Positions 1 through 64,000 of a stretch of 64,000 nucleotides of DNA are shown here, one piece after another (the stretch's first letter is position 1; every line of letters begins with the position of its first letter). Location of the stretch: contig JAHIVW010000003.1 in assembly GCA_018816245.1 (NCBI GenBank), forward strand, positions 186,001 through 250,000. The letters run 5' to 3'. Both the position numbers and the translations under genes were made by a program. The notes beneath the pieces are model-generated. The model was not told where the DNA came from. It did not search any database and saw only the letters and a list, made by a program, of their open reading frames with translations. Source of the DNA: Nanobdellota archaeon (GTDB taxonomy: Archaea > Aenigmatarchaeota > Aenigmatarchaeia > QMZP01).

Positions 1-509
1 TTTCCAGAACATCATGGGGAAAGTCTATTGAGAAAAAGTTCAGCTCTGAATCATCAAAAAATATAAAGGGAAAGGTGGAGTTGGTCAAACCACAAATAGA
101 CGAAAGATTGTGGTCTTCCATAAAATTTAGTGGTTTTCTTGCGAAGAAAATACTTCCTTATTTTATACTGGGCCTTATTGCAGTGAGCTACGTTCAGGCA
201 TATCTTCCTGAGGACGTTGTTGCAGTTTACCTCACGGGAATAACAGGCATTCTTTTGGCATCTGTCATTGGAGGTCCATTATATACACCAACACTTGTTG
301 AAATTGCTCTCGGGAAGGTTTTACTAACATTGGGAATGTCAAAGGCGGCTCTTCTTTCGTGGCTTATGGGACAGCCATATGACATACCAAACATGGTAGC
401 TGTTTCAAGAATTGTGAAATGGAAAGTTGTAATAAACTATGCAATCATAGCCTTGTTTTCCAGTATATTCTTCGGCATGTTGTATGGAATATTTCTGGGA
501 ATTATTTAA
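1..509 (+). CDS. Predicted permease, YraQ/DUF318 family (C-terminal part)
   Basis: The frame is open from base 3, so the gene begins before the window. The visible part has about four hydrophobic segments, with a loop containing 'GGPLYTPTLVE' and a C-terminal pair of helices ending 'GMLYGIFLGII'. This resembles the second half of the predicted permeases of COG0701 (YraQ/ArsP-like), integral membrane proteins thought to move metal or metalloid ions or small solutes. An internal GTG at 75 could be read as a start, but the reading frame and composition continue upstream of it. The substrate cannot be told from the sequence. The 130 bases after the stop hold no gene I can see. Confidence 0.65.
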   Translation, partial: SRTSWGKSIEKKFSSESSKNIKGKVELVKPQIDERLWSSIKFSGFLAKKILPYFILGLIAVSYVQAYLPEDVVAVYLTGITGILLASVIGGPLYTPTLVEIALGKVLLTLGMSKAALLSWLMGQPYDIPNMVAVSRIVKWKVVINYAIIALFSSIFFGMLYGIFLGII

Positions 510-641
510 GATGAGAGATAAGGAACCTTTCCCGTAGGAAACATAATCTAACAAAATCGTTTTTACGCCGTGTCGAGCCTAGAACCGAAATGCTAAACGG
601 GAACGCTATACAAGAGAATAGAAATAATTCGAACAATTAGT

Positions 642-833
642 CTACTTGACCCACAAACAATATCGTCCAGGCGCCTTAATTTCTAGAAGTTTCGCAATCT
701 CTGATTCGTTCGGATCAACAACAATAATAACACCCTTCCAGCTCCGGGAAAAGTTCGCCTGGTTACAGAGCGGACACATGTCCCCTTTCACGAACACCTT
801 GCAGGACCGGCACACTTTGTCTCGAGAACTCAT
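642..833 (-). CDS. spt4: Transcription elongation factor Spt4 (RNA polymerase subunit E'')
   Basis: A 63-residue zinc-ribbon protein with cysteine pairs C8/C11 and C20/C23, followed by the short beta domain of archaeal Spt4, which binds Spt5 and keeps RNA polymerase processive. The order rpo7 then spt4 is the standard archaeal arrangement. I chose the ATG at 833, one base after the rpo7 stop (TAG C ATG). An in-frame GTG at 842 would give an eight-base overlap and three extra residues and is less likely. Length is normal for the family. Confidence 0.9.
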   Translation of the reverse strand: MSSRDKVCRSCKVFVKGDMCPLCNQANFSRSWKGVIIVVDPNESEIAKLLEIKAPGRYCLWVK

Positions 834-834
834 G

Positions 835-1434
835 CTAATCACTCAACTTCTTGGGCGCTTGCTGCCCTTTCCCGCCTTTCCGGCGCACATGCTTTTCTTG
901 GGATTCTTTCTCTTTCTGCGGCCAGCCTTCAACACCAAGGCCTGGCTGCCGCATGGTCAACCCAATCTTGTACTCTTTGCCAAGCGACACAGCAACAATC
1001 CGCGCCTTCGCCGTATCACCCTCTTTCAGCACGCGGCTCGATTCGCGACCAGTGAAGATCGCGTTCTTCTGGTCATAGGAAACAAAATCATTCATGATCT
1101 GGCTCACGTGGACCATGCCATCAAGCGCCCCGATCCGGACGAACACCCCGAACTCCGTGACGTCGATCACCGGCCCCTTCACGAGCTCGTGCAGCTCAGG
1201 AAGGTAGATCAACACCTTGAACTGGACAGGATAGTTGATCGATCCGTCTCCGGGGAAGATCCTGCCTTCACCAATGGAGATGATCTCGGTCACCGCGAGG
1301 ATGACCCCGACCTTCCGGTCAATGATGCCCTCGAATGCGTCCTCAAGGCTAACTTTGATGGCCTCGTCTTGAGCAAGGCGGAACTTCACCGGGGGAACCC
1401 GGACTTTGTCTTCAACGGTCAGGATCTTGTACAT
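835..1434 (-). CDS. rpo7: DNA-directed RNA polymerase subunit Rpo7 (RpoE')
   Basis: A 199-residue protein with the N-terminal 'MYKILTVEDKVRVPP' tip domain of Rpo7 and an S1 RNA-binding domain at about residues 82-165 ('GVFVRIGALDGMVHVSQI'). Rpo7 forms the stalk of archaeal RNA polymerase with Rpo4, contacts the nascent RNA and helps open the promoter. The tail after residue 165 is lysine-rich, which is common in this family. It is co-transcribed with spt4. No rpo4 is seen nearby. Confidence 0.95.
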   Translation of the reverse strand: MYKILTVEDKVRVPPVKFRLAQDEAIKVSLEDAFEGIIDRKVGVILAVTEIISIGEGRIFPGDGSINYPVQFKVLIYLPELHELVKGPVIDVTEFGVFVRIGALDGMVHVSQIMNDFVSYDQKNAIFTGRESSRVLKEGDTAKARIVAVSLGKEYKIGLTMRQPGLGVEGWPQKEKESQEKHVRRKGGKGQQAPKKLSD

Positions 1435-1511
1435 ATTCTCTCCAGAGTGGACCTCTCCAGGAAATGCTGGAAATAGAGTCTTTTTTTCTATGCGGGCGAT
1501 GTTTAAAAAGG

Positions 1512-3194
1512 TTACTTCTGGAGGAGGTAGTCCCCCAGGACCATGGCGTCGATCCCGGTCATGAAGAAGGTCCTGAGGGCGTCCTTGGGAGAGCAGGCCA
1601 TGGCCTCACCCTTGATGTTCAGGCTCGTGTTCAAGACAACAGGGACTGAGCTCTCATTTTCAAAGGCCTTGATAACCTTCCAGTAACGCGGATTCACGTC
1701 TTTTTCAACAGTCTGGGGCCGGCAGGAGTTGTCTGTGTGGACAACCGCGGGGATCTCCTTTTCCTTCCCCGGCTTCATCTGGAAGGACAGAATCATGTAC
1801 GGGCTCGGGTATGCCCCCTCGAGGTACTCGTCCGCTGCCTCAGCAAGCATGCTCGGGCAGAACGGCCGGTAGGGCTCACGAAACTTGACATTCAGATTAA
1901 TCTTGTCCTTGTTTTCTGGTTTCCCGGGATTCATGAGAATAGACCGGTTGCCAAGTGCACGCGGTCCCATTTCCATGCGTCCCTGGAACCAGCCGACAAT
2001 CTTGTTCTGGGCAAGCAGCTCACCAGCTGCTTGTTCGATGTCGCTGACCTTTTCGTATGCAATCTTGTTGTTTTCAAGGAGCTGCTCGATCTCTTCATTT
2101 GTGTAAGATGGGCCAAGGTACGCGTGCTTCATGGTGTATGTTATCTTGGCACCATGCCGCCGGGAGAGTTCGAGGGCAGCACCCATGGATCCACCACTGT
2201 CACCAGAAGCTGGCTGGATAAAGATGTTCTTGACATTACTTTGTTGCAGGATCAGACCATTCATTTTACAATTAAGCGCCACACCACCAGCAAGACAGAG
2301 TGTGTCACCGATATCCCATTTTTTCAAGAGATGCAACACCGTGTCCTCGAGTCGTTTTTGGAGCGCAAAGGCAATGTCTCGGTATTTCTTCTGGGCATCC
2401 AACCGGTACGAATCTGTTGGGCCAGGGCCAAACCGTTTGACAAGTCTGTCCATGTCGAGCGGGAAGACGTTATGGCGTGCAACACGCGGATCAACCCGAT
2501 ACCCGTTCGGCGTCAGTTTGCAGAGATGTTCCATGTCTTGGTAATAGGATGACATTTCACCATACGGCGCAAGACCCATCACCGTTCCTTCACCGTCACC
2601 AAAATAGTATCCGAGGTACACCGTGAGACCACCGTAGAGCAACCCAAGACTGTTAGGAGCAGCGATCCGTTTCTTGTTCGTGAGGGTATCGCCTTCCCCA
2701 CGGAACAGTGTTGTTGCATCGGTTTCTCCGACTGCGTCGAGAATCAAGACATCAGCTGCATCAAATCCTGACGGATAGAACGCCGTCGCGGCGTGCGCAT
2801 CGTGGTGACGGATGAATCGGTACTTGTGTTTTGGGAATCCGAGTTCTTTCATCCCAAAGGGGTTCTCATTCCGCGACCATTGGTATGAATGATAGAGGAA
2901 CCGCGTCATCCGGTGCCACATGGTTCCCTTGAAAATATACCGGGGCAGCATCTTGGCGATCTGCATGGAGTAATATTTTCCTGGGGATTCCTGGTCAACG
3001 GCAACGTAGTCAATCTGTTCGGGGGTGATGCCAGCATGCTCGAGACAATATTTTGTTGCGAGCACTGGGGTTCCGAACCCAATCGAATGCTTGATCCGGT
3101 TGAATCGCTCTTCTTCAGCTGCAGCAATGAGTTTTCCGTCTTTGACAAGCGCGGCAGACGCGTCGTGACCCTGGGAAATGCCCAAAATATACAT
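1512..3194 (-). CDS. Carbamoyltransferase, NodU/CmcH family
   Basis: A 560-residue enzyme with the two-domain plan of the family. The N-terminal Kae1/ASKHA-like part starts 'MYILGISQGHDASAALV' and has the metal-binding cluster H130/H131/H134 ('HHDAHAATAFYPSGF'). The C-terminal YrdC-like part carries 'GRMEMGPRALGNRSI'. These enzymes make carbamoyl-adenylate from carbamoyl phosphate and ATP and carbamoylate a hydroxyl of a sugar, antibiotic or other small molecule. In archaea they often sit near surface-glycan genes, but none is obvious here, so the acceptor is unknown. It diverges from the thioredoxin-like gene; the two starts are 51 nt apart around one AT box. Confidence 0.88.
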   Translation of the reverse strand: MYILGISQGHDASAALVKDGKLIAAAEEERFNRIKHSIGFGTPVLATKYCLEHAGITPEQIDYVAVDQESPGKYYSMQIAKMLPRYIFKGTMWHRMTRFLYHSYQWSRNENPFGMKELGFPKHKYRFIRHHDAHAATAFYPSGFDAADVLILDAVGETDATTLFRGEGDTLTNKKRIAAPNSLGLLYGGLTVYLGYYFGDGEGTVMGLAPYGEMSSYYQDMEHLCKLTPNGYRVDPRVARHNVFPLDMDRLVKRFGPGPTDSYRLDAQKKYRDIAFALQKRLEDTVLHLLKKWDIGDTLCLAGGVALNCKMNGLILQQSNVKNIFIQPASGDSGGSMGAALELSRRHGAKITYTMKHAYLGPSYTNEEIEQLLENNKIAYEKVSDIEQAAGELLAQNKIVGWFQGRMEMGPRALGNRSILMNPGKPENKDKINLNVKFREPYRPFCPSMLAEAADEYLEGAYPSPYMILSFQMKPGKEKEIPAVVHTDNSCRPQTVEKDVNPRYWKVIKAFENESSVPVVLNTSLNIKGEAMACSPKDALRTFFMTGIDAMVLGDYLLQK

Positions 3195-3215
3195 ACTCGT
3201 CCTTCACCAATGGAC

Positions 3216-3225
3216 ATATTAATAT
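3216..3225. promoter_or_regulatory. Shared AT box between divergent genes
   Basis: A perfect 10-base palindrome ATATTAATAT lies midway between the start codons at 3194 (minus) and 3245 (plus), about 25 nt from each. That is the distance expected between an archaeal TATA box and the start of a leaderless mRNA, so one element may serve both genes. Confidence 0.5.
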
Positions 3226-3244
3226 TTATCCCCATTCAATGAGT

Positions 3245-4171
3245 ATGTTCGGCTTTCCCGGGAACCGAAAACCAGCTCCTCCTCTCACAAACATCACAGG
3301 CTGGGTGAACACGAAACCACTTTCGCTTGATGACCTGAAAGGGAAGGTTGTCCTGCTTGATTTCTGGACCTATTCCTGCAGCAACTGCGTCCGGACGCTT
3401 CCCCATCTCAAGAAACTGTACGCACGCTACAAGAAGCACGGCCTAGTTTTCATCAGCGTGCACACCCCGGAATTCGCCTTTGAAAAGGAGGAGACAAACG
3501 TTGCAGTTGCGGTGAAGAAACATAAGCTTACCTACCCGATTGCGCTTGATTCTGAGAACACGACTTGGATCCACTACGGGAACAAATATTGGCCTCGGCA
3601 GACGCTGCTCGATACAACAGGATGTATCCGCTGGACCCATACCGGTGAAGGCGGGTATGAAGAAATGGAACAGGAAGTCCGGACCCTGCTCAAAGAAGCC
3701 GGAGTGACAATTGAGACGATTCCTCTTGTTGCTGCCAAAGAAAAGGAGACTCCACTCCAGCACCGACTTTCAATCACGCGAGAGCTGTACTGCGGGTCTG
3801 CCCGCAATCCTGGGCTGGGTTCAGCGGGCGTCTGTTCGCCAAGCGGCTGTTCGTACATTGATCCCGGTGAACACGAGCAGGATCTTCTTTATCCCCACGG
3901 CGACTGGCACCAGACAGCCGAATGCCTGACAAAGATAGGAAAGAGTGCTGGAACACTTTCTTTGAAATATCGGGCCGCAGGTGTGAGTGTTGTTCTTGTT
4001 CCCAAGAACAAAGCGTCCATTGAGGTGATCCTCGATGGAAAACTCGTGAAGCGACTGACAATCACGCAACCTGATGTATACCCTCTTGCGAAATCTCGTT
4101 TTGATGTCCACAACCTTGTTTTGAAAACAAAAACACCAGAGCTTGCAGTGTATGCGTTCACATTTTCGTAG
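3245..4171 (+). CDS. Thioredoxin-like protein with DipZ-type C-terminal domain
   Basis: A 308-residue protein. Residues 20-155 are a TlpA/AhpC-like thioredoxin fold with a CXXC redox site C45-S-N-C48 in 'DFWTYSCSNCVRT'. Residues about 175-308 match in layout the beta-sandwich domain found after thioredoxin in DipZ proteins ('ITRELYCGSARN', 'SLKYRAAGVSVVLV'). There is no signal peptide and no CcdA-like membrane part, so it probably acts in the cytosol as a thiol-disulfide reductase. Four extra cysteines in the C-terminal domain are unusual. I preferred the second ATG (3245) over 3239 because it sits about 25 nt from the AT box. Its 3' end overlaps the convergent HD gene by 14 bases. Confidence 0.8.
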   Translation: MFGFPGNRKPAPPLTNITGWVNTKPLSLDDLKGKVVLLDFWTYSCSNCVRTLPHLKKLYARYKKHGLVFISVHTPEFAFEKEETNVAVAVKKHKLTYPIALDSENTTWIHYGNKYWPRQTLLDTTGCIRWTHTGEGGYEEMEQEVRTLLKEAGVTIETIPLVAAKEKETPLQHRLSITRELYCGSARNPGLGSAGVCSPSGCSYIDPGEHEQDLLYPHGDWHQTAECLTKIGKSAGTLSLKYRAAGVSVVLVPKNKASIEVILDGKLVKRLTITQPDVYPLAKSRFDVHNLVLKTKTPELAVYAFTFS

Positions 4172-4691
4172 TCTCTCGAATCATTTTTAGAAGTTTTCTC
4201 AACAGTGGATGCTGAACCTGTTTCTCATTATCAGGAATGAAATCATCAAGTTTGATATCTCGGTATTTTTCCTGGTATTCAGCGACCTGGAACAAGGTCT
4301 CGAATTTGTCCAGTTGCTGCACAAAAATCGCTTCTTTCGTCGTTCCTTCCTCAAACTCCAACCACAGGGAAAGAAGTTCTTGGGAGCCGTTCAAGGTACT
4401 CAGTTCGATCATTGCTGCCTTCTCGCGGTCGTGCTTCTCTTCCTTGGGAACATGGTCGATGGGGGTGATGTCTCCGACGAGGGTCTCTGCCAGATCGTGA
4501 ACAAGGGCGAGTTTCACGGCCTTGTTCTGGTCGATCCCCACGCGGGGGGCAAGCAGGAAGGCCATTACTATGGTCCGGAAGCTGTGATCAGCGACTGATT
4601 CTGAGTTGGGAACGTTCCGATGGGTCCAGCCAGTGCGTTTGAGGGTCTTCAGTTCCCCGATCCTTCGGAAGAAGGTGATGAGGTCTTCCAT
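4158..4691 (-). CDS. HD-domain hydrolase, YfbR/HDDC2-like (5'-nucleotidase family)
   Basis: A 177-residue HD-superfamily phosphohydrolase. Metal ligands are H36 ('SVADHSF'), H65-D66 ('LALVHDLAE') and a later Asp in 'QQLDKFET'. The layout fits YfbR/HDDC2 proteins, which remove phosphate from deoxynucleoside monophosphates. I chose the ATG at 4691, behind a 'GAGAAAGG' ribosome-binding stretch, over an in-frame TTG at 4712. Its stop lies inside the end of the convergent thioredoxin-like gene. Confidence 0.82.
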   Translation of the reverse strand: MEDLITFFRRIGELKTLKRTGWTHRNVPNSESVADHSFRTIVMAFLLAPRVGIDQNKAVKLALVHDLAETLVGDITPIDHVPKEEKHDREKAAMIELSTLNGSQELLSLWLEFEEGTTKEAIFVQQLDKFETLFQVAEYQEKYRDIKLDDFIPDNEKQVQHPLLRKLLKMIRETTKM

Positions 4692-4789
4692 AGCCTTTCT
4701 CGGGATCAACACTTCAAATTTGTTTCATTCTGTTTCAGAAGGCACCTTCATAGGCGAAACAAACAAAAGAGAGTAAAGGAGGTGTATCT

Positions 4790-5296
4790 ATGAAATACAC
4801 AACAACCGGGACTGCGCTCCTGTCAGTTGCGCTCCTCGTGGCCCTGACCGCGAGTACTGCAGCTGCCCAACCAAGCCTGACCGCTGCCAGAGTCGGTGTC
4901 CAGACACCCACCCTTGCCACAGCAGGCAGTTCCCTAGACCACCCGTTGCCACACAATACCCAGGAGGCATTGGACAAGGTGCATGGCTCAACCCACGCCT
5001 TCGCGCTGTGGGACGACTCACAGACGTACGTGGTCCAAGGAACCTACAAAGACGGCTGGTTTGCAGGGTGGGTCAGCAAAAAGATGAACGATGGAAAGTT
5101 CCACAAAACCGGCCAGATCCTCTGGGGCGTCTACGAAAGCGTTGACGGCAAACCCTTTGGAAAGACCATCGGCTACCTCGGCTTGCCCCTTCCCAAGAAC
5201 GGATTCTTTGGGTGGTACAAGAACGGCCACTGGATCCTCTCACAACTCGGCGATGCGGGATGGGTTACTGGTCAGTTCCTAACCTGGGAACAGTAA
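4790..5296 (+). CDS. Secreted protein of unknown function
   Basis: A 168-residue protein with a clear Sec signal peptide: MKYTTTG, then a hydrophobic stretch, then 'STAAAQP' as a likely cleavage site near residue 26. The mature part is rich in Trp, Gly and Lys ('WFAGWVSKKM', 'GFFGWYKNGHW', 'GWVTGQFLTW'), with evenly spaced aromatic pairs suggesting a small beta-rich repeat fold. I recognise no family. It has one of the strongest ribosome-binding sites in the window (AAAGGAGGTG, about 5 nt before ATG), so it is probably well expressed. It stands alone between a divergent HD gene and a convergent membrane gene. Confidence 0.7.
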   Translation: MKYTTTGTALLSVALLVALTASTAAAQPSLTAARVGVQTPTLATAGSSLDHPLPHNTQEALDKVHGSTHAFALWDDSQTYVVQGTYKDGWFAGWVSKKMNDGKFHKTGQILWGVYESVDGKPFGKTIGYLGLPLPKNGFFGWYKNGHWILSQLGDAGWVTGQFLTWEQ

Positions 5297-5324
5297 GGAC
5301 ATATGCCTGACAAACGGATGACGG

Positions 5325-6029
5325 CTACTGTTTCTTTCTGAAGTTCTGGAGGATCTTCTCTGCGTCCTTCCGGAAGGCAAACCCAAAGCTGATCCCGATC
5401 ACGATCGCGACTGATGCAGCAAGGGCAGCAAAGGCGATCCGGAAGGCATCAACGAGGATATCAACACTGAAGCCAGCGGTCTGGAGGCCAACCACAACCG
5501 TGAAGAAGACAATCAAGAGCTTGGAGCCGTCGGCTACCAGTTCCTTGTTCATCATCTTGGAATCGATGATGGTCCGTTTTACATATTCCCCGATGAGGAG
5601 TCCGGCAAGGATAACAAGGATGGCACCGATGAAGGCCGGGACATAGAGGACGAGGTTCTGCAGGAAGAAGGTGAGGAAATCAAGGTGAATCAAGGCAACA
5701 GCCTGTGAAATGAAGACGATGACAATATACCATTTGAGGAGGGCCCCGAGGATCGCGGAAAGCCGCTTGCCGTACAGGGCCTGGCCGAGGCCGTGCCGTC
5801 TGATCCAGTGGTCGATCTTTACCTTGTTCAGGGCGTGGGTCAGAACAAATCCAAGACTCTTTCCAACAATCCAACCAATGATAATAACAATGAGCGCAGC
5901 GACAATGCTGGGAAGGAGGGAAAGCAGACTTGCGTAGATGTTGTAAAAGAGGTTCTGGAGAATTTCTGACGCCTCGACAAACACCTGTCCTGACAAAGAA
6001 GCCTCAACATGGGGCGGGAATTGCACCAT
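5325..6029 (-). CDS. TM-helix repeat membrane protein (MscS-related conserved TM helix family)
   Basis: A 234-residue protein with four or more hydrophobic helices. It contains two copies of the pattern 'P.iv.ali..iiGw.vG' ('LLPSIVAALIVIIIGWIVG' and 'YVPAFIGAILVILAGLLIG'), the signature of the conserved TM-helix family related to the membrane part of small mechanosensitive channels. The MscS beta domain is absent, so channel function is not certain. The last segment ends in a basic tail (FRKDAEKILQNFRKKQ), probably cytosolic. It diverges from the amidohydrolase gene across a short AT-rich promoter at about 6055-6065. Confidence 0.75.
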   Translation of the reverse strand: MVQFPPHVEASLSGQVFVEASEILQNLFYNIYASLLSLLPSIVAALIVIIIGWIVGKSLGFVLTHALNKVKIDHWIRRHGLGQALYGKRLSAILGALLKWYIVIVFISQAVALIHLDFLTFFLQNLVLYVPAFIGAILVILAGLLIGEYVKRTIIDSKMMNKELVADGSKLLIVFFTVVVGLQTAGFSVDILVDAFRIAFAALAASVAIVIGISFGFAFRKDAEKILQNFRKKQ

Positions 6030-6085
6030 GTTTGAACATTATTGATTCGCATCCTTAAATTTATAGGATGTGACACCACTAGAAT

Positions 6086-6892
6086 ATGGGGAAAACCATG
6101 GATTTGAGTCAGTATAGTCTTGCGTCAACGCTTGGAATTCCAGTGAAAAAATTGCTTTCAAAGCTCGAAATCTGGGATGCCCACAGTCATATTGGGACCG
6201 ATAAAGATGGGCATGCCATTGGACCAACAGCCTTCCTCGCTCAGATGAAAGCAAACCACGTCCAGCGGGCTGTAGCATTTCCACTGAACACACCCGATGA
6301 TCCGAATTTCACGAAGTCGAATGACCAGATCATCCAGATCGCCAAGAAGCATAAGGAGATTATTCCCTTCTTCCGGCTCGATCCGAAGAAGGAATGGGAA
6401 AAGGAGTTCGATCGAGTTTTGGACCAAGAATTTCAGGGAATCAAACTCCATCCATTGAGTCAAAACTTCCCGCTTAATGATCCTGAATTCCGGAAGATCT
6501 GTTCCCGTGCACAAGATGCGAAACTGGTATTGTTGATCCATCTTGGGTTTGGAGTAAAAAATACTGCTGATCATATTTTCCGCATTGCAACCGAGTTTCC
6601 CAAGCTCCGGATCATCCTTGGTCATGCAGGATTTGTCGATGTGGAAGAAGTCATCAAGGCTGTTGGGGATTTCGAAAATGTTCTGTTTGATACATCGGGG
6701 ATCCGGGTTTTTGATATTTGTGAACTTTTCCAGCATCTGGATGATCGAAGAATTGCTTTTGGCTCTGATGTTCCTTACTTTACTTTGGACGTTGCAATCT
6801 ATTCCTTACTTGATACAGCACTGCTTATGGGAAAATCTCAGAAAGCAATCAAGCGGATCTTCCATGACAATCTGGTAAGGTGGCTCACATGA
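6086..6892 (+). CDS. Amidohydrolase-superfamily metal hydrolase (amidohydrolase-2 type)
   Basis: A 268-residue TIM-barrel hydrolase. Likely metal ligands are H33 and H35 ('DAHSHIG'), H122 ('GIKLHP'), H152, H180 ('ILGHAG') and D228 ('FGSDVP'). This set matches the amidohydrolase-2/TatD-like group that cleaves amides or decarboxylates ring acids. The substrate is unknown. The ATG at 6086 lies about 25 nt after a TTTATA box, so the mRNA is probably leaderless. It is the first gene of a tightly coupled four-gene unit with a helical protein, an ATP-grasp enzyme and a GCS2-type ligase, which suggests it trims or hydrolyses a precursor or product of that pathway. Confidence 0.82.
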   Translation: MGKTMDLSQYSLASTLGIPVKKLLSKLEIWDAHSHIGTDKDGHAIGPTAFLAQMKANHVQRAVAFPLNTPDDPNFTKSNDQIIQIAKKHKEIIPFFRLDPKKEWEKEFDRVLDQEFQGIKLHPLSQNFPLNDPEFRKICSRAQDAKLVLLIHLGFGVKNTADHIFRIATEFPKLRIILGHAGFVDVEEVIKAVGDFENVLFDTSGIRVFDICELFQHLDDRRIAFGSDVPYFTLDVAIYSLLDTALLMGKSQKAIKRIFHDNLVRWLT

Positions 6893-7272
6893 AGAAGCTG
6901 TCATCCTTTGATGTCTTGGGTCTTCGTGTCCGGAACATGCTTCCCATGACCAAACGACGACGGGAACGTTTTCTCTTCTACATGAGAATTTACAATCACA
7001 CCGTCAGGGCAAGCGCGAACTTTCTCAATGAAAATACGAAGCGAGGTGTCTATTTTCTTCAGATAATAAAGGAACTCACAGAACATACCACCGATTATAT
7101 TGAAGAGGATCTTCGTAAGCAGATTCATGAGATTGTCAACAAAGTTCTCAAAGACAAAAATAACATAAATCAATTGATCAAAAAGCAGGATTTTCAGGGA
7201 CGAATCAATACACAGTTGTTAATAATCGAGAATCTCTGTGTGCTCCGGCTGATGAAATTATTGGTGGAATAA
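6889..7272 (+). CDS. Helical protein of unknown function in ligase cluster
   Basis: A 127-residue protein, almost entirely charged amphipathic helix ('KRRRERFLFYMRIYNHTVR', 'EEDLRKQIHEIVNKVLKDK'), with no cysteine-rich or catalytic motif. It starts at an ATGA overlap with the amidohydrolase stop and ends in a TAATG overlap with the ATP-grasp gene, so it is translated together with both. I recognise no family. A role as partner or scaffold for the neighbouring enzymes is inference from coupling only. It is more AT-rich than its neighbours. Confidence 0.7.
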   Translation: MKKLSSFDVLGLRVRNMLPMTKRRRERFLFYMRIYNHTVRASANFLNENTKRGVYFLQIIKELTEHTTDYIEEDLRKQIHEIVNKVLKDKNNINQLIKKQDFQGRINTQLLIIENLCVLRLMKLLVE

Positions 7273-8243
7273 TGAAGGTTGTTGGTATTATTTATGGAGA
7301 TGATGACGGCCTCTATGATGATAGACCATTCTCGAATAAGCACGCATTTAATGCCTATCATACGTTGACACGACTTGCACCAGAATACGACCTCCGTATC
7401 ATGTTGGTGAAACCTGAATGGGTGACCGGAAGAACCTGTATGCGTGCATGGGATCTTGAACAACAGAAGATTGTTGATTCCATTTCTGTCGATGCGTATT
7501 GGGATCGAAACTGTCTGGTTCCACAAGATCTAAAAGCATTCAAAAAGATGCAGGCCTTCAGAGAGAAAATCGCAACAAACGTCCCTTTCATGGATGATCC
7601 TCGGATTCAGAAAATCACTGGGGACAAGCTGGAAACATACCAAGTGTTCTCCAAGTTTATGCCACTAACATTCACCACACTAGTTGATGCAAAAAAACAC
7701 CTTTCGGGGAAGGTTGTTCTCAAACCACAGTTTGGTGCTCATGGTATCGGAGTCCGTATCGAAGAACTCTCCTCAGTAAGTTCACTTCCGAGCGGCTATC
7801 TCGTTCAGCAGTTTGTGGATTCAAGCGCTGGTATTCCCGGACTCATTGAGGGAGTCAGCGACCTCCGTGTGATGATTCTGAATGGATCCATTTTTGATGC
7901 CTTCTTGCGACTTCCAAAGACTGGTCTGATAACAAACATCTCCCAAGGAGGGACAATGAAACGGATCAGTATTAAGAGCATTCCAATTGACGTTCTTTCC
8001 ATTGTCAAAGAGGTTGAAACGAAACTTGCTTCTCTTGGACCACGGTTTTATTCGATTGATTTTATGATTGGTGTTGGCAAACCTTGGATCATTGAGATGA
8101 ATTCACAACCAGGGATTCGAGGATATATGAGCCAAGGAATCGACCTCCCCTCTTTTGAAGTGCTTGCCCGGCGCATTCTTGACGCTTTGGTCACGCTGTG
8201 TAAAGAGGACACTTTTAAACATCGAACGAATAACGAGTTCTGA
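7272..8243 (+). CDS. ATP-grasp ligase (RimK/GshB-like)
   Basis: A 323-residue ATP-grasp protein. The N-terminal third is a Rossmann-like pre-grasp domain. The ATP-grasp core includes 'GKVVLKPQFGAHGIGV' (nucleotide-binding Lys and flexible Gly loop), 'SGYLVQQFVD', 'DLRVMILNG' and the Mg-binding 'FYSIDFMIG..PWIIEMNSQPG', where D and E/N are the usual metal ligands. This layout fits RimK/glutathione-synthetase-like enzymes that join an acyl phosphate to an amine. It is translationally coupled to the helical protein upstream, and the GCS2-type ligase starts directly after its stop. Together they could make a two-step amide or peptide product. Confidence 0.85.
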   Translation: MKVVGIIYGDDDGLYDDRPFSNKHAFNAYHTLTRLAPEYDLRIMLVKPEWVTGRTCMRAWDLEQQKIVDSISVDAYWDRNCLVPQDLKAFKKMQAFREKIATNVPFMDDPRIQKITGDKLETYQVFSKFMPLTFTTLVDAKKHLSGKVVLKPQFGAHGIGVRIEELSSVSSLPSGYLVQQFVDSSAGIPGLIEGVSDLRVMILNGSIFDAFLRLPKTGLITNISQGGTMKRISIKSIPIDVLSIVKEVETKLASLGPRFYSIDFMIGVGKPWIIEMNSQPGIRGYMSQGIDLPSFEVLARRILDALVTLCKEDTFKHRTNNEF

Positions 8244-9581
8244 ATGCTTATGGAAGAAAGGAACGAGAAGACCGTTGCCTGGCCGCTTGTTGGAATTGAG
8301 GCAGAATTCCACCTTATCGACATGCAGGGGAACATCACGAATCGGGCAGACCAGTTGCTTCTCCCCCTCCGGGAGAAGTATCCAAAGATCGGCTACCAGC
8401 AAGAAGTTGCGCTCAACATGCTCGAGATCGCCAACTACCCGCACATGAGCATTCCGAACACGATTGAAAACATCATCGATGCCATTCACGCTGCACTAGA
8501 AATAGGAAAGGACCAAGACGTCATGCTCTACCCGTTCGGGACCTATCCCGGGGCGTTCGAACCGCAGTTCCGGCCGAAACTCTACTACAAGATTCTCCAG
8601 CGGGTTCTTGGCGACGACCGGTTCCCGATTACTGGTCGGTGTGTCGGCTACCATTCCCATTTCTCCCTTCCGCCAGAGATTTATGATCCGGAAACGAGAG
8701 AGCTCAGACTTGTTGGCGACCGGAAGATCGAAGAAAAAATCGTCAACATCTATAACATGGCCGTGGCCTTTGATCCGATTCTTGAAGCACTCATGCAGTC
8801 GTCGCCATTTTATCAGGGACGGTTTCTCGGGAACGACTCCCGTGTCATCGTCGACTACGGAGATCCGCAATTCGACTATCCCCAAGGCCTCTTTACCAAC
8901 CACCAAGAATTTGGGGGGCATCTCTCCTTTGCGAATAACTACAGTGATCTCTACTTCTCCATTAAAAACCAACAGAAAACCTGGAGTGATCTGGCACATA
9001 ACGTTCTTGAAAAAAACGAATCCATCCCCCCAATTCATATGTTGAAGTGTCAATGGAATCCACACCGCATCAATTCTATCGGGACGATTGAGTTCAGGTG
9101 TATGGACACAAATCTTCCTTCGCTCCTTGCTGCTGCCACACAACTCACAAGAACAACGTTCGAAACATTACAGAATCGGGAACTTAAGGTTATTCCAGGC
9201 GAAACCGGCGATGAACACCCGTTCATCCTCAAAGAGAACCGGTTGTATGTTCCCTCTCTTGAAAAGATCAACAATGTCCTCATTCCTCGTGGTGCCTATG
9301 AAGGGCTGAAGAACGACTGCGTCTATGAGAATATTAAAGAGTTTTTTGCATTCCTCAAGCCCTTTATCAAGGAACGGGAACGCCCGCTCTTGAAGCCGTT
9401 CTATCAGATGCTCAAGAAACGGAGAACCGTTGCCGACGAGATCATGGAGACCGCAAAGAAGGTCGGGTACCGCACAGGAAAAGAATTAACCAACGATCAG
9501 GTGAGACGCCTCGCGTTATACGGCGCCAAACGACTGCGGCAGGATATTGACCAGACACGGAAAATTCTGCACATGAAATAG
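8244..9581 (+). CDS. Glutamate-cysteine ligase-like carboxylate-amine ligase (GCS2 family)
   Basis: A 445-residue protein of the GCS2/glutamine-synthetase-like fold. Signs are 'GIEAEFHLID' near residue 17 (the usual G.E.E/EF motif), 'GRCVGYHSHFSLP', 'EFRCMDTNLP' and the acidic metal-binding positions between them. These enzymes form gamma-glutamyl or similar amide bonds with ATP. It may be a true gamma-glutamylcysteine ligase, or an amidoligase for another product; the neighbouring ATP-grasp enzyme would be the second ligase. The start is the first base after the ATP-grasp stop; a second ATG is two codons later. The stop abuts the stop of the convergent DUF192 gene with no spacer. Confidence 0.78.
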   Translation: MLMEERNEKTVAWPLVGIEAEFHLIDMQGNITNRADQLLLPLREKYPKIGYQQEVALNMLEIANYPHMSIPNTIENIIDAIHAALEIGKDQDVMLYPFGTYPGAFEPQFRPKLYYKILQRVLGDDRFPITGRCVGYHSHFSLPPEIYDPETRELRLVGDRKIEEKIVNIYNMAVAFDPILEALMQSSPFYQGRFLGNDSRVIVDYGDPQFDYPQGLFTNHQEFGGHLSFANNYSDLYFSIKNQQKTWSDLAHNVLEKNESIPPIHMLKCQWNPHRINSIGTIEFRCMDTNLPSLLAAATQLTRTTFETLQNRELKVIPGETGDEHPFILKENRLYVPSLEKINNVLIPRGAYEGLKNDCVYENIKEFFAFLKPFIKERERPLLKPFYQMLKKRRTVADEIMETAKKVGYRTGKELTNDQVRRLALYGAKRLRQDIDQTRKILHMK

Positions 9582-10031
9582 TTACGATATTCCAACAACC
9601 TGGACCTGCTGTCCTGCTCGAATCTGCAGCTGGTCTGCAATTCCTCCATTGATTTCCAGTACGTATTGGGCAGAACCGACTGAGTTATACAAGAAACAGG
9701 GATCTTCAATGCAGGGAAACGCATGCTGAATGGAATCAAGAGTACCGTTGCTTCCGATGAAGATGATGTCAAGGGGAATCAAGGTATTCTTCATCCAGAA
9801 GGAACGTGGAGTTTCATCAGGAAAGATGAAGTACATGCCTGCAGTCTCGGGAAGTGATTCACGAAACATGAGTCCCCGAGACCATTCGCCTGCATCGTCC
9901 GCGATCTCGACTGAAAAGGTGACCGGACCTGTTTCTGTCTGAATCGTGACAGACGGGCCTGGAGGTTGTTGAAAAAAGAGAAGAACAGCGACGATTAGCA
10001 CAAGAAGCGCAATGATAAGAATACCACGCAT
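9582..10031 (-). CDS. DUF192 protein with N-terminal membrane anchor
   Basis: A 149-residue protein: an N-terminal helix (residues 3-20) followed by the DUF192 domain. The signature includes 'WSRGLMFRESLP', 'GMYFIFPDE' and 'FWMKNTLIPLDIIFI'. The family is a small beta fold usually exported or membrane-anchored, of unresolved function. The domain is complete. It ends exactly where the convergent ligase gene ends. Confidence 0.88.
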   Translation of the reverse strand: MRGILIIALLVLIVAVLLFFQQPPGPSVTIQTETGPVTFSVEIADDAGEWSRGLMFRESLPETAGMYFIFPDETPRSFWMKNTLIPLDIIFIGSNGTLDSIQHAFPCIEDPCFLYNSVGSAQYVLEINGGIADQLQIRAGQQVQVVGIS

Positions 10032-10054
10032 AGCATCTTTTCACAAATCAAGAG

Positions 10055-10582
10055 TTAAATTGTGATTGCTGCTCGACGAACGCGGCGGAGCCGGAGAAAG
10101 GTGAACCCAATAATCGCTGCAAAGAGGATCACGAAGACGAGTTCATAGGTGAGGAATGATGTTTCAGCCACGTTCTCCACAAGCGGGGCTGTAGCCTGTT
10201 CAAGCGTTCCATCCTTTGTGGCAGCGAGGATGGAAGGTCCGGGAACAAGCCGCTGGAGGTAGAAGTAAAGAGCTCCTACAAACCCCACTGCCGCGAGGGC
10301 AAGGGTGATGTAGACCTGGGTCTCGCCGGGGTAGAGGACGCTTCGGCCCTTCCTCGTGAGCTCATAGTATTTCCATTTGTGGCCGTCATCGTGCTGCTGG
10401 ATGAGCTCCGCAGCCACGAGCTGGGTCAAGTGCTCACTTGTTGTGGAGGAGGCCATCTTCAGCTCCTTCGAGAGCTCAGAAAGGGTCTTCCGGCGCTCAC
10501 TTAACGCCTTCAGGAGATCGATTCTCGAGCCTGAGGCGAGTGTCTTGAAAGTCTCTCGGTCGAGGGTGATCTTCTCGTCCAT
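10055..10582 (-). CDS. ArsR-like winged-helix regulator with two membrane helices
   Basis: A 175-residue protein. Residues 5-85 form an ArsR/HTH_20-like winged helix ('LASGSRIDLLKALSERRKTLSELSKELKMASSTTSEH', shown only in outline by its first and last parts, and 'KWKYYELTRKG'). Two hydrophobic helices follow (about 90-110 and 145-165) with a basic tail. Membrane-tethered regulators of this plan are common in archaea and are thought to sense the envelope. I chose the ATG at 10582; an in-frame TTG at 10618 would add 12 residues. A TTTTTTATG stretch near 10640 is a possible TATA region. Confidence 0.78.
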   Translation of the reverse strand: MDEKITLDRETFKTLASGSRIDLLKALSERRKTLSELSKELKMASSTTSEHLTQLVAAELIQQHDDGHKWKYYELTRKGRSVLYPGETQVYITLALAAVGFVGALYFYLQRLVPGPSILAATKDGTLEQATAPLVENVAETSFLTYELVFVILFAAIIGFTFLRLRRVRRAAITI

Positions 10583-10673
10583 GGGGTGCTCTGGTTCAGG
10601 AGGTAATAAATCCTTCAAAAATGACCCCTATTCACATAAAAAACTTCCTGCCATCCCCTGTTATGGTCGTTGA

Positions 10674-11102
10674 TTATACTGATGCGATGATCGGCGAGGA
10701 CGGCGTTCTTCTTAGAGAAACAGTCCGGGAAATTCTATCATTAACACCATATTGTTCCCAGCGTTTGCGGGTAGTTTGTGGGGCATCTCTGTCATATTGA
10801 GCTTTGTCAGAAGAGAGTTTTGTATTGGTCTCAACATCTGGCAAATCTAAGGTATAGATCTGGGCATAAGGTACTGCTTGGGCAAGACAAAGCGTGGTTA
10901 ATCCATCGAAACGTCCAAATTCAAAAATAACTCGAGGGTTACGAATACGAGCGATTGAACATATTGTTGCCATTTCAGTGAAATCTACTTGTCCATACCT
11001 GCGATGCGGAACCAATGGAATACTAATAAGACCATCAGGATCTCCAAATCCTGGAAACATTTCATTCAACTCTTCATACCCTATACGATTTGGTGTTCTC
11101 AT
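10674..11102 (-). pseudogene. Truncated class I SAM methyltransferase
   Basis: A 142-codon frame with a convincing methyltransferase motif I region ('VIFEFGRFDGLTTLCLAQ') and motif II-like 'IYTLDLPD', as in Methyltransf_24 enzymes. The frame ends soon after, with a low-quality tail, before the motifs that complete the fold (normally 200 or more residues). The base composition is more AT-rich than the housekeeping neighbours. I read it as a remnant of an acquired gene; a short functional protein cannot be excluded. Confidence 0.5.
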
Positions 11103-11185
11103 GTTCTCTTCTCCCTATATCCAAGGAATCGATACACAGGAAGGTCGAATCTACAAACAAGTTTGTCCATATCTTTATAAAGACC

Positions 11186-11201
11186 ACCACTATATAGTGG
11201 T
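11186..11201. repeat. Perfect 16-base palindrome
   Basis: ACCACTATATAGTGGT is a perfect palindrome about 85 nt upstream of the truncated methyltransferase. It could be an old operator. One such palindrome is expected by chance in 64 kb, so the evidence is weak. Confidence 0.35.
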
Positions 11202-11440
11202 ATTCTAAATAGCAATACTAGCTAACCAGCCACTTCGAAGCACCCCATTGACGCAGTCAATTTTATTCTCACTTTCCTTCATGCCTTCTTTCCTCTTCTT
11301 TTCTTAGGGCTCACCTCCCTCTAGCCTAAATAACTTCTTTCCTTCTTAGGAAATCTTGACCGTACCCTTCTTAGCTTCCAATCCCCACGAACTCTCACTT
11401 TCAGAAAACACACTCTTTTTCGGTCAAATTCCATACCAAA

Positions 11441-11457
11441 GGGAACCGTCAAAATTA
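11441..11457. repeat. GACGGTT-type repeat, copy 1
   Basis: GGGAACCGTCAAAATTA on the plus strand (reverse TAATTTTGACGGTTCCC). It lies about 50 bases beyond the stop of the winged-helix gene at 11510-12040. A related half site CGGTCAAATT precedes it at 11421-11430. Confidence 0.6.
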
Positions 11458-11509
11458 AAAAAGATAACTCTAATAACTACTTATTATTATATCCATCTCT
11501 AAAGATATT

Positions 11510-12040
11510 TTAATTAATATCTTTTTCAGCGTCTTCTTCTTCCTTTTTTGACGGTTTCACAGCGTCGCTAGCTCCTGGTTTTCCGGATCGTGCGATCTCT
11601 GCAGCGAACTGGTCATCGTAGTCCTTGGCTATACGTTTTGTCGCTCTAAGGAAGCCTTGAACCGACGATTGGACCTTCTCAAGGAGCTGGTTGATCGTGG
11701 CTCCGGTGAGGACATAGCCCTTCAGATACTCTCCTGAGCCTGGAACCGGGACCCGTTCCATGGAAACTAGGTTTAAAGTACGCCATTTTCGGATCTCCTC
11801 GTAGGCTTGGGAGCTCGAAACGTTGAGCGTAGCGGCAATCTGCTCGATGCGCATGGGTGTATTTGCCCGCTTCTGCTCCAAAAAACGCTTCAGGAGGGTC
11901 GCGTGACGCGCTGCGCTCTCCTTTCGCTTCAATCCGAGGCGCTGCACCAGGACCTCAGCGAGGTCACTTGAGCTTATTTCCCGCTTGAAATCAGGCGGAT
12001 TCACGTTTTTGAAGACAATGTCAGACAATTTTTTTTTCAT
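11510..12040 (-). CDS. Winged-helix DNA-binding protein of unknown family
   Basis: A 176-residue protein. The middle (about residues 40-105) has a winged-helix pattern: 'HATLLKRFLEQK', then 'RIEQIAATLNVSSSQAYEEI' as helix-turn-helix, then 'LVSMERVP' and 'GYVLTG' as the wing. The C-terminus is a long charged helix ending in a Lys/Glu/Asp-rich tail. I chose the ATG at 12040, five bases after a GGAGG site. One copy of the local repeat (12055-12080) lies between this start and its likely TATA region, so autoregulation is plausible. No close family recognised. Confidence 0.65.
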   Translation of the reverse strand: MKKKLSDIVFKNVNPPDFKREISSSDLAEVLVQRLGLKRKESAARHATLLKRFLEQKRANTPMRIEQIAATLNVSSSQAYEEIRKWRTLNLVSMERVPVPGSGEYLKGYVLTGATINQLLEKVQSSVQGFLRATKRIAKDYDDQFAAEIARSGKPGASDAVKPSKKEEEDAEKDIN

Positions 12041-12439
12041 ACGAACCTCCATTCTTGACCATTGGAAACCGTCAAAATTAAACCCATTTTTCAGCCCAAA
12101 AATCGACCCAAAAAGGTAGGGTTCGGAGTCGAAAAAGAGGACGAAAATGAGTTTCAGAATTTACCCGGATTCCTTCTCATCAACCCCCCGTTTTGGACTT
12201 TTTCGTTCCATAAGCACGCCCCTTGGGAACCATGTTCTGGCCAAGTACTTTCTATTTACTCCTACTACTATAAATAATTATCGGTTTTGCTTGGAATAAC
12301 TCAAAATATCAGATTTTTTGTTAAATGAGGTATTTGAAAATTCAGAATATTATAGGAGTTTGATATATAACAATGTTATGTAGAACCAAACAACCCATGT
12401 CAAAATACCATTAATTTTGACCGTTGGAAACCGTCAAAA
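12041..12439. other. Non-coding stretch between two winged-helix genes
   Basis: Nearly 400 bases without a convincing gene. It holds repeat copies at both ends (12055-12080 and 12412-12442) and an AT-rich centre. A frame at 12062-12277 begins inside a repeat and looks spurious. The stretch may be leader or control region for the downstream winged-helix gene. Confidence 0.5.
12055..12080. repeat. GACGGTT-type repeat, copy 2
   Basis: Inverted TTGAC (12055-12059) and GTCAA (12071-12075) arms around CATTGGAAACC, followed by AATTA. It lies 15-40 nt upstream of the ATG at 12040 and includes the only good TATA-like stretch there (TAATTTT on the minus strand), so binding here would block that promoter. 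Confidence 0.65.
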
Positions 12440-12442
12440 TTA
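12412..12442. repeat. GACGGTT-type repeat, copy 3 (longest inverted repeat)
   Basis: Perfect 10-base arms TAATTTTGAC (12412-12421) and GTCAAAATTA (12433-12442) flank CGTTGGAAACC. The right arm contains the stop codon of the winged-helix gene at 12440-12748. It shares the core TTGGAAACCGTCAAAATTA with copy 2. Confidence 0.7.
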
Positions 12443-12748
12443 GCGCTTTTTCCCGGTCTCTTGGATCTGGTCAAACCGCTTGGTGATAGCCTCAAGATTG
12501 TGAGCAATATCCCAACCAGCATTCGTGAGGGAGACTCGCTTGATTCGCCCACTCTTCTCAAAGCTCACGAGACCATACTTCTGGAATGTATTCAATATTT
12601 TGATTGTATGGGAATAGGTACAATTAGCCTCCTTTGCAAGCAGGGTTGCATAGATTGTTCCACCCTCTTTTCCGGTCTTCATTCCCAGGAGAATCAGGGC
12701 AGGTTTTTCCCGCAAAAATAGGCTCGCTAGCTCCTGGTTTTCAGTCAT
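12440..12748 (-). CDS. MarR-like winged-helix protein
   Basis: A 102-residue protein. It has a helix-turn-helix around 'IYATLLAKEANCTYSHTIK' and 'ILNTFQKYGLV', and a wing ending 'RIKRVSLTNAG', then a C-terminal helix. This is the layout of small archaeal MarR/PadR-like DNA-binding proteins. I chose the ATG at 12748; the frame is open to 12811. It has no obvious target genes apart from the repeats that flank it, and with the winged-helix gene at 11510-12040 it forms an isolated regulatory island. Confidence 0.65.
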   Translation of the reverse strand: MTENQELASLFLREKPALILLGMKTGKEGGTIYATLLAKEANCTYSHTIKILNTFQKYGLVSFEKSGRIKRVSLTNAGWDIAHNLEAITKRFDQIQETGKKR

Positions 12749-13068
12749 GAACTCACAATGCTCCCTTGTTAAGAACAAAAAGTTGGATTTAAGATTAATA
12801 AAGCTTCGCAAGTTTTTTTAGAAATATTTTCCGATAGGAGCTTCCAAAAAGAACTAATTTAACAGATATACAAGAATCTATATATTATCAAAAGTAAGTT
12901 TTCCAGGGAATAGAGAAATTTGACGGTTCCCAAATAGCCCTCTGGGGAGCCAAAACAGAGTACAAATTCACCCTCTCTGAGAGAAGTGAGAGATTGTGAG
13001 CAACATCATATTCACCAAGGAGGAGTCAATCTAGATATGTTTATTAATCAAGAGAGTAACCAGGGAGC
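12749..13068. other. Non-coding stretch upstream of DUF373 gene
   Basis: About 320 bases without a gene (or 257 if the winged-helix gene starts at 12811). It holds repeat copy 4 and, at 13037-13046, a TTTATTAAT box about 26 nt before the DUF373 start. Confidence 0.5.
12916..12931. repeat. GACGGTT-type repeat, copy 4
   Basis: AAATTTGACGGTTCCC on the plus strand, the reverse orientation to copies 1-3. It lies upstream of the winged-helix gene at 12440-12748, between it and the DUF373 gene. Confidence 0.55.
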
Positions 13069-14103
13069 ATGGTGAAACTTGACGAAAGGATTCTGGTCCT
13101 TTCTGTCGATCGAGACAATGATCTTGGCCAGAAGGCAGGAATTAAAGGGCCTCTCGTAGGTCGGAAGACCGTTGTGAGCGCTGCCACAGAGTTTGCCCTG
13201 GTAGACCCCTCGGATTCTGACATGAACGCCATTTTCCAGGCTGTTCGGATATTTGACGAGGTCACGAAGGCCAATGAAAGTGAGGTTGCTGTGCTCACTG
13301 GTCATCAAAATGTGGGTATCCAGTCCGACAAGGAAATTGCCCGCCAACTCGATATCGTCCTGAAGAAGTTCAAGGCCACCTCAGTGGTTTTTGTTAGTGA
13401 TGGAAGTGAGGATGAAAACGTCCTGCCAATCGTTCAGTCACGGGTCCCGATTCTCTCAGTTCACCGCTTGGTTGTCAAGCAGGCAGAGCAGCTCGAGAGC
13501 GCCTATTTTAAGGTCAAGGACTTCCTGTCCGATGCCTTGGAAAACCCCAAGATTGCGGGGCTGGTATTCGGTTTGCCTGCCATTATCTTTCTCCTCTTCG
13601 GGATCTTCGGAACCGAAGGGATCCGGATCGTCTTGATCCTTGTGGGAGCTTACCTCTTTGTGAAGGGGTTCAAGCTTGAGGATTATGTAGTCCGTCTCTT
13701 GGACGAGTTCCGAGTGACGTTGCAGAACCGTCGCGTGGCCTTCTTCTTTTACATGGTCGCGATTGCCTTCATTGGACTGGGAACCTTCCGTGGTATTGTT
13801 GGTATCCAGGACTGGCTCAATATTGGCCTGTTTGAAACAATCGCTGCGTATATCAGTACCTCGGTGTACCTGTATTATTTCGCCGTCTTGTTCGCCTGGC
13901 TCGGCCGGAACATCAGCGTGCGGACCCGGAGCAACCGGCGGGTTGCCGGCCTGGCTATTTTCGGGTTTGCCGTCGCCTTTGTTGTGGCGAGCGCCGCTGA
14001 GCTGATTTTGACCCCAGAAGCAACGGTTGCGAGCCTGTTGCCGACCATCGCGCTGGGGTTCGTTCTGCTGGTTATAGGGTTCGTGATTGAGTATAAAGGG
14101 TAA
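13069..14103 (+). CDS. DUF373 family membrane protein
   Basis: A 344-residue protein. Residues 1-150 are a soluble alpha/beta domain beginning 'ILVLSVDRDNDLGQKAGI', the hallmark of DUF373. Residues from about 158 carry six or so hydrophobic helices. The family is almost confined to archaea and its role is unknown; the soluble part has conserved Asp residues ('DRDND', 'FVSDGSEDENV') that suggest a nucleotide or metal site. The ATG follows a TTTATTAAT box by about 26 nt. Length is normal. Confidence 0.88.
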   Translation: MVKLDERILVLSVDRDNDLGQKAGIKGPLVGRKTVVSAATEFALVDPSDSDMNAIFQAVRIFDEVTKANESEVAVLTGHQNVGIQSDKEIARQLDIVLKKFKATSVVFVSDGSEDENVLPIVQSRVPILSVHRLVVKQAEQLESAYFKVKDFLSDALENPKIAGLVFGLPAIIFLLFGIFGTEGIRIVLILVGAYLFVKGFKLEDYVVRLLDEFRVTLQNRRVAFFFYMVAIAFIGLGTFRGIVGIQDWLNIGLFETIAAYISTSVYLYYFAVLFAWLGRNISVRTRSNRRVAGLAIFGFAVAFVVASAAELILTPEATVASLLPTIALGFVLLVIGFVIEYKG

Positions 14104-14151
14104 ACGAGAACATGGATGCAGTGCATTTATTGTTTCCTTGCAACAGGGATT

Positions 14152-14436
14152 ATGAAAGTCCTCCAGCCACTCTACAACGCGCTCATAGAATTCGAACATG
14201 GGGACCGCTTTGCGTGGGACGACCACGGTTTTCTCTGGGTCCGCGCTGCTGACGAACTCTATATTTCTTCCCAGCCGATCCCAAGGGACGAGCTTCCGGA
14301 ACAAGTCTATGTCAATTCCGCTGGAAAATACACTGATGATCTTTCACATCATCGGAAGCTGGTGTGGGAAGAGTATCGACTCGAGGAGCGAGCCGATCAG
14401 TCATTTCGGGGGAACGGAGAACAGAAAAAAAAATAA
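14152..14436 (+). CDS. Small acidic protein of unknown function
   Basis: A 94-residue soluble protein rich in Asp, Glu and aromatic residues ('HGDRFAWDDHGFLWV'), ending in a lysine-rich tail. I recognise no family. I chose the ATG at 14152 because a CATTTATTG box lies about 26 nt before it; an earlier ATG at 14116 would add 12 residues that overlap the promoter. It lies between the DUF373 and RPA genes on the same strand. Confidence 0.5.
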   Translation: MKVLQPLYNALIEFEHGDRFAWDDHGFLWVRAADELYISSQPIPRDELPEQVYVNSAGKYTDDLSHHRKLVWEEYRLEERADQSFRGNGEQKKK

Positions 14437-14503
14437 GATCACTCAATTTTTTCTGTTGACTGAGCAACCCCGCATATTTTAATCTTGCCTCCAACAACCC
14501 TCC

Positions 14504-15526
14504 ATGGAAACCTTTGACGAGATGGTGAAACTGATTGCCAAGGAGGCCAAGCTCGAGGAGGCAAAGGTCCGGGTCCTCGTCGAAGAGAAGCAGGATGAGC
14601 TCTCCGGACTCGTCTCTGCAGAGGGCGCTGCCTACATTGTCGGGCGCGAGTTGGGGGTCAATCTGCTCCCAGAAGGCAAGAAGACCCTCGATATCAAGAG
14701 CCTCCGTCCTGGGATGGGCTCTGTGACTCTCACGGCCAGGGTGCTCGGCCTCTCCGAGAAGCGGGAATTCGAGCGCAAGGGAAGGAAAGGCGCTGTCCGG
14801 AACATTACACTTGGGGATAGTACGGGAACGATTCGCATGTCCCTCTGGAACGAAGAACTTGACCTGATCGACAAATTGAAAATTGTCCGAGGATCTATCG
14901 TCAAGATTAAGCGTGGTATGGTCCGGGCAGACAACCGCAACAACCCCGAACTCCGGCTCGGGCGTGGCTCGCTCGAACCAGGTGACCAGAAAGCTGCCCT
15001 CCCGAAGGCAGAAGAGATCGGGTTCCAACGCTCCTCGGGAAGGGGGGTGTACGAACGCAAGCATATCGGTGACCTAAAGGAAGGCGACTTCGCTGAAGTC
15101 CGGGCCGCCCTCGTTCAGGTGTTCAAGCGGAAGCCCTTTTACGATTCCTGTACCCAGTGCATGAGGAAGGTGACCGAAGAGAACGGTCAGTGGGTGTGCA
15201 AGGAGCACGGTCCTGGTAAAAAAGGTGCTGCCCTGATGGTATCTGGTGTTCTGGATGACGGCAGTGGTTCCATCCGAGCGGTCTTCTTCCGGGACCTTGC
15301 TGAAAAGGTCTGGGGAAAACAAACCGCGGATCTCGTGAAAGAAGCTGAAAAAGAAAGTGACCAGACGGTGGTGTATGCGAGCTTCGGTGGCTTGGTGAAG
15401 GATTTCATCATCCAAGGAAAAGTCGGGAAGAACTCGTTCTCCGGGAACCTGGAGATGATGGTGGCACGGGTTGAAGATATCAATCCGGTGCAAGAAACGA
15501 AACTCTTGCGAGCAAAATCAAATTAA
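14504..15526 (+). CDS. rpa: Replication protein A, single-stranded DNA-binding protein
   Basis: A 340-residue RPA homologue that covers single-stranded DNA in replication and repair. An N-terminal helical part is followed by an OB fold (about residues 65-150, 'LTARVLGLSEKREFE', 'ITLGDSTGTIRMSLW') and a second OB fold (about 190-330) interrupted by a zinc finger C216/C219/C232/H235 ('CTQC' and 'CKEH'). This matches archaeal RPA with a zinc-containing C-terminal fold. The start lies about 26 nt after an ATATTTTAAT box. Its stop abuts the stop of the convergent htpX with no spacer. Confidence 0.9.
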   Translation: METFDEMVKLIAKEAKLEEAKVRVLVEEKQDELSGLVSAEGAAYIVGRELGVNLLPEGKKTLDIKSLRPGMGSVTLTARVLGLSEKREFERKGRKGAVRNITLGDSTGTIRMSLWNEELDLIDKLKIVRGSIVKIKRGMVRADNRNNPELRLGRGSLEPGDQKAALPKAEEIGFQRSSGRGVYERKHIGDLKEGDFAEVRAALVQVFKRKPFYDSCTQCMRKVTEENGQWVCKEHGPGKKGAALMVSGVLDDGSGSIRAVFFRDLAEKVWGKQTADLVKEAEKESDQTVVYASFGGLVKDFIIQGKVGKNSFSGNLEMMVARVEDINPVQETKLLRAKSN

Positions 15527-16474
15527 TTAGGTGTAACTCGAAAGCTTCTGAATCCGCTTCACCATATTCGGATGCGTACTCAATATCTCAAACAACCGGT
15601 CTCCAACAGATACGGTCACTTTCTTCTCCCGGAGCGCTGCTAATTCGTGCTTGTCGATGTGCCCGCTCAAGTCGGTATCAACCTGCTTCAATTCCAGAAT
15701 CTCCCGGTGCGCCCGAGACGGATCGCTTGCAAAGAACGCCTTCATGCCCTCGATTTTTTTGAGCTCCTTCTTCGATACCTTTGCGTTTCCGTACACGAGC
15801 TTGTACAACGCTGACGCAAAATGGTGTGGTTCTTCTCCGAGCTGGACGGCCCCTTTGTCTGCAGCGTATTCCCGGATCCGGGATCCATATGTCACGAGTA
15901 GGTTCGTGATAAAGTAAATAACAAATGCAGCAATGCCCAGCAACGCAATGCTCCCGGAATTGTTGTCATGTCGAGAAAACATAGTGCTGTACGCAATGTA
16001 CCACGCGATCGTCGGGATCACCGCGATCATGGTCATGATCATGACGTCCCGGTGTTTCACATGGGAAATCTCATGCCCGAGCACGGCCTTCAGTTCTTCG
16101 TCAGTGAGCAAGTCCAGGATCCCCTGGGTGACGCAGATCCGGGAATCTGACCGCCAGCGGCCGTACGCGAACGCATTGGGAATCGACACAAGTGAAATTC
16201 CAACCTTTGGTTTCGGGATCCCTGCCTTCTTAGCAAGGTCCGCAATCATAGCGTGCAGTTTTGGTGCCTCCTTCTCCGAGACATGTTTTACCTTCATGCT
16301 GAACTCGACCAGTTTCGGGCCGATCAAATACTGGAGAACCATGAAGAACGTGGCCAGCCCACCGAAGAAGAGGAAGCTGCCGATGCCAAGGAGCGTTCCG
16401 GCGATCACAAAGAGTGCGTACAAGATCCCAAAGAGAATCAAGACGAGGAAATACATCCGGACTTGGAGCCACAT
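15527..16474 (-). CDS. htpX: Membrane zinc metalloprotease HtpX (M48)
   Basis: A 315-residue membrane protease. Two N-terminal helices (residues 8-30 and 36-53) precede the catalytic domain with the zinc site H134-E135-x-x-H138 ('GHEISHVKH'), a second helix pair, and the downstream third ligand region 'RIREYAADKGAV'. HtpX degrades misfolded membrane proteins. All catalytic residues are present and the length is usual. A second ATG six codons in is also possible as start. Confidence 0.93.
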   Translation of the reverse strand: MWLQVRMYFLVLILFGILYALFVIAGTLLGIGSFLFFGGLATFFMVLQYLIGPKLVEFSMKVKHVSEKEAPKLHAMIADLAKKAGIPKPKVGISLVSIPNAFAYGRWRSDSRICVTQGILDLLTDEELKAVLGHEISHVKHRDVMIMTMIAVIPTIAWYIAYSTMFSRHDNNSGSIALLGIAAFVIYFITNLLVTYGSRIREYAADKGAVQLGEEPHHFASALYKLVYGNAKVSKKELKKIEGMKAFFASDPSRAHREILELKQVDTDLSGHIDKHELAALREKKVTVSVGDRLFEILSTHPNMVKRIQKLSSYT

Positions 16475-16510
16475 AAAGGGAGGATAGTGGAGAGGTTAAT
16501 AAGGATTCGC

Positions 16511-17098
16511 CTACGTCTGCGTCTTCCGTCGAACAACCAGCTTCACAAGGATTGCGGAAATGAAGTACCAGAACACAAAGTCAAGCAAGAGGAAGTGTTC
16601 GATGACGCTCCACGTTTCTGTTGGTTGGCCTTCTACATGAAAGAGGCCCCCGCCCTGAGCATATTCAAGAAATGGTAATGGGAAGCCGCGATCGAGAATA
16701 TAGACATCTGTCACACCTGGTTCAACTGCATACAACAACGAAGCAATGGTCAGAAGAATTGCCACGACAAGAAGCTTCCAGAAATGATGTGAAATGAAGA
16801 GACCGAGTCTTGAATTCCGCGACCCTCCCACCAATGTTGCTGAGAGTAAGTAAGAGATAACCACAAAAACACCAGCGAGGAACAGTTCAAATATCTGACA
16901 CACTGACTGGAACTGCTGTGCCTGCTGAGTACAAACCTTTTCTTCTACATTGAGTGGACAGGCAAATCCCTGCATCTTACAGGGCAGGAACGGGAGAACA
17001 AAGATAGCGAAGAAGATAAAGAGGATAATACATAAGGTTACCTTTCCTCGACTTGGTTTGAGGACGTTTTTTACACCCATCTCCTTTCCATATCCCAA
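16511..17098 (-). CDS. Four-helix membrane protein of unknown function
   Basis: A 195-residue protein with four hydrophobic helices, about residues 20-40, 67-88, 103-122 and 170-188. A loop after the first helix contains cysteines in 'FLPCKMQGFACPLN' that face the outside by charge distribution and could form disulfides. No family recognised. The start is uncertain: ATG at 17098 or ATG at 17080. It lies between htpX and the pyrophosphatase gene, all on the minus strand. Confidence 0.65.
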   Translation of the reverse strand: MGYGKEMGVKNVLKPSRGKVTLCIILFIFFAIFVLPFLPCKMQGFACPLNVEEKVCTQQAQQFQSVCQIFELFLAGVFVVISYLLSATLVGGSRNSRLGLFISHHFWKLLVVAILLTIASLLYAVEPGVTDVYILDRGFPLPFLEYAQGGGLFHVEGQPTETWSVIEHFLLLDFVFWYFISAILVKLVVRRKTQT

Positions 17099-17140
17099 CG
17101 GAGATTAATAAGCATTAATGGGTTGAGTGATAACGAGGAG

Positions 17141-17287
17141 ATGTTAGACTATTACATGAAAACAAGAAAGATGTCTGAAGGTATGTTTGACGCTACTGGG
17201 TTGAGGCCAAGAACGTGGGAGAATTATAGGGCTCTCTGGTATCTAACTTTTAATAGAGAACCTCTTAACGGAGTAAGAACTCCTTGA
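17141..17287 (+). CDS. Possible small protein, 48 residues
   Basis: An ATG at 17141 opens a 48-codon frame to a TGA at 17285-17287, in the gap between two minus-strand genes. It is basic and rich in aromatic residues ('TGLRPRTWENYRALWYLTF'). A GAGGAG run directly precedes the ATG, which is too close for a normal ribosome-binding site. The codon use is more AT-rich than its neighbours. It may be real or a relic. Confidence 0.25.
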   Translation: MLDYYMKTRKMSEGMFDATGLRPRTWENYRALWYLTFNREPLNGVRTP

Positions 17288-17304
17288 GAGAAGACTTTCG
17301 CGAC

Positions 17305-19311
17305 TTAAAGCAGCGCATACGCCACAATCAGTGGAATCGCAATAATCGCGATCATATTCATGACTTTGATCAACGGGTTAATCGCTGGTCCAGCCGTATC
17401 CTTGGTGGGATCACCGACCGTGTCCCCGACAACCGTTGCTTTGTGGACAGCACCCCCCTTCCCACCAAGATTCCCGTCTTCAACATACTTCTTGGCGTTG
17501 TCCCAGGCAGCACCACCGGTCGTCATGAAGATCGCAAGCATGAATCCCGAGAGAATCGAGCCCATCAACAACCCACCGAGTGCCTTGAACCCAAATAACA
17601 GACCAACAATAATCGGCGCAAGCACCGCGAGCAATGCCGGGCCGACCATCTCCCGCAATGAGGCACTGGTCACAATATCAACGGTCTTGGCATAGTCAGG
17701 TTTCCGCTTGCCTTTCATGATCTGGCCGTCCTTGAACTGGCGGCGCACTTCCTCAACAACAGAAAAGGCGCCTCGACCAACTGCGGCCATCGCCATGGAT
17801 GAAAACACGAATGGAATCAGACTGCCGATCAACAATCCGGTCAAGACAAGTGGATCGGATAGCGTGAACGTAATCACACCAACAGCACCAGCAGCCTGTC
17901 GTGCAATCTCCAGATCCTGGGTAAATGCAGCGAACAACGTTAGCGCTGCTAAGGCAGCGGATCCAATGGCATATGATTTGGTCACTGCTTTTGTTGTGTT
18001 CCCGACCGCGTCCAACGCGTCGGTTACCTGCCGGACATCCTTCGGGAGGTTCGCCATTTCTGCAATCCCACCGGCATTATCCGTAATCGGGCCGTAGGAA
18101 TCCATGGCAATAATCATCCCGGTAAGAGAGAGCATCGCGGTTACGGCAATGGCAATGCCGTAGATCCCGCCGATCCAGAACGATGAGAGAATCGCGGCAA
18201 CAATGACCAGGGTTGGCATCCACGTAGAACGTAATCCAACCGCCAAGCCGTTGATAATGACCGTCGCGGGTCCTGACTGCCCGGATTCAGCGATTTCCTT
18301 GACCGATTTTGAACGCAGCGACGTGTAATGTTCGGTGATGACAAAGAAGAGCAACGCCGCAATAATCCCGACAACTGCATTGTAGAAAATCATTTCTTCA
18401 AGCAAAAGATAAAAGATCGCAATCGCCACGATCGCGCTTGCAACCAGCCCCTTGTACAGAGCCGCCATGATGCTCCGCTTGCCGCGGACAAACATCATCC
18501 CAATCAGCGATGCGATCACTGCACCACCTGCAATCTGCAATGGGTACATGACCCCTTTCGGTCCAACAACGAGGGAACCAAGCAACATGGCGCCAATGAG
18601 CGTCACGGCATAGGTTTCGAACAAGTCAGCTGCCATGCCAGCACAGTCACCAACATTGTCACCCACGTTGTCCGCGATTGTTGCAGGATTTCGGGGGTCG
18701 TCTTCAGGGATGTTCTTCTCGACTTTTCCAACCAGGTCAGCACCGACATCAGCGGCCTTGGTATAGATCCCACCACCAATTCGCGCAAACAAGGAAATTA
18801 AGGAAGCGCCGAACCCGAATCCAATGATTTTGATTGGATCCCCGTACCATAGGTACATGCCAGTCACCCCGAGGAGTGCCAGCCCAACGACGAACATCCC
18901 GGTCACCGCACCACCCTTGAATGCCGTATCTAAGGCAGCTTGGATCCCGTGCTTCGCTGCTGCTGCTGTCCGAACATTCGCCCTGACAGAGATGGCCATA
19001 CCAATAGCACCAGCAAGCGCAGACAACACTGCACCACCGACGAAGGTCAATGCTAAGGAGGCTGACTGAAATCCAAAGAAGAAGATCAGCGCAATAATCA
19101 CGATGAAGATCGCAATGGTTTTGTATTCTCGTTTCAGGTAGGCAGAAGACCCTTCCTGAATTGCCCGGGCAATGGCCTGCATCTTCTCGGTACCTTTGTC
19201 ACGTTTCATGACGGAGATAATGAAATACCCCGCTGCCAAGAGGGCAATCAGTCCGGTTACGAGCGGGAACAGCACATTCTGAAGGATCATACGATCACAA
19301 TTGCCTACCAT
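17305..19311 (-). CDS. hppA: Membrane-bound ion-translocating pyrophosphatase
   Basis: A 668-residue integral membrane pyrophosphatase that couples PPi hydrolysis to pumping H+ or Na+. Signatures are '[17 protein letters not shown]', '[19 protein letters not shown]' (substrate and Mg sites) and the C-terminal '[16 protein letters not shown]'. The segment '[11 protein letters not shown]' has Ala where potassium-independent enzymes have Lys, which suggests the potassium-dependent class. About 15-16 hydrophobic helices are visible and the length is normal. The true start may be the ATG at 19290 ('MILQNVLFP'), because the first seven residues look unlike the family. Confidence 0.95.
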
Positions 19312-19379
19312 TCCGCGGGAAAGTTTAAAAATAGATGGGAAATCAGGACCCTTATATACATAGGAATCAAGACGGGCCT

Positions 19380-19706
19380 ATGGATCTGAGCACGCTTCTG
19401 GAGTTCATTGATCGGGAGCATGAGCGTCTCAACGACTACTACAAGCACACCCTTGATTCAGAAAAGATGCTGCTGGCACGGTCGGTGAAGCTCGCTGAAG
19501 AAGTTGGCGAACTGTGCAGTGCCGTATTAGCGCACAAGTCAATCCAGCGGAAAGAGAAACTCGACGGCTGGGACAAAACAAAACTCGAAGAAGAAGTTGC
19601 TGATGTTGTGTTTACCACCTTCTTGCTCGCAAAGGCGCTTGATGTCAACATCGAAGAGGCCATGGAACAGAAGATAATTAAAATCGATCAGCGTTACGAG
19701 CGTTGA
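19380..19706 (+). CDS. MazG-like nucleotide pyrophosphohydrolase
   Basis: A 108-residue all-helical protein with the MazG metal motif: E40/E41 and E44 in 'LAEEVGELCSA', then E71/E72 and D75 in 'LEEEVADVVFTT'. Such enzymes hydrolyse NTPs or dNTPs to the monophosphate and PPi, often as house cleaning. The neighbouring pyrophosphatase could use the PPi, but this link is only positional. I chose the ATG at 19380, about 26 nt after a TTATATA box; an upstream ATG at 19335 would lie before that box. The end overlaps the convergent methylase gene by 13 bases. Confidence 0.85.
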   Translation: MDLSTLLEFIDREHERLNDYYKHTLDSEKMLLARSVKLAEEVGELCSAVLAHKSIQRKEKLDGWDKTKLEEEVADVVFTTFLLAKALDVNIEEAMEQKIIKIDQRYER

Positions 19707-20806
19707 AGCATCACACAACTTTCCCTGATAGTTCCTCGTTTTACTGTTCGTCGTTGCAGTGCATACCGTTCTTGTAACACACCAATTTCCTCTATGGAAA
19801 ACCCGATCTTTTCTGCGAGGAAGGACAGAATGAAGTCAACCTCGACGTGCTGTTCCAATGGTGCGAAGTAGGCGTTCCCGACAACCAGGGCAGCACGACC
19901 GCCAGGGACGAGCGCCTTGTGCATTTCCTTCAAGACTGTATTCATGTCCGAGAAATAGGCGTGTGCAGCATATGGAAGGTCGAACTTTTTCAATAAGGGG
20001 AGTTGTTTTCCTTCATTACCAATCCATGATCGAATCGGTGTCCCGGTAGCTCCAAGGAACCAGTTCTCAACTTGATAGACCTTGGTGTAGTCAATATTAT
20101 TGAGATACGGCGGCGAAGTGATAACGTTTTCGTAGCGGCCTTCAATATGTCGCGCGTCCTGGGCAACAACCCTCGCTGGGGCACGGAGGTCCTGTGTTCC
20201 CAGTTCCTTGATCCACTTTCTAACGGTTCGTTTGAACAGCAGCTTCACTGGAGCAACCGGGCGCTTCTTGACTTTCAAGACACCGCCGTCCTTGAACAAC
20301 CAGCTTCCTTTCATGGCTGCGGTGATCAAGGCAAGGAGAAAGAAGTTCCGGCAGGCAGGATTCTTGACCTGGTCTACCTGCTTCTTCCAAAACAAAACAT
20401 CAGCGAGGTTGTGTTTTGAGAATGCCCGTTTCATGATTGGTAACACGGGGCCTGGTTCAGGAACAAATCGTTCGCTCAAGAGCGCATCTGCAATAGCTTT
20501 CAAGGTGTCGCGATCGTACGGGGTTGTTTTCACGAGACTTGCCAACAATGCAACTGACTGTACATCATACCCAACGGAAGGGATTCCCCGCTGGGCGCAG
20601 GCGAGCAAGGTCGTTCCTGAGCCACAGAACGGATCAAGGAGCGGGCCGTTGAGCTTGAATCGATCAAGAAGCGTCCACACCAGATCCCGCGCATACCCTT
20701 CTTTGTAATACAACCAATTGTAGACAGGAAGCTTCCGGTTCGGGGTGAAGGTAGCAAGCTGGCCATGGCGTCGCCAATCAGCAAGCGGATACACTGGAAC
20801 ATTCAT
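19694..20806 (-). CDS. DNA/RNA amino-methyltransferase with SPPY motif
   Basis: A 370-residue class I methyltransferase. The SAM site is 'DPFCGSGTT' (residues 58-66) and the catalytic motif is 'SPPY' in 'NVITSPPYLNNIDYTKVY'. The order (SAM site before SPPY) fits N4-cytosine/N6-adenine DNA methylases of the beta-like group and Trm11-like enzymes. There is no THUMP domain and no restriction gene next to it, so the substrate (DNA or tRNA) is open. I chose the ATG at 20806, 51 nt from the divergent PRPP synthetase start. An upstream in-frame start would overlap the promoter. Confidence 0.82.
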   Translation of the reverse strand: MNVPVYPLADWRRHGQLATFTPNRKLPVYNWLYYKEGYARDLVWTLLDRFKLNGPLLDPFCGSGTTLLACAQRGIPSVGYDVQSVALLASLVKTTPYDRDTLKAIADALLSERFVPEPGPVLPIMKRAFSKHNLADVLFWKKQVDQVKNPACRNFFLLALITAAMKGSWLFKDGGVLKVKKRPVAPVKLLFKRTVRKWIKELGTQDLRAPARVVAQDARHIEGRYENVITSPPYLNNIDYTKVYQVENWFLGATGTPIRSWIGNEGKQLPLLKKFDLPYAAHAYFSDMNTVLKEMHKALVPGGRAALVVGNAYFAPLEQHVEVDFILSFLAEKIGFSIEEIGVLQERYALQRRTVKRGTIRESCVMLQRS

Positions 20807-20827
20807 ACAAGAACTCCCTTCTGAGAG

Positions 20828-20836
20828 TATAAAAAT
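20828..20836. promoter_or_regulatory. Shared TATA box between methylase and PRPP synthetase genes
   Basis: TATAAAAAT lies 25 nt from the minus-strand ATG (20806) and 26 nt from the plus-strand ATG (20857). It is the only AT-rich element between them. On the minus strand it reads ATTTTTATA. The spacing suits leaderless transcription of the plus-strand gene and possibly both. Confidence 0.55.
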
Positions 20837-20856
20837 CCATTCCTGTAACATCTGGC

Positions 20857-21723
20857 ATGATCGTTTTGGGATGCGACTCCTTCGCTGAGGCCGTTGCCCA
20901 TAGCCTCGGCGTCAAATCCCTCCGGTTTGAACGCAGAACGTTCCCGGACTGGGAACAATGTCCCCGAATTCTCGGCGAGGTTGAAGATCATGTTGTGTTA
21001 ATCAACCGCATGAAGTCTGAAGAGTTTAATACCAATTCCTATCTCATGGAAACGCTGTTGCTGACAAGAACACTTCGTGACATGGGTGCAACGAAAATCG
21101 AACTCGTTATGCCGTATCTCGTCTACTCTCGTCAGGATCGCGTGTTCCGGCACGGAGAACCCTATTCATCTCGGACGGTCCTTGATTTGCTCCGCGATGC
21201 CGGTGCCACGAAGATCATTACCATTTCCCTTCATTCAACCAAAGACATCGATCGCCCTGACAGCATTCCTGTGGCGAATCTCGACGGGTTTGCTCCCATC
21301 GTCGAGCGAATTAAGCAGCTTAATTTGAAGAATCCTATTATCACTGGTCCTGATCTCGGAGTCACCAAAGCAACAAAACTTGTTGCAAGTGCTCTTGGAT
21401 GCGATGCTGTTGTCTTGAAGAAAACCCGTGACCATGCAACCGGGGAAATCAAAATAACCGGGGACATCCCGACCCAAAACAAGGATATTGTTATCGTTGA
21501 TGATATTATCAGTACTGGTTGGACCATGTCCGAAGCAATCAAAATCTGCAAGAAGGCGCATGCACGGACAATTTCTGCCTTTGCAGTTCACGGACTGTTT
21601 ACGACACCGACATACATACAACTCCGGCGGGCGACAAACAATTTTGCGGTCACAGATACGATCCAAACGCCCGTATCATCGATTCCATCGTCGTCGGTGA
21701 TTATCAACCATTTCCGTTCATGA
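20857..21723 (+). CDS. prs: Ribose-phosphate pyrophosphokinase (PRPP synthetase)
   Basis: A 288-residue enzyme that makes PRPP from ribose 5-phosphate and ATP for nucleotide and amino acid synthesis. It has the ATP-binding flexible loop 'YLVYSRQDRVFRHGEP', the 'SLHSTK' region, 'GPDLGVTKAT' and the PRPP-binding loop 'IVIVDDIISTGWTM' near residue 215. Length and motifs fit the short archaeal class. It is leaderless by its TATA spacing. The last 20 bases overlap the convergent ybaK-like gene. Confidence 0.95.
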   Translation: MIVLGCDSFAEAVAHSLGVKSLRFERRTFPDWEQCPRILGEVEDHVVLINRMKSEEFNTNSYLMETLLLTRTLRDMGATKIELVMPYLVYSRQDRVFRHGEPYSSRTVLDLLRDAGATKIITISLHSTKDIDRPDSIPVANLDGFAPIVERIKQLNLKNPIITGPDLGVTKATKLVASALGCDAVVLKKTRDHATGEIKITGDIPTQNKDIVIVDDIISTGWTMSEAIKICKKAHARTISAFAVHGLFTTPTYIQLRRATNNFAVTDTIQTPVSSIPSSSVIINHFRS

Positions 21724-22354
21724 ACTCGACGTGCTCATCTTCCTGCAGGAGTGTTTTCAGGTCCTCGGCATGCATGGTGATCGAGAGTTGGTGATCACCA
21801 ATGTTGAAGTTCACATCCTCATTATCGAAGACCGCACGATCAACATAGGTCTTGATCGGTTGCTCAAACCCGAACGGCGGCACGGACCCAATGGTGACCC
21901 CGGTTCGTTTCAATACCTCTTCTGGGGTTGCGAGTTTCACTTTTTTCGTGCCCTCCAGAGCGGCGATTTGTTTCATGTCAACCTTCTTGTCTGCAGGAAG
22001 GAGTGCAAGAATGAGCGTCTCTTCTCCTGTTTTCAGAACCATTGCCTTGACTCCGGAGTGCAGTGGTACTCCCCGAACTCGGGACGCTTCTTCACTGGTA
22101 AACACTGGCTTGTGTTTCTGAACCGTGAACCAGAATCCCTGTTCCGTGAGAACCTCCTGAATGTGGTCTGGGAGCGAGAATCGTTTCTTTGGCTCTGCTT
22201 TCTTTTTCCGGTAACAGGAATTGCAGTAGATGGGTTTTCCCGGGGGCGTCTTGATTCGGACAGCGGTCTGGCGTCCGCACAAGGCACAAACAATCTTCTT
22301 TTTCTTCGGGATCGGTTCGAACCGCTTCTTCGGTTGCTTGTCATATAATGGCAT
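21704..22354 (-). CDS. YbaK/ProX-type aminoacyl-tRNA deacylase with zinc-ribbon N-terminus
   Basis: A 216-residue protein. Residues 20-50 form a zinc ribbon with C23/C26 and C44/C47. Residues 60-210 are a YbaK/EbsC-like editing domain ('SGVKAMVLKTGEETLILALLP', 'ATPEEVLKRTGVTIGSVPPFG'). Such domains hydrolyse mischarged aminoacyl-tRNA. It is the last gene of a gatA-gatB-ybaK unit, three bases after the gatB stop, so it may correct charging errors linked to the amidotransferase pathway. The fusion to a zinc ribbon is not something I know from standard YbaK proteins. Confidence 0.8.
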   Translation of the reverse strand: MPLYDKQPKKRFEPIPKKKKIVCALCGRQTAVRIKTPPGKPIYCNSCYRKKKAEPKKRFSLPDHIQEVLTEQGFWFTVQKHKPVFTSEEASRVRGVPLHSGVKAMVLKTGEETLILALLPADKKVDMKQIAALEGTKKVKLATPEEVLKRTGVTIGSVPPFGFEQPIKTYVDRAVFDNEDVNFNIGDHQLSITMHAEDLKTLLQEDEHVEFMNGNG

Positions 22355-22357
22355 AAG

Positions 22358-23755
22358 CTATCGCAACGCCTTCTCGAGTGCCTTGCGCACGGTGTTTGCG
22401 TCAACCGTCCCCTTGGTTTCTTTCATCACCATCCCAATGAGGAAGTTGAGTGCTTTAGCAACACCGTTTGTCACATCTCGAGCAGCTTTAGGGTTGTTCT
22501 TGATCACGGTTTTGATAACCTTGTCGAGGTCAGTGCCTGATCCCGTAAGCTGATGCTTCTTGATAAGTGTTTCTGGTTGTCCCCCTTCAGCAACAAGATA
22601 ACGAATGAGCATCTCTGCATTCCGGTCTGTCAGTTTCCTGCTGTTGAAGAGCTTCAAGACAGACACAAACGACGCAACAGTAATATCGGTTTGTTCCAAT
22701 CGTCGGTTGTTCCAGTTGAGCGTCTTCTTGAGCGGGCCGGCGATCCACGTTGCTGCCAGTTTGGAATCGATCTTCTTGCTCGCTGCTTCGAAAAGCACCG
22801 CAAGCTGCGGATCTGCCAGCAGGGCTTCTGCAAGTTTTGGCGCAACTTTATAGTCCCGTTGATACCGCTTGTACTTCTGGGCAGGAAGTTCCGGGAGCTG
22901 CTGCTTTTCTTTCAAAATGATCCGTTGTTCAAGGGTGATTGGTGTTAAATCCCCTTCGGGGATGTAACCATAATCCTCTTCAGTTTCCTTTGTCCGGAGT
23001 TCTTGGGTGACCGAAAGCTCAGGGTTCCATAAGCGCGTTTCCTGGATCGTTCGCTTCCCTTGCTTGGAGAGGTTCTTCTGTCGCATCATCTCAAAGCGGA
23101 GCGCTTCAAACACTTCCTTCTCACCGGTGATGTTTTTGATTTCAACACGGGCGCCCCCTTTCAGGGAAATGTTTGCGTCGCTTTTCAGGACGGCTTTCGT
23201 GGATGGATCATACACACCGAGGTACTGCAATACCTGGGTCAATGTTGCAAGGTAGGCGCGCGCTTGCTCTGGACTGGTCATGTCCGGTTCTGTAACAATT
23301 TCAACGAGCGGCGTTCCCGAGCGATTGTAATCGACCAAGACGTGACTTCCGCCCACACCACCAATATGCACCAGGCGTGCAGGATCTTCTTCGACATGCA
23401 CACGAGTGATCCGAATTAGTTTTCCGTCAACAAGGAGCTTTCCATGTGACCCGAGCGGAATGGTATGCTGGGTAATCTGGAAGTTCTTTCCCATGTCCGG
23501 ATAGAAGTACGTCTTCCGAGAAAAGGAAAAGGTGTTGTTTATTTTACATTCAAGCGCAAGGGCAATCCGTGTTCCGAATTCAATAACCTGACTGTTAACC
23601 TGTGGTTTTGCCCCTGGCAAACCGATACAGGTTTCGCAGGTGACTGTGTTCGGTTCTGGTTCTTTTTCAAATGTGACAATATTCTTGCAGCCACAAAAGA
23701 TCTTACTTTTCGTAGGCAATTGCACGTGCGTTTCAAGGCCGATGATGACGGTCAT
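22358..23755 (-). CDS. gatB: Aspartyl/glutamyl-tRNA amidotransferase subunit B
   Basis: A 465-residue GatB, the kinase/transamidase subunit that amidates Asp-tRNA(Asn) or Glu-tRNA(Gln). It begins 'MTVIIGLETHVQL' and has the zinc site C21/C23/C40/C43, the family motifs 'HVEEDPARL' and 'YNRSGTPLVEIVTEPD', and the C-terminal YqeY-like helical tail that binds tRNA. The ATG at 23755 overlaps the gatA stop (ATGA). The longer frame to 23845 is only the open stretch inside gatA. No gatC follows. In archaea GatCAB normally serves Asn-tRNA, since Gln-tRNA uses GatDE. Confidence 0.95.
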   Translation of the reverse strand: MTVIIGLETHVQLPTKSKIFCGCKNIVTFEKEPEPNTVTCETCIGLPGAKPQVNSQVIEFGTRIALALECKINNTFSFSRKTYFYPDMGKNFQITQHTIPLGSHGKLLVDGKLIRITRVHVEEDPARLVHIGGVGGSHVLVDYNRSGTPLVEIVTEPDMTSPEQARAYLATLTQVLQYLGVYDPSTKAVLKSDANISLKGGARVEIKNITGEKEVFEALRFEMMRQKNLSKQGKRTIQETRLWNPELSVTQELRTKETEEDYGYIPEGDLTPITLEQRIILKEKQQLPELPAQKYKRYQRDYKVAPKLAEALLADPQLAVLFEAASKKIDSKLAATWIAGPLKKTLNWNNRRLEQTDITVASFVSVLKLFNSRKLTDRNAEMLIRYLVAEGGQPETLIKKHQLTGSGTDLDKVIKTVIKNNPKAARDVTNGVAKALNFLIGMVMKETKGTVDANTVRKALEKALR

Positions 23756-25101
23756 ACACACTTCCCTAGGGAAAACACCGTTGCTTCTGTAAGGTGATCC
23801 CCAATGATCTGAATGCCAACTGGCATATTCTTCACGGTCCCGCACGGCACGGACAAGTGCGGCAGTCCTGCGAGGTTCGGGCCAACCGTCAAGACGTCCA
23901 TGGCATAGTGCTGGACAGGAGACATTTGCTCGATCTCTGCGAACGTCGGTGCAATCACCGGCATGGTTGGTGTCACCAGTACAGAGACGTTCTTGAACAC
24001 TTTCTTGAAGTCCTGAATCACGAGTGTCCGGACCTTCTGCGCTTGTAGAAAATACTTGTCCCGGAAGCCGGCCATGCGAGCAAAGGTTCCCAACATGATC
24101 CGGCGCTTGGCTTCTGATGAAAAATACGTGCTTCTTACCGCAGAGAAATACTCATTCATCTCCCGCTGTTCAAGTGGTGCTGCCTGACCGTACCGCATGC
24201 CACAGTATTTTGCGAGATTGGTGCTCGCTTCTGCTGTGGCAATGATGTAGTAGGCAGCCAAGGCATACTTCGTTGCTGTCAAAGATACCTTTTTGTACGG
24301 GATTCCCGCTGCTTCAAGCTTCTTGATGGTGTCCCAGACCGCAGCGGCAACAGCCGAATCAACGGTTTCAAAATACTCCTTGGGAACACCGAGGACAATG
24401 CGTTTCGGGACAGGTGGTATTTTTTTGTCAAGACTTGTCTGGTCACGGGGATCGTACCCCCTGATCACGGACAGGCCCAGTTCTGCATCAGCGACCGACT
24501 TCGTGATCACGCCGATCTTGTCCAGAGAGTTCGCGTAATCGATCAACCCATACCGCGAAACCAGCCCATAGGTGGGGGTCATCCCAACCACCCCACAGAA
24601 CGACGCAGGGCAGGCGATTGAACCACCAGTGGATTCAGCAAGCGCCAGATGGGGAACAGACAAGGCAGCGGTGAGCGCCGCAGCACCCCCAGAACTGCCC
24701 CCACAGGATCGTGTTGGATCGTGCGGATTCTTGGGAACAATATTAGTGTTTACGGAGAAGGAGCCGAAACCGAATTCGTCTTGAGCAGTCTTTCCAATGA
24801 TTACCCCACCAGCGTTCTTGACCTTCGTGACCGCAGTTGCATCAAATGGTGGGATGTATCCTTTCAGGATCTCGCTCCCGGCTGCTGAGGGAACATCTTT
24901 CACACAAAGACAGTCCTTGACCGAGACCGGAATGCCGGCAAGCGGTCCTGAGCCAGTGTGCGAAGGCTCGGTTCTCTCCAAGAGAACATGATACTTCCGG
25001 TTAAGTTGGTCGAGTTCCTTCGAAAGCTTCGCGTAAAAGGAGGAGCGGTTTCCCTTCTTGAGCTCAGTCCGAAGCTGGACGAGTGTCTGCGGCATTCCCA
25101 T
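23752..25101 (-). CDS. gatA: Aspartyl/glutamyl-tRNA amidotransferase subunit A
   Basis: A 449-residue amidase-signature protein that releases ammonia from glutamine for GatB. The catalytic triad is visible: K62 ('VSVKDC'), the cis-Ser S136/S137 in 'CGGSSGGAAAL' and the nucleophile S161 in 'ESTGGSIACP'. Usual GatA has Arg after the SI; here it is Ala, a small difference. It is the first gene of gatA-gatB-ybaK. The start ATG is 35 nt from the divergent rnp2 start, so they share a compact promoter. Confidence 0.94.
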   Translation of the reverse strand: MGMPQTLVQLRTELKKGNRSSFYAKLSKELDQLNRKYHVLLERTEPSHTGSGPLAGIPVSVKDCLCVKDVPSAAGSEILKGYIPPFDATAVTKVKNAGGVIIGKTAQDEFGFGSFSVNTNIVPKNPHDPTRSCGGSSGGAAALTAALSVPHLALAESTGGSIACPASFCGVVGMTPTYGLVSRYGLIDYANSLDKIGVITKSVADAELGLSVIRGYDPRDQTSLDKKIPPVPKRIVLGVPKEYFETVDSAVAAAVWDTIKKLEAAGIPYKKVSLTATKYALAAYYIIATAEASTNLAKYCGMRYGQAAPLEQREMNEYFSAVRSTYFSSEAKRRIMLGTFARMAGFRDKYFLQAQKVRTLVIQDFKKVFKNVSVLVTPTMPVIAPTFAEIEQMSPVQHYAMDVLTVGPNLAGLPHLSVPCGTVKNMPVGIQIIGDHLTEATVFSLGKCV

Positions 25102-25135
25102 TGCCCCTTATTATCTCCTACCCTAAAAAGGAGCT

Positions 25136-25492
25136 ATGAAGCTCCGCACGAAGCCCACTGCCAGGCCGTCCCAGCGGTATCTGTTCTTCAAGGTGCATGC
25201 CGAGGAACCGGTCGCATTCGAGAACCTTCAGGGGAGAATCTTTGAAGCACTTGAGGATTATCTTGGAGTTTCTGGAGTCTCCCAGGCAAACCTAAAACTC
25301 ATCAAGAATCTCTGGGACCGGCGGGCAAAGACAGGAGTGCTTCGCTGTACTCCCAAGACCGTTGACGAGGTGAAGCTGGCACTTGCGCTGATCCACCAGC
25401 TTGGGGACCAGCCGGTGCTCATCCAAACGCGTCGGGTGAGTGGGACGATTGCTGGAGGGAAGCGATCACGGCTTCGGAATCACACCGCCTAA
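25136..25492 (+). CDS. rnp2: Ribonuclease P protein component 2 (Pop5-like)
   Basis: A 118-residue protein with the Rnp2/Pop5 pattern: 'RYLFFKVHAEEP' at the first strand, a central helical part, and 'VLRCTPKTVDEVKLALALI' near the end. Rnp2 works with Rnp3 and the RNase P RNA to trim tRNA 5' ends. A good ribosome-binding site (AAAGGAG) precedes the ATG. The last 27 bases overlap the end of a convergent membrane-protein gene. Confidence 0.82.
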   Translation: MKLRTKPTARPSQRYLFFKVHAEEPVAFENLQGRIFEALEDYLGVSGVSQANLKLIKNLWDRRAKTGVLRCTPKTVDEVKLALALIHQLGDQPVLIQTRRVSGTIAGGKRSRLRNHTA

Positions 25493-25675
25493 AATATCAC
25501 TTCCAGAACCCGAAGATTTGATGCTCGTTTGGGTGAGCAAGTCTGAAAAGATCCGCTTGAGATTGGCGATCGCTTCTCCTGAATTAGTCCCAATGTCGAC
25601 CAATAATACAATGATAACAAGGAATGCAATGACAATGGCAATGATCACCACAAGCGTCCGTATTGAAAACTCCAT
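25466..25675 (-). CDS. Small single-pass membrane protein, last gene of pilin-like cluster
   Basis: A 69-residue protein with a short N-terminus (MEFSIR) and one long hydrophobic helix ('TLVVIIAIVIAFLVIIVLLV'), then a soluble Gly/Ser-ended tail. It starts four bases after the 973-residue gene stop behind a GGTGA site. Its shape matches the other cluster members. It could be a minor pilin-like subunit or a membrane adaptor. No family recognised. It overlaps rnp2 by 27 bases. Confidence 0.6.
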   Translation of the reverse strand: MEFSIRTLVVIIAIVIAFLVIIVLLVDIGTNSGEAIANLKRIFSDLLTQTSIKSSGSGSDILGGVIPKP

Positions 25676-25679
25676 AGCA

Positions 25680-28601
25680 TCACCCTGGCCAATTTGAATC
25701 TCCAAGTTTTTCAACAACGTAGTCTAACCCAAGGGAGACTCCCGAAAGAGCAAGGCTGAGCCCTCCGGAACTCGGTGCTGCTCCAAGAGCAACGCCATCG
25801 AGGATATTAACAATTGGTTTTCCGATAACGATCCACCAACTTGTTTTTGAATAACAGAAGTTGTGCTCATCCTTATAATTACTCATATCAGGTGAGACGA
25901 CGATGCCCCGGGTCGTGCATTCTTCTTGCATCAGGGTATCTATCTTTCCATCAGCGTCATAGTCATCCATAGAAAGTACCTGTGCTCCTTCTCCGGGAAT
26001 GGTGTATCCTTGCAACTCAATGTTTTCCCATTCTCCGTCTCCATCAATATCTTTGAAGGTTAACAATCGGGATGAATCAAACTGGATAACCTGTGCAAAG
26101 AGTCTGCTATATATATTTCCTTCAAACTTGAGCACTTTCACGTCTGTTGCCGGCGCAAAGAAGTCAGAGAGAAGAGGAAGATCTGCATCCTGCATCTCAC
26201 ACACAAACGGCTCTTGTTTTCTTGACGTAAAGAATCCACAGTTGAAACGAATCCGTGGTTGCTCCGCGAGGCGGAGACAGAGATAGTTTTCCATGTTGGA
26301 ATCTCCGCAATTACTAACACTTCCAGTGGTTTTGAATATTCCAGTATTCCATCCCAAGGAATTAAAGGGAATGGTTTCCTGAGGAACAAACCGATAGAAA
26401 TCTCCTTCAAAATTGTCGTTTTCGTGAAATGTTGTTATGATCTCAGGAATCTCATCAATGAAAATTGTGGCATGATTACTAAGGATCTCATTACAGGTCG
26501 CTTTTTTCAGATTCTCTGAATAGTCATAGACAACAATATCGAGTCCGTTCTTACATATCTCATCAACCCGATAGACGTCAATTGCCATATCATTGGATCC
26601 CCAGTTATCGTCAACTGCATAAATATGAAGGACGTAAGGGACGTCCTCCTCAAGGAACATGTCTGTTTCATAAACAAAGTTTCCAGAGGTCACGCTTCGG
26701 AGGATAGCTGGTTTAGGTTCCGTTGATTGAATTCGTCCCTCATAAAAATGGTAGATTTTCTGTTCAAGACCTGGGAAATAGTTTGATGTTCCTTCATTAA
26801 TTTTTGTGATATGGTCAATCCAGACGTCGTTAAGCGGGATCCCTGTGCTGGTATCTCCGAGATAAGGGAAAGTAATCTTTAACAAAGAAGATCCAAGAAG
26901 CGATTCAACGATTTCTTCATATTCCTTCTTGCTGAGTGTGTCGCCGACAGCTTTAGTTATTTCTGTCTGAACAAATTCATTTGACGTTTCGTAGGTAAAC
27001 AATGGTCGATAAGAAAGTCCAAACAGGGCTTCGAGATCACTCATATCAATTGTCGATTTAAGAGAAGGTGTCTCACTAGAAAGTAATTCAAGATTTTTTT
27101 CGATATCACCGCATTGTAATTCATTCGTCGAACTCAATTCTGGGTTTTCGCATATGACCGATCCCTCTTGGGTAACAACATATTTGTCACAAACAACGTT
27201 GTCTTCATACACAAAGAGGTCAGCACGGCAGGGGGATGCAAGATAGAACTGAGTGTCATCATCTGTTGCTCGTTTCTTTAATATAACAGGTTTTTCATTA
27301 TTAGGTGCGAGATTATTGAGTGCCGTTGTTTCTAAACCAGAAAGAGGAACAGTTTTGATTCCTGAATCATCACACTGAAGCGCTTTCTGGAGCACAAGGG
27401 TATTCGGTCTATTTAGGGCTTTTGAATGTTGGCATGCCGCCTGTTCAGCAATAATAGTTGCAATTGAGACATCAAAATAGTTTTGGACTGTTTTAATAGA
27501 TTCTTCGCCTTCAAGAACAACGGCATCGGTGATGCGATCCTTTTCGTCCTGTTTCAAAAACTGGAACAGATCGGGAACACCATTCAAAAGTGACTGGTCG
27601 GGGTTTTCTTCTTCTGCTAGAATAAATGCACTCGTTACTTCTTCTTGGTTTATACCTTTTTCAGTTACTTTGAGATACGTATCAACAGAATTCCCGTAGG
27701 TATTTTTGATCACTTTGTTGATCTTGTTTTTTGCAACATTATAGACAATCTTTCGTGCTTCTCCTGGTGTTGTTGATGTATCTGTCAAAATCATTGTCCC
27801 TCCTGTATCTTTGCCGGTTTCTACTTGATCAAAGACATCTTTGAAATAGACAACAGCAGCAATAACTCCACCAACAATCGCAAACTTTCCGAGCTTTGTT
27901 TTTGTGAGATATTTCAATGGTGAGGTAACAAGTTTTCTTGCCTTCACTCCAAGGAGTCCAGCAGGAACAGCATAGGTGCCTACACGAACAATACCACTGT
28001 AACTCACCCAGAAACCATTCCATGAATAATCTTCTCCTAACGGAAAGATTGTTTGAAAAATAAGATAGGTTGGATCACCAAACCCCCCGATGTATTCGTT
28101 AAAATCATCCTTGAATAACTCAGGAGAAAACCGTTCAGGAAGGTGAAATCCCTTGAGAAGGCATGTTACCTGTCCCTCTCCTCCTGGTTTCTTTTCACAG
28201 GTGAGACCAAGTTCGGATTGTTTGATGGCATCTCCTATTTCACCAATTTTCCCAGCTGGAGAAAGCGGAGGAAAAACTTGGTTCTCTTTTTCTTCATATT
28301 GAGGAGCTGTCTTGATGCAGGGAAGCGCATCATTTCCTTGTGCAACAGCACTCAATGCGCAGGCGAGCGAGGCTGTTGACTGGTATGCGATGATATTGTC
28401 TTGGGAAAGCTCTTTTTGATCACACCACCAGTACCAACTTGGTGCATCTTCATCACATGCTAAGAATCCTGCAATCCCACTTCCTCCTGACATGAGGATT
28501 GCCATAACCATGACAGCAAAAATGACAAAAGCGAAAACCCCCATAACTTCGATAATCGTGAAGGAGATACCCTTCCGTGAAGAGGAGCCAACACCCATCA
28601 T
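25680..28601 (-). CDS. Large membrane-anchored extracytoplasmic protein of pilin-like cluster
   Basis: A 973-residue protein. The N-terminus (MMGVGSSSRKG) leads into one hydrophobic helix ('FTIIEVMGVFAFVIFAVMVM'), like a class III signal segment. A second hydrophobic patch lies near residues 195-255. The rest is a large region with many cysteines, 'DIDGDGEW'- and 'DYDADGKID'-type Asp repeats that resemble calcium-binding loops near the C-terminus, and a final hydrophobic stretch before 'GDSNWPG'. It is the largest gene of the nine-gene unit and may be the main surface or adhesive component. I recognise no family. Confidence 0.65.
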   Translation of the reverse strand: MMGVGSSSRKGISFTIIEVMGVFAFVIFAVMVMAILMSGGSGIAGFLACDEDAPSWYWWCDQKELSQDNIIAYQSTASLACALSAVAQGNDALPCIKTAPQYEEKENQVFPPLSPAGKIGEIGDAIKQSELGLTCEKKPGGEGQVTCLLKGFHLPERFSPELFKDDFNEYIGGFGDPTYLIFQTIFPLGEDYSWNGFWVSYSGIVRVGTYAVPAGLLGVKARKLVTSPLKYLTKTKLGKFAIVGGVIAAVVYFKDVFDQVETGKDTGGTMILTDTSTTPGEARKIVYNVAKNKINKVIKNTYGNSVDTYLKVTEKGINQEEVTSAFILAEEENPDQSLLNGVPDLFQFLKQDEKDRITDAVVLEGEESIKTVQNYFDVSIATIIAEQAACQHSKALNRPNTLVLQKALQCDDSGIKTVPLSGLETTALNNLAPNNEKPVILKKRATDDDTQFYLASPCRADLFVYEDNVVCDKYVVTQEGSVICENPELSSTNELQCGDIEKNLELLSSETPSLKSTIDMSDLEALFGLSYRPLFTYETSNEFVQTEITKAVGDTLSKKEYEEIVESLLGSSLLKITFPYLGDTSTGIPLNDVWIDHITKINEGTSNYFPGLEQKIYHFYEGRIQSTEPKPAILRSVTSGNFVYETDMFLEEDVPYVLHIYAVDDNWGSNDMAIDVYRVDEICKNGLDIVVYDYSENLKKATCNEILSNHATIFIDEIPEIITTFHENDNFEGDFYRFVPQETIPFNSLGWNTGIFKTTGSVSNCGDSNMENYLCLRLAEQPRIRFNCGFFTSRKQEPFVCEMQDADLPLLSDFFAPATDVKVLKFEGNIYSRLFAQVIQFDSSRLLTFKDIDGDGEWENIELQGYTIPGEGAQVLSMDDYDADGKIDTLMQEECTTRGIVVSPDMSNYKDEHNFCYSKTSWWIVIGKPIVNILDGVALGAAPSSGGLSLALSGVSLGLDYVVEKLGDSNWPG

Positions 28602-28629
28602 TTTCTTTTAGAGTCCAGCTTAAAAAGGG

Positions 28630-29703
28630 TCAGGAAAGTGGCTCTGTGTGTCGGATAAGAAAGCGGAGTTCAAGCGGCGCTTCTTTTATCGTAGACCCTT
28701 TCTTAACCGGAACACGCTCTCCTGAAAGAAGGGTCGAGGTTACAAGAAACTCAGCTGTTGGCTGCAGAACAAAATCACACGTTAGTTCAGCCGTCCCTGC
28801 TTGTATACTTGACGAACAAGATGGAAGTAGCTTGACCGTTGCATGCTCAAGGGTGATGTGTGTTTCAATACCAGGGAGAATCGCTGTGTCGATTCCTTCA
28901 ACAATCAACAAGAGAGACGCCTGCAGATCACTTGTGAGCGTTTCTTCTATTTCAGAAAGTGATTTGCTGTATTGATTTTCGGTAAAGAGGGAAGCAAGAT
29001 CTCTCTGATTTGTTGGAAGATCTGTTCCGAGATCAATGGTTATTGTTCCTCCTTCTGGAATCGTGAGTGTTGGGTCCGGTTCCCACAGATCGATTCCTGT
29101 TTTTGTTGTCGGTCCAAGACTCGAGGCAAGTTGCGATCCAGCTTCAATGAGCGAAAAACAACCTGCAGGAAGGACTCGTTCAAACGAAAACGTTTTGCTG
29201 ACCTGAAAAACAAGATCAGAAGAAGGTGCTTCTCCAATTCCTGTTGCTTGTCTTGCTATTGCTGTAATGGTTCCAGTTGTATCAGGTGCTTCAACATCAA
29301 ATTCTGGAAGAATGTAGGTAAATGAGAAAAAACGGTTTATTCTCCCGGTATACGATTTCATATTGAGCTCTGCCTTTTCAGTTATTACAGCAAGGATAGT
29401 CTGCTGAGAGGGAGCCTTGAGTTCCTGGTTCCACCAGACAAGCGGAGAACCAGTAAATCCTGTTCCTCCACCAACGTACAGGGTATCGAAGCACGCCTGT
29501 CCTAGTGAGAAGGTCAATGCTGTGTTTGCAGTAATCTCTGCTGCATCAAGAGCATGGAATGCGCTAAATGTTTGGGCTTGAATATGAATATTTTCGGTTT
29601 CACCTGTTCTCAGATCTGGCAATATTACAAAATTATAGACAATAACACCGATAAACAGGAAACTGAGTGTGATCGACAATATATGGATTGCCATTCCTTT
29701 CAT
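28630..29703 (-). CDS. Single-pass membrane protein, pilin-like cluster
   Basis: A 357-residue protein that starts MKGMAIHIL and has one N-terminal hydrophobic helix (about residues 6-28), followed by a beta-rich extracytoplasmic domain with repeated Thr/Ser/Leu strands and four cysteines. The ATG at 29703 is one base from the stop of the gene before it, so the two are coupled; the frame to 29754 is only open sequence. The 'KG' before the helix resembles a prepilin peptidase site. No family recognised. Confidence 0.62.
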   Translation of the reverse strand: MKGMAIHILSITLSFLFIGVIVYNFVILPDLRTGETENIHIQAQTFSAFHALDAAEITANTALTFSLGQACFDTLYVGGGTGFTGSPLVWWNQELKAPSQQTILAVITEKAELNMKSYTGRINRFFSFTYILPEFDVEAPDTTGTITAIARQATGIGEAPSSDLVFQVSKTFSFERVLPAGCFSLIEAGSQLASSLGPTTKTGIDLWEPDPTLTIPEGGTITIDLGTDLPTNQRDLASLFTENQYSKSLSEIEETLTSDLQASLLLIVEGIDTAILPGIETHITLEHATVKLLPSCSSSIQAGTAELTCDFVLQPTAEFLVTSTLLSGERVPVKKGSTIKEAPLELRFLIRHTEPLS

Positions 29704-29704
29704 G

Positions 29705-30133
29705 TTAAGCACCGTCACTCTTTTCACGAACACGATAGGTTGTGTAACCACCACCAGGAACAGGAAGATCGATAAGGGTGTTCCCCTGAAACGTTGCTTC
29801 CACTGGCTCGATTGCTATACCGACCAGATCAGTCACTTTTACAAGTGTTTCCCCTTTTGCTGCCGACCAAATCTCTGCGCCTCGTTCTCCGAGTAATTGG
29901 GCAATCGGTACACGGTTACTTGTTGTTTGTAGTACGGTGATGGTTCCGCTGCCAGTATCCTCAATTTGATAGAAGAGGTTCACAGTCGATTTGATACCAA
30001 CAATATGACCGATCAACCCTCCTTTCGCGAGGAGAACAAGAACAGTAATGATCGTTGCTGCAACGATTCCTAAGATAAGCAGATCAACAAATCCATGCTG
30101 CTTTTTAGATTTGAACAATAATTTCACCGACAT
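29705..30133 (-). CDS. Single-pass membrane protein, pilin-like cluster
   Basis: A 142-residue protein: a basic N-terminus 'MSVKLLFKSKKQHG', one hydrophobic helix ('FVDLLILGIVAATIITVLVLL') and a soluble domain of about 100 residues with predicted strands. The 'KKQHG' just before the helix is a possible prepilin cleavage motif. Its start lies 28 bases inside the preceding gene. No family recognised. Confidence 0.6.
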   Translation of the reverse strand: MSVKLLFKSKKQHGFVDLLILGIVAATIITVLVLLAKGGLIGHIVGIKSTVNLFYQIEDTGSGTITVLQTTSNRVPIAQLLGERGAEIWSAAKGETLVKVTDLVGIAIEPVEATFQGNTLIDLPVPGGGYTTYRVREKSDGA

Positions 30134-30512
30134 GCACCTCTGTTCCACGTTTTATTGCTGTTGGGATCGTGTATTGTTCATTTAGTAATCCCGCTGAACC
30201 AAAACTCCATGTTGTCTTCCCTTCTGTTCCCATCTTATCAATCACAACAACGCGACCTTTAGGAAGGTCACATAATGTAGTTAGTATCATCTGTTCATTA
30301 TCAGTAAGAAAGGTTTCATCAATAACCGCTCCACCTAAACAGTGTCGGGCTCGGTGTGCATAGGAAGCAACCGCAATCTTCCCTTCCCCATAATCTGAGA
30401 TAACATCACTCTGAATAAGATTTCCTGTAACAATCAAGACCATGACCGCTAAGGTCATAATGTAAATAACAGCCGCTGCCATGTGTTCGACTTCGAAAGT
30501 TCCTTTCAACAC
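30105..30512 (-). CDS. Single-pass membrane protein, pilin-like cluster
   Basis: A 135-residue protein. I chose the GTG at 30512, which overlaps the previous stop (GTGTTGA) and gives an N-terminus reading VLKGTFEVEHMAAAVIYIM. 'LKG' followed by residues including Glu and then a hydrophobic stretch is close to an archaeal class III signal with the conserved Glu at position five of the mature pilin. The remainder is a small soluble domain with two cysteines. The frame open to 30557 runs inside the previous gene. Confidence 0.6.
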   Translation of the reverse strand: MLKGTFEVEHMAAAVIYIMTLAVMVLIVTGNLIQSDVISDYGEGKIAVASYAHRARHCLGGAVIDETFLTDNEQMILTTLCDLPKGRVVVIDKMGTEGKTTWSFGSAGLLNEQYTIPTAIKRGTEVHVGEIIVQI

Positions 30513-30919
30513 GCTTCCACCATCGCAAGTTTTTCTTCTTTTTTCTTCCGAATACACACCTTATTGACATGTTCTAACGAAATAAGCACGCTTTGTTGCT
30601 TCTTTTCAGGATAGGTGAGAATCATTGCCTGTGCTTGGTGTTTCTCCTCTGGACTAAGGGAAACGACAAAGAAATGTTTGCTATCTTCATAGATTACGGA
30701 TACATTGGCGTATGAAAACAACGAGAGTGTTGCAAATCCCTCATCAATCCCGGAAAGTGCAGAAATATAAAAGGCTCCTGTTTCTGCGTATTTTGTAGCA
30801 CTCACAGTTAGAGATGCAGCAGGTTGCAAAACAATGAACATAATAAAGGCTGCAAAGGCCGCAAAGACAAATGCCAGGAGCAAATAAAGAAACATCTCTG
30901 GACCGGTAAGTGCACTCAT
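30506..30919 (-). CDS. Single-pass membrane protein, pilin-like cluster
   Basis: A 137-residue protein: 'MSALTGPEMF' then a long hydrophobic helix (about residues 10-36), then a soluble domain with a highly basic C-terminal end ('KVCIRKKKEEKLAMVEAC'). A TG-P-E pattern before the helix is pilin-like (Gly and Glu). It begins four bases after the stop of the 219-residue gene and overlaps the next gene's GTG. No family recognised. Confidence 0.6.
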   Translation of the reverse strand: MSALTGPEMFLYLLLAFVFAAFAAFIMFIVLQPAASLTVSATKYAETGAFYISALSGIDEGFATLSLFSYANVSVIYEDSKHFFVVSLSPEEKHQAQAMILTYPEKKQQSVLISLEHVNKVCIRKKKEEKLAMVEAC

Positions 30920-30923
30920 AGAA

Positions 30924-31583
30924 TCACGTTAATGGTGTTTCACAGTTCAATTGACTGGTTGTATAGTCTCCTTTTACAGTATACGCATCGGCAAAGCCGG
31001 TATTTCGAATCAGGGTAATGCACACATAGAGCTTCTTTGTGTCACTGTTTGGATTGAATTCGGGGTTGTTCAAAAATTTTAATGGGGAACTATACGCAAC
31101 AAGATCAGCGAATTGCTGTTTTGTGTAATCTTTAACCGTCTCTGCTTCTCCTGGCGACAGTTTTCTTCCCGCATATTCACCGAGTCCGGGATTCTTTGGA
31201 ACAGCAATGATACAGCCTCCGCTTGTTGGACAGACTTTGCATGCATTAAAACACTCCTCATGATCTGGATCATATCCTTCAATGTTAGCATCACAGATCG
31301 CATTACATGTTGCCCGGTCTGCGAAGACAACACCGAGAACACAGGTTTTGTCGAGTTTAAGTGCGAACTTCACGATGTCTGCACCGAGCGTATTCTGTGA
31401 TCCATAAGGACCTATTCCTGAAATTTCATCAAGAGGGTCGAGGGTTTCTTTCCAACACGTTGAATACCAGAGTGTCCCAATGTCGCTTCCGAAGACCGCG
31501 ATGATGATGACTGCAAAAACAGCGAGAAAAATGATAAGCATAAAAGTCGAAACTTGCGTTTCGCCTGTTCGATAACTCCCCAT
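30924..31583 (-). CDS. Cysteine-rich single-pass membrane protein, pilin-like cluster
   Basis: A 219-residue protein. The N-terminus 'MGSYRTGETQVSTF' precedes one hydrophobic helix ('MLIIFLAVFAVIIIAVFG'). The 'TGETQ' stretch before the helix resembles a class III signal with Gly at the cleavage point and Glu nearby. The outer part has about ten cysteines, including 'CNAICDANIEGYDPDHEEC' and 'CKVCPTSGGC', suggesting a disulfide-stabilised module. No family recognised. Confidence 0.62.
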   Translation of the reverse strand: MGSYRTGETQVSTFMLIIFLAVFAVIIIAVFGSDIGTLWYSTCWKETLDPLDEISGIGPYGSQNTLGADIVKFALKLDKTCVLGVVFADRATCNAICDANIEGYDPDHEECFNACKVCPTSGGCIIAVPKNPGLGEYAGRKLSPGEAETVKDYTKQQFADLVAYSSPLKFLNNPEFNPNSDTKKLYVCITLIRNTGFADAYTVKGDYTTSQLNCETPLT

Positions 31584-31616
31584 AGAGTTCTATGGGGGAA
31601 CAGAAAATAAAAGGTC

Positions 31617-31736
31617 CTATCGAATTCCGGAGAATTGTCCATAGAGGTACAGACTCATGAGAATGACAATTGTCACCATGATAACTTCAAACCAGACGTT
31701 GAGTCCGGTGAAAATGATGTATCCCTTTTGTTTCAT
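31617..31736 (-). CDS. 39-residue membrane peptide, pilin-like cluster
   Basis: A tiny frame from ATG at 31736 to TAG at 31617. It starts MKQKGYIIF and has a hydrophobic helix containing 'VIMVTIVILMSLYLYG'. The ATG overlaps the stop of the 38-residue peptide (ATGA), and the next gene follows 33 bases later. Coupling on both sides argues that it is translated. The basic start and 'KG' match the other cluster members. Confidence 0.6.
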   Translation of the reverse strand: MKQKGYIIFTGLNVWFEVIMVTIVILMSLYLYGQFSGIR

Positions 31737-31849
31737 GGCAGCGACCCCACAAACTCAAAGCGCTGAATGAGCGCAACAATAAGGAGCATAACAACAAAAA
31801 TCGTGAGGAAAATGAGAAGCGTATTCATTCCAAAGCCTTTTCTCATCAT
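31733..31849 (-). CDS. 38-residue membrane peptide, pilin-like cluster
   Basis: A tiny frame whose ATG at 31849 overlaps the GGGP synthase stop (ATGA) and whose own stop overlaps the next ATG. The sequence starts MMRKGFGMNT and has one hydrophobic helix ('LLIFLTIFVVMLLIVALIQ'). It is the first of nine small-to-large single-pass proteins downstream of GGGP synthase. Confidence 0.6.
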   Translation of the reverse strand: MMRKGFGMNTLLIFLTIFVVMLLIVALIQRFEFVGSLP

Positions 31850-32598
31850 CCTTCACCATGAATCGCCCTGGCAAATTTCCGGATCGCCTCGACCGAGCCC
31901 TCCTGCTCGATCTTGGTTCCGATATGAATACAATTCGCGCCAGCCTTGATAAGGTTGCCAGCTTGCTCCGGGGTCTTCACCCCGCCCGCAATCACGAGTT
32001 TAATGTCAGAAACCTCGCGGATCGCTTTTATGATCGGAAGCGGTACGTGCTCCGGGGCACCGGATCCGGCCTCAAGGATCGCGAAGCGCATGCCCATGTA
32101 CTGCGCTGAGAGCGTATACGCAATCGCAAGGTCAGGCTTCTCTCGAGGAAGCAGGTGTGCTTCACCAACCCATCCTGCGGTCTGGCCAGGATCAAAAATG
32201 AGATAGGCAGTCGGAATTGGTTCAAGTCCAAGCTGCCGCACCACCAATGATCCCAGGGTCTGGGCACCGGTGATCCAGTACGGATTTTTGGAATTCATGA
32301 GACTCATAAAGTAGATGGAATCAGCATAGGGCGTTACGTTGCTGACGTTTCCCGGGAAGATGTGAAGCGGAACGGAAACAGATTCCTTGATCCGCTTGGC
32401 TAGGTCGTCCAGAACCGGCCCCTGGGCACCAATGGACCCACCGAGCATAATCACATCAGCCCCACCTTCTTCAAGTCGCTTGGCAAGCTTGGCTCCGTTT
32501 TCTGGAGGCTGTTTTGCTGGGTCGATCAATCCCATAAAAACACCCTTGCCCTGGTCATTGAGACTGTTGATGCGGGCCTCGGTTTTTCCGATCTTCAT
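31846..32598 (-). CDS. Geranylgeranylglyceryl phosphate synthase
   Basis: A 250-residue TIM-barrel prenyltransferase of the GGGPS/PcrB family, which joins geranylgeranyl diphosphate to sn-glycerol-1-phosphate in the first committed step of archaeal ether lipids. It shows 'MGLIDPAKQP', 'EGGADVIMLGGSIG', 'LPLHIFPGN'-type ('VPLHIFPGNVSNV') and the phosphate-binding 'LVIAGGVKTPEQA' and 'ANCIHIGTKIE'. The start is 51 nt from the divergent epimerase gene. Its last codon overlaps the first small membrane peptide, linking a lipid gene with the pilin-like cluster. Confidence 0.92.
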   Translation of the reverse strand: MKIGKTEARINSLNDQGKGVFMGLIDPAKQPPENGAKLAKRLEEGGADVIMLGGSIGAQGPVLDDLAKRIKESVSVPLHIFPGNVSNVTPYADSIYFMSLMNSKNPYWITGAQTLGSLVVRQLGLEPIPTAYLIFDPGQTAGWVGEAHLLPREKPDLAIAYTLSAQYMGMRFAILEAGSGAPEHVPLPIIKAIREVSDIKLVIAGGVKTPEQAGNLIKAGANCIHIGTKIEQEGSVEAIRKFARAIHGEG

Positions 32599-32616
32599 AC
32601 CCTCTAGAGGGCTGTT

Positions 32617-32628
32617 TTGTTTAAATAC
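32617..32628. promoter_or_regulatory. Shared palindromic TATA box between GGGP synthase and epimerase genes
   Basis: TTTAAATA (core TTTAAA, a palindrome) at 32620-32627 is 25-26 nt from both start codons (32598 and 32649). A second palindrome CCTCTAGAGG at 32601-32610 lies at the expected transcription start of the minus-strand gene and might be an operator, though ten-base palindromes are common by chance. Confidence 0.55.
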
Positions 32629-32648
32629 GCTCTCCGTAAGAAGGGCAT

Positions 32649-33548
32649 ATGATCCTGATTACCGGAGGAACAGGGTTTCTCGGGAGCGCGGTCACGAAGC
32701 AGCTTCTGGTTGCAGGAAAGCCTGTCCGGATCCTTGTCCGGGATGGTATTGCCGCCAAGAAGCGCTTTCCCAAGGTACAGGTAATTCAGGGAGATATTCT
32801 TGGGAACGGGTTGCGTGAGGCACTGAAGGGAGTTACCACGGTTATCCACCTCGCTGGCAAAGTCTCCTACACAGCACCAAAAAAGGACCTCTTTACAGTC
32901 AATGTCCAAGGTACCCAACATCTCTTGGACGCCTGCACAACGGTCAAGCGCTTTCTCTTTGCTGGAAGTGTTGGTGTTTATCCTAAGCGGCATGATATGA
33001 TCACGGAGGCAACGCCTCTTCAGCCCAAGACCGCCTATGGCGAATCAAAACGCGTCGCTGAAGAGCTCATCTTTGAACGCTTTCCGGATGCTGTTTCTCT
33101 GCGAATTGCCCCGATCTACGGTCCTGGCAGTCCGATTTGGGGAACCCTCCTAGATGCCCTCGCGAAGGGATTCCCCATTCCAAAGACGAAAAACCAGACT
33201 CACGTGGTTCATGTGAATGATGTTGCTCAGGCGTTTTACAAGGCACTGACCAAGGGAATTGGCCCCTACCTCGTTGCCGATAAGGAGCCGGTTCCGTTCG
33301 TCCAGTTTGCAAGTGCTTTGTGTCGCCAGTTAGGTAAGGAACCGACCTTCAAACCTGTCTGGCTCCTGCGATTGGCAATGCGACTCAAACGCTTAGGGCC
33401 GTCTCTCGATACCTTGATCATGCAACGACACTATGACATCAGCAAGGCACAGCACGACCTTGGGTATCACCCAACGGTCTCCTTGCAAGAAGGCGTCAAA
33501 ACCATGGTCGCGTGGTATCAACAAGAACATTTAAAGAAACAGCACTAG
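32649..33548 (+). CDS. NAD-dependent epimerase/dehydratase (extended SDR)
   Basis: A 299-residue Rossmann-fold enzyme with 'GGTGFLG' at residues 6-12 for NAD(P), 'VIHLAGKVSY', a catalytic 'YGESK' (Tyr and Lys) and Ser/Thr upstream ('FAGSVGVY'). The C-terminal part is the variable substrate domain. Enzymes of this type change nucleotide sugars or reduce other small molecules; the substrate is unknown. It is leaderless by the TATA spacing and 21 bases before thrS. Confidence 0.88.
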   Translation: MILITGGTGFLGSAVTKQLLVAGKPVRILVRDGIAAKKRFPKVQVIQGDILGNGLREALKGVTTVIHLAGKVSYTAPKKDLFTVNVQGTQHLLDACTTVKRFLFAGSVGVYPKRHDMITEATPLQPKTAYGESKRVAEELIFERFPDAVSLRIAPIYGPGSPIWGTLLDALAKGFPIPKTKNQTHVVHVNDVAQAFYKALTKGIGPYLVADKEPVPFVQFASALCRQLGKEPTFKPVWLLRLAMRLKRLGPSLDTLIMQRHYDISKAQHDLGYHPTVSLQEGVKTMVAWYQQEHLKKQH

Positions 33549-33569
33549 AATCGTCAAGGGGCTTTTGAA

Positions 33570-35477
33570 ATGCGACTCTTACTCGTGCATGCTGATCATA
33601 TTGCCTGGACACCAACAAAAAAGGCACTTGCGTCTGCAGAAAACGTTGATAAACAAGAAACTCGAATCAAAGACGTCCTTGTTGTGTTTACGGCTGTTGA
33701 AAAAGACGACGAGGGAAACACAGAAACAGTTGCCGCAAATGGCGTTGCCGCAGTACTCGACGTGTTGAACCAGGTGAAAGAAACGCGCGCAGTTCTCTAT
33801 CCCTATGCACACCTTTCCTCAACGCTTGCTTCACCGAAAACTGCGCTTTCTGTTTTACAGCTAATGGAGCGCGACCTCAAAGCAAAAAAGATTACTGTCT
33901 CACGTGCCCCCTTCGGGTGGTACAAGGCATTTGACCTGAAGGCAAAGGGCCACCCGCTTTCTGAACTTGCTAGGACCGTGACCGCAGGGACAAGCAAGAA
34001 AACGACCGGCACCACCCAAGCTGTTTCCGAAGCAGTGAAAAAAGAAGAACAGTTGCAATCAAGTTGGTTTGTTATTGATACAACAGGAAAGCTTCATCCA
34101 ATCAAGAAGGAAACGAAAGGGATTGAGGGGTTCTCGTTTACCAACTACCCAAACCTTCAGAAGATGATCGCCTACGAGATTAACAAGGATCGGTCGGTTA
34201 CCACTGAACCGCCGCACATTTCGCTGATGAAGCGGCTTGGGCTCGTTGGATACGAACCCGGCTCTGATCCCGGCAACTTGCGCTTCTTACCAAAAGGACG
34301 GCTTGTGAAATCGCTGTTGGAGCAGTGGACCACAGACAAAACAATTGAGTACGGGGGAATGGAGGTGGAAACACCGATCATGTACGATACCGAGCATCCG
34401 GCACTGAAGAGTTACCTGAACCGGTTTCCTGCACGGCAGTACAACATTCAAACACCGAACAAGAATGTGTTCCTCCGGTTTGCAGCGTGTTTTGGCCAGT
34501 TCTTGATGACCAAGGATGCAAACATTTCCTATCGCAATCTTCCGTTCCGGATTTACGAACTCACCCGATACAGCTTTCGTTTGGAACAGCACGGCGAGCT
34601 TGCAGGATTGCGGCGCCTCCGCGCGTTTACCATGCCAGACTGTCATGCCCTTGTCAAAGATGACAAACAAGCGAAGGAAGAACTCCTCCGACGGTTTGAA
34701 CTGTCCCGAACCATTCAAGAAGGATTTGGCTTCTCGATTCCCAATGATCAGGAACTCGCCATCCGGGTCGTGAAAGAGTGGTACGACAAACACAAAGACT
34801 TCATTACTAGCCTTGTCAAAGCGTGGGGCAAGCCCGCGCTCCTGGAGATGTGGAACCAGCGATTTTTCTACTTTATCATGAAGTACGAGTGGAATTTTGT
34901 TGATGCACTTGGAAAAGCAGCTGCCCTGACTACTGACCAGATCGATGTGGAAAACGCAGAACGGTACGGCATTGAATTCACCGATGCTGACAATAAACGA
35001 AAATACCCGTTGATCCTGCACCTCTCCCCAAGCGGCGCGATCGAGCGTGTCATGTACGCACTCCTGGAAAAATACGGGATGGAACAAAAGAACGGCGGAA
35101 ATCCCGTCTTCCCGCTCTGGTTGGCGCCGACACAGGTTCGATTGTGTCCGGTAAATGATTCGTTCATTAAACATTGTGAAACCCTTGCTGATACGCTCGC
35201 GAAGAAACAGATCCGAGTTGACATCGACGACCGGGCACAAGCGATCGGCAAGAAAATCAGGGAAGCGGAAATGGAGTGGGTGAACTTGATTGTTGTCGTG
35301 GGCGAAAAGGAAAAGAAATCAGGCAACCTCGCAATCCGCATCCGGAAGACAGGAAAGGTTGAAACCTGGACACTGGAGAAACTCTCATCGTTTATTGAGC
35401 AAGAAACAGAAGGAAAACCCAAGAAAGCACTCAATCTCCCGAGGCTGCTGAGCACTCGCGCAACCTTCGCAGCCTAA
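33570..35477 (+). CDS. thrS: Threonyl-tRNA synthetase, archaeal type
   Basis: A 635-residue class II synthetase. Residues 1-145 are the archaeal editing domain related to D-Tyr deacylase ('MRLLLVHADHIAWTPTKK', 'YPYAHLSS'), which removes Ser from tRNA(Thr). The catalytic core follows with 'MYDTEHPALKSYLNRFPARQY' in outline, the zinc-site Cys in 'RFAACFGQ' and the His in motif 2/3 regions, then the anticodon-binding domain. The catalytic part carries several lysine-rich insertions. It is the first gene of a unit that continues into two pilus-platform genes and a pilin. Confidence 0.95.
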   Translation: MRLLLVHADHIAWTPTKKALASAENVDKQETRIKDVLVVFTAVEKDDEGNTETVAANGVAAVLDVLNQVKETRAVLYPYAHLSSTLASPKTALSVLQLMERDLKAKKITVSRAPFGWYKAFDLKAKGHPLSELARTVTAGTSKKTTGTTQAVSEAVKKEEQLQSSWFVIDTTGKLHPIKKETKGIEGFSFTNYPNLQKMIAYEINKDRSVTTEPPHISLMKRLGLVGYEPGSDPGNLRFLPKGRLVKSLLEQWTTDKTIEYGGMEVETPIMYDTEHPALKSYLNRFPARQYNIQTPNKNVFLRFAACFGQFLMTKDANISYRNLPFRIYELTRYSFRLEQHGELAGLRRLRAFTMPDCHALVKDDKQAKEELLRRFELSRTIQEGFGFSIPNDQELAIRVVKEWYDKHKDFITSLVKAWGKPALLEMWNQRFFYFIMKYEWNFVDALGKAAALTTDQIDVENAERYGIEFTDADNKRKYPLILHLSPSGAIERVMYALLEKYGMEQKNGGNPVFPLWLAPTQVRLCPVNDSFIKHCETLADTLAKKQIRVDIDDRAQAIGKKIREAEMEWVNLIVVVGEKEKKSGNLAIRIRKTGKVETWTLEKLSSFIEQETEGKPKKALNLPRLLSTRATFAA

Positions 35478-35489
35478 CCATATTAACCT

Positions 35490-36398
35490 GTGAACCAATT
35501 CAGACCTGTTGTGAAACGAATCCCGTTCCTGCCGCTTTCTCCTGAGAAGGCACTCAAGACTAGCAGACACTTCCTCGGGATCGGGGAATCCCTCTCAAAG
35601 TTCTTCCCGGGGATTGGCTGGCATCTTCAGCAAGCAGAGATCAATCTTGAAGAACGGGAGTGGCTTTCCATTGCCTTCTATGTTTTCCTCTTCTATACCA
35701 TTCTCCTCTTCTCCGGGTTATTTGTGATTTTCCTTGCCGCAAAGATTGCGTTGCCGACAGCATTTGGCTTTTCCTTTGTGATCGGATTTGGGCTCGGGAT
35801 AGTCCAACTCGTGTATCTGGCGAATTACCCAAAACTTGTGTCACGGCGGAACATTCATGACATTGATGCCAACTTGCCAGCTGCACTGCATCATCTCCTC
35901 GTTCATGTCCGGTCAGGGGTCCCACTCTTTAACTCGCTCGTCTCTGTTGCCGCAACAAATTATGGCACTCTTTCCCGGGAATTCCAGCGTGCTATCAACG
36001 AGATTGAAACAGGAAAATCAGAAACAGCAGCGCTTGAAATGCTTGCCCGAAACAATCCGTCACTCCACTTCCGCCGGATCATGTGGCAGATGATCAATTC
36101 CATGAAGAGCGGTGTTGACATCGGGCAAACCCTGAAAGAAATCGTCAATTCCATTGCTGCCGAACAGAAGGTCGCTATCAAGAAGTACGGAAGTGAATTG
36201 AATCCGCTTGCCCTCTTCTATATGATGCTTGTGGTGATCTTTCCAACCTTAGGGATCGTGTTTCTCCTCGTGTTGACCTCCTTCGTTGGAACAGGATTGA
36301 ACATTGAATTTGTCTTGATTGGTATTTTGATTTTCTTATTCTTGGTCCAGTTCATGTTCGTCGGGCTCATGAAAAACAAGCGCCCGGTTGGTGTGTAA
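35490..36398 (+). CDS. Type II/IV secretion platform protein, T2SSF domain (TadC/FlaJ-like), first half
   Basis: A 302-residue membrane protein with the T2SSF cytoplasmic helical bundle ('DIDANLPAALHHLLVHVRSG', 'EIETGKSETAALEMLA') between membrane helices near residues 65-110 and two at the C-terminus (about 235-295). It resembles half of archaeal FlaJ/PilC, the membrane platform on which a secretion ATPase extends pilins. It starts with GTG 12 bases after thrS. The next gene is a second T2SSF protein, so the platform is split as in TadB/TadC. No ATPase gene lies here. Confidence 0.82.
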   Translation: MNQFRPVVKRIPFLPLSPEKALKTSRHFLGIGESLSKFFPGIGWHLQQAEINLEEREWLSIAFYVFLFYTILLFSGLFVIFLAAKIALPTAFGFSFVIGFGLGIVQLVYLANYPKLVSRRNIHDIDANLPAALHHLLVHVRSGVPLFNSLVSVAATNYGTLSREFQRAINEIETGKSETAALEMLARNNPSLHFRRIMWQMINSMKSGVDIGQTLKEIVNSIAAEQKVAIKKYGSELNPLALFYMMLVVIFPTLGIVFLLVLTSFVGTGLNIEFVLIGILIFLFLVQFMFVGLMKNKRPVGV

Positions 36399-36399
36399 C

Positions 36400-37353
36400 A
36401 TGATCGCGAACTATACCCCTTTAAGTTACCGGAGGAAAATCCGTTCGCTGCTCGCTCTTACTGAAAGCAAACGGACAGCAGAAAGTTTCATCGACCGGGC
36501 AATCGTGGTCAGTGTTTTGATCGGTCTTGGTGCAGGGTTTCTCGTGCTTGATCTGTTCCTTCCTCTTTTTGCAGTCGTTGCAGTGGCAACCTTTGGGTTT
36601 TTCCATGGGTTCCTGTATCTTGCCATTGAACGCAGGATCCACTTTGTTGAGGAGATCCTTCCTGATGCGCTCCAACTCATGGCTGCCAACAGCCGGGCAG
36701 GCTACATTCCGAGCCGGGCGCTCGTCCTCTCTGCCCGAAAGGAGTTTGGCCCTCTCGGCGACGCGATCCGAAGAGCAGGAAAGGAGATTATGACAGGAAA
36801 ATCGCTTGAAGAGGGATTGTTGACTATCAACAAAAAGATCAATTCTTCCTTATTGGAGAAATCCGTTAGACTTATCATTGAAGGAACACGGGCAGGTGGT
36901 CGGTTTGCACAGCTCTTGTTGGAGAATGCTGAGGATATCCGAAGAATGCAAGAAATTAAGAAAGAGGTTCATGCAAGTATCATGATGTACATTATTTTTA
37001 TCGGATTTGCCGGGGTGGTCGCAGCACCGGGGTTGTATGCCCTTTCAGGATTCCTCATCGATACGATCTCGAAGCTAGGAGCATCGGCAACCTTGCCAGA
37101 AACCGCATCCGCTGCCGGCAAGTTTGCTTCGATTAGTTCTGTCTCGATTGACCCGATCTTCCTCTTCTGGTTTTCCCTTGCTGCAATTTTGATCACAGTC
37201 ACATTTGGATCCTTGATTCTTGGTCTCATTGCAACCGGAAAAGAGAAAAGTGGTTTGCGGTTCCTCCCGTTTTTTGTGATTGTGAGTCTTGCTATCTTTT
37301 TCGTTTCCCGAATCGTTATCGGAAGCATTTTTGGCGGGCTTGTTCCCGGTTAA
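36400..37353 (+). CDS. Type II/IV secretion platform protein, T2SSF domain (TadC/FlaJ-like), second half
   Basis: A 317-residue membrane protein. It has a T2SSF bundle ('EEILPDALQLMAANSRAGYI', 'IMTGKSLEEGLLTINKKINS') with helices at about 30-75, 190-225 and 260-310. It starts one base after the stop of the first T2SSF gene. Both halves together match the usual length of archaeal FlaJ-like platforms (about 600 residues). The preceding in-frame start at 36388 would overlap the previous gene. Confidence 0.82.
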   Translation: MIANYTPLSYRRKIRSLLALTESKRTAESFIDRAIVVSVLIGLGAGFLVLDLFLPLFAVVAVATFGFFHGFLYLAIERRIHFVEEILPDALQLMAANSRAGYIPSRALVLSARKEFGPLGDAIRRAGKEIMTGKSLEEGLLTINKKINSSLLEKSVRLIIEGTRAGGRFAQLLLENAEDIRRMQEIKKEVHASIMMYIIFIGFAGVVAAPGLYALSGFLIDTISKLGASATLPETASAAGKFASISSVSIDPIFLFWFSLAAILITVTFGSLILGLIATGKEKSGLRFLPFFVIVSLAIFFVSRIVIGSIFGGLVPG

Positions 37354-37420
37354 TGAATTTGACCCCGCACTTGAGGCTTATATAGGATCGTAGCTATACT
37401 GTTATATCAGGTGCAAACTA

Positions 37421-37894
37421 ATGCAAACACGAAAAGGTCAGTCGGCGATGGAGTACCTGATGACATATGGCTGGGCTATTCTGATCGTCATCATCGTCGC
37501 TGCTGCACTGTTTGCTCTTGGAGTCTTCAATCCCGGCACATTCACCTCATCAACCGCGACCGGGTTCAACGAATTCCAGGTTGAAACTGGGGGTTGGCAG
37601 CTCAACACATCGTCCAATGATGCTTTCCTGATTCAACTGAAGAATGCTGCAGGATCACAGGTCACCATCACCAATATTACTGTGACCATCGGAGCAACGA
37701 CCCTGAGCAACACAACGGACATTGGTGATGAGGTGCTTGCAGCGAATGAGGAAGGAACCTATGCTGTCTCGTTTGCTAACTCCTTCTCATCCGGCTCATC
37801 CTACACAGCAACCGTTGAAATCACCTACACCAACGACAATACCGGATTCACAGGCTTCAAGGAAACAGGCACAGTTACAGGTACTGTGGTGTAA
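37421..37894 (+). CDS. Archaeal type IV pilin (class III signal peptide)
   Basis: A 157-residue pilin. The N-terminus 'MQTRKGQSAMEYLMTYGWAI' has the prepilin peptidase site RKG|QSAMEY with Glu at position five of the mature protein, and a hydrophobic helix ('LIVIIVAAALFALGVF'). The rest is a Thr/Ser/Asn-rich beta domain. It follows the two platform genes, so it is probably the main subunit they assemble. A pyrimidine-rich stretch after the stop looks like a terminator. Confidence 0.9.
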   Translation: MQTRKGQSAMEYLMTYGWAILIVIIVAAALFALGVFNPGTFTSSTATGFNEFQVETGGWQLNTSSNDAFLIQLKNAAGSQVTITNITVTIGATTLSNTTDIGDEVLAANEEGTYAVSFANSFSSGSSYTATVEITYTNDNTGFTGFKETGTVTGTVV

Positions 37895-37899
37895 AGCTT

Positions 37900-37927
37900 A
37901 CACCTCTTTTTCTTTCTTTTTCCTTCT
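37900..37927. terminator. Pyrimidine-rich terminator between convergent pilin genes
   Basis: A run of T-rich sequence (ctctttttctttctttttcc) lies between the pilin stop at 37894 and the stop of the convergent pilin-like gene at 37940. Oligo-T runs are the usual archaeal termination signal. Confidence 0.4.
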
Positions 37928-37939
37928 TGAGAAGAGAGA

Positions 37940-38347
37940 CTATTCAACGACCGTGATATTTGCCCCGTTCATTAAGGCATCAATCTGGAGGGTATAGGTT
38001 CCTGATTCAAGAGGAATTATTCCGGTCATGTTCACGTTCGCAACAGCGACCACATCCGTGCTCCCTGTTCCCACCCGAACGCGGATTTGTGCTGTTTTTC
38101 CTGAGAGGTTCGTCGAGATGACCCCATTTGGGATCTGAACCATGACATTGATGCGGGCAGGCGGTCCCTGCCCTGCGACAATATTCACAGCATCAACGAT
38201 CCTGTTGACGGTCGTATCTGCATAGGCGAGGGCGAGCTGTTCGTTCGATACCTGTTGTACGGTTGTTGTGTAGGACCAAATGGGAAGCAAGAACATGAGC
38301 ACGAGACCCACGATAATGAGGTATTCAACCGCGACCTGACCCCGCAT
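37940..38347 (-). CDS. Pilin-like protein with class III signal
   Basis: A 135-residue protein starting MRGQVAVEYLIIVGLVLMF. 'RG|QVAVEY' fits the archaeal prepilin cleavage pattern with Glu at mature position five, followed by a hydrophobic helix. The C-terminal part is a small Val/Ile/Thr-rich beta domain. I chose the ATG at 38347; the frame open to 38413 is unlike a signal. It faces the main pilin gene tail to tail and may be a minor pilin. Confidence 0.82.
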   Translation of the reverse strand: MRGQVAVEYLIIVGLVLMFLLPIWSYTTTVQQVSNEQLALAYADTTVNRIVDAVNIVAGQGPPARINVMVQIPNGVISTNLSGKTAQIRVRVGTGSTDVVAVANVNMTGIIPLESGTYTLQIDALMNGANITVVE

Positions 38348-38576
38348 ACTGTCCTCTTCGAGATTCGTCCATATAACCATCAAGGGGCGCACCAAGAAAT
38401 TGGATGACATCAAATCGAGTTGATTGACAGGGAATTTGATGCCGAGGCACGCCTTAGACTATCCTCTTGTTGCGCTTCCTCATAAAGAGAGTGGGAGGAG
38501 TGGGAAGTCAAAATTCAATTAACACTGTTAACCAAATTTGCAAGTCTTAAATAACTTACATCCCAGTTTTTCTCCA

Positions 38577-38591
38577 GTGCCTGGAAGGCAC
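38577..38591 (+). promoter_or_regulatory. Hairpin in ftsZ leader
   Basis: GTGCC-TGGAA-GGCAC forms a perfect 5-bp stem with a 5-base loop, 25 nt before the ftsZ ATG and just before the GGGAGGAGTGA ribosome-binding site. A CTTAAATAAC box at 38546-38555 would start the mRNA near 38575, so the hairpin would be at the RNA 5' end. Confidence 0.35.
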
Positions 38592-38615
38592 AGAACTTGG
38601 GAGGAGTGATTATTC

Positions 38616-39728
38616 ATGGCTACTCGAGCACCAGTAGAAGAAACCGTTCCAGAACGCCTTGCGGCACGGGAACGAAATCCGCAGGTTGATGAAGAACTTC
38701 GTTCGATTCTCGAATCACGACGAGCAGAAGTCAAAGTTGTTGGTTGTGGTGGAGCCGGCGGCAACACCATTTCGCGATTAATGCAAGTCGGGATTGTTGG
38801 TGCAGAAACCATTGCGTTCAACACCGATGCACAGGATTTGCTCTACACTGATGCAGACCGCAAAGTACTGATCGGGAGAGAGCTAACCGGCGGCCTTGGT
38901 GCTGGTGCAGACCCCAAGATTGGGGCAGAAGCAGCCAAGGAATCAAAGGAAGAGATTAAGCAAGCACTTGAAGGTGCTGACATGGTTTTCATCAACTGCG
39001 GTCTTGGTGGGGGCACAGGAACTGGTTCTGCTCCCGTGATCGCAGACATTGCCAAGAAATTAGGCGCCTTAACCGTTGCCATTAGTACGCTTCCATTCAG
39101 CATGGAAGGACGACTCCGCTATCGCAATGCCCAGGAAGGTCTCGAAATCTTGGAAAGTGTCGTTGATACCTTGATTGTCATTCCAAATGACCGACTCCTT
39201 GAAATTGTGCCCGATGTTTCTGTGACAACTGCATTCAAGGTTGCTGATGAAATTCTAGTGAATGCAGTCAAAGGCGTTGCAGAACTGATCACCAAGCCAG
39301 GACTGGTCAACCTTGATTTCGCGGATATCCGCGCTGTCATGGGGAATGGTGGCCTTGCTATGATCGGTATGGGTGAATCCGATACCGATAACCGGGCAAT
39401 CGAGTCTGTTGAAAAAGCACTTAACAATCCGCTGCTTGATGTGGACATCGATGGCGCATCCGGTGCACTGGTAAATGTCTCTGGTGGTGCGGACATTACC
39501 ATCAAGGAATGTCAAGAGATTGTCCAGGGAGTATCTTCCAAGATCAACCAAGATGCGAAGATCATCTGGGGCGCCCAGATTATCAAGGAACTTGGAGATA
39601 CGATCCGAGCCATGATCATCGTAACCGGGGTCAAGAGCTCCCAACTATACGCAAGTCCACAAAAGGTTATGGTTGGTGAGAAGTCCCGGGAAATTGAGCG
39701 CGTGCTCGGTATTGATTTTGTTGGATAA
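38616..39728 (+). CDS. ftsZ: Cell division protein FtsZ
   Basis: A 370-residue tubulin-like GTPase that forms the division ring. GTP-binding signs are 'GCGGAGGNT' (about residues 43-51), the tubulin signature '[10 protein letters not shown]' (131-140) and the T7 loop '[11 protein letters not shown]'. The N-terminal 35 residues are a charged extension typical of archaeal FtsZ1/FtsZ2. The gene has an unusually long leader with a strong GGAGGAGTGA site, in contrast to the many leaderless genes around it. Confidence 0.96.
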
Positions 39729-39734
39729 GAGGGA

Positions 39735-39766
39735 TTTCCCTCCCCTTCCTTTTTATTTTCCTTTAA
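39735..39766 (+). terminator. Pyrimidine-rich terminator after ftsZ
   Basis: T/C-rich run (ccctccccttcctttttatt) just after the ftsZ stop, immediately before the TTTAAAAG box of the corA gene. Confidence 0.35.
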
Positions 39767-39792
39767 AAGGTACGAATTCGAATCTCTCTGGT

Positions 39793-40725
39793 ATGCTTGA
39801 ATACTTCCAAATTACTGGAGAGAAGATCAAAGAAGTCACGAAACCAGTGAAACATGGTTGGGTCAATGCTGTTTCACCAACCCTGGGAGAACTTCAGGAG
39901 CTTCAGAAACTCGTTCCTGTTGAGAGTGACCTTTTGAACGAACTTCAGGACATTGATGAAATTCCCATGATTTCACGAAACCGGAATTTCGTGTTCATCA
40001 TTCTCCGAACACCACAGAAGAATCCCGGTAATCAGGATCTTGAGTATTCCACCATCCCACTTGGTATTATCATTTCTTCGAATTATTTCATCACCATCAG
40101 CTCTATGAAGAATGATGTTATCGAAAGCTTCAAAACCATGCTCCTTGCCTTCAAAGGAATGCAACCGGTTCTGAAACTCTTCCTGGCAACATCAGAAATG
40201 TACATGAGTTACCTCAAACAAATCAACAAGAAAATCTACAGTATTCAGGGCAAGCTTGAACAGACCGCGTCGAACAAAGGTGTGCTCCGTCTCTTGAGTC
40301 TTGAAAAGTCCCTTGTCTATTTCAGAACCTCCCTAAAATCAAACGAATTCTTGTTTGAGCGCTTCGCCCGGAATGGCGACTTCATTCACCTGAAAGAAAA
40401 CAAGGAGCTCATGGCTGAGGTGCTCGATGAGAACCGGCAGGCAATTGAGATGACAAGGATTTACTCAACGATCTTGAGTGGGATGATGAATGCCCTCTCC
40501 TACATCATTTCCAACAACCTCAACACTGTGATCAAGTTGCTGACCTCGGTCACCGTGATCTTGATGATCCCGACTCTGGTTGCCAGTCTCTATGGAATGA
40601 ATGTTGCCCTGCCGTTCGAAGACTCCCCCAATGCGTTCTTTATTATCGTCATCTTCACGCTCCTCTTCTCCATTATCGGTGTCCTGGCGGTGAAACTCTC
40701 GGACAAACAGCCCACGACCCTATAA
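39793..40725 (+). CDS. corA: CorA-family magnesium/cobalt channel
   Basis: A 310-residue CorA protein. An N-terminal alpha/beta cytoplasmic domain and long helices end in two C-terminal membrane helices; the selectivity motif 'YGMN' is in 'LVASLYGMNVALPF'. CorA forms a pentameric Mg2+ channel. I chose the ATG at 39793, about 28 nt after TTTAAAAG; the frame open to 39673 lies inside ftsZ. Length is normal. Confidence 0.93.
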   Translation: MLEYFQITGEKIKEVTKPVKHGWVNAVSPTLGELQELQKLVPVESDLLNELQDIDEIPMISRNRNFVFIILRTPQKNPGNQDLEYSTIPLGIIISSNYFITISSMKNDVIESFKTMLLAFKGMQPVLKLFLATSEMYMSYLKQINKKIYSIQGKLEQTASNKGVLRLLSLEKSLVYFRTSLKSNEFLFERFARNGDFIHLKENKELMAEVLDENRQAIEMTRIYSTILSGMMNALSYIISNNLNTVIKLLTSVTVILMIPTLVASLYGMNVALPFEDSPNAFFIIVIFTLLFSIIGVLAVKLSDKQPTTL

Positions 40726-40733
40726 AAATATCC
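40723..40733 (+). promoter_or_regulatory. TATA box of the HerA-like gene, overlapping the corA stop
   Basis: TATAAAAATAT begins at the corA stop codon (TAA inside the box) and lies about 25 nt before the ATG at 40750, so the HerA-like mRNA is probably leaderless and initiated independently. Confidence 0.5.
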
Positions 40734-40749
40734 ATGCGCAACTAATTCC

Positions 40750-42786
40750 ATGCTTGGGCGGTTAGTAGGAAAGAACACCCCAACCCGGGTGACCTTTGTT
40801 GCAGAAGCAAAAATCAAGAAGATGGACTACATTTCCCTCAAAGATCCGGAGGGACGGTCCATGCTCGGCATCATCGATGTGATCAGCCGAGAGAATGACC
40901 AGATCCTTGCCTCGGTTGATGTGATTGGGAGCCGGGATGGCCGCGGCTTTCTTCGCGCTGCACGCGTTCCCTTCAAAGAAGGAACCCAGGTCGATCAGGC
41001 AGACGAACCTTTCATCCGGAAAACCCTCGGCCTTCCCGAAGAAGGAATCTACATGGGTACGCTTGACGGCTACGGGATCAAGGTCAAGCTTCCTCCTGAG
41101 AATCTTTTGCAGAAGCATGTTGCTGTCCTTGCCAAAACAGGTGCGGGTAAGAGCTACGCGACTGGCGTCTTACTTGAAGAACTGCTCGAAAACAATGTTC
41201 CTGCTGTTGTCATCGATCCGCACGGAGAGTACCATACCCTTCGGATCCGGAATACCACAAAGGAAGAAGTCGCGCTTGCCAAACAGTTTGATATTGTTCC
41301 AAAAGACTATCGTGATCGGATACGCATCCTGAACATCTCAGGAAAACAATCACTCAAACTTTCTATCCCTCAAACTGCACAGGAGCTCTGGCAGATGCTT
41401 CCTGCCAAAATCAGTGCTGCACACAAAGGCATCCTCTATAGTGCCATCAAAGCATTGAACGGTCATATCACCATGAAAGGATTGATCGAAGAAGTCTCAG
41501 AAAATGCTTCGAACGCTAAATGGAATCTTGTGTCGCTTCTTGAACACTTGGATGAGACGGGGATCTTTTCAGAAACACCGACAGACAAAACAGAATTGGT
41601 CAAAGCAGGCCAAGTTTCGATTATCAACTTAAGTAGTGCAGCACCAGATGTGCAGAGTCTCGTTGTTCAGCGCCTTGCACAGGACCTGTTTACTGCCCGC
41701 AAGAAAGGGGCTGTTCCTCCGTTTCTCTTCGTTGTTGAAGAGGCACACAACTTCTGTCCTGAACGCGGCTTCGGGGAAGTGGTCAGCTCGCGCATCCTTC
41801 GGACCATTGCAAGCGAAGGCCGCAAGTTCGGTATGGGGTTGGCGATTGTCTCCCAGCGTCCTGCTCGTGTTGACAAAAGTGTGCTGTCGCAATGCAACAC
41901 CCAAATTATCCTGAAGGTCACGAATCCGAATGACTTGAAAGCAATTGTGGAATCAGTTGAAGGCGTCACGCCGGGCTTGAAAGAAGAGATCAAGGATCTC
42001 CCTGTTGGCGTGGGGATTGTTGTTGGCGTCACGGAACAGCCGCTTGTTGTTGATATACGCATCAGGCGGACGACGCATGGTGGGAGCAGTGACCAGCTGG
42101 TTCGCGAGCTCCCAGAAGAAGGTGATGAACCAGTTCCTGAGCAAGGAGAACTCTTCCAGTTCCCGGCAACAATATCAGAACAGGATGTTGCTTCCCTGTA
42201 TCCCGGTGCCCAGCGATTCGAGCGCCTCTCCTATCCTTTCTGGCGCATTACGGATATTGCCGGGAAGCACACGTTTATCGACGGCATTCTTGGAGAGGTT
42301 GTCTTCCATCAAGAAGGGATTTTATCCCGTTCTACTGGATTACAAACGCTTCTCGAGCTTCCTGAGATAGCCCGTGGCATTGTGCTCCATCTCGTGACCT
42401 ATACCTATGCAACTATTGAACGCCTTGCCGACGTTCTGAAGGTGCCAGTGAAACAGCTCCGACTCCAGATCAGGGAACTCATTAATGAGAATATTCTGGC
42501 GACCGATGGATTTACCGTGCGGAACCGTGTTGCCTACGATATTCCTAAATTACCGGAAGTTCATCTCCCTGAACCGGTTCCGGGAACACCGCCGCGACCC
42601 GCTCGGATACACATTACTGAAGAGACTGCCAAGGCGCTTGCGAAACTCACGGGAACTGACGCTGCAGTGGCGACCGTGGTTTACTATCCGTACTGGCTCG
42701 TGGAACGCGATGAAAAGCGCTTTATCGTGGATGCCCGCACACGGGAAGTCGATCTCCGGGCCGCAGGGGCATTGGAGAACATATAA
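40750..42786 (+). CDS. HerA-like DNA-translocating ATPase with extra C-terminal domain
   Basis: A 678-residue ATPase. Residues 1-110 form a HAS-barrel; the Walker A motif is 'AKTGAGKS' (128-135) and the Walker B motif is in 'PFLFVVEEAHNF'; an 'SQRPARVDKSVLSQCNTQII' segment is the sensor and Arg-finger region of the HerA/FtsK class. HerA works with NurA in DNA end resection. It is some 150 residues longer than usual HerA: after about 470 there is an extra part including a winged-helix-like stretch ('LADVLKVPVKQLRLQIREL'). No nurA is next to it. Confidence 0.85.
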   Translation: MLGRLVGKNTPTRVTFVAEAKIKKMDYISLKDPEGRSMLGIIDVISRENDQILASVDVIGSRDGRGFLRAARVPFKEGTQVDQADEPFIRKTLGLPEEGIYMGTLDGYGIKVKLPPENLLQKHVAVLAKTGAGKSYATGVLLEELLENNVPAVVIDPHGEYHTLRIRNTTKEEVALAKQFDIVPKDYRDRIRILNISGKQSLKLSIPQTAQELWQMLPAKISAAHKGILYSAIKALNGHITMKGLIEEVSENASNAKWNLVSLLEHLDETGIFSETPTDKTELVKAGQVSIINLSSAAPDVQSLVVQRLAQDLFTARKKGAVPPFLFVVEEAHNFCPERGFGEVVSSRILRTIASEGRKFGMGLAIVSQRPARVDKSVLSQCNTQIILKVTNPNDLKAIVESVEGVTPGLKEEIKDLPVGVGIVVGVTEQPLVVDIRIRRTTHGGSSDQLVRELPEEGDEPVPEQGELFQFPATISEQDVASLYPGAQRFERLSYPFWRITDIAGKHTFIDGILGEVVFHQEGILSRSTGLQTLLELPEIARGIVLHLVTYTYATIERLADVLKVPVKQLRLQIRELINENILATDGFTVRNRVAYDIPKLPEVHLPEPVPGTPPRPARIHITEETAKALAKLTGTDAAVATVVYYPYWLVERDEKRFIVDARTREVDLRAAGALENI

Positions 42787-42811
42787 GCATGATGCCACTA
42801 GTTTTAGGAAT

Positions 42812-42936
42812 GCCGGGGTAGCTCAGTTGGTTAGAGCGCTGCTCTCATAAGTCCCGCTGGGATCGCTATGAGATCTGATGCCCGAGATGATGGGAGTGAA
42901 TGGCAGAGGTCGTGGGTTCGAAACCCACCCTCGGCA
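42812..42936 (+). tRNA. tRNA with anticodon CAT (Met, or Ile if modified), with intron
   Basis: Acceptor arms GCCGGGG (42812-42818) and CCTCGGC (42929-42935), D arm GCTC/GAGC, T arm GTGGG-TTCGAAA-CCCAC and discriminator A at 42936 are all present. The anticodon stem CTGCT pairs with GGCAG (42902-42906). The anticodon CAT is at 42846-42848. About 51 bases (roughly 42850-42900) interrupt the loop after position 37, the standard site of archaeal introns; TCA/TGA and TCCC/GGGA pairs can form a relaxed bulge-helix-bulge. CAT can be elongator Met, initiator or lysidine/agmatidine Ile; the GCCGGGG acceptor is not the usual A-U-starting initiator form. Confidence 0.88.
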
Positions 42937-43003
42937 TTGGGCGAATTGTGCAGTACCCGCACGAAAGAAACAGTAGTCAACGTTAAGTCAAAGGGTCTCC
43001 TGC

Positions 43004-44041
43004 TCACCCACAGTTCACATTCTTGACCTGGTTTTCAACGACTTCCCCGGAACGGGAAACATTGATCACCACATCCCAGGTGCACTGGCAGCCGGGATTG
43101 ACGTGGGCCTCGAAGTGTGCTTGGTACAGATATCCCGTATAGTTTTGGAGGTATTCCTTTTTGAGAATGGGCTGCCCCGGGCTATCGATCCAGTGGATTG
43201 CAGTTGGCGTGTGCTCCTTGACTTTGCTTGGTTTCTTATACGCATCATCACACATATCTGTCCCGTTGTACGGACAGATCGAGGTGCTATTTCTCTTGTA
43301 GTCTACATGGCCTGCATAGACAGATGTTCTTCTTGCCGTCTGGCCCTCAGTGCAGAGCGCTGCATTGCTTCCCGGGACAAGGGAAGCGTCTACCTCGAAG
43401 AAGTTCATGATGAAATATGGTCCCGGAGCGCTCATGTTGATATTATCCCTGGGACCCAAGGTGGTGTTGTCTACCCCGCGGCGGCCCAGCAGGGGGTTCG
43501 CGATGTCCGCTGTCCCCGTGTTCTTGATTGTCATGGTCTGGCAGGCGCAGAAACTGCTGTTTGTTGTGTTCGTGGTGTTGGTATTATTGACCGTGACTGG
43601 AATATAGTCATATGAACATTTGTTTGGTGAGTAGGGAAAGTTTCCGAACGCAAATCCCACATAATACTGACCATTTGGAAGCTTGGATGTATCCCAGTCC
43701 GCTTCCCAGTAGCCTGTCTCCCCGAACGCCGTCCCGTTCTGGACAGGATAGGACGGGTCAGTGGAAAACCAGCTCACGCCGTCAGGGCTGAACATAAAGA
43801 AGACCTGGTCAGTGTCCTTCGGAAGCACGCTCGGATTTATGTTCAGGCCAAAGAGGCGTTCATAATTATTGATAACCGTCCCGGAGCGGGGGAATGCAAG
43901 TTCTGCCTTCATTGGGGAAAGCGTCGGAGTTGTGGGAAGCTGCGGACCGACAGGAGTGAACTGTGCGTTCGTGTATGGAAATAACAGAAGAAAGACCAAC
44001 CCAACTATTCCTACACCGGCAAAGAGATCACGGTTCGGCAT
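43004..44041 (-). CDS. Secreted or surface protein, cysteine- and Asn-rich
   Basis: A 345-residue protein with a signal sequence (hydrophobic residues 8-24, 'FPYTNAQFTP' as the cleavage region). The first half contains an Ig-like pattern ('LPNGQYYVGFAFG'). A run of 'NNTNTTNTTNSS' offers several N-glycosylation sites. Cysteines occur in pairs ('CACQ', 'CQCTWD'). There is no membrane anchor at the C-terminus, so it may be secreted or bound to other coat proteins. No family recognised. Confidence 0.7.
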   Translation of the reverse strand: MPNRDLFAGVGIVGLVFLLLFPYTNAQFTPVGPQLPTTPTLSPMKAELAFPRSGTVINNYERLFGLNINPSVLPKDTDQVFFMFSPDGVSWFSTDPSYPVQNGTAFGETGYWEADWDTSKLPNGQYYVGFAFGNFPYSPNKCSYDYIPVTVNNTNTTNTTNSSFCACQTMTIKNTGTADIANPLLGRRGVDNTTLGPRDNINMSAPGPYFIMNFFEVDASLVPGSNAALCTEGQTARRTSVYAGHVDYKRNSTSICPYNGTDMCDDAYKKPSKVKEHTPTAIHWIDSPGQPILKKEYLQNYTGYLYQAHFEAHVNPGCQCTWDVVINVSRSGEVVENQVKNVNCG

Positions 44042-44117
44042 AGACCCCTCTTCACTCTAGCGAGGTAAAATTTATAAAGCCATCAGCCTCTGCCTGCCAA
44101 GGAACTCGCCAACTGGA

Positions 44118-44585
44118 TTAAATTTCTCCAATCTGGCCGAGAAGGATTTCCTCGTTCGTTCTCCAAGAACAAGCTTGAGATACATGATCTGTATAGTGTT
44201 GTCTCAGAATTGGATACGCTTCATCGGGGCCGAGGTGCCATCCTATCCCGAGGGCACGGGCCTCCCAAAAAGAAGGCTGATATGTATAAACATCTCTACA
44301 GGTGGCTTGTACACCACACGTTACTTGTTCTGGGTTTGTGCAATACTCCACGTCTGCACCTGGACAGTTATTCCATGTATTTGTTATCTGGAGGATCCCA
44401 CCATAATCAGCACACAATCCTGATGTATCGATATTCTCGCATCGGCATTCTCCATCGCTGCTACCGCCAAGTTGTCCCGCTATATAATCACCCTGAATAC
44501 TTTGGTTAGCAAGAACGAAGGCAACAGCAACGATTGCAATAACGAGCAAAAACAATGAAGTTCTATTTTCCCAAGCCTTTCGCAT
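44118..44585 (-). CDS. Short membrane-anchored cysteine-rich protein
   Basis: A 155-residue protein: basic start MRKAWENR, one hydrophobic helix (about 9-27), then an outer domain with eight cysteines ('GECRCENIDTSGLC', 'CPGADVEYC', 'CGVQATC'). It looks like an exported disulfide-rich protein anchored by an uncleaved signal. No family recognised. It follows rpo3 in the same direction with a gap of about 75 bases. Confidence 0.65.
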   Translation of the reverse strand: MRKAWENRTSLFLLVIAIVAVAFVLANQSIQGDYIAGQLGGSSDGECRCENIDTSGLCADYGGILQITNTWNNCPGADVEYCTNPEQVTCGVQATCRDVYTYQPSFWEARALGIGWHLGPDEAYPILRQHYTDHVSQACSWRTNEEILLGQIGEI

Positions 44586-44662
44586 ACACTATTATTCGCT
44601 CTGTTTATATAAAAGCTAGAAGCGTCTCACGACAATGATATGGACTGGTCTTCAGCTATACG

Positions 44663-45298
44663 TTACATCTTCACCGCTGCTTGCTTCAACTCGGTTGTCC
44701 TTTCTTCCATGATCTTCGCCGCTTCGGTGACGACTTGTTCAGGACCAAGCCCGCAAACAGACTCAACGCGGAACCGGAACGCAGTCGGCTCGGTTTTCAC
44801 CGGTCCCTCTTTCGGAGCAGGAGAGTAGTCGTATGCAGCAATCGCTGCCTGGTAGCGAGCATGATCTTTGCCGAGACCGAGGTGTGCAACAGCTTCGAAT
44901 TTTAATGAATGCCCTTTCAAGAGTTCAACAATCGGAAAATCCGGGCTTGTTGGCTGGACATCCTTGTTGCTGCTCTTCAAATCACCGCTGGTCACGATAC
45001 ATGGTCCGGTCTTCTCAAGTGCAAACACGACCTGATTCTTTGAAGAAACATCCTCTGTTCCAGGGGGAACAAGGTCGAATTTTCCAACCGGATAGGTCAA
45101 TGGAATCATCCCAACACGGTGGGAGATGATTTCATCGAAGAGTGCAGAGGAGTTCTGCTGGAAATCAATATACGCAACTGCCATGGTCGGCACGTTATTT
45201 ATCATGATTCGGCGGAGTGCATTTGCAAAGCCGATGGTTGTGTCTTCAAGAACAAATTCAATCTTCTCTGCCTTTGTTTTCACAGTTTTGATATTCAT
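44663..45298 (-). CDS. rpo3: DNA-directed RNA polymerase subunit Rpo3 (RpoD)
   Basis: A 211-residue subunit homologous to bacterial alpha. It has 'GFANALRRIMINNVPTMAV', the conserved alpha-motif, and 'SHRVGMIPL'. The 4Fe-4S domain cysteines of some archaeal Rpo3 are absent, as in several lineages. It is the last gene of the ribosomal unit, behind an AGGTGATTCC leader. In most archaea rpo3 is next to uS4/uS11/uL18e genes, not to nusA and L30e. Confidence 0.93.
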   Translation of the reverse strand: MNIKTVKTKAEKIEFVLEDTTIGFANALRRIMINNVPTMAVAYIDFQQNSSALFDEIISHRVGMIPLTYPVGKFDLVPPGTEDVSSKNQVVFALEKTGPCIVTSGDLKSSNKDVQPTSPDFPIVELLKGHSLKFEAVAHLGLGKDHARYQAAIAAYDYSPAPKEGPVKTEPTAFRFRVESVCGLGPEQVVTEAAKIMEERTTELKQAAVKM

Positions 45299-45329
45299 GG
45301 AATCACCTTCTCATATGTCTTTTAAAAGG

Positions 45330-45734
45330 TTACCGGAGCCGAACATCCGTGATACCGAAATGCCGCTTCAAGAGCAGCTTCAGGATGTTGATGTTCGCTC
45401 CACCTTTCCCAATGACAACAGAACGGTCCTTTTGCGGGATCGTCATGACAATAATAGTACCAGTTCGCTCAACGGTCTTCACACTCGCAACCATGGACTT
45501 CACCAGTTCTTCCGGGGTTTCAGCGTGGGCAAAGACCTTGACTGGTTTTCCAAGCAACGCACTGACCTTCTTGATGATTGCTCCCTCCTTGCCGATGGCG
45601 AGGCCGACTTTCCCAGCATCGACGAGAAAAATGACACCATTCTCCGTAACAAGACAGTCCCGTGCGTGCACCTTGGTAATCTTCTCAAACGCAGCGATAA
45701 TCCGGATGTCGTCCGTAGAGAGTTTCACACCCAT
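45330..45734 (-). CDS. nusA: NusA-like KH-domain protein
   Basis: A 134-residue archaeal NusA, which has only the two KH domains. GXXG loops are visible as 'LAIGKEGAIIKKVSALL' and 'VVIGKGGANINILKLLL'. It binds RNA and is thought to act in termination or antitermination. It usually follows rpl30e and precedes uS12 in archaea; here rpl30e precedes it but rpo3 follows. I chose the ATG at 45734 behind GGTGA; a GTG at 45746 is possible. Confidence 0.88.
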   Translation of the reverse strand: MGVKLSTDDIRIIAAFEKITKVHARDCLVTENGVIFLVDAGKVGLAIGKEGAIIKKVSALLGKPVKVFAHAETPEELVKSMVASVKTVERTGTIIVMTIPQKDRSVVIGKGGANINILKLLLKRHFGITDVRLR

Positions 45735-45746
45735 ATTGTTTGTCAC

Positions 45747-46019
45747 CTATGCATCTTTGGTAATCCCAATGACGAGCACCGTAAACGGTTTCCCGCAGAT
45801 CTCGCCAAGACGAATTGAATTTTCATCGACCTTTTCCAATGAAAAAAGGCCATGGGAAGCAAACCGCGAGAATTCCTCGAGCGTCCGCTGCGGACAGTTC
45901 GAGGCGGTGTACGCAGCCTGCAAGCGGCCTGCAAGTGCTGCCCGACGGACCGAGTTTGTTCCAATCAAGAGGAGATTCTTCTTTGCCGCATCCTTGATGG
46001 TTCGCGTTACTGTTGCCAT
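45747..46019 (-). CDS. rpl30e: Ribosomal protein L30e (L7Ae family)
   Basis: A 90-residue L7Ae/L30e-fold protein ('LLLIGTNSVRRAALAGRLQA', 'FTVLVIGI'), a component of the large subunit in archaea. The order rpl30e-nusA is the standard archaeal pair and supports the call. It begins nine bases after uS8 behind AAGGCGATTCC. It is short compared with typical L30e (about 100 residues). Confidence 0.72.
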   Translation of the reverse strand: MATVTRTIKDAAKKNLLLIGTNSVRRAALAGRLQAAYTASNCPQRTLEEFSRFASHGLFSLEKVDENSIRLGEICGKPFTVLVIGITKDA

Positions 46020-46028
46020 GGAATCGCC

Positions 46029-46415
46029 TTAATACACATACCCAAGGAGTTTTCCGCCAACTTCGAGCTGCTCTGCTTTCCGCTGGTCCATAATACCCTT
46101 TGCTGTGGAAATAATGAGAATCCCTACTTTGTTGGCTGGGAGAAAGCGTTTTTCCCAGTCAATGAAATCGCGCTTGCCAACAGAGAATCGTGGCCGGATG
46201 GCCCCGCAATCATTAATCTTCCCGTTCAGGGAGATCGAGAAGGTTCCGCTTTTCCCGTCTTCAGTGAACTCAAACGCGCCGATGTAGCTGTGATCCTGCA
46301 TGACTTTCAGGACTTCTCTCACCAAGCCATTCGCTTTCGTGGTGCAACTGTGTTTCCCGATCAGATCAGCATTCTTGATGCTTGCGAACACATCGGAAAG
46401 GAGGTCGTGCTGCAT
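46029..46415 (-). CDS. rps8: Ribosomal protein uS8
   Basis: A 128-residue small-subunit protein with 'DLLSDVFASIKNADLIGKHS' at the start and 'GILIISTAKGIMDQRKA' at the end, the rRNA-binding motif of archaeal S8. It follows uS14 in the usual spc order. The next gene should be uL6, but here it is L30e. It has an AAAGGTGATTCC leader. Confidence 0.94.
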   Translation of the reverse strand: MQHDLLSDVFASIKNADLIGKHSCTTKANGLVREVLKVMQDHSYIGAFEFTEDGKSGTFSISLNGKINDCGAIRPRFSVGKRDFIDWEKRFLPANKVGILIISTAKGIMDQRKAEQLEVGGKLLGYVY

Positions 46416-46425
46416 GGAATCACCT

Positions 46426-46647
46426 TTAGTTGAATTTCTTGAAGCCGAGATTCGTGGCTTCTTCTCGGAAGCACTGCCGGCAATAGTTCAGGCCGTACTT
46501 GTGCATAACTGATCCTTTCTTCCCGCAGCGGCGACAGGGTGCAGTAATGTCGCCGAACTTCCGCTTCTTCGACGAATTATGTTTGATATAACGGGCAAGT
46601 TTTGCTGGCTTGTTCGCCAATTGTTTCTTGACACGTTCGTACGACAT
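46426..46647 (-). CDS. rps14: Ribosomal protein uS14 (zinc type)
   Basis: A 73-residue S14 with a zinc finger C38/C41/C56/C59. The length is typical of archaeal S14 once the start is set at the ATG at 46647; three more in-frame codons upstream are unlikely. Confidence 0.92.
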   Translation of the reverse strand: MSYERVKKQLANKPAKLARYIKHNSSKKRKFGDITAPCRRCGKKGSVMHKYGLNYCRQCFREEATNLGFKKFN

Positions 46648-46652
46648 ACCAA

Positions 46653-47159
46653 TCACACAATCGTTACTCCAAAGGTCTGTTTCATGTATTCTTGGGCTGC
46701 TGCCGGAGTAATGCGGTGTTGTTTTCCGATTTTTCCTGGGCGGATCCGGCGGCGGGAAACGCGGTACCCGGGTCGTTCAAGGGTTACTGCCACCTCGAAT
46801 CCAACGATCCCGATTTCAGGATCGTACTTGATTCCCGGGATGTTAATGTACTCATGAATCCCAAAGGAGATGTTTCCTTGGGTGTCAAATGAACCGGCCT
46901 TGAGTTTCTTTTCAACTGCTTCGAGAAGAGTAGCAAGGATCGTTGTCGCCTTCTTGCCGCGGATCGTAACCATGGCACCAATGGGACGGTGTTTGGCAAC
47001 GCCGAAGGTGGTTCGTTTATGTGTTTTCGTGATCACGGCAGCCTTCCCGGAAACGCGATCCAAGATCTTCTTTCCATTCTCAAGCTTGGTTCCTGCCTCG
47101 CCTGCACCAAAGTTCAGGGTTACTTTGCTCAGACGAATGGTTTGCATGGGATTGGTCAT
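46653..47159 (-). CDS. rpl5: Ribosomal protein uL5
   Basis: A 168-residue large-subunit protein that binds 5S rRNA ('LSKVTLNFGAGEAG', 'IGAMVTIRG', 'NISFGIHEYINIPG'). I chose the ATG at 47159 (MTNPMQTIRL); a GTG at 47168 overlaps eS4. The spc order eS4-uL5-uS14-uS8 is kept. Confidence 0.94.
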   Translation of the reverse strand: MTNPMQTIRLSKVTLNFGAGEAGTKLENGKKILDRVSGKAAVITKTHKRTTFGVAKHRPIGAMVTIRGKKATTILATLLEAVEKKLKAGSFDTQGNISFGIHEYINIPGIKYDPEIGIVGFEVAVTLERPGYRVSRRRIRPGKIGKQHRITPAAAQEYMKQTFGVTIV

Positions 47160-47164
47160 AAAGA

Positions 47165-47854
47165 TCACGTCTTGGAAAAGCTCCCTGCCATCACATATTC
47201 CTTTGGTGTTTCAATGACCCCTTTTTTTGTTTCAATTATTATGGTACTTCGAACGAGTGCATTGTCTCGATTCTTCACGGTCTTGATCGTTCCGATTGTT
47301 CCTTTGTTGCGACCGGCGAAAATAATTGCTTGGGAGCCAGTTTCAAGCTTGATATGGTTCTGAATCTTCTGATCGGGAAGTGAAATGGTGAGTGTATCAC
47401 CAACGTTGTATGACGTTTTCTTATTGGAAAGAATGGTTCTGCCATCATGAAGTGTCAGTGCTTCCTTTCCCCCCTTTACTGTCCGTTTCCCTTGGATGCG
47501 GCATTGCTTTGTCTTCGTCTCTTCCTCTTTAATTTCATTCAACGTTAGACCGCGTTTATTGATAAACACACGGAAATATTGCTTCATTGCTGGCAGTTCA
47601 ATGACATCCATCAAACCGGTTGGGAATGTGTGATTCTTGCGTACTTTCTTGTCCACAAGAACACTCTCAGCGTTCAGGATCTTTTTTACCTCTTTAGTAT
47701 TTTGTGCCAATGAAAGATAATCACGGAGCAGCACGTGAAGAGGGATACAATTTGCTTTTGTGTGTGGTCCTGGTTTTGGTGAGACAACAAACACTTTTCC
47801 TTTTCGCTGAACTGGCCAAAACATTGGCATTTGGGAACGTTTCATGTGAGTCAT
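47165..47854 (-). CDS. rps4e: Ribosomal protein eS4
   Basis: A 229-residue archaeal/eukaryal small-subunit protein: an S4-like RNA-binding part, the central 'PAMKQYFRVFINKRG' region and a KOW motif near the C-terminus ('AIIFAGRNKGTIGTIKTV'). Position between uL24 and uL5 is standard in archaea. Confidence 0.94.
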   Translation of the reverse strand: MTHMKRSQMPMFWPVQRKGKVFVVSPKPGPHTKANCIPLHVLLRDYLSLAQNTKEVKKILNAESVLVDKKVRKNHTFPTGLMDVIELPAMKQYFRVFINKRGLTLNEIKEEETKTKQCRIQGKRTVKGGKEALTLHDGRTILSNKKTSYNVGDTLTISLPDQKIQNHIKLETGSQAIIFAGRNKGTIGTIKTVKNRDNALVRSTIIIETKKGVIETPKEYVMAGSFSKT

Positions 47855-47858
47855 AGAA

Positions 47859-48257
47859 TCACTTCGGTGTTGCCTGCTTACCTCGTTGAATCATGGCAAA
47901 TCGTGCCTTATCTTCTCCGTGGAGTTTGACAATCATCAGATTGGAAGGTTGGAATGGGCGAAGGACTTCAGTCCCGTTCACCTTTTTTACCCGCACGCCG
48001 TCAAGGTAGACTTTTGTCTTCTTGACACTCACCCGTTCGACGGCCTTTTGTGTTCCTTTCAGCGGCCCTCGCGTGATTTTCACTTCGTCACCTTTCCGGA
48101 GGGGGAGACTGCGACGCTTATGAATTGTGCGGAGCTCCAAAGAAAGGTGGGCAGCCAGGAACTTCTGGCGAACGTGGAGCGGTGCATTGTGTCGGTACTT
48201 CCGCTGCTTGCGGGGTTGCACACTTCTCTTCCACTTGGAGGACCAATTCGTTTTCAT
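47859..48257 (-). CDS. rpl24: Ribosomal protein uL24
   Basis: A 132-residue large-subunit protein with the KOW motif 'LPLRKGDEVKITRGPLKG' and a basic N-terminus ('WKRSVQPRKQRKYRHNAP'). I chose the ATG at 48257 (MKTNWSSKW); four upstream codons are possible. It lies 40 bases after the MetG-beta gene. Confidence 0.93.
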   Translation of the reverse strand: MKTNWSSKWKRSVQPRKQRKYRHNAPLHVRQKFLAAHLSLELRTIHKRRSLPLRKGDEVKITRGPLKGTQKAVERVSVKKTKVYLDGVRVKKVNGTEVLRPFQPSNLMIVKLHGEDKARFAMIQRGKQATPK

Positions 48258-48296
48258 ACGAATTCTCATATGCTAGGACAGATGGTTTATATAGGT

Positions 48297-48620
48297 TCAG
48301 TGGACCTTGGCTCCCGAAGGAACCTCCTGATCAGGGCGGAGCAAGACCGGCTCACCGTTGACATCCGCTGCGAGGAGCATTCCGTTGCTCTCGATGCCGC
48401 GGATGGTTTTGGGAGCCAGGTTCGTGACCACCACGATCTGGCGGCCGACCAGGTCAACCGGGTTATAGGTATCAGCAATACCCGCGATCAAGTGGCGCGT
48501 CTCCTCCCCTATCTCCACATCAAGGCGGAGGAGTTTGTCAGCATGTTCAACTGGTTCAGCAGCGGTGATTGTCCCGATCCGGAGATCCAAGCGAGCAAAG
48601 TGGTCATAGGAGATTTCCAT
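48297..48620 (-). CDS. tRNA-binding domain protein, MetG beta type (EMAP/Trbp111 fold)
   Basis: A 107-residue OB-fold tRNA-binding protein ('FARLDLRIGTITAAEPVEHA', 'RQIVVVTNLAPKTIRGIESN', 'GMLLAADVNGEPVLL'). It is the stand-alone C-terminal domain of methionyl-tRNA synthetase (MetG beta) that binds tRNA outside the catalytic subunit. The unusual point is its place: it sits between uL14 and uL24 inside the spc operon, one base after the uL14 stop. The catalytic MetG is not in the window. Confidence 0.82.
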   Translation of the reverse strand: MEISYDHFARLDLRIGTITAAEPVEHADKLLRLDVEIGEETRHLIAGIADTYNPVDLVGRQIVVVTNLAPKTIRGIESNGMLLAADVNGEPVLLRPDQEVPSGAKVH

Positions 48621-48621
48621 A

Positions 48622-49023
48622 CTAGACAACCTGACTCGCTATCTTGCCGATCAACGGGAAACGCTGAACCGCTTCTTTAGCCACAGGACCCTTGATGAGG
48701 GTTCCCTTTGGCTCATTCTTATCACCATCAACGATCACTGCTGCATTATCTTCAAACGCAATCCGCAATCCACTCGGACGCCGGTATTCCTTGGTTTGAC
48801 GGACGAGAATACAAGTAAACATCTGCTTTCGAACCTTTTCATTTCCTTTGTAAACGCGGCATTTGATCAGTGACGCAACCCCTGCACGGGGTTTCTGCCG
48901 ACGGTGACCCTTGTATTTTTTCACTGAAATAATTTGGAGGATTTTGGCACCAGAATTATCAGCACAGGTCAGGTACGACCCAGAGGAAAGTCCTCGTGAA
49001 ATAGATGCAGCAATGGCTTTCAT
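48622..49023 (-). CDS. rpl14: Ribosomal protein uL14
   Basis: A 133-residue large-subunit protein ('LTCADNSGAKILQIISVK', 'GVASLIKCRVYKGN', 'LIKGPVAKEA'). It lies at the subunit interface. I chose the ATG at 49023 (MKAIAASIS); the extra open frame to 49080 runs inside uS17. Confidence 0.94.
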   Translation of the reverse strand: MKAIAASISRGLSSGSYLTCADNSGAKILQIISVKKYKGHRRQKPRAGVASLIKCRVYKGNEKVRKQMFTCILVRQTKEYRRPSGLRIAFEDNAAVIVDGDKNEPKGTLIKGPVAKEAVQRFPLIGKIASQVV

Positions 49024-49027
49024 GAAA

Positions 49028-49342
49028 TCATCCAACCACCACAAACGCCTTGGTTTTTGACAAACGGCGGCATTCGGCAATCGTGACCAGTGTTCCTTCG
49101 CTCACCGGGATACAGGGAGGCACATACGCAGTAACATGGGAGGACCGGCGTTCAGAACGGCGGTACTTGGGGATGAGCTTCGTATAGGACCATTCGACGA
49201 TTGCGGTGTTCTTGCTCTTGGCAGCGGTGACCTTTCCAGAGAAGACGCGCCCTCGGACCGAGAGCTTCCCGTGCCAGGGACATTTCACGTCCTCACAGAC
49301 CTTTTCAGGAGCTTTCACAGGGATGCCAATCGATTTCTTCAT
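49028..49342 (-). CDS. rps17: Ribosomal protein uS17
   Basis: A 104-residue small-subunit protein with archaeal S17 features ('CPWHGKLSVRGRVFSGKV', 'YIPP..' type 'YVPPCIPVSEGTLVTIAE'). It is the first gene of the ribosomal unit here; a TTTAAATAG-like box at about 49374-49382 precedes it, so a promoter lies directly upstream. Normally uL29 and rnp1 precede it, but they are absent. Confidence 0.93.
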   Translation of the reverse strand: MKKSIGIPVKAPEKVCEDVKCPWHGKLSVRGRVFSGKVTAAKSKNTAIVEWSYTKLIPKYRRSERRSSHVTAYVPPCIPVSEGTLVTIAECRRLSKTKAFVVVG

Positions 49343-49442
49343 AGAGGGTCCTCAGGGCTTTTTCTTAGGGGATTGGCTATTTAAAGGGTGATTTGTGGCT
49401 CTTTGGTAGGGTGATTTTCGACCCTCTTTCAGGCCGAATGAT

Positions 49443-50258
49443 TCAGGAGTTACGGGAGATGTGGCCGATGAGGGCTTCCGCCAGTTCCTTTGTGGCTGCG
49501 GAAACCACAGGTACCTGAATATCGTGACCGAATTCCAGGTATGGGCAAGGCCCCAAAGATCGCCCGTCTGCTGTCACCATGACGCCACCTGACTCGGTTT
49601 CTAACCCGTACGCAATGGCGATTTCCAGGTTCCGTTTCCGGGTGCATTCAAGGACCAAATCAGCACTGCCGCTCGCAAGATCAGCATAATAAACAGCAGA
49701 AGAACCGAGGTACGAGACGTGAAATCCCTGCAGTTTTGCTGAAAAAATCTTCCTATTGGTCTCAAAATATTCATCAACGTAAATTCTTGTTTTTTCGCTC
49801 AGTTCTGTGCTCTTCGAACATGCAATTGTTTCCGTCTTCCCGTTGGCAATCAGAAAACTCCCTTTCCCATTTACTGCATAAAACAGTCTTCTTGTAGCAT
49901 GTTCCATGATCCCGCTGAAGAGGTAATCATCATACCGTGGATCGAGGGAGGAGAATATGCCGAGCATGGTTCCGTACCTTCCCTTCGCCCTCGCTTTTTT
50001 ATAAACAGACGAACCATCGAGTCCGTCAAGCAGCCCCAAATACTGCGGGTTCGTTCCAATGTCGAGCGTCCCGTGTTCTTCAGAGAGTATCCGTATCGGT
50101 ACCATCGCTTTTTCTATTTCAACATCACCTCGTAATGCCGTTTCACCAAACTGGTTCTTCTGCAGGAGTTCCTCACCTACCTTTCCAAGGTCCTGGTGAA
50201 TGTTGTATGCTTTTTCCAATGAGGCCAATGCTGTTTTCACGACATGCTCCTTTTTCAT
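49443..50258 (-). CDS. Inositol-monophosphatase-family phosphatase
   Basis: A 271-residue protein with the metal site E60/E61-H-G-T and 'LLDGLDGSSVY' (D78 and D81) matching the 'DPIDGT' core of the IMPase/FBPase family. The third Asp site is in 'RKRNLEIAIAYGLETESGG', where the family has 'WDxAA' - here it is degenerate, so activity is uncertain. Such enzymes dephosphorylate inositol, fructose or nucleotide 3' phosphates. I chose the ATG at 50258 behind TAAGG; the open frame to 50408 is inside or upstream of leader sequence. Confidence 0.72.
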   Translation of the reverse strand: MKKEHVVKTALASLEKAYNIHQDLGKVGEELLQKNQFGETALRGDVEIEKAMVPIRILSEEHGTLDIGTNPQYLGLLDGLDGSSVYKKARAKGRYGTMLGIFSSLDPRYDDYLFSGIMEHATRRLFYAVNGKGSFLIANGKTETIACSKSTELSEKTRIYVDEYFETNRKIFSAKLQGFHVSYLGSSAVYYADLASGSADLVLECTRKRNLEIAIAYGLETESGGVMVTADGRSLGPCPYLEFGHDIQVPVVSAATKELAEALIGHISRNS

Positions 50259-50319
50259 AAACATCCTTACGGATGGAACATAAAAAAGGAAGAAAATGGG
50301 GACAAACGCCCCTTGAAAT

Positions 50320-51105
50320 TTACGCGAGTTCGGCGTCAATGATGGATTTGAAGACGGCAAACGGCTGTGCACCCACAACACCAACATAGCCATCTTGATC
50401 ATTCCCAATCAGGAAGCTCGGTGTTCCTTGGATACCATACGATGCGCCATCAGCAAAGTCCTTATCGACCTCAGAAGCCATGGCACCACTCTCGAGACAA
50501 GTCTTGAAGGTCTCGACATCGAGTCCCAGATCCGCTGCCCAGGTTTCGTAAATATCAGGTGAAAGCAACGCTTGGTTCCCGAAGATGGTGTCGTGATATG
50601 CCCAGTAGGCCTCGTCACCGCCCTGATCCTTGGCACATTCAGCTGCCTCTGCTGCCATATGTGCGTTCGGGTGGAACGAGAGTGGGAAGTCCCGGAAGAC
50701 GAGCTTCACCTTGCCGGTGTCAATGTACTGTTCCTTGATTAACTCGTGTGTTTCGGTAAAGAACTTCTCACAGTATGGGCATTGGAAATCCGAGAACTCG
50801 ATGATGGTTACTGGTGCATTCGGGCTACCCAGTACTGCGTCATCGTCAATGCTTGCTTGAACGCGTACAGGTGCTTCGGGTTCATTCGGCGCAGTTGGTG
50901 CAACTGGTTGTTGGGTTGCTCCTTGATCAGCAACAAACAATCCGCTTGTCTGGAACATAACAATGTTAACAGCGTAGGTTCCGACAATCACAGCAAGCAG
51001 CACAACAATGAAGAGTTTCACCATGGAAATTGATTCTGGGTGTGCTGTTCTCGGTGCTTCCGAGGAGGGCCGTTCATATCGCTCTGGTTCTTGGTTTTCA
51101 GACAT
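50320..51105 (-). CDS. Membrane-anchored DsbA-like disulfide oxidoreductase
   Basis: A 261-residue protein. A cytoplasmic stretch (1-28) is followed by a membrane helix (about 29-50), a linker rich in Pro/Ala/Gln, and a DsbA-type thioredoxin domain with active site C109-P-Y-C112 and the cis-Pro loop 'GTPSFLIG'. The domain faces outside and would form or shuffle disulfides in exported proteins. The CPYC motif suits an oxidase or isomerase. Several cysteine-rich surface proteins are encoded next to it, which supports that role. The leader has an AGAGGAGAA site. Confidence 0.9.
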   Translation of the reverse strand: MSENQEPERYERPSSEAPRTAHPESISMVKLFIVVLLAVIVGTYAVNIVMFQTSGLFVADQGATQQPVAPTAPNEPEAPVRVQASIDDDAVLGSPNAPVTIIEFSDFQCPYCEKFFTETHELIKEQYIDTGKVKLVFRDFPLSFHPNAHMAAEAAECAKDQGGDEAYWAYHDTIFGNQALLSPDIYETWAADLGLDVETFKTCLESGAMASEVDKDFADGASYGIQGTPSFLIGNDQDGYVGVVGAQPFAVFKSIIDAELA

Positions 51106-51194
51106 AAAGGTTCTCCTCTTTGGTGGATATCATTCTACTGTTAACTATAAAAAGGGAGGCTATATTGCCCCTGTTGAATGAGTAAACTCGCTGT

Positions 51195-53054
51195 TTATGA
51201 TTCAAAGAGCTCGTCTTCTCGGAGTTTTCGGTGTCCAAGGAGCAGCGCAACGATAATGAGGATGACAACGAGGGCGACCAAGAGTGCAGGATTCTGCTGC
51301 AGCAGGGAAACCGTCTCAGCAACCCACATTTCAAGGTTGTCCCAGAGGGTTCCTCCTTGAGGACCGGTTCCAATAGAGACAAAGACCGGCACTGTCAGGG
51401 AAAAGGTTCGTCCTTCGGTCAGTGCTCTGACTGCTATACTGAGATCCTTGGTTCCGGTGGCATCCGGGAGGACGTAGACGTAGACAGTATCAGCCCTCGT
51501 CACGTAGATTTGCTTTGGATATTGGAGCCAGTGATCAGGAACGCCCGTGATTTGGATGCTGAAATCCTGGGGAACATGAGAGGTAATGTCAAGTGAGAGA
51601 AACCCGCTCTGCTGAACAGGAATGTCAAGGGATTCAGGAAGCAGGGTGACGGCGGTTTCTTCAGGTGGTGGGGTAACCACGGGAAAGGTATACGGTGTGA
51701 GATTGCCGAAGACCGTCGGTGATGCAGGGACGCCGCTCACGATTGCTGTTACTGTGTCCGTAATCCCACAGGTTGACGTTGCCTTCAGGAGAAGAGTGTG
51801 CCCGCTTGTCGTTGGGGTATAGTAGAGAAGCAGGGTTTTTGATTGGCTGGTTGGCACTGAAACCTTGTTTTGGCTGATCGCGGTATTGTCAAGCGAGAGT
51901 TTAACCGTAATCGAGGTATCGATCTCGCCGGTGTTTTTCACCGTTACCCGTGCTGTTTGCTGTTCCCCAATGGCATAGGTTTTCGAGAAGTCAAATCCAC
52001 TGATTTCAATATCACAGCCAGGCGTCACGCCGCCAGGCAACGATGGTGCCGGCAAGCACGCATCGTCCTCGCATCCATAATCACATTCAACAATATCGAT
52101 CATGGTCGAGGTGCAGTTCTGGTATTGGAGTTCTGCCCGCAAGATGTTGCCGTCGCAGGAGAAATCAAGGTATTTTTGCTGGCAGGTACAGTCTTGCCTG
52201 CAGTTGTTATAGGTTTCGAGGCAGTTGCAGACACCATCACCGCAGGTGTTTGGACAGTCCTTGCAGTAGGATGTCGTGACATCATCAACGGTTTTCCAGT
52301 TCTCTTCGGTGCAAATGTAATAGTTTCGGGTCGCGTAATTGCAGAAATTCTCGTTGAGAAATCCTGGCGGGTTGGTACATTTATAATTTTCAAAAACAGT
52401 GTGGATGAAGGTCTCATTGTCCGTGTCACCACACATCGCGACAGCATGCGTGAGGATCTGATATTCTCCATGTTTGAAGGTATAGGGGACAGAAATCGTT
52501 GCGGCCTGGCTTGCATTCAGTGTGTGCGTCTGGTTGAATATACGTGACCCGTTTACGGAGATCGTCAGGGTAATGTTTGTTGCAAGCGTCCCTGTGTTAT
52601 TGACGGCACCTACAATTGTGGATGCCTGTACTGCCATTCCCTTTACATCGACCTGGCACACTGGCTGGGCAACAGCGAAGGCCTCGGAAAGCGTGATGGG
52701 TTGGTGATTCGGCGCACTGCAGGTGACCGTAAAGGTATGATCTCCAGAGGTCAGGAATGTCTTGGTGAATTCGTAACGGGTTGTATTCGAATTATAGGAA
52801 AGCGTATTCGTGCTTCCGGTAATCGATTCGATGATGGTACAGCTCGCGTTGAGGATCGGGGCACCGGTGATTGCATCGTAGTAGAAGGCGTGAAACAGGA
52901 GGGGGGTTCCCAGAACGATGATCATATTGTCTGAGGCATCGCCGATGGCGAGGCCGGTCGCGTTCTGGATGGTGCTTTTGAAGCCTTCGGAGGGAGCTGG
53001 AAGCAGGAGAAGTGTGACCCCAAGCAGTGCCACGAGGAAGAATCGCATCCTCAT
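51195..53054 (-). CDS. Large cysteine-rich surface protein with C-terminal membrane anchor
   Basis: A 619-residue protein: signal sequence (residues 1-24), Ig/CARDB-like beta domains (adhesion-type: 'RVTVKNTGEIDTSITVKLSLD'), a middle disulfide-rich part ('NTCGDGVCNCLETYNNCRQDC' in outline), and a C-terminal membrane helix ('LLVALVVILIIVALLL') with a charged tail. It is a surface or adhesive protein. Its many cysteines probably need the DsbA encoded next to it. I chose the ATG at 53054 (MRMRFF) behind GGAG; the longer open frame to 53129 is unlike a signal. Confidence 0.78.
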   Translation of the reverse strand: MRMRFFLVALLGVTLLLLPAPSEGFKSTIQNATGLAIGDASDNMIIVLGTPLLFHAFYYDAITGAPILNASCTIIESITGSTNTLSYNSNTTRYEFTKTFLTSGDHTFTVTCSAPNHQPITLSEAFAVAQPVCQVDVKGMAVQASTIVGAVNNTGTLATNITLTISVNGSRIFNQTHTLNASQAATISVPYTFKHGEYQILTHAVAMCGDTDNETFIHTVFENYKCTNPPGFLNENFCNYATRNYYICTEENWKTVDDVTTSYCKDCPNTCGDGVCNCLETYNNCRQDCTCQQKYLDFSCDGNILRAELQYQNCTSTMIDIVECDYGCEDDACLPAPSLPGGVTPGCDIEISGFDFSKTYAIGEQQTARVTVKNTGEIDTSITVKLSLDNTAISQNKVSVPTSQSKTLLLYYTPTTSGHTLLLKATSTCGITDTVTAIVSGVPASPTVFGNLTPYTFPVVTPPPEETAVTLLPESLDIPVQQSGFLSLDITSHVPQDFSIQITGVPDHWLQYPKQIYVTRADTVYVYVLPDATGTKDLSIAVRALTEGRTFSLTVPVFVSIGTGPQGGTLWDNLEMWVAETVSLLQQNPALLVALVVILIIVALLLGHRKLREDELFES

Positions 53055-53092
53055 ATAAACTCCTATTAAGGGGTAAAGAGAATATAAGGGGC

Positions 53093-53353
53093 ATGGATAT
53101 GACCCAGAAACAACTTGAAACAGAAACAAGGAAGTGGCTCGCCCGTCTTGAACAGAAATGTTCGAAACTACAGGCTGCGAAGACGCCTTTGAAAACGAAG
53201 GTCGAGGAAACCGGGCTGGAGAATATCCATGCTTATGTTGCTGACTGCAAGCATTTCATGAAACAGGATGACTGGGTGCTGGCATTCGAAGCAGTTGTGT
53301 ACGCCTGGGGGATCTACGAGACCCTGGAACGATTACAGCTTCTTGCACCCTAA
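53093..53353 (+). CDS. DUF357 family protein
   Basis: An 86-residue helical protein with the DUF357 pattern ('ARLEQKCSKLQAA', 'YVADCKHFMKQDDWVLAFEA', 'AWGIYETLERL'). The family is archaeal and of unknown function; in several archaea it is a short coiled helix pair. The start is at 53093 (MDMTQK) or 53099. It diverges from the large surface-protein gene 39 bases away and precedes a membrane-protein/regulator pair. Confidence 0.82.
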   Translation: MDMTQKQLETETRKWLARLEQKCSKLQAAKTPLKTKVEETGLENIHAYVADCKHFMKQDDWVLAFEAVVYAWGIYETLERLQLLAP

Positions 53354-53385
53354 TACAAAGTACTTTGTACTACAAAGTATATAAA
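53354..53385. promoter_or_regulatory. Palindromic operator overlapping a TATA box
   Basis: A perfect 16-base palindrome TACAAAGTACTTTGTA (53354-53369) is followed by a further half site TACAAAGTA (53371-53379) that runs into the TATA box TATATAAA (53378-53385). The TATA box is about 27 nt before the ATG at 53408. A protein bound here would block the promoter. The winged-helix protein encoded two genes downstream (53979-54260) is the natural candidate. Confidence 0.65.
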
Positions 53386-53407
53386 CCTGTTCATCCTAAA
53401 AGAAGGC

Positions 53408-53992
53408 ATGGCGAACCCGATCGACCTGAAAGCCCTGGAACACAAGGCCTGGACAACCTACTTCCAGGACGGCCTCTGGGACCTCTTCTTCGGGATCATG
53501 GTTCTGTCCATGGGTCTCCGGGGCCTGACGGACAACCCAGTCTTCACGATGGGGGTCATGCTCGCGCTTGTTGTCGCCATCTTTGGGAAACGGTACATCA
53601 CCATCCCCCGGATCGGGGTCGTGAAGTTCGGCCCGGCACGAAAAGCGAAGCAGCGACGGATCGCCGCTGCCTTGATCATCTCCTTACTTGTCCTGGTCGG
53701 CTTCTTGCTCCCAGAATACTGGCTTCCGCTTGCTGTAGTCCCGCTTTCCCCGTTGATTGCCCTCTGGCTAGCGGTCTTCTTCGCCATTCTGGCGCATGCT
53801 CTCGAATTTCCACGTCTGTACCTCTACGGCCTCCTCTTCGCAGGCTCGGAATTTGTGTGGGGCGTGTACGGCCTCCCCTTCGGTCCGCTTGCCCATGTCC
53901 TTTCCGGGACCCTCATCATCGTCATTGGGATCGGGGTCTTGCTCCGGTTCCTGCACCAGTACCCCCAGGTAACGGGCTATGAAACAGATTGA
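53408..53992 (+). CDS. Membrane protein paired with winged-helix regulator
   Basis: A 194-residue integral membrane protein with five or six hydrophobic helices and a central basic loop ('FGPARKAKQRRIAA'). No catalytic motif is seen. Membrane proteins of this kind are often encoded next to small wHTH regulators of the HTH_34 type, which is the case here: the regulator gene overlaps its end by 14 bases. The leaderless start follows an operator/TATA region. Confidence 0.75.
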   Translation: MANPIDLKALEHKAWTTYFQDGLWDLFFGIMVLSMGLRGLTDNPVFTMGVMLALVVAIFGKRYITIPRIGVVKFGPARKAKQRRIAAALIISLLVLVGFLLPEYWLPLAVVPLSPLIALWLAVFFAILAHALEFPRLYLYGLLFAGSEFVWGVYGLPFGPLAHVLSGTLIIVIGIGVLLRFLHQYPQVTGYETD

Positions 53993-54260
53993 CCGGCTGG
54001 TCCATGAGCCAGGTCGCCTGCAGATTCTGGCGCACCTCGCTGTTGTTGAAAGCGCTGACTTCCTGTTCCTCATGCGGCAGATCGGGATGACCTTCGGCAA
54101 CCTGTCGTCACACATGAGCACGCTCGAGCGAGCAGGTTACATCACGGTCAAGAAGACGTTCATCGGGAAGCGTCCGCACACCATGCTCCAGCTCACGAAG
54201 AAAGGGCGAACCGCCTTCGAGATCTACCGGAAGACTATGAAACAGCTCTTCACGCTTTGA
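53979..54260 (+). CDS. Winged-helix transcription regulator (HTH_34/ArsR-like)
   Basis: A 93-residue winged-helix protein: 'MKQIDRLVHEPGRLQILAHL', then the recognition helix 'TFGNLSSHMSTLERAGYI' and a wing 'TVKKTFIGKRPHTMLQLTKKG'. It lacks metal-binding cysteines. It overlaps the membrane protein gene and probably represses this pair by binding the palindrome at 53354. Similar pairs are widespread in bacteria and archaea, but the signal they sense is unknown. Confidence 0.85.
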   Translation: MKQIDRLVHEPGRLQILAHLAVVESADFLFLMRQIGMTFGNLSSHMSTLERAGYITVKKTFIGKRPHTMLQLTKKGRTAFEIYRKTMKQLFTL

Positions 54261-54323
54261 AGTATTGAGAGCGCTTCCGCTAAGTTGTGAAAGAAAAAGA
54301 AAGAGGGGAGGGTCTAACAGACC

Positions 54324-57300
54324 CTAGTTGTTCAGGCAGACCCAGTTGTTGTTCCAGATGCAGGTTGAAGATGGATTGTACCGATCGTCTTCGTTAAGCT
54401 CGATCCAGTACCCGCGACCAGCGTACATCTTGTCGACTAAGTCGTTGTTATCGACTAAGTCGTTGTTGCAGGTTCTAAGATCCTGCCCACCTTCATCGAA
54501 GTTCCCGCAGTTCTTGTAGGTCCAAAGGCCGCTCCACAACGGGAAACCGTTGGTTGTATCCACAAGTGAGGATAGGGAACACAGGACAGGTCTACCAGTT
54601 ACGTTGTGATCACCACAATACGGATCAATAACGTCTGCTTCTCCATTGCTTGACTTGTAGTAGCCGATCAGGTTCCATCCGGCAACAAGGTCTCGTGATG
54701 GTGGGGTTATCGGTCCTTCACTGAAGGTCTTTCCACCAACCAACAAGTTGTCCTCGTCTGCTGCCATGACCCAGTAGCCGTAGCCAGGGTCAATGCTGCC
54801 TAGATTGTCGTTTCCTGCATAGTTGTCTGGGGTGTAGACAAACCACTGGTGAGTTGCGCCATCGTAGGTCCACACGGAGCTGACGTTTTCTGTTTCTTCG
54901 AAGACTGCGTCAGGACTGCTGTTCAGCAGGACGAACGGCACGGAGATGAGATTCCATTTCTTGTGGATGGGGATCTCAAACAGACCGCCATCGACCTTAA
55001 ATATCTCCATGTCGACCGGTCCGCGGTTTCCAAGGACATCCTCGCAGTAGAAGCTCAGGTTGTGGTAGGATTCCTCATGGAAGTTGCCAGTAATCGGTGC
55101 CGGTCCAGTGCAGCAGTAGCCTTCGTCATTGACGTAGCCGTTTGCTGTTCCGTCACAGTACGATTCAGTTTGGTCTGTTCCGTCAACCTCGACCATGTAG
55201 CAGACCCTTGAAACGTTGACCGGATGTGGAAGCTGGTCAGCACAATCCATGGTGACCGGTGTGTACTGGGTTACCTTCCAGCAGTCAAAGTCGTTCCAGC
55301 ACTGCTCGGTGAGGTTCGGATACCAGGCCTGGGATGGTTCGTCGCCGTACCACTTCACCTTCGGGGTGCTTACGGTCTTGTTCGGGAGCGGTGCGGTCAG
55401 ATCCACGTAGACGCACTGTTTCTTGAGGTCCTCGGTTTTGTTTACGTGGTCAATGCTCTGATACTCGATCAGGTGGCAGGATTCCTCAGGAACCTGGAAA
55501 GGAGCTTCATAGATGGAGAAGTCTCCTGTTCCTGTTGCTGTATTGCAAGCCTCGATTGTTTTACAATCGTCGTCGTTGACGCGAGTCACTCGATACGAGG
55601 TGTAGTCAACGCCCGATGGGTGCGGACCGAGATCGTAGCTCACGAAATTGATCCACGTTGTGTTGCTGATCCATTGCGGGATCCAGTGACCAAGGCGTCC
55701 CCAGACTTCGACATTGTCAAGCTTGCCGTAGTCAAAGTAGCCATTGTCAAGCCAGAACCGAATCTGGACAACTGGTTCATTTGCTGCTCCTGGAAGCTCC
55801 CAGGTTTCGTTTTCCCAGGTTGTCGAGGAAACAGCTTCAAGCTCTGTCCATGATCCTGAATTACCGATTCGGTAGGAGATACGGAAGTAGTCTCCAGTAT
55901 CAAGACCAAAGGTTCGCCGATCGTAGCTGAGCTCAACACTTCCCATACCTGTTGCATCAAATTCTCCAATGATGTAGGCGTCGTTCTTGATGAACAAGTA
56001 TTGGTTTCCTGGGTTCACTGGAAATGCCGTACTCAAACCAACATCGTCGTGGTGGGATACTCCAAGGTCATGAACTTCCCAGTTTGCATGGACCTCGGTC
56101 ATGGTGTCACTGAATGTATCTCCGAAGAGGGAGACTTCAGCTGCTTCGCTGCCGCTGAATTCACAGTAGGTGTCGAGGCAGGCTTGGACATCTCCTCCGT
56201 TGATCGCACACCAGTTGGAGCAGGAGAAGTACGGTCCATCGAAGCTCTTCGTTGTTTCAGGCTTGGTCTTGTCCACGTAGACGCACTGGTATTGTGGCAA
56301 TTCAACGTTGTTCAAGTTATCCTCTGAATAGTACTCGATCAGGTGACAGGATTCCTGTGGAATACCAAAAGGACCTTCGTAGGGACTGTAGACACCGCAG
56401 CCCGGATCGCCTTTCTCAACACATGGCATACAGGAGGTTGGGTCTGCACAATACTCGTCAGACACCAAACTCACGCGATACCAGGTATCCTTGACTCCTG
56501 ATGGATGTGGTACTGGATCAACTGCAGTGATCTGGATCGTTGAAGCAGTGTCAATGTATTCTTGTATCCAGCAGCGGGTTCCGTTGCCTTGTGGTTCACA
56601 GACTTCTTTTTCGTAGTACGGACCAAGGTAGGTTTTGGTGGTTACTGGCGGAACGGTTTCAACAGCGAAGATTTCTGTGTCAGGGATGTTTTCGTTTCCG
56701 AGCTTGTCAACGCACTTGTAGGTGAGTTCGTGCATCGAATCTTCCCGGAACTGGAAAGTGAGCGTTTCCTCTGAGGCAACACAACACCATCCTCCCTCGT
56801 AGGTATCACACAGATCGCTGTAGTTTCCTGTGAGGTCATCACCACCGACATAGCTGATCTGGAAGCACACGTTTGAGTGATCAACGGGGTGCGGCTGCGG
56901 ATCAGTGCACGTCAGCGAAATGTCTGTATTCTTAGTCACCCACCAATCAAGGGTTTCGTTGCCGATGAAGATGGATGGGGTTCCAACATCCTTTGTTCCG
57001 TTTGGTGAGGTATTGTCTACAAAGACACATTGATGGTTGTATTCTTCGTCATGACCAAACAGATCCTCACTGTAATACTCGATCAGGTGGCAGGATTCTT
57101 GTGGAATAGTGAACGCATTGGTGTAAGGAACAAAGTCAGAACAGTTTTCCGTACAAGGGATGCATTCTCCTGCATACTGACAGGAGACGTCTGGAACAAT
57201 GGCGCTTCGCCACCAGGTTCCTGAAACGCCAACCTTCTCATCCCATGCTGAGAGATTGATTGGTGTCTGGGATGTAATCCAGTGCGGGTAGGCAGCCTTT

Positions 57301-59240
57301 GTGTTTTCATCGTATCCGCCGCAGGTTTGCGAGACGCAGATGTTATAGCATTCCTCATCGGAATCACATGCTTCATCACAGAGTCCTGAGCAGGACACGA
57401 ACGGTTCTCCATACTCCTTTATCGTGATTGGTGGTTCGCCATCAACTTGAAATGGTTCAGTGTCACTGACTGCGTTCCCGATTGCATCTTCACAGTAGAT
57501 CGTCAAGTTGTGTTGCGAATCTTCATGGAAGATGATTGTATAGGGGAAGTCACCAATCTTGTACGGACCGTAGGTATCTCCATTCCAGTCGTACGACCAT
57601 TCGCACCAACTGTGGTCAATGGCATGGGGACTGGTACCGTCATCGACATCGACAACGATCTCAGTCACATCTTGCTTGATGTAACAGGTATCACCAGCAC
57701 CAGGGGGACACGTTCCTTCCTGCGGGCCGACAATCGTCTTGTTGATTACCGGGGGTTCTGTGTCAACCTTGTCGATTTCAGTATGGACACCGTCAGTGTT
57801 GTGCAGGACGTCCTCACACCAGTACTCGAGTTCGTGAACTGAGTTTTCAGGGAAGGTGAAAACAACTTCTCCTGTTTGCTGGGAGAATTCGCTCCAGTTG
57901 CCATAGCCGACTCCCTCGTCAACACGGTATCGCCAATGGATAGTAACGTGGTCCGAAGGGTGTGGTTCCCCGTCCGTGCAGGTTAGGGTAATGGGTGTTT
58001 GGGTCGTGATGTAGTAATCACAGGTTGTGTCGTTCATTGCACTGCACAAAACCTTGGGGTCGCCGACGGTCTTTTCAACGACAGGCGTCGTGTTGTCAAC
58101 GTAGGCGCACTGCCATTGGACGTCCTCTTCATGGCCGATGTTATCGGTGCTGTAGAACTGAATACGGTGGCAGGACTCCTCAGGGATGCTGAACGGTGTG
58201 GTGTATTCCGTGTACCGACAGTGACATTCAAGTCCTTCGCATTCAAGGTCGTATCCGACTCCACACGGGGCGCAGAGCTTGTCGTCTGCACACCAGCTGT
58301 CATCGACCAGGTCGACTCGATAATAGGTTTTGTTAACGCCGGATGCATGTTGTGGTTGTGGATCAGTAGCGTTCAGCGTGATCAAGGTGCTTGAATTGAT
58401 CCACTCGGAATTCCCGTCAGAAAAGAAGGGTGTTCCGTAGATTTTTTCAGTAATGGGATCTTCGTTATCAACCTTGAGGGTTTGAGTGTGTATTTCCTTG
58501 TTTCCGGCGTTGTCGTAACAGTTGAATTCAATCTCGTGAACCGAACTTTCATTGAAGTGGAATGTGTACGGGAGATCGTTGGGATTCACATGCAAGTAAC
58601 TTGTCCATGAACCACCGTCGATCCGATATCGAATTTCGCAGTAGTTGACTCCGCTCGGGGGTTGACATTCTGTCAACGGATCGAAAACTTCGAATGTAAT
58701 CTCGGTTTCTGGGGTGATCCAGTAGTCACAAGTTATATCGTTCAAGACAGAGCACGCAAGCTTTGGTTCGCCAACGATTTTGGTAATGTTTGGCGCTTCA
58801 CTATCGACGCTGGTGCTGTCATTAAGATATTGAATGGATCCTGTCTGGGGAAAAGTCAGGTCCCGGGTTTCGAATTGCCAGACCAGATTACATCCTTCAT
58901 TGGGGACAGTTGCTGAGAAGGTGAAATTGGTGGAATTCCCGGGAAGAATGGTATCAGGATCTCTTACATAAAGACATGCTTGCAGGGAAGAGATGAACAA
59001 TTTTTCCCAGCCAGGTTTTTCATCACACATGAAATTCGTGTAGCTAGGATTCTTGTAAATCCTCACTTCACCGACGGTATCTGGTCCATTGTTTGTGAAT
59101 GAAACGGTGTAATCTACATTCTGACCAGCTGCAGACCACTCAGGTTGAAGTTCTGCAGAACTCGTATGGACGGCAAACGCGGCCGAAGAAACAAAGGTTA
59201 AACAAACGAGAGTGGCTAGTAAAACTAACCCCCCACGCAT
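54324..59240 (-). CDS. Giant secreted repeat protein with cysteine-rich modules
   Basis: A 1638-residue protein with a signal peptide (residues 1-23). An N-terminal beta domain is followed by eight or nine repeats of about 110-180 residues. Each runs from a 'P(x)TK' start with paired cysteines, through 'W(I/V)T..T.I.L.C.D..PHPS' and '(Y/W)YRV', to 'E(E/D)S.H.(L/I)(E/Q)(Y/F)' and 'D..G...' and ends with 'VD(N/K/G)..P'. A non-repeat part with an extracellular lectin-like stretch lies inside the seventh copy, and the C-terminus has a 'WNLIS(V/I)' pair of sub-repeats ending in 'WNNNWVCLNN' with no anchor. Probably a coat or adhesion protein needing many disulfides. Confidence 0.82.
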   Translation of the reverse strand: MRGGLVLLATLVCLTFVSSAAFAVHTSSAELQPEWSAAGQNVDYTVSFTNNGPDTVGEVRIYKNPSYTNFMCDEKPGWEKLFISSLQACLYVRDPDTILPGNSTNFTFSATVPNEGCNLVWQFETRDLTFPQTGSIQYLNDSTSVDSEAPNITKIVGEPKLACSVLNDITCDYWITPETEITFEVFDPLTECQPPSGVNYCEIRYRIDGGSWTSYLHVNPNDLPYTFHFNESSVHEIEFNCYDNAGNKEIHTQTLKVDNEDPITEKIYGTPFFSDGNSEWINSSTLITLNATDPQPQHASGVNKTYYRVDLVDDSWCADDKLCAPCGVGYDLECEGLECHCRYTEYTTPFSIPEESCHRIQFYSTDNIGHEEDVQWQCAYVDNTTPVVEKTVGDPKVLCSAMNDTTCDYYITTQTPITLTCTDGEPHPSDHVTIHWRYRVDEGVGYGNWSEFSQQTGEVVFTFPENSVHELEYWCEDVLHNTDGVHTEIDKVDTEPPVINKTIVGPQEGTCPPGAGDTCYIKQDVTEIVVDVDDGTSPHAIDHSWCEWSYDWNGDTYGPYKIGDFPYTIIFHEDSQHNLTIYCEDAIGNAVSDTEPFQVDGEPPITIKEYGEPFVSCSGLCDEACDSDEECYNICVSQTCGGYDENTKAAYPHWITSQTPINLSAWDEKVGVSGTWWRSAIVPDVSCQYAGECIPCTENCSDFVPYTNAFTIPQESCHLIEYYSEDLFGHDEEYNHQCVFVDNTSPNGTKDVGTPSIFIGNETLDWWVTKNTDISLTCTDPQPHPVDHSNVCFQISYVGGDDLTGNYSDLCDTYEGGWCCVASEETLTFQFREDSMHELTYKCVDKLGNENIPDTEIFAVETVPPVTTKTYLGPYYEKEVCEPQGNGTRCWIQEYIDTASTIQITAVDPVPHPSGVKDTWYRVSLVSDEYCADPTSCMPCVEKGDPGCGVYSPYEGPFGIPQESCHLIEYYSEDNLNNVELPQYQCVYVDKTKPETTKSFDGPYFSCSNWCAINGGDVQACLDTYCEFSGSEAAEVSLFGDTFSDTMTEVHANWEVHDLGVSHHDDVGLSTAFPVNPGNQYLFIKNDAYIIGEFDATGMGSVELSYDRRTFGLDTGDYFRISYRIGNSGSWTELEAVSSTTWENETWELPGAANEPVVQIRFWLDNGYFDYGKLDNVEVWGRLGHWIPQWISNTTWINFVSYDLGPHPSGVDYTSYRVTRVNDDDCKTIEACNTATGTGDFSIYEAPFQVPEESCHLIEYQSIDHVNKTEDLKKQCVYVDLTAPLPNKTVSTPKVKWYGDEPSQAWYPNLTEQCWNDFDCWKVTQYTPVTMDCADQLPHPVNVSRVCYMVEVDGTDQTESYCDGTANGYVNDEGYCCTGPAPITGNFHEESYHNLSFYCEDVLGNRGPVDMEIFKVDGGLFEIPIHKKWNLISVPFVLLNSSPDAVFEETENVSSVWTYDGATHQWFVYTPDNYAGNDNLGSIDPGYGYWVMAADEDNLLVGGKTFSEGPITPPSRDLVAGWNLIGYYKSSNGEADVIDPYCGDHNVTGRPVLCSLSSLVDTTNGFPLWSGLWTYKNCGNFDEGGQDLRTCNNDLVDNNDLVDKMYAGRGYWIELNEDDRYNPSSTCIWNNNWVCLNN
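54434..54470 (-). repeat. Tandem duplication of an 18-base unit inside the giant protein gene
   Basis: The unit cgactaagtcgttgttat occurs twice in a row, with a third partial match, and encodes a repeated 'NDLVDN' in the last 60 residues. It is in frame, so it lengthens a loop without breaking the protein. It looks like a recent slippage event. Confidence 0.7.
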
Positions 59241-59418
59241 TCCAAATACTATTGTTCGGTTTATAGTATCACCAAGTAGGTCGAGTTAATAGAACAAGTT
59301 TTAAATGGATACCGGCAAACGCATTACGCTTGTAATGCATTCTTGGGAGAGAAGAACCTTTTTTTTGTATTTTGACCCCCCTAGATAGCAATTTATACTT
59401 TCGGTCCATCCTGAAGGT

Positions 59419-59559
59419 ATGATCCCGGTCCAGATCCGCGTCACCAGGCGAATCCTGGAAACCATCGACCATTTAGTCAGAGAAGGGATCTACCTGAACC
59501 GAAGCGAAGTTGTCCGGGATGCGCTCCGGCATCACCTTGAAACCGCTGAGCAACGATAA
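59419..59559 (+). CDS. Ribbon-helix-helix DNA-binding protein, 46 residues
   Basis: An ATG at 59419 to TAA at 59557-59559 encodes a small RHH protein: the beta strand 'PVQIRVTRRILETIDHLV', then two helices with 'GIYLNRSEVVRDALRHHL' as the turn and second helix. This is the CopG/ParD-like fold. A TTTATACT box at about 59390-59397 gives leaderless spacing. It stops one base before the convergent surface-protein gene ends. Confidence 0.8.
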   Translation: MIPVQIRVTRRILETIDHLVREGIYLNRSEVVRDALRHHLETAEQR

Positions 59560-59560
59560 G

Positions 59561-60385
59561 TTACTTGGCTCGCCGCTTTCGCAAGCCAAAATAGAGCCCA
59601 CCAATCAGAACGATGACCACAATACCGAGGCCGGCACTTGCAGCCGGGTTTGCCAAGAAGAATCCCGTGATGGGAAGTGGTGTGTCAGGCCCTTGGCCGC
59701 ACCCGCGAAGATCCTCTGGTTTTGCATTTGTTGTCCCGCAGGTATTCAGATCAGTGCAGACCCGGGACTGAGAACCGAATTGACACGCAGACCAGTCACT
59801 ACATGACCAGTCTTCAACGCAGTTTGGGTTTGCAACAAAATCGCAGGTCCGTTCTTCAAGGGGCATGTTTTCAACTGTATTGCATTGGTTCTTGTCAACA
59901 CACAATCGTTGTTGTTTTCCATTTAGACAAGCAAACCAGTCAGTACATTCCCATTTCTCTACACAGGATCCGGTGAAGGAACCGCCACCTCCTCCGCCGC
60001 CAGTGTCACCGCCAGTATCACCACCTGGGGGACTTGTGGCTTGCGTGATACTCAAGTCAAGTGTTGTTGTTCCTCCATTGACGAAGGTGAAAGATGTTGC
60101 AAAAACACCGTTAACATAAAAATCAATTTGCTTTCCATCATTGTCTCCTTCGGTATCGGGAACATAGAAAATATGTGGGGCAATCCCATACGTGCCTGCC
60201 GAGGTTGTCGTGGCTGCTTCATCAAGCCCCTGAATTCGTGCAACAACTAGAGAACCATCAGGTGCAGGTGCACCGTTGATTTGGACAGCACCATAAAACT
60301 GGTGCGGAACACCGGGAATAGCAGCAGCAGACGCCGCTGTCAGCATGAGGACGAAAAAGGTAATGAGACCGAATTTTGCCTTCAT
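59561..60385 (-). CDS. Surface protein with two thrombospondin-type cysteine modules
   Basis: A 274-residue protein: signal peptide (to about residue 22), a beta domain with 'DSLVVARIQG'-like strands, a Gly/Asp-rich linker, two copies of a cysteine module ('CVEKWECTDWFAC' and 'CVEDWSCSDWSAC' with 'LC/VC..D.N.C.T'), and a C-terminal membrane helix with basic tail. The modules resemble thrombospondin type-1 repeats seen in DPANN and other archaeal surface proteins. It would need disulfide formation. Confidence 0.82.
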   Translation of the reverse strand: MKAKFGLITFFVLMLTAASAAAIPGVPHQFYGAVQINGAPAPDGSLVVARIQGLDEAATTTSAGTYGIAPHIFYVPDTEGDNDGKQIDFYVNGVFATSFTFVNGGTTTLDLSITQATSPPGGDTGGDTGGGGGGGSFTGSCVEKWECTDWFACLNGKQQRLCVDKNQCNTVENMPLEERTCDFVANPNCVEDWSCSDWSACQFGSQSRVCTDLNTCGTTNAKPEDLRGCGQGPDTPLPITGFFLANPAASAGLGIVVIVLIGGLYFGLRKRRAK

Positions 60386-60459
60386 ACTCCTGCCACCGTA
60401 TTCTCTGAGGAGGAGTAAGAAATATAAAGGTTCCCGGATCTCGGATTCCCCTTATTATT

Positions 60460-61497
60460 TCATAGAAGGACGTCGTGCCGCTTGATATGGGGAGGATTGC
60501 GGAGAAACTGGTCGAGGACAAGGATAGCTTGTTTGACATCAGACATTCTTGCGACTGAATGGGTTGTATGGATATTCCTGACAAAGACAGACAAAACAGA
60601 TGCAGGAACCCCGGTCCTGCTTGAGAGGATCCGGGTGGCGTCTGTCGTTCCGATGTCGATCACGGCCCGCTGGAGGTTCACCTTTGCCTGCTTTGCTGCT
60701 GCTTCCAAGGAATGATTAATTCGGGGATCAGAAAGCAGCTCGTCGTCCTTGATCACAATCGCAGGGCCGTCTCCGATTTTCCGGCTGGGTTCTTGGTAGG
60801 AGTCGTTCGCATCAACCACGTCAACCGCAACTGCAAAATCAGGGGAGATGTCAAAGGTCGCGGTTTCAGCGCCGTAGAGGCCGACCTCTTCTTGGACCGT
60901 GAACACGAACTCGATTGTGAACGGGTATTTCTTCTTTTTGATCTTGCGCGCCAGCTCGATAAGAATATAGCAACCGATCCGGTCGTCCAGGGCTTTGCCG
61001 AAAATAACGTCATGAGAAAGGCCACTCGGACACCCCGCAAATTCAACAGGCAAGCCAACGCGAATATTGTATTTTTTCAATTCCTTCAGAGTCAGGCCAG
61101 TATCGATAAAGAGATCCTGTGTTGTCGGGACTTCGGTGACGTCATCACCGGCATTCATTTCTTTTGTGGTCACGACGCCCCGAACCGGTTCCCTCTTGGT
61201 CGGGATGTGGACTTCCTGGTCGATCATAGAAACCGGGTCAATGCCGCCGATCGGGGAAAAGTACACGTAGCCTTTTTTGTCAAATCGCTTGATAATGAGA
61301 CCGATCTCATCCATGTGCGCTGCCAGCATGATTCGTCGGGTCTTTCTCCCCCTTCCTTTCGTGCAGATGAGATTCCCGAGGTTGTCGATACGAATTTTAT
61401 CGACGAGCGGCTTCATTTCCTTCTTGATGACTTCACGAACTTTGTTCTCCCGACTTGAGACTCCGTGAAGCCGAATAAGTTTGGTCAGCAGATCCAT
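60460..61497 (-). CDS. M42-family aminopeptidase (FrvX-like)
   Basis: A 345-residue zinc peptidase. The metal ligands of the family appear as 'LAAHMDEIG' (His, Asp), 'GKALDDRIG' (Asp), 'VQEEVGLYGA' (Glu pair), 'DVVDANDS' and the final 'HTTHS'. M42 enzymes (TET peptidases) form large tetrahedral complexes and remove N-terminal residues from peptides. The length is normal and the residues are complete. Confidence 0.92.
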   Translation of the reverse strand: MDLLTKLIRLHGVSSRENKVREVIKKEMKPLVDKIRIDNLGNLICTKGRGRKTRRIMLAAHMDEIGLIIKRFDKKGYVYFSPIGGIDPVSMIDQEVHIPTKREPVRGVVTTKEMNAGDDVTEVPTTQDLFIDTGLTLKELKKYNIRVGLPVEFAGCPSGLSHDVIFGKALDDRIGCYILIELARKIKKKKYPFTIEFVFTVQEEVGLYGAETATFDISPDFAVAVDVVDANDSYQEPSRKIGDGPAIVIKDDELLSDPRINHSLEAAAKQAKVNLQRAVIDIGTTDATRILSSRTGVPASVLSVFVRNIHTTHSVARMSDVKQAILVLDQFLRNPPHIKRHDVLL

Positions 61498-61504
61498 GCT
61501 GAAT

Positions 61505-62104
61505 CTAGTTGGTTGAGATAGCTTTTAAACTTCGTTTCCGGGAAACCCAGAAAAGGCCGAGTGCCAGAACAAAGGTTGCTGCCAAACTTTCCGGAAACAA
61601 GAGCCATTCCCAGCCCGGAGGGATTCGTGTAACGGTCCCTAAACCATAGTCCATGATGTCCCCGCTCAGGAACCAGAGGAGCACAAGTGGAACATACCAC
61701 CTGATCACCCGTAATCGGGGAATGAGAAGCATGCCGAGCATGATCATCCCGGCATGGAGCGGGAAGTTGATGGCACTGGTGACAGGACCGATTGCTGTAA
61801 ACTGCGGCCAGTACAGCCAGAGCACGAGATCGGTCCAGAACCCGACTTTGATCAGACCGATAGCTGTCACAAAAACGAACCAGGAAGGTGGTGTCCGATG
61901 CAGGAGCAGAGTAATGCAAATCAGGGAAAAGAAGAGCACATATAACGGACTGTCGATGGTCACAATCCAGAGCAGCGGATTCGTTGCAGCAAGTTGGAAC
62001 TGATAATACCAGAGTCCGAAGAAAAATCCGCCGATGGTCAAGATGGTCAGGAACATCAGCCAGGAACAGCGTGTCAAAAAATAATCAGAGAATCGCTGCA
62101 GCAT
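61505..62104 (-). CDS. DUF1405 family membrane protein
   Basis: A 199-residue protein with six hydrophobic helices and the DUF1405 start 'FFFGLWYYQFQLAATNPLLW' followed by 'DSPLYVLFF'. The family is found in archaea and Bacillus, function unknown. It ends eight bases before the M42 gene start. It diverges from the metallo-beta-lactamase-fold gene across one AT-rich promoter. Confidence 0.85.
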   Translation of the reverse strand: MLQRFSDYFLTRCSWLMFLTILTIGGFFFGLWYYQFQLAATNPLLWIVTIDSPLYVLFFSLICITLLLHRTPPSWFVFVTAIGLIKVGFWTDLVLWLYWPQFTAIGPVTSAINFPLHAGMIMLGMLLIPRLRVIRWYVPLVLLWFLSGDIMDYGLGTVTRIPPGWEWLLFPESLAATFVLALGLFWVSRKRSLKAISTN

Positions 62105-62164
62105 AACTCACCCTCGGCATTGCAACATAAATGTTTAAGTCTGAACGGCTCCAAAGAAGGCCCT

Positions 62165-62830
62165 ATGACAATATCGCTCCCAGGAATTGTCTATTTTGGT
62201 CACGCGAGTCTCATGTTCAAAGAGGTTGGCAAAGAGAAGAAGACCCTTTTTATTGATCCCTATAACTTGGGAAGGGTCCCGCGCGCGAAAGCAGACTTCG
62301 TCTTCATCACCCATCCCCATTATGATCACCTGAGTCCGGATGATCTCAAAAAGGTGATCACAAAGGAGACACTAATCGTTTCTCCGTCAGGTGAGGTTGA
62401 CAAGCTGGGCTTACCAAATCCGACGCAGCTCGTTGAACCGAACAAGACGTATATGTTTGGTGACATTACAGTGAAAACGATTCCTGCCTACAATATCAAC
62501 CCAGACCGACTCAAATACCATCCCCGTGAGAAAAATTGGGTTGGCTACCTCTTCGAATTCAATGGAAAGAAGATCTACGTTCCCGGGGACACGGACTTTG
62601 TTCCTGAGATGAAGGAACTCGGGAACTCGCTTGCGCTTGCTTTCCTGCCTATAGGAAACATCTACACCATGGATGTACTCGAGGCAGTCGCTGCTGCAAA
62701 CACTATTCATGCCAAGGTCACGGTCCCGATCCACTACAAGCAGGTTCTGAACGAAAAATCAAAAACAGCGGAACTCCAATTCCAGGAAGGAGTCAAGAGC
62801 GAGATCGCGATTCTCAAAGAGTATCGCTGA
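62165..62830 (+). CDS. Metallo-beta-lactamase-fold hydrolase (UlaG-like)
   Basis: A 221-residue MBL-fold protein: 'FGHASLM' (His13), the zinc motif H50-P-H52-Y-D54-H55 and 'VPGDTDF' (Asp), with a final His in 'VPIHYKQ'. It is close to the UlaG/RomA-like stand-alone hydrolases, often lactonases or nucleases with small substrates. I chose the ATG at 62165, about 28 nt after ATGTTTAAG; the open frame to 61994 lies in the divergent gene. The tRNA-Pro gene follows 34 bases after the stop. Confidence 0.87.
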   Translation: MTISLPGIVYFGHASLMFKEVGKEKKTLFIDPYNLGRVPRAKADFVFITHPHYDHLSPDDLKKVITKETLIVSPSGEVDKLGLPNPTQLVEPNKTYMFGDITVKTIPAYNINPDRLKYHPREKNWVGYLFEFNGKKIYVPGDTDFVPEMKELGNSLALAFLPIGNIYTMDVLEAVAAANTIHAKVTVPIHYKQVLNEKSKTAELQFQEGVKSEIAILKEYR

Positions 62831-62864
62831 CGGTTTTATACCCGCACGACCAATGCACAGCACT

Positions 62865-62935
62865 GGCCCTGTGGTGTAATGGCAGCATTAGCGCTTTGGG
62901 AGCGCTCGATGGGAGTTCGACTCTCCCCGGGGCCA
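62865..62935 (+). tRNA. tRNA-Pro (anticodon TGG)
   Basis: A 71-base cloverleaf: GGCCCTG pairs with CGGGGCC (one G-T), anticodon stem AGCGC/GCGCT around the loop TTTGGGA gives anticodon TGG (reads Pro CCA). The T arm is GGGAG-TTCGACT-CTCCC. No intron; CCA is not encoded. Confidence 0.92.
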
Positions 62936-62936
62936 T

Positions 62937-63077
62937 TTAACCGCCAATGCGGAACATCTTCGTACCGCACTTGGGACAGACGCCCTTGGTTGCTGGCTTC
63001 CCGTTCTTGAGGGTCACCTTCTTGGCATCTTTGATCTCTTGCTTCTTCTTACACTTTACACAATATCCTTGAGGCAT
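62937..63077 (-). CDS. Small zinc-ribbon protein, DUF5679-like
   Basis: A 46-residue frame from ATG at 63077 to a stop at 62937, one base from the tRNA-Pro 3' end. It has paired cysteines ('GYCVKCKKK' and 'CPKCGTKM') that make a zinc ribbon between basic strands. This is the plan of small archaeal DUF5679-type proteins. Function unknown; such ribbons often bind rRNA or RNA polymerase. Confidence 0.78.
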   Translation of the reverse strand: MPQGYCVKCKKKQEIKDAKKVTLKNGKPATKGVCPKCGTKMFRIGG

Positions 63078-63177
63078 ACACTACTATCGGTGAGACCTGT
63101 TTTTATACGCGATGTTTGGGGGAGAAATTCTTTTTTCCACTTTAAAAGGAATATTTTCCCTTCTTTTCGAATGAAAA

Positions 63178-63187
63178 AACCTTATAT
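63178..63187 (+). promoter_or_regulatory. TATA box of histone gene
   Basis: A CTTATATATC stretch about 35 nt before the histone ATG with a strong AAAGGAGG ribosome-binding site between. An AT-rich run precedes it. Confidence 0.5.
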
Positions 63188-63214
63188 ATCTTTTTTCCAA
63201 GAAAGGAGGCTATT

Positions 63215-63424
63215 ATGGCGAAATTACCCCTTGCAACATTTGAAAAGGTCTTGAAGGCCACAGGAAATGTGCGTGTTTCTGATCGTGCCACGCTCGCGTT
63301 TACCGAGGCGATCGCTGAGATTGCTGAGGCGATCGCACGAGATGCAGCACAGCTCGCCCTGCACGCAAACCGCAAAACCATCATGGAACAGGATGTCAAG
63401 CTCGCGTACAAGAAACGCACCTAG
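63215..63424 (+). CDS. Archaeal histone
   Basis: A 69-residue histone-fold protein ('MAKLPLATFEKVLKATGNVR', 'VSDRATLAFTEAIAEIAEAI', 'MEQDVKLAYKKRT'). It has the three-helix core of HMf-like histones without tails and wraps DNA. The strong AAAGGAGG site and A/T-rich promoter suggest high expression. It overlaps the convergent gene by four bases. Confidence 0.95.
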   Translation: MAKLPLATFEKVLKATGNVRVSDRATLAFTEAIAEIAEAIARDAAQLALHANRKTIMEQDVKLAYKKRT

Positions 63425-63870
63425 AGCGCGGTGTTCCACGGAACCGTGAAATGGACGATGGAGTAGCTGAGAATACGATCCCCTTTCTGGACGCCCACGA
63501 GCACGGCGAAGGTGTAGTGATCATCCTCAGCAGTGAGCACGGTTGCATAGGTTTCACTCAATCCCTCTCCTCCATCCTTGAACGGCGCGTCCTTGGCCGC
63601 AGGACCGCCTGAATCACGTTCCATTGTATCATCGATGTAGGCGAAGACATGTGTTGAGACCTTTGTCACAGGGTCATCAGTGGTCACAAGGTAGGTGATA
63701 TTGAGCTCATAACCTTCCTGTGTAATGCCTGTGATCGATACGTGCGCACCGTCACGCGTATAGACTGCAGTATAGGGGAGGGTTGTGGTCCAGTTCGCGA
63801 TTGCAGCCCAGCTGAGGCCTGCCAACACAAGGAGCAACACAACAAGGACGATCACTGGTCGAAGGTTCAT
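63421..63870 (-). CDS. Exported or membrane-anchored protein, unknown
   Basis: A 149-residue protein starting MNLRPVIVLVVLLLVLAGL; one hydrophobic N-terminal helix, then a beta-rich extracytoplasmic domain with no cysteines. I chose the ATG at 63870, about 25 nt from a TTTTTTATG box; another ATG is at 63876. No family recognised. Confidence 0.65.
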   Translation of the reverse strand: MNLRPVIVLVVLLLVLAGLSWAAIANWTTTLPYTAVYTRDGAHVSITGITQEGYELNITYLVTTDDPVTKVSTHVFAYIDDTMERDSGGPAAKDAPFKDGGEGLSETYATVLTAEDDHYTFAVLVGVQKGDRILSYSIVHFTVPWNTAL

Positions 63871-63901
63871 ACGCATTCTAGCAGGGGAAGCATAAAAAAG
63901 C

Positions 63902-64000
63902 TTACCATGAATGCCGGGCGAGCTTCCCTGACCGGCGAGCATACTGGAAGATGAAAAAGTAGAGCGGCACGCCCACAAGCAGGTAGCCAAGACCAACAAG
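63902..64000 (-). CDS. C-terminal end of a membrane protein, probably a transporter
   Basis: The frame is open to the end of the window on the minus strand and stops at 63902. The 32 visible residues are one hydrophobic helix ('LGYLLVGVPLYFFIF') and a basic tail. The ending resembles the last helix of APC-type amino acid permeases, but too little is visible to be sure. Confidence 0.4.
   Translation of the reverse strand, partial: LVGLGYLLVGVPLYFFIFQYARRSGKLARHSW

Follow-up and report, generated by a model that had tools for sequence, protein, structure and literature searches.

Nine consecutive genes in the genome of an aenigmatarchaeon probably encode the subunits that act outside the cytoplasm in a type IV filament-like machine, one that seems to be near-universal in the Aenigmatarchaeota and in the woesearchaeal phylum. 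An earlier sequence-only reading had proposed an undescribed pilus-like assembly with a 973-residue protein as its largest part. This proposal is well supported, as relatives place the gene set directly behind a dedicated ATPase and platform.

The nine-gene array

The array occupies positions 25466 to 31849 of the window (the whole 64,000-nucleotide stretch of DNA analyzed here). Its nine minus-strand open reading frames have the lengths previously reported (38, 39, 219, 137, 135, 142, 357, 973, and 69 residues), and we labeled them A to I in transcription order. The array and its upstream neighbor are as follows.

GGGP synthase (PcrB family), 31846..32598, minus strand: upstream neighbor, 175 bits over the family cut-off
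A, 31733..31849, minus strand: 38 aa, MMRKGFGMNTLLIFLTIF..., tiny single-pass protein with a K-G motif, first gene of the array
B, 31617..31736, minus strand: 39 aa, MKQKGYIIF..., tiny single-pass protein with a K-G motif
C, 30924..31583, minus strand: 219 aa, single-pass, Cys-rich
D, 30506..30919, minus strand: 137 aa, single-pass
E, 30105..30512, minus strand: 135 aa, GTG start, VLKGTFEVEHM..., single-pass
F, 29705..30133, minus strand: 142 aa, single-pass, conserved IPLPGG motif
G, 28630..29703, minus strand: 357 aa, KG and a long N-terminal helix, then an alpha/beta domain
H, 25680..28601, minus strand: 973 aa, N-terminal helix, Cys-rich core, largest subunit
I, 25466..25675, minus strand: 69 aa, MEFSIRTLVV..., small single-pass protein without a K-G motif

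The gaps from each gene to the preceding stop, A to I, are −4, −4, 33, 4, −7, −29, 1, 28, and 4 bases, although exact gene starts are uncertain because of strand-crossing open reading frames and long gaps in the MAFFT alignments. The start of A overlaps the stop of the GGGP synthase gene by 4 bases, as had been claimed for the first gene and a lipid synthesis gene. An N-terminal hydrophobic helix is present in all nine proteins; H also contains another hydrophobic segment, at about residue 240.

A sequence search with A found no homologue among relatives, where its place is taken by similar tiny K-G genes (10014-10139 in locus L041), while homologues of B lie just upstream of C in loci L046, L050, L051, L055, and L056. 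Five cysteines of C are invariant across 19 aligned homologues, and E has the N terminus closest to that of a classical prepilin among the array members. The core of H carries the motifs CxVxNFxLPQ, GDPxYLxYWQxFPxGEDxxW, and FYLASPC and a C-terminal WP; its inserts vary among relatives and include a kelch propeller in locus L087. Gene I normally comes after H and has the conserved start MEF.IR.

None of the nine proteins had been assigned to a recognized family, and this held when Pfam, NCBIfam, PHROGs, and PDB were searched. No Pfam or NCBIfam family reached its curated cut-off for any of the nine, and PHROGs gave no match, on which ground we rejected a viral origin. For H, C, G, E, and F, the Pfam, NCBIfam, and PDB profile searches were empty or at chance level, and a known family was rejected for each of them. 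No archaellum family matched the nine proteins in the Pfam and NCBIfam searches, and none was noticed beside the ATPase-platform pairs of relatives when their loci were inspected.

Conservation and the cognate motor

Both the order of the array and its neighbors are conserved throughout the phylum. The order C-D-E-F-G is kept in 17 of 18 other Aenigmatarchaeota loci, and the eighteenth reads C-D-E-F up to the end of its contig. H was detected in 37 of 61 sampled genomes and is recognizable in 55 of the 106 genomes of the phylum. This arrangement is far beyond chance. The absence of a conserved order in relatives had been named as a result that would refute the proposed assembly; the order is conserved, and the proposal withstands this test. 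The proposed coupling to GGGP synthase did not survive the same comparison, being a lineage-level arrangement and not a property of the system. The two adjoin in only some relatives (also in loci L022, L026, L032, L037, L041, L071, and L089), and we therefore rejected a function linked to GGGP synthase, which is a neighbor outside the machine.

In 12 genomes, H, its array, or both adjoin a gene for a type IV filament ATPase, one for a platform protein with tandem domains, or the two together. The clearest layout is that of locus L109, in which ATPase, platform, H, I, A, B, C, D, E, F, and G form one run of eleven genes on one strand. Arrays come after ATPase and platform even in loci where H is undetectable, as well as in the second (woesearchaeal) phylum, and the adjacency of array and motor genes recurs in many genera. 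The array-adjacent ATPases exceed the cut-off of Pfam T2SSE (PF00437) with 54 to 66 bits and have a conserved Walker A motif; among solved structures they are nearest to GspE2 (2OAP, 1.9e-28), then CpaF, then FlaI. When six platforms were compared with T2SSF (PF00482), four were over the cut-off, one was below it, and one had no match. The platform was found in 103 of 106 Aenigmatarchaeota genomes, including all 39 with a completeness of 90% or more, and in 59 of 60 genomes of the woesearchaeal phylum.

The genome from which the window derives has a single clear orthologue of the ATPase (C4:24239-26563, 1181 bits; next-best paralogue, 113) and of the tandem platform (C4:67144-69276, 808 bits; next-best paralogue, 48). 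Both genes are on the same contig as the array, but away from it. A Peptidase_A24 gene (C4:66241-67077), 33 bits over the cut-off, is divergently adjacent to the cognate platform and gives the genome the prepilin peptidase expected of the type IV filament superfamily. Divergent from the ATPase gene are coiled-coil-rich genes of 128 and 282 aa, a layout repeated in loci L135, L137, L138, L141, and L142. The platform genes at 35490-37353 of the window, previously suggested as the assembly machinery, belong to a separate lineage. They score only 48 and 9 bits against the cognate platform profile, compared with 808 for the true orthologue elsewhere on the contig, and were rejected as the motor. 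The distance between array and motor in this genome, like the lack of a K-G motif in I, is a point against our best explanation.

Prepilin-like signals and murein hydrolase domains

Gly before the first helix and a nearby Glu had been taken to resemble prepilin peptidase sites, and the two parts of this claim fared differently. Lys or Arg followed by Gly or Ala just before the first helix (the K-G motif) occurs in 77 of 98 homologues of B to G, compared with 15 of 63 other N-terminally anchored proteins (Fisher p = 6e-12), this background being drawn from neighboring genes at the same loci. The claim of a class III-like signal, with a charged residue and Gly/Ala before an N-terminal helix, thus holds statistically for B to G but not for the 69-residue I, with the motif in only 5 of 22 homologues. 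The part concerning Glu is weak. Glu at +5 is rare (C, 0/15; D, 1/12; E, 2/16; F, 0/17; G, 0/17; H, 4/23), and Glu anywhere at +4 to +6 is seen mainly in E (7/16), D (5/12), and H (13/23). Archaeal minor pilins can be without the +5 Glu, so its absence counts against classical pilins only.

Structural comparison yielded little. The AlphaFold model of G (mean pLDDT, 77.5) has a helix at residues 4 to 78 followed by an alpha/beta part, and that of H (mean pLDDT, 51.7) has a confident core; Foldseek found nothing in the PDB for either. The N-terminal part of D weakly resembles a Pyrococcus furiosus archaellin (E = 3e-4 when all members were used, 0.13 when the set was limited to the short ones), a match that we did not count as proof of a pilin fold. 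D and E share the signal and helix part only, and no wider homology between the subunit families was found. A pilin fold is confirmed for none of the subunits. This, the absence of the +5 Glu from most subunits, and the fact that no filament has been observed are further points against our best explanation.

Many relatives carry murein hydrolase domains on the array subunits themselves. F orthologues have a murein peptidase domain in 17 of 28 genomes (M23 in 15, with loci L037 and L051 as examples, and M15 in 2), D orthologues have a C-terminal SLT lytic transglycosylase domain in about ten genomes (for example at loci L032 and L051), and one G orthologue has a PG_binding_1 insert. In the second phylum, one array protein combines SLT (5e-26) with Amidase_2 (5e-30). 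To our knowledge, archaea make no murein, so the hydrolase-bearing versions of D and F probably act on bacterial walls. The presence of subunits with wall-cutting enzymes in so many relatives suggests that the machine is used to grip and breach bacteria. The window's copies of D and F have no SLT, M23, or M15 domain, and neither M23 nor SLT was found in the genome as a whole; wall cutting is therefore not claimable for this organism. The M23 and SLT searches were also negative in all four archaeal controls. Murein-degrading domains in DPANN archaea have been described as murein-like lytic transglycosylase proteins in Pacearchaeota and Woesearchaeota (Castelle et al. 2021, PMC8204110) and among archaeal peptidoglycan hydrolases (PMC12352652), and were likewise read as acting on bacterial walls. 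Whereas those proteins are free-standing or large and extracellular, the domains found here are parts of conserved filament-array subunits.

Proposed mode of action and comparison with known systems

In the mechanism that we propose, the subunits would enter the membrane with the N terminus inside and the C-terminal domain outside, a topology suggested by the K-G motif and the conserved cysteines, and the prepilin peptidase would probably trim them at the Gly. The ATPase would turn the platform, and the platform would lift subunits out of the membrane to build a short filament or tip complex that passes the single archaeal membrane and the surface layer. The tiny A, B, and I may form a stalk or act as adaptors. 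The tip or minor subunits would be C to G, with H as a large, terminal, adhesin-like subunit. The tip would touch another cell, where in many relatives the transglycosylase of D and the endopeptidase of F could make a local opening in a bacterial wall. The machine of the window's organism, which has neither domain, may attach to other cells without wall cutting, or use enzymes outside those detected. A bolder reading, slightly less likely than not, is that two phyla of tiny-celled DPANN archaea share a device with a piercing tip, made of about nine subunits headed by H, short and extensible, that grips a partner and, where D and F carry enzymes, cuts a hole in bacterial murein. Many of the archaea that have it would be symbionts or predators of bacteria, and enzyme-free lineages, including the window's, would use it on murein-free archaeal partners. 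As the machine occurs in nearly every sampled genome of two phyla, it is likely central to living on other cells.

Related loci have been noted in DPANN archaea. Hamm et al. 2024 (PMC11291902) described two type IV pilus loci, "Locus 1" and "Locus 2", in cluster 2 DPANN, consisting of CpaF, TadC, and coiled-coil proteins and conserved in phyla including Aenigmarchaeota and Woesearchaeota, with filament proteins reported for Locus 1 only. The likeness is one of layout, an ATPase and platform beside coiled-coil genes, of which the window's ATPase has two; here, in contrast, ordered single-pass subunits, a large H, and murein hydrolase fusions are tied to the ATPase-platform pair. The part of Makarova, Wolf and Koonin 2019 drawn on here (PMC6393860, Fig. 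2A) proposes uncharacterized signal-bearing proteins next to TadC in DPANN "dark matter" islands as diverse pilins. It describes neither conserved families of subunits nor the order of their genes, their distribution over a phylum, a split locus, or fusions to enzymes.

A conventional archaeal adhesion pilus is a possible but unlikely alternative. A to I would then be minor pilins and adhesins, the bulk of the fiber would be a classical pilin from another locus (for example, 37421-37894 or 37940-38413), and the relatives' hydrolases would only loosen surrounding material. The window does contain two classical pilins with the +5 Glu, and the survey of archaeal type IV pili, clades 1 to 4, by Makarova et al. 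2016 (PMC4858521) shows archaeal loci that combine numerous minor pilins and a large adhesin with major pilins encoded at scattered sites. Those pili share with the present system a TadA/GspE2/FlaI-type ATPase, a platform, a prepilin peptidase, several minor pilins, a large adhesin, and, in some clades, Cys-rich subunits. However, the system described here has a single platform protein with tandem domains, a long array of fixed composition that includes a unique large subunit, hydrolase domains, and, in most cases, no Glu at +5. Its ATPase and platform make up a tandem-domain lineage of their own, well separated in sequence from the genome's other filament genes, and the array is far larger than the usual minor-pilin set and includes subunits with catalytic domains.

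We consider it improbable that the array instead forms a type II secretion-like pseudopilus pumping proteins across the surface layer, its members being pseudopilins and the hydrolase-bearing subunits incidental. The nearest solved ATPase carries a type II secretion annotation, and a set of ordered, distinct, few-copy subunits, one of which is large, recalls the pseudopilins GspG-K. Both the pseudopilus and the bacterial Tad/Flp pilus use the same ATPase and platform families, and the tiny subunits are like Tad's tiny pilins. However, neither a Flp pilin motif nor an outer-membrane secretin was noticed, the subunit families are unrelated in sequence to those of either system, and nothing resembling a secretin or a substrate gene was noticed next to the array; archaea, moreover, are without an outer membrane. 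Fusion of the enzymes to the subunits themselves suggests that they belong to a working tip and are not cargo for secretion.

It is very unlikely that the array encodes an envelope complex with no relation to type IV filaments that only happens to neighbor the ATPase and platform genes of some genomes. Fold comparison did not identify the subunits as pilins, and the window's family has the array apart from the motor, but the adjacency recurs in many genera and a second phylum, the motor genes are retained in single copy in genomes with a relocated array, and the K-G motif is enriched. A DNA uptake machine of the ComEC type, through which a host-dependent cell would gain nucleotides, was rejected as scarcely credible despite small genomes and the pilus-based DNA import proposed for DPANN archaea (PMC9563170), given that ComEC (PF03772) was found in 0 of 106 genomes by a search that was positive in 10 bacterial control genomes.

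The array supplies a concrete, ordered list of candidate subunits for the filament-like machine. DPANN pilus motors have been reported without recognizable pilins: "no pilins were annotated" for those in PMC9563170, and one nanoarchaeal ATPase was left without assigned cognate pilins in PMC4858521. The murein hydrolases in the subunits also make the question of bacterial partners of DPANN archaea testable: D with SLT and F with M23 predict a bacterial partner, and the absence of these forms predicts a non-bacterial one.

The nine-gene array and its relatives

The genome containing the window comprises 886 kb in six contigs. The sequence-only reading had described nine consecutive, tightly spaced minus-strand open reading frames whose products fall into no recognised family. 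The genes, here lettered A to I with lengths in amino acids, are present as claimed, and none of the nine products scored above cut-off in Pfam, NCBIfam or PHROGs.

25466-31849, minus strand, array in transcription order: A38, B39, C219, D137, E135, F142, G357, H973, I69

Judging from sequence, the nine products are probably the surface subunits of a dedicated type IV filament-like machine in DPANN archaea. Homologues of H were found by tblastn in 37/61 sampled genomes. A profile scan of 106 Aenigmatarchaeota genomes, each 80% complete or better, detected H in 55, among them all 21 that share family and order with the window's genome. Public records list the H-carrying relatives as Candidatus Aenigmatarchaeota, plus a few Woesearchaeota/Nanoarchaeota; all source data are MAGs, and gene starts are uncertain. 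Using iterative HMMs, we found the order C-D-E-F-G kept in 18 loci around H homologues (17 complete, one ending at a contig edge). In these loci H and I usually adjoin the array, and C is usually preceded directly by B or another tiny gene. Because array homologues share only about 15-25% identity, order is kept far better than sequence. The proposed coupling to GGGP synthase holds in part: this gene neighbours the array in the window and in relatives' loci L022, L026, L032, L037, L041, L071 and L089, but only some relatives share the arrangement. One contig deposited as bacterial (L080; MTOU01000018.1, 'Nitrospirae bacterium JdFR-85') carries H in two reading frames, with as much as 67% identity to an H from Aenigmatarchaeota, and is probably mis-binned archaeal sequence.

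A class III (prepilin)-like signal, with a basic residue and Gly or Ala just before the first helix, occurs in 77/98 homologues of B to G versus 15/63 background proteins (p = 6e-12). The classical +5 Glu is rare in array subunits; both ordinary pilins of the window have it. The predicted structure of G (mean pLDDT 77.5) combines an N-terminal helix of 75 residues with an alpha/beta domain. That of H is mostly uncertain around a Cys-rich core modelled with confidence; neither model matched a solved fold. The D profile aligned with Pyrococcus furiosus archaellin at E 3e-4, and at only 0.13 with short members, a hint of archaellin likeness.

The motor pair and other filament genes

In G031, a genome of the same order, a single strand (L109) carries an ATPase (750 aa), a platform (708 aa), H, I, an A-like gene, B, C, D, E, F and G. 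The ATPase belongs to the T2SSE family above the Pfam cut-off, its closest solved relatives being archaeal GspE2, CpaF and FlaI; the platform was identified as tandem T2SSF via closely related proteins, of which four score above the PF00482 cut-off. With profiles of this pair, one or both motor genes were found adjoining H or its array in twelve genomes (L035, L046, L049, L050, L056, L102, L103, L105, L108, L109 and L111; L055, platform only). The same profiles detected one clear orthologue of each in the window's genome, on contig C4.

C4:24239-26563, ATPase orthologue (1181 bits; next paralogue 113)
C4:67144-69276, platform orthologue (808 bits; runner-up window gene 35490-36398, 48)
Window 37421-37894, pilin with KGQSAMEY, after the two window platform genes
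Window 37940-38413, pilin with MRGQVAVEY, convergent

Divergent neighbours of the C4 ATPase gene are a multi-TM gene and a pair of coiled-coil genes; the platform gene has a prepilin peptidase (Peptidase_A24) as its divergent neighbour. With its single motor orthologues elsewhere in the genome, the window array is therefore read as a relocated arm of a split locus. The suggestion that the window's own platform genes assemble the array was not borne out, 35490-36398 scoring only 48 bits against 808, so these genes probably serve some other filament. They belong to a second, classical filament locus (35490-38413), in which two separate T2SSF platform genes are followed by a pilin; no ATPase gene was seen beside it. 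Three further T2SSE ATPases lie in the genome (C4:150279, C4:517952 and C3:68908; L116, L117, L118), which thus appears to contain as many as four filament systems.

The tandem platform is present in 103/106 Aenigmatarchaeota genomes (39/39 of the best ones) and in 59/60 genomes sampled from the phylum to which a woesearchaeal genome belongs. Where H was undetectable, a single-pass array still followed the ATPase-platform pair or the platform alone (L135, L137, L138, L140, L141, L142), and the opposite flank usually held divergent coiled-coil and 4-5-TM genes. In the woesearchaeal phylum, L144, L146 and L148 have the same layout, with a single-pass array behind the motor gene(s). The ATPase is flanked, on the opposite strand or side, by a ~130-aa coiled-coil gene, a ~210-280-aa coiled-coil gene and between one and three 4-5-TM proteins of ~180-200 aa (L114, L135, L137, L138, L141, L142, L143-L148), which probably belong to the machine. 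At L153 and L154 (G076, G075), two tandem platform genes each precede an array of their own with an M23 protein nearby, possibly duplicated machines within one genome.

DPANN ATPase/TadC loci with coiled-coil proteins have been described (PMC11291902), diverse pilins have been proposed for dark-matter proteins near TadC (PMC6393860), and missing pilins have been remarked on (PMC9563170). In the open-licence literature we found no description of the ordered subunit set, although one may exist elsewhere, of its phylum-wide link to the tandem platform, or of hydrolase domains on array subunits. Murein transglycosylase proteins of Woesearchaeota and Pacearchaeota have been reported (PMC8204110).

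Hydrolase and other domains on array subunits

The D profile also matches lytic transglycosylases, because long D members contain an SLT domain. F carries Peptidase_M23 in 15 genomes (L028, L032, L037, L046, L051, L054, L109, L151, L152, L155-L157, L159, L160, L164). In a further two (L050, L055) the domain is M15, and in eleven, the window's genome among them, F is plain and lacks a peptidase domain. The M23 calls in L151-L164 used HMMs built in this analysis, with Pfam whole-genome matches at the same places. The set C-D(SLT)-E-F(M23)-G is complete or almost complete in L152, L155, L157, L159 and L164, and L156 shows it without C. The F peptidase domains show Zn-ligand motifs (HGGxD with HLH or a variant, SMHxxGxAxD), and for SLT the motif GLMQ or TES can be made out in L032, L051 and L054. 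One G orthologue carries PG_binding_1, and one L146 array protein carries SLT plus Amidase_2. Across the phylum, M23 occurs in 38/106 genomes and SLT in 30/106; neither family had a match in four archaeal control genomes. Several M23 matches are stand-alone 150-175-aa genes outside the array in housekeeping-like surroundings (L158, L167, L168, L169, L170).

Contamination is an unlikely source of hydrolase domains joined in frame to conserved subunits across many genomes. Since archaea, as is well established, lack murein, these hydrolase domains point to bacterial walls as the target. We tentatively infer that the machine could breach such walls in hydrolase-bearing lineages, which we hold to be nearly an even chance; for the window's organism we propose attachment or contact only.

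A woesearchaeal D-like array protein (L096:6352-7644) has a phosphodiester glycosidase (NAGPA) domain, possibly another wall- or glycan-acting enzyme. The H of L087 (9674-13678) contains a kelch beta-propeller insert at residues about 596-798, suggesting that H acquires adhesive domains, and the large array protein of L141 (826 aa, L141:5896-8376) carries a beta/gamma-crystallin domain.
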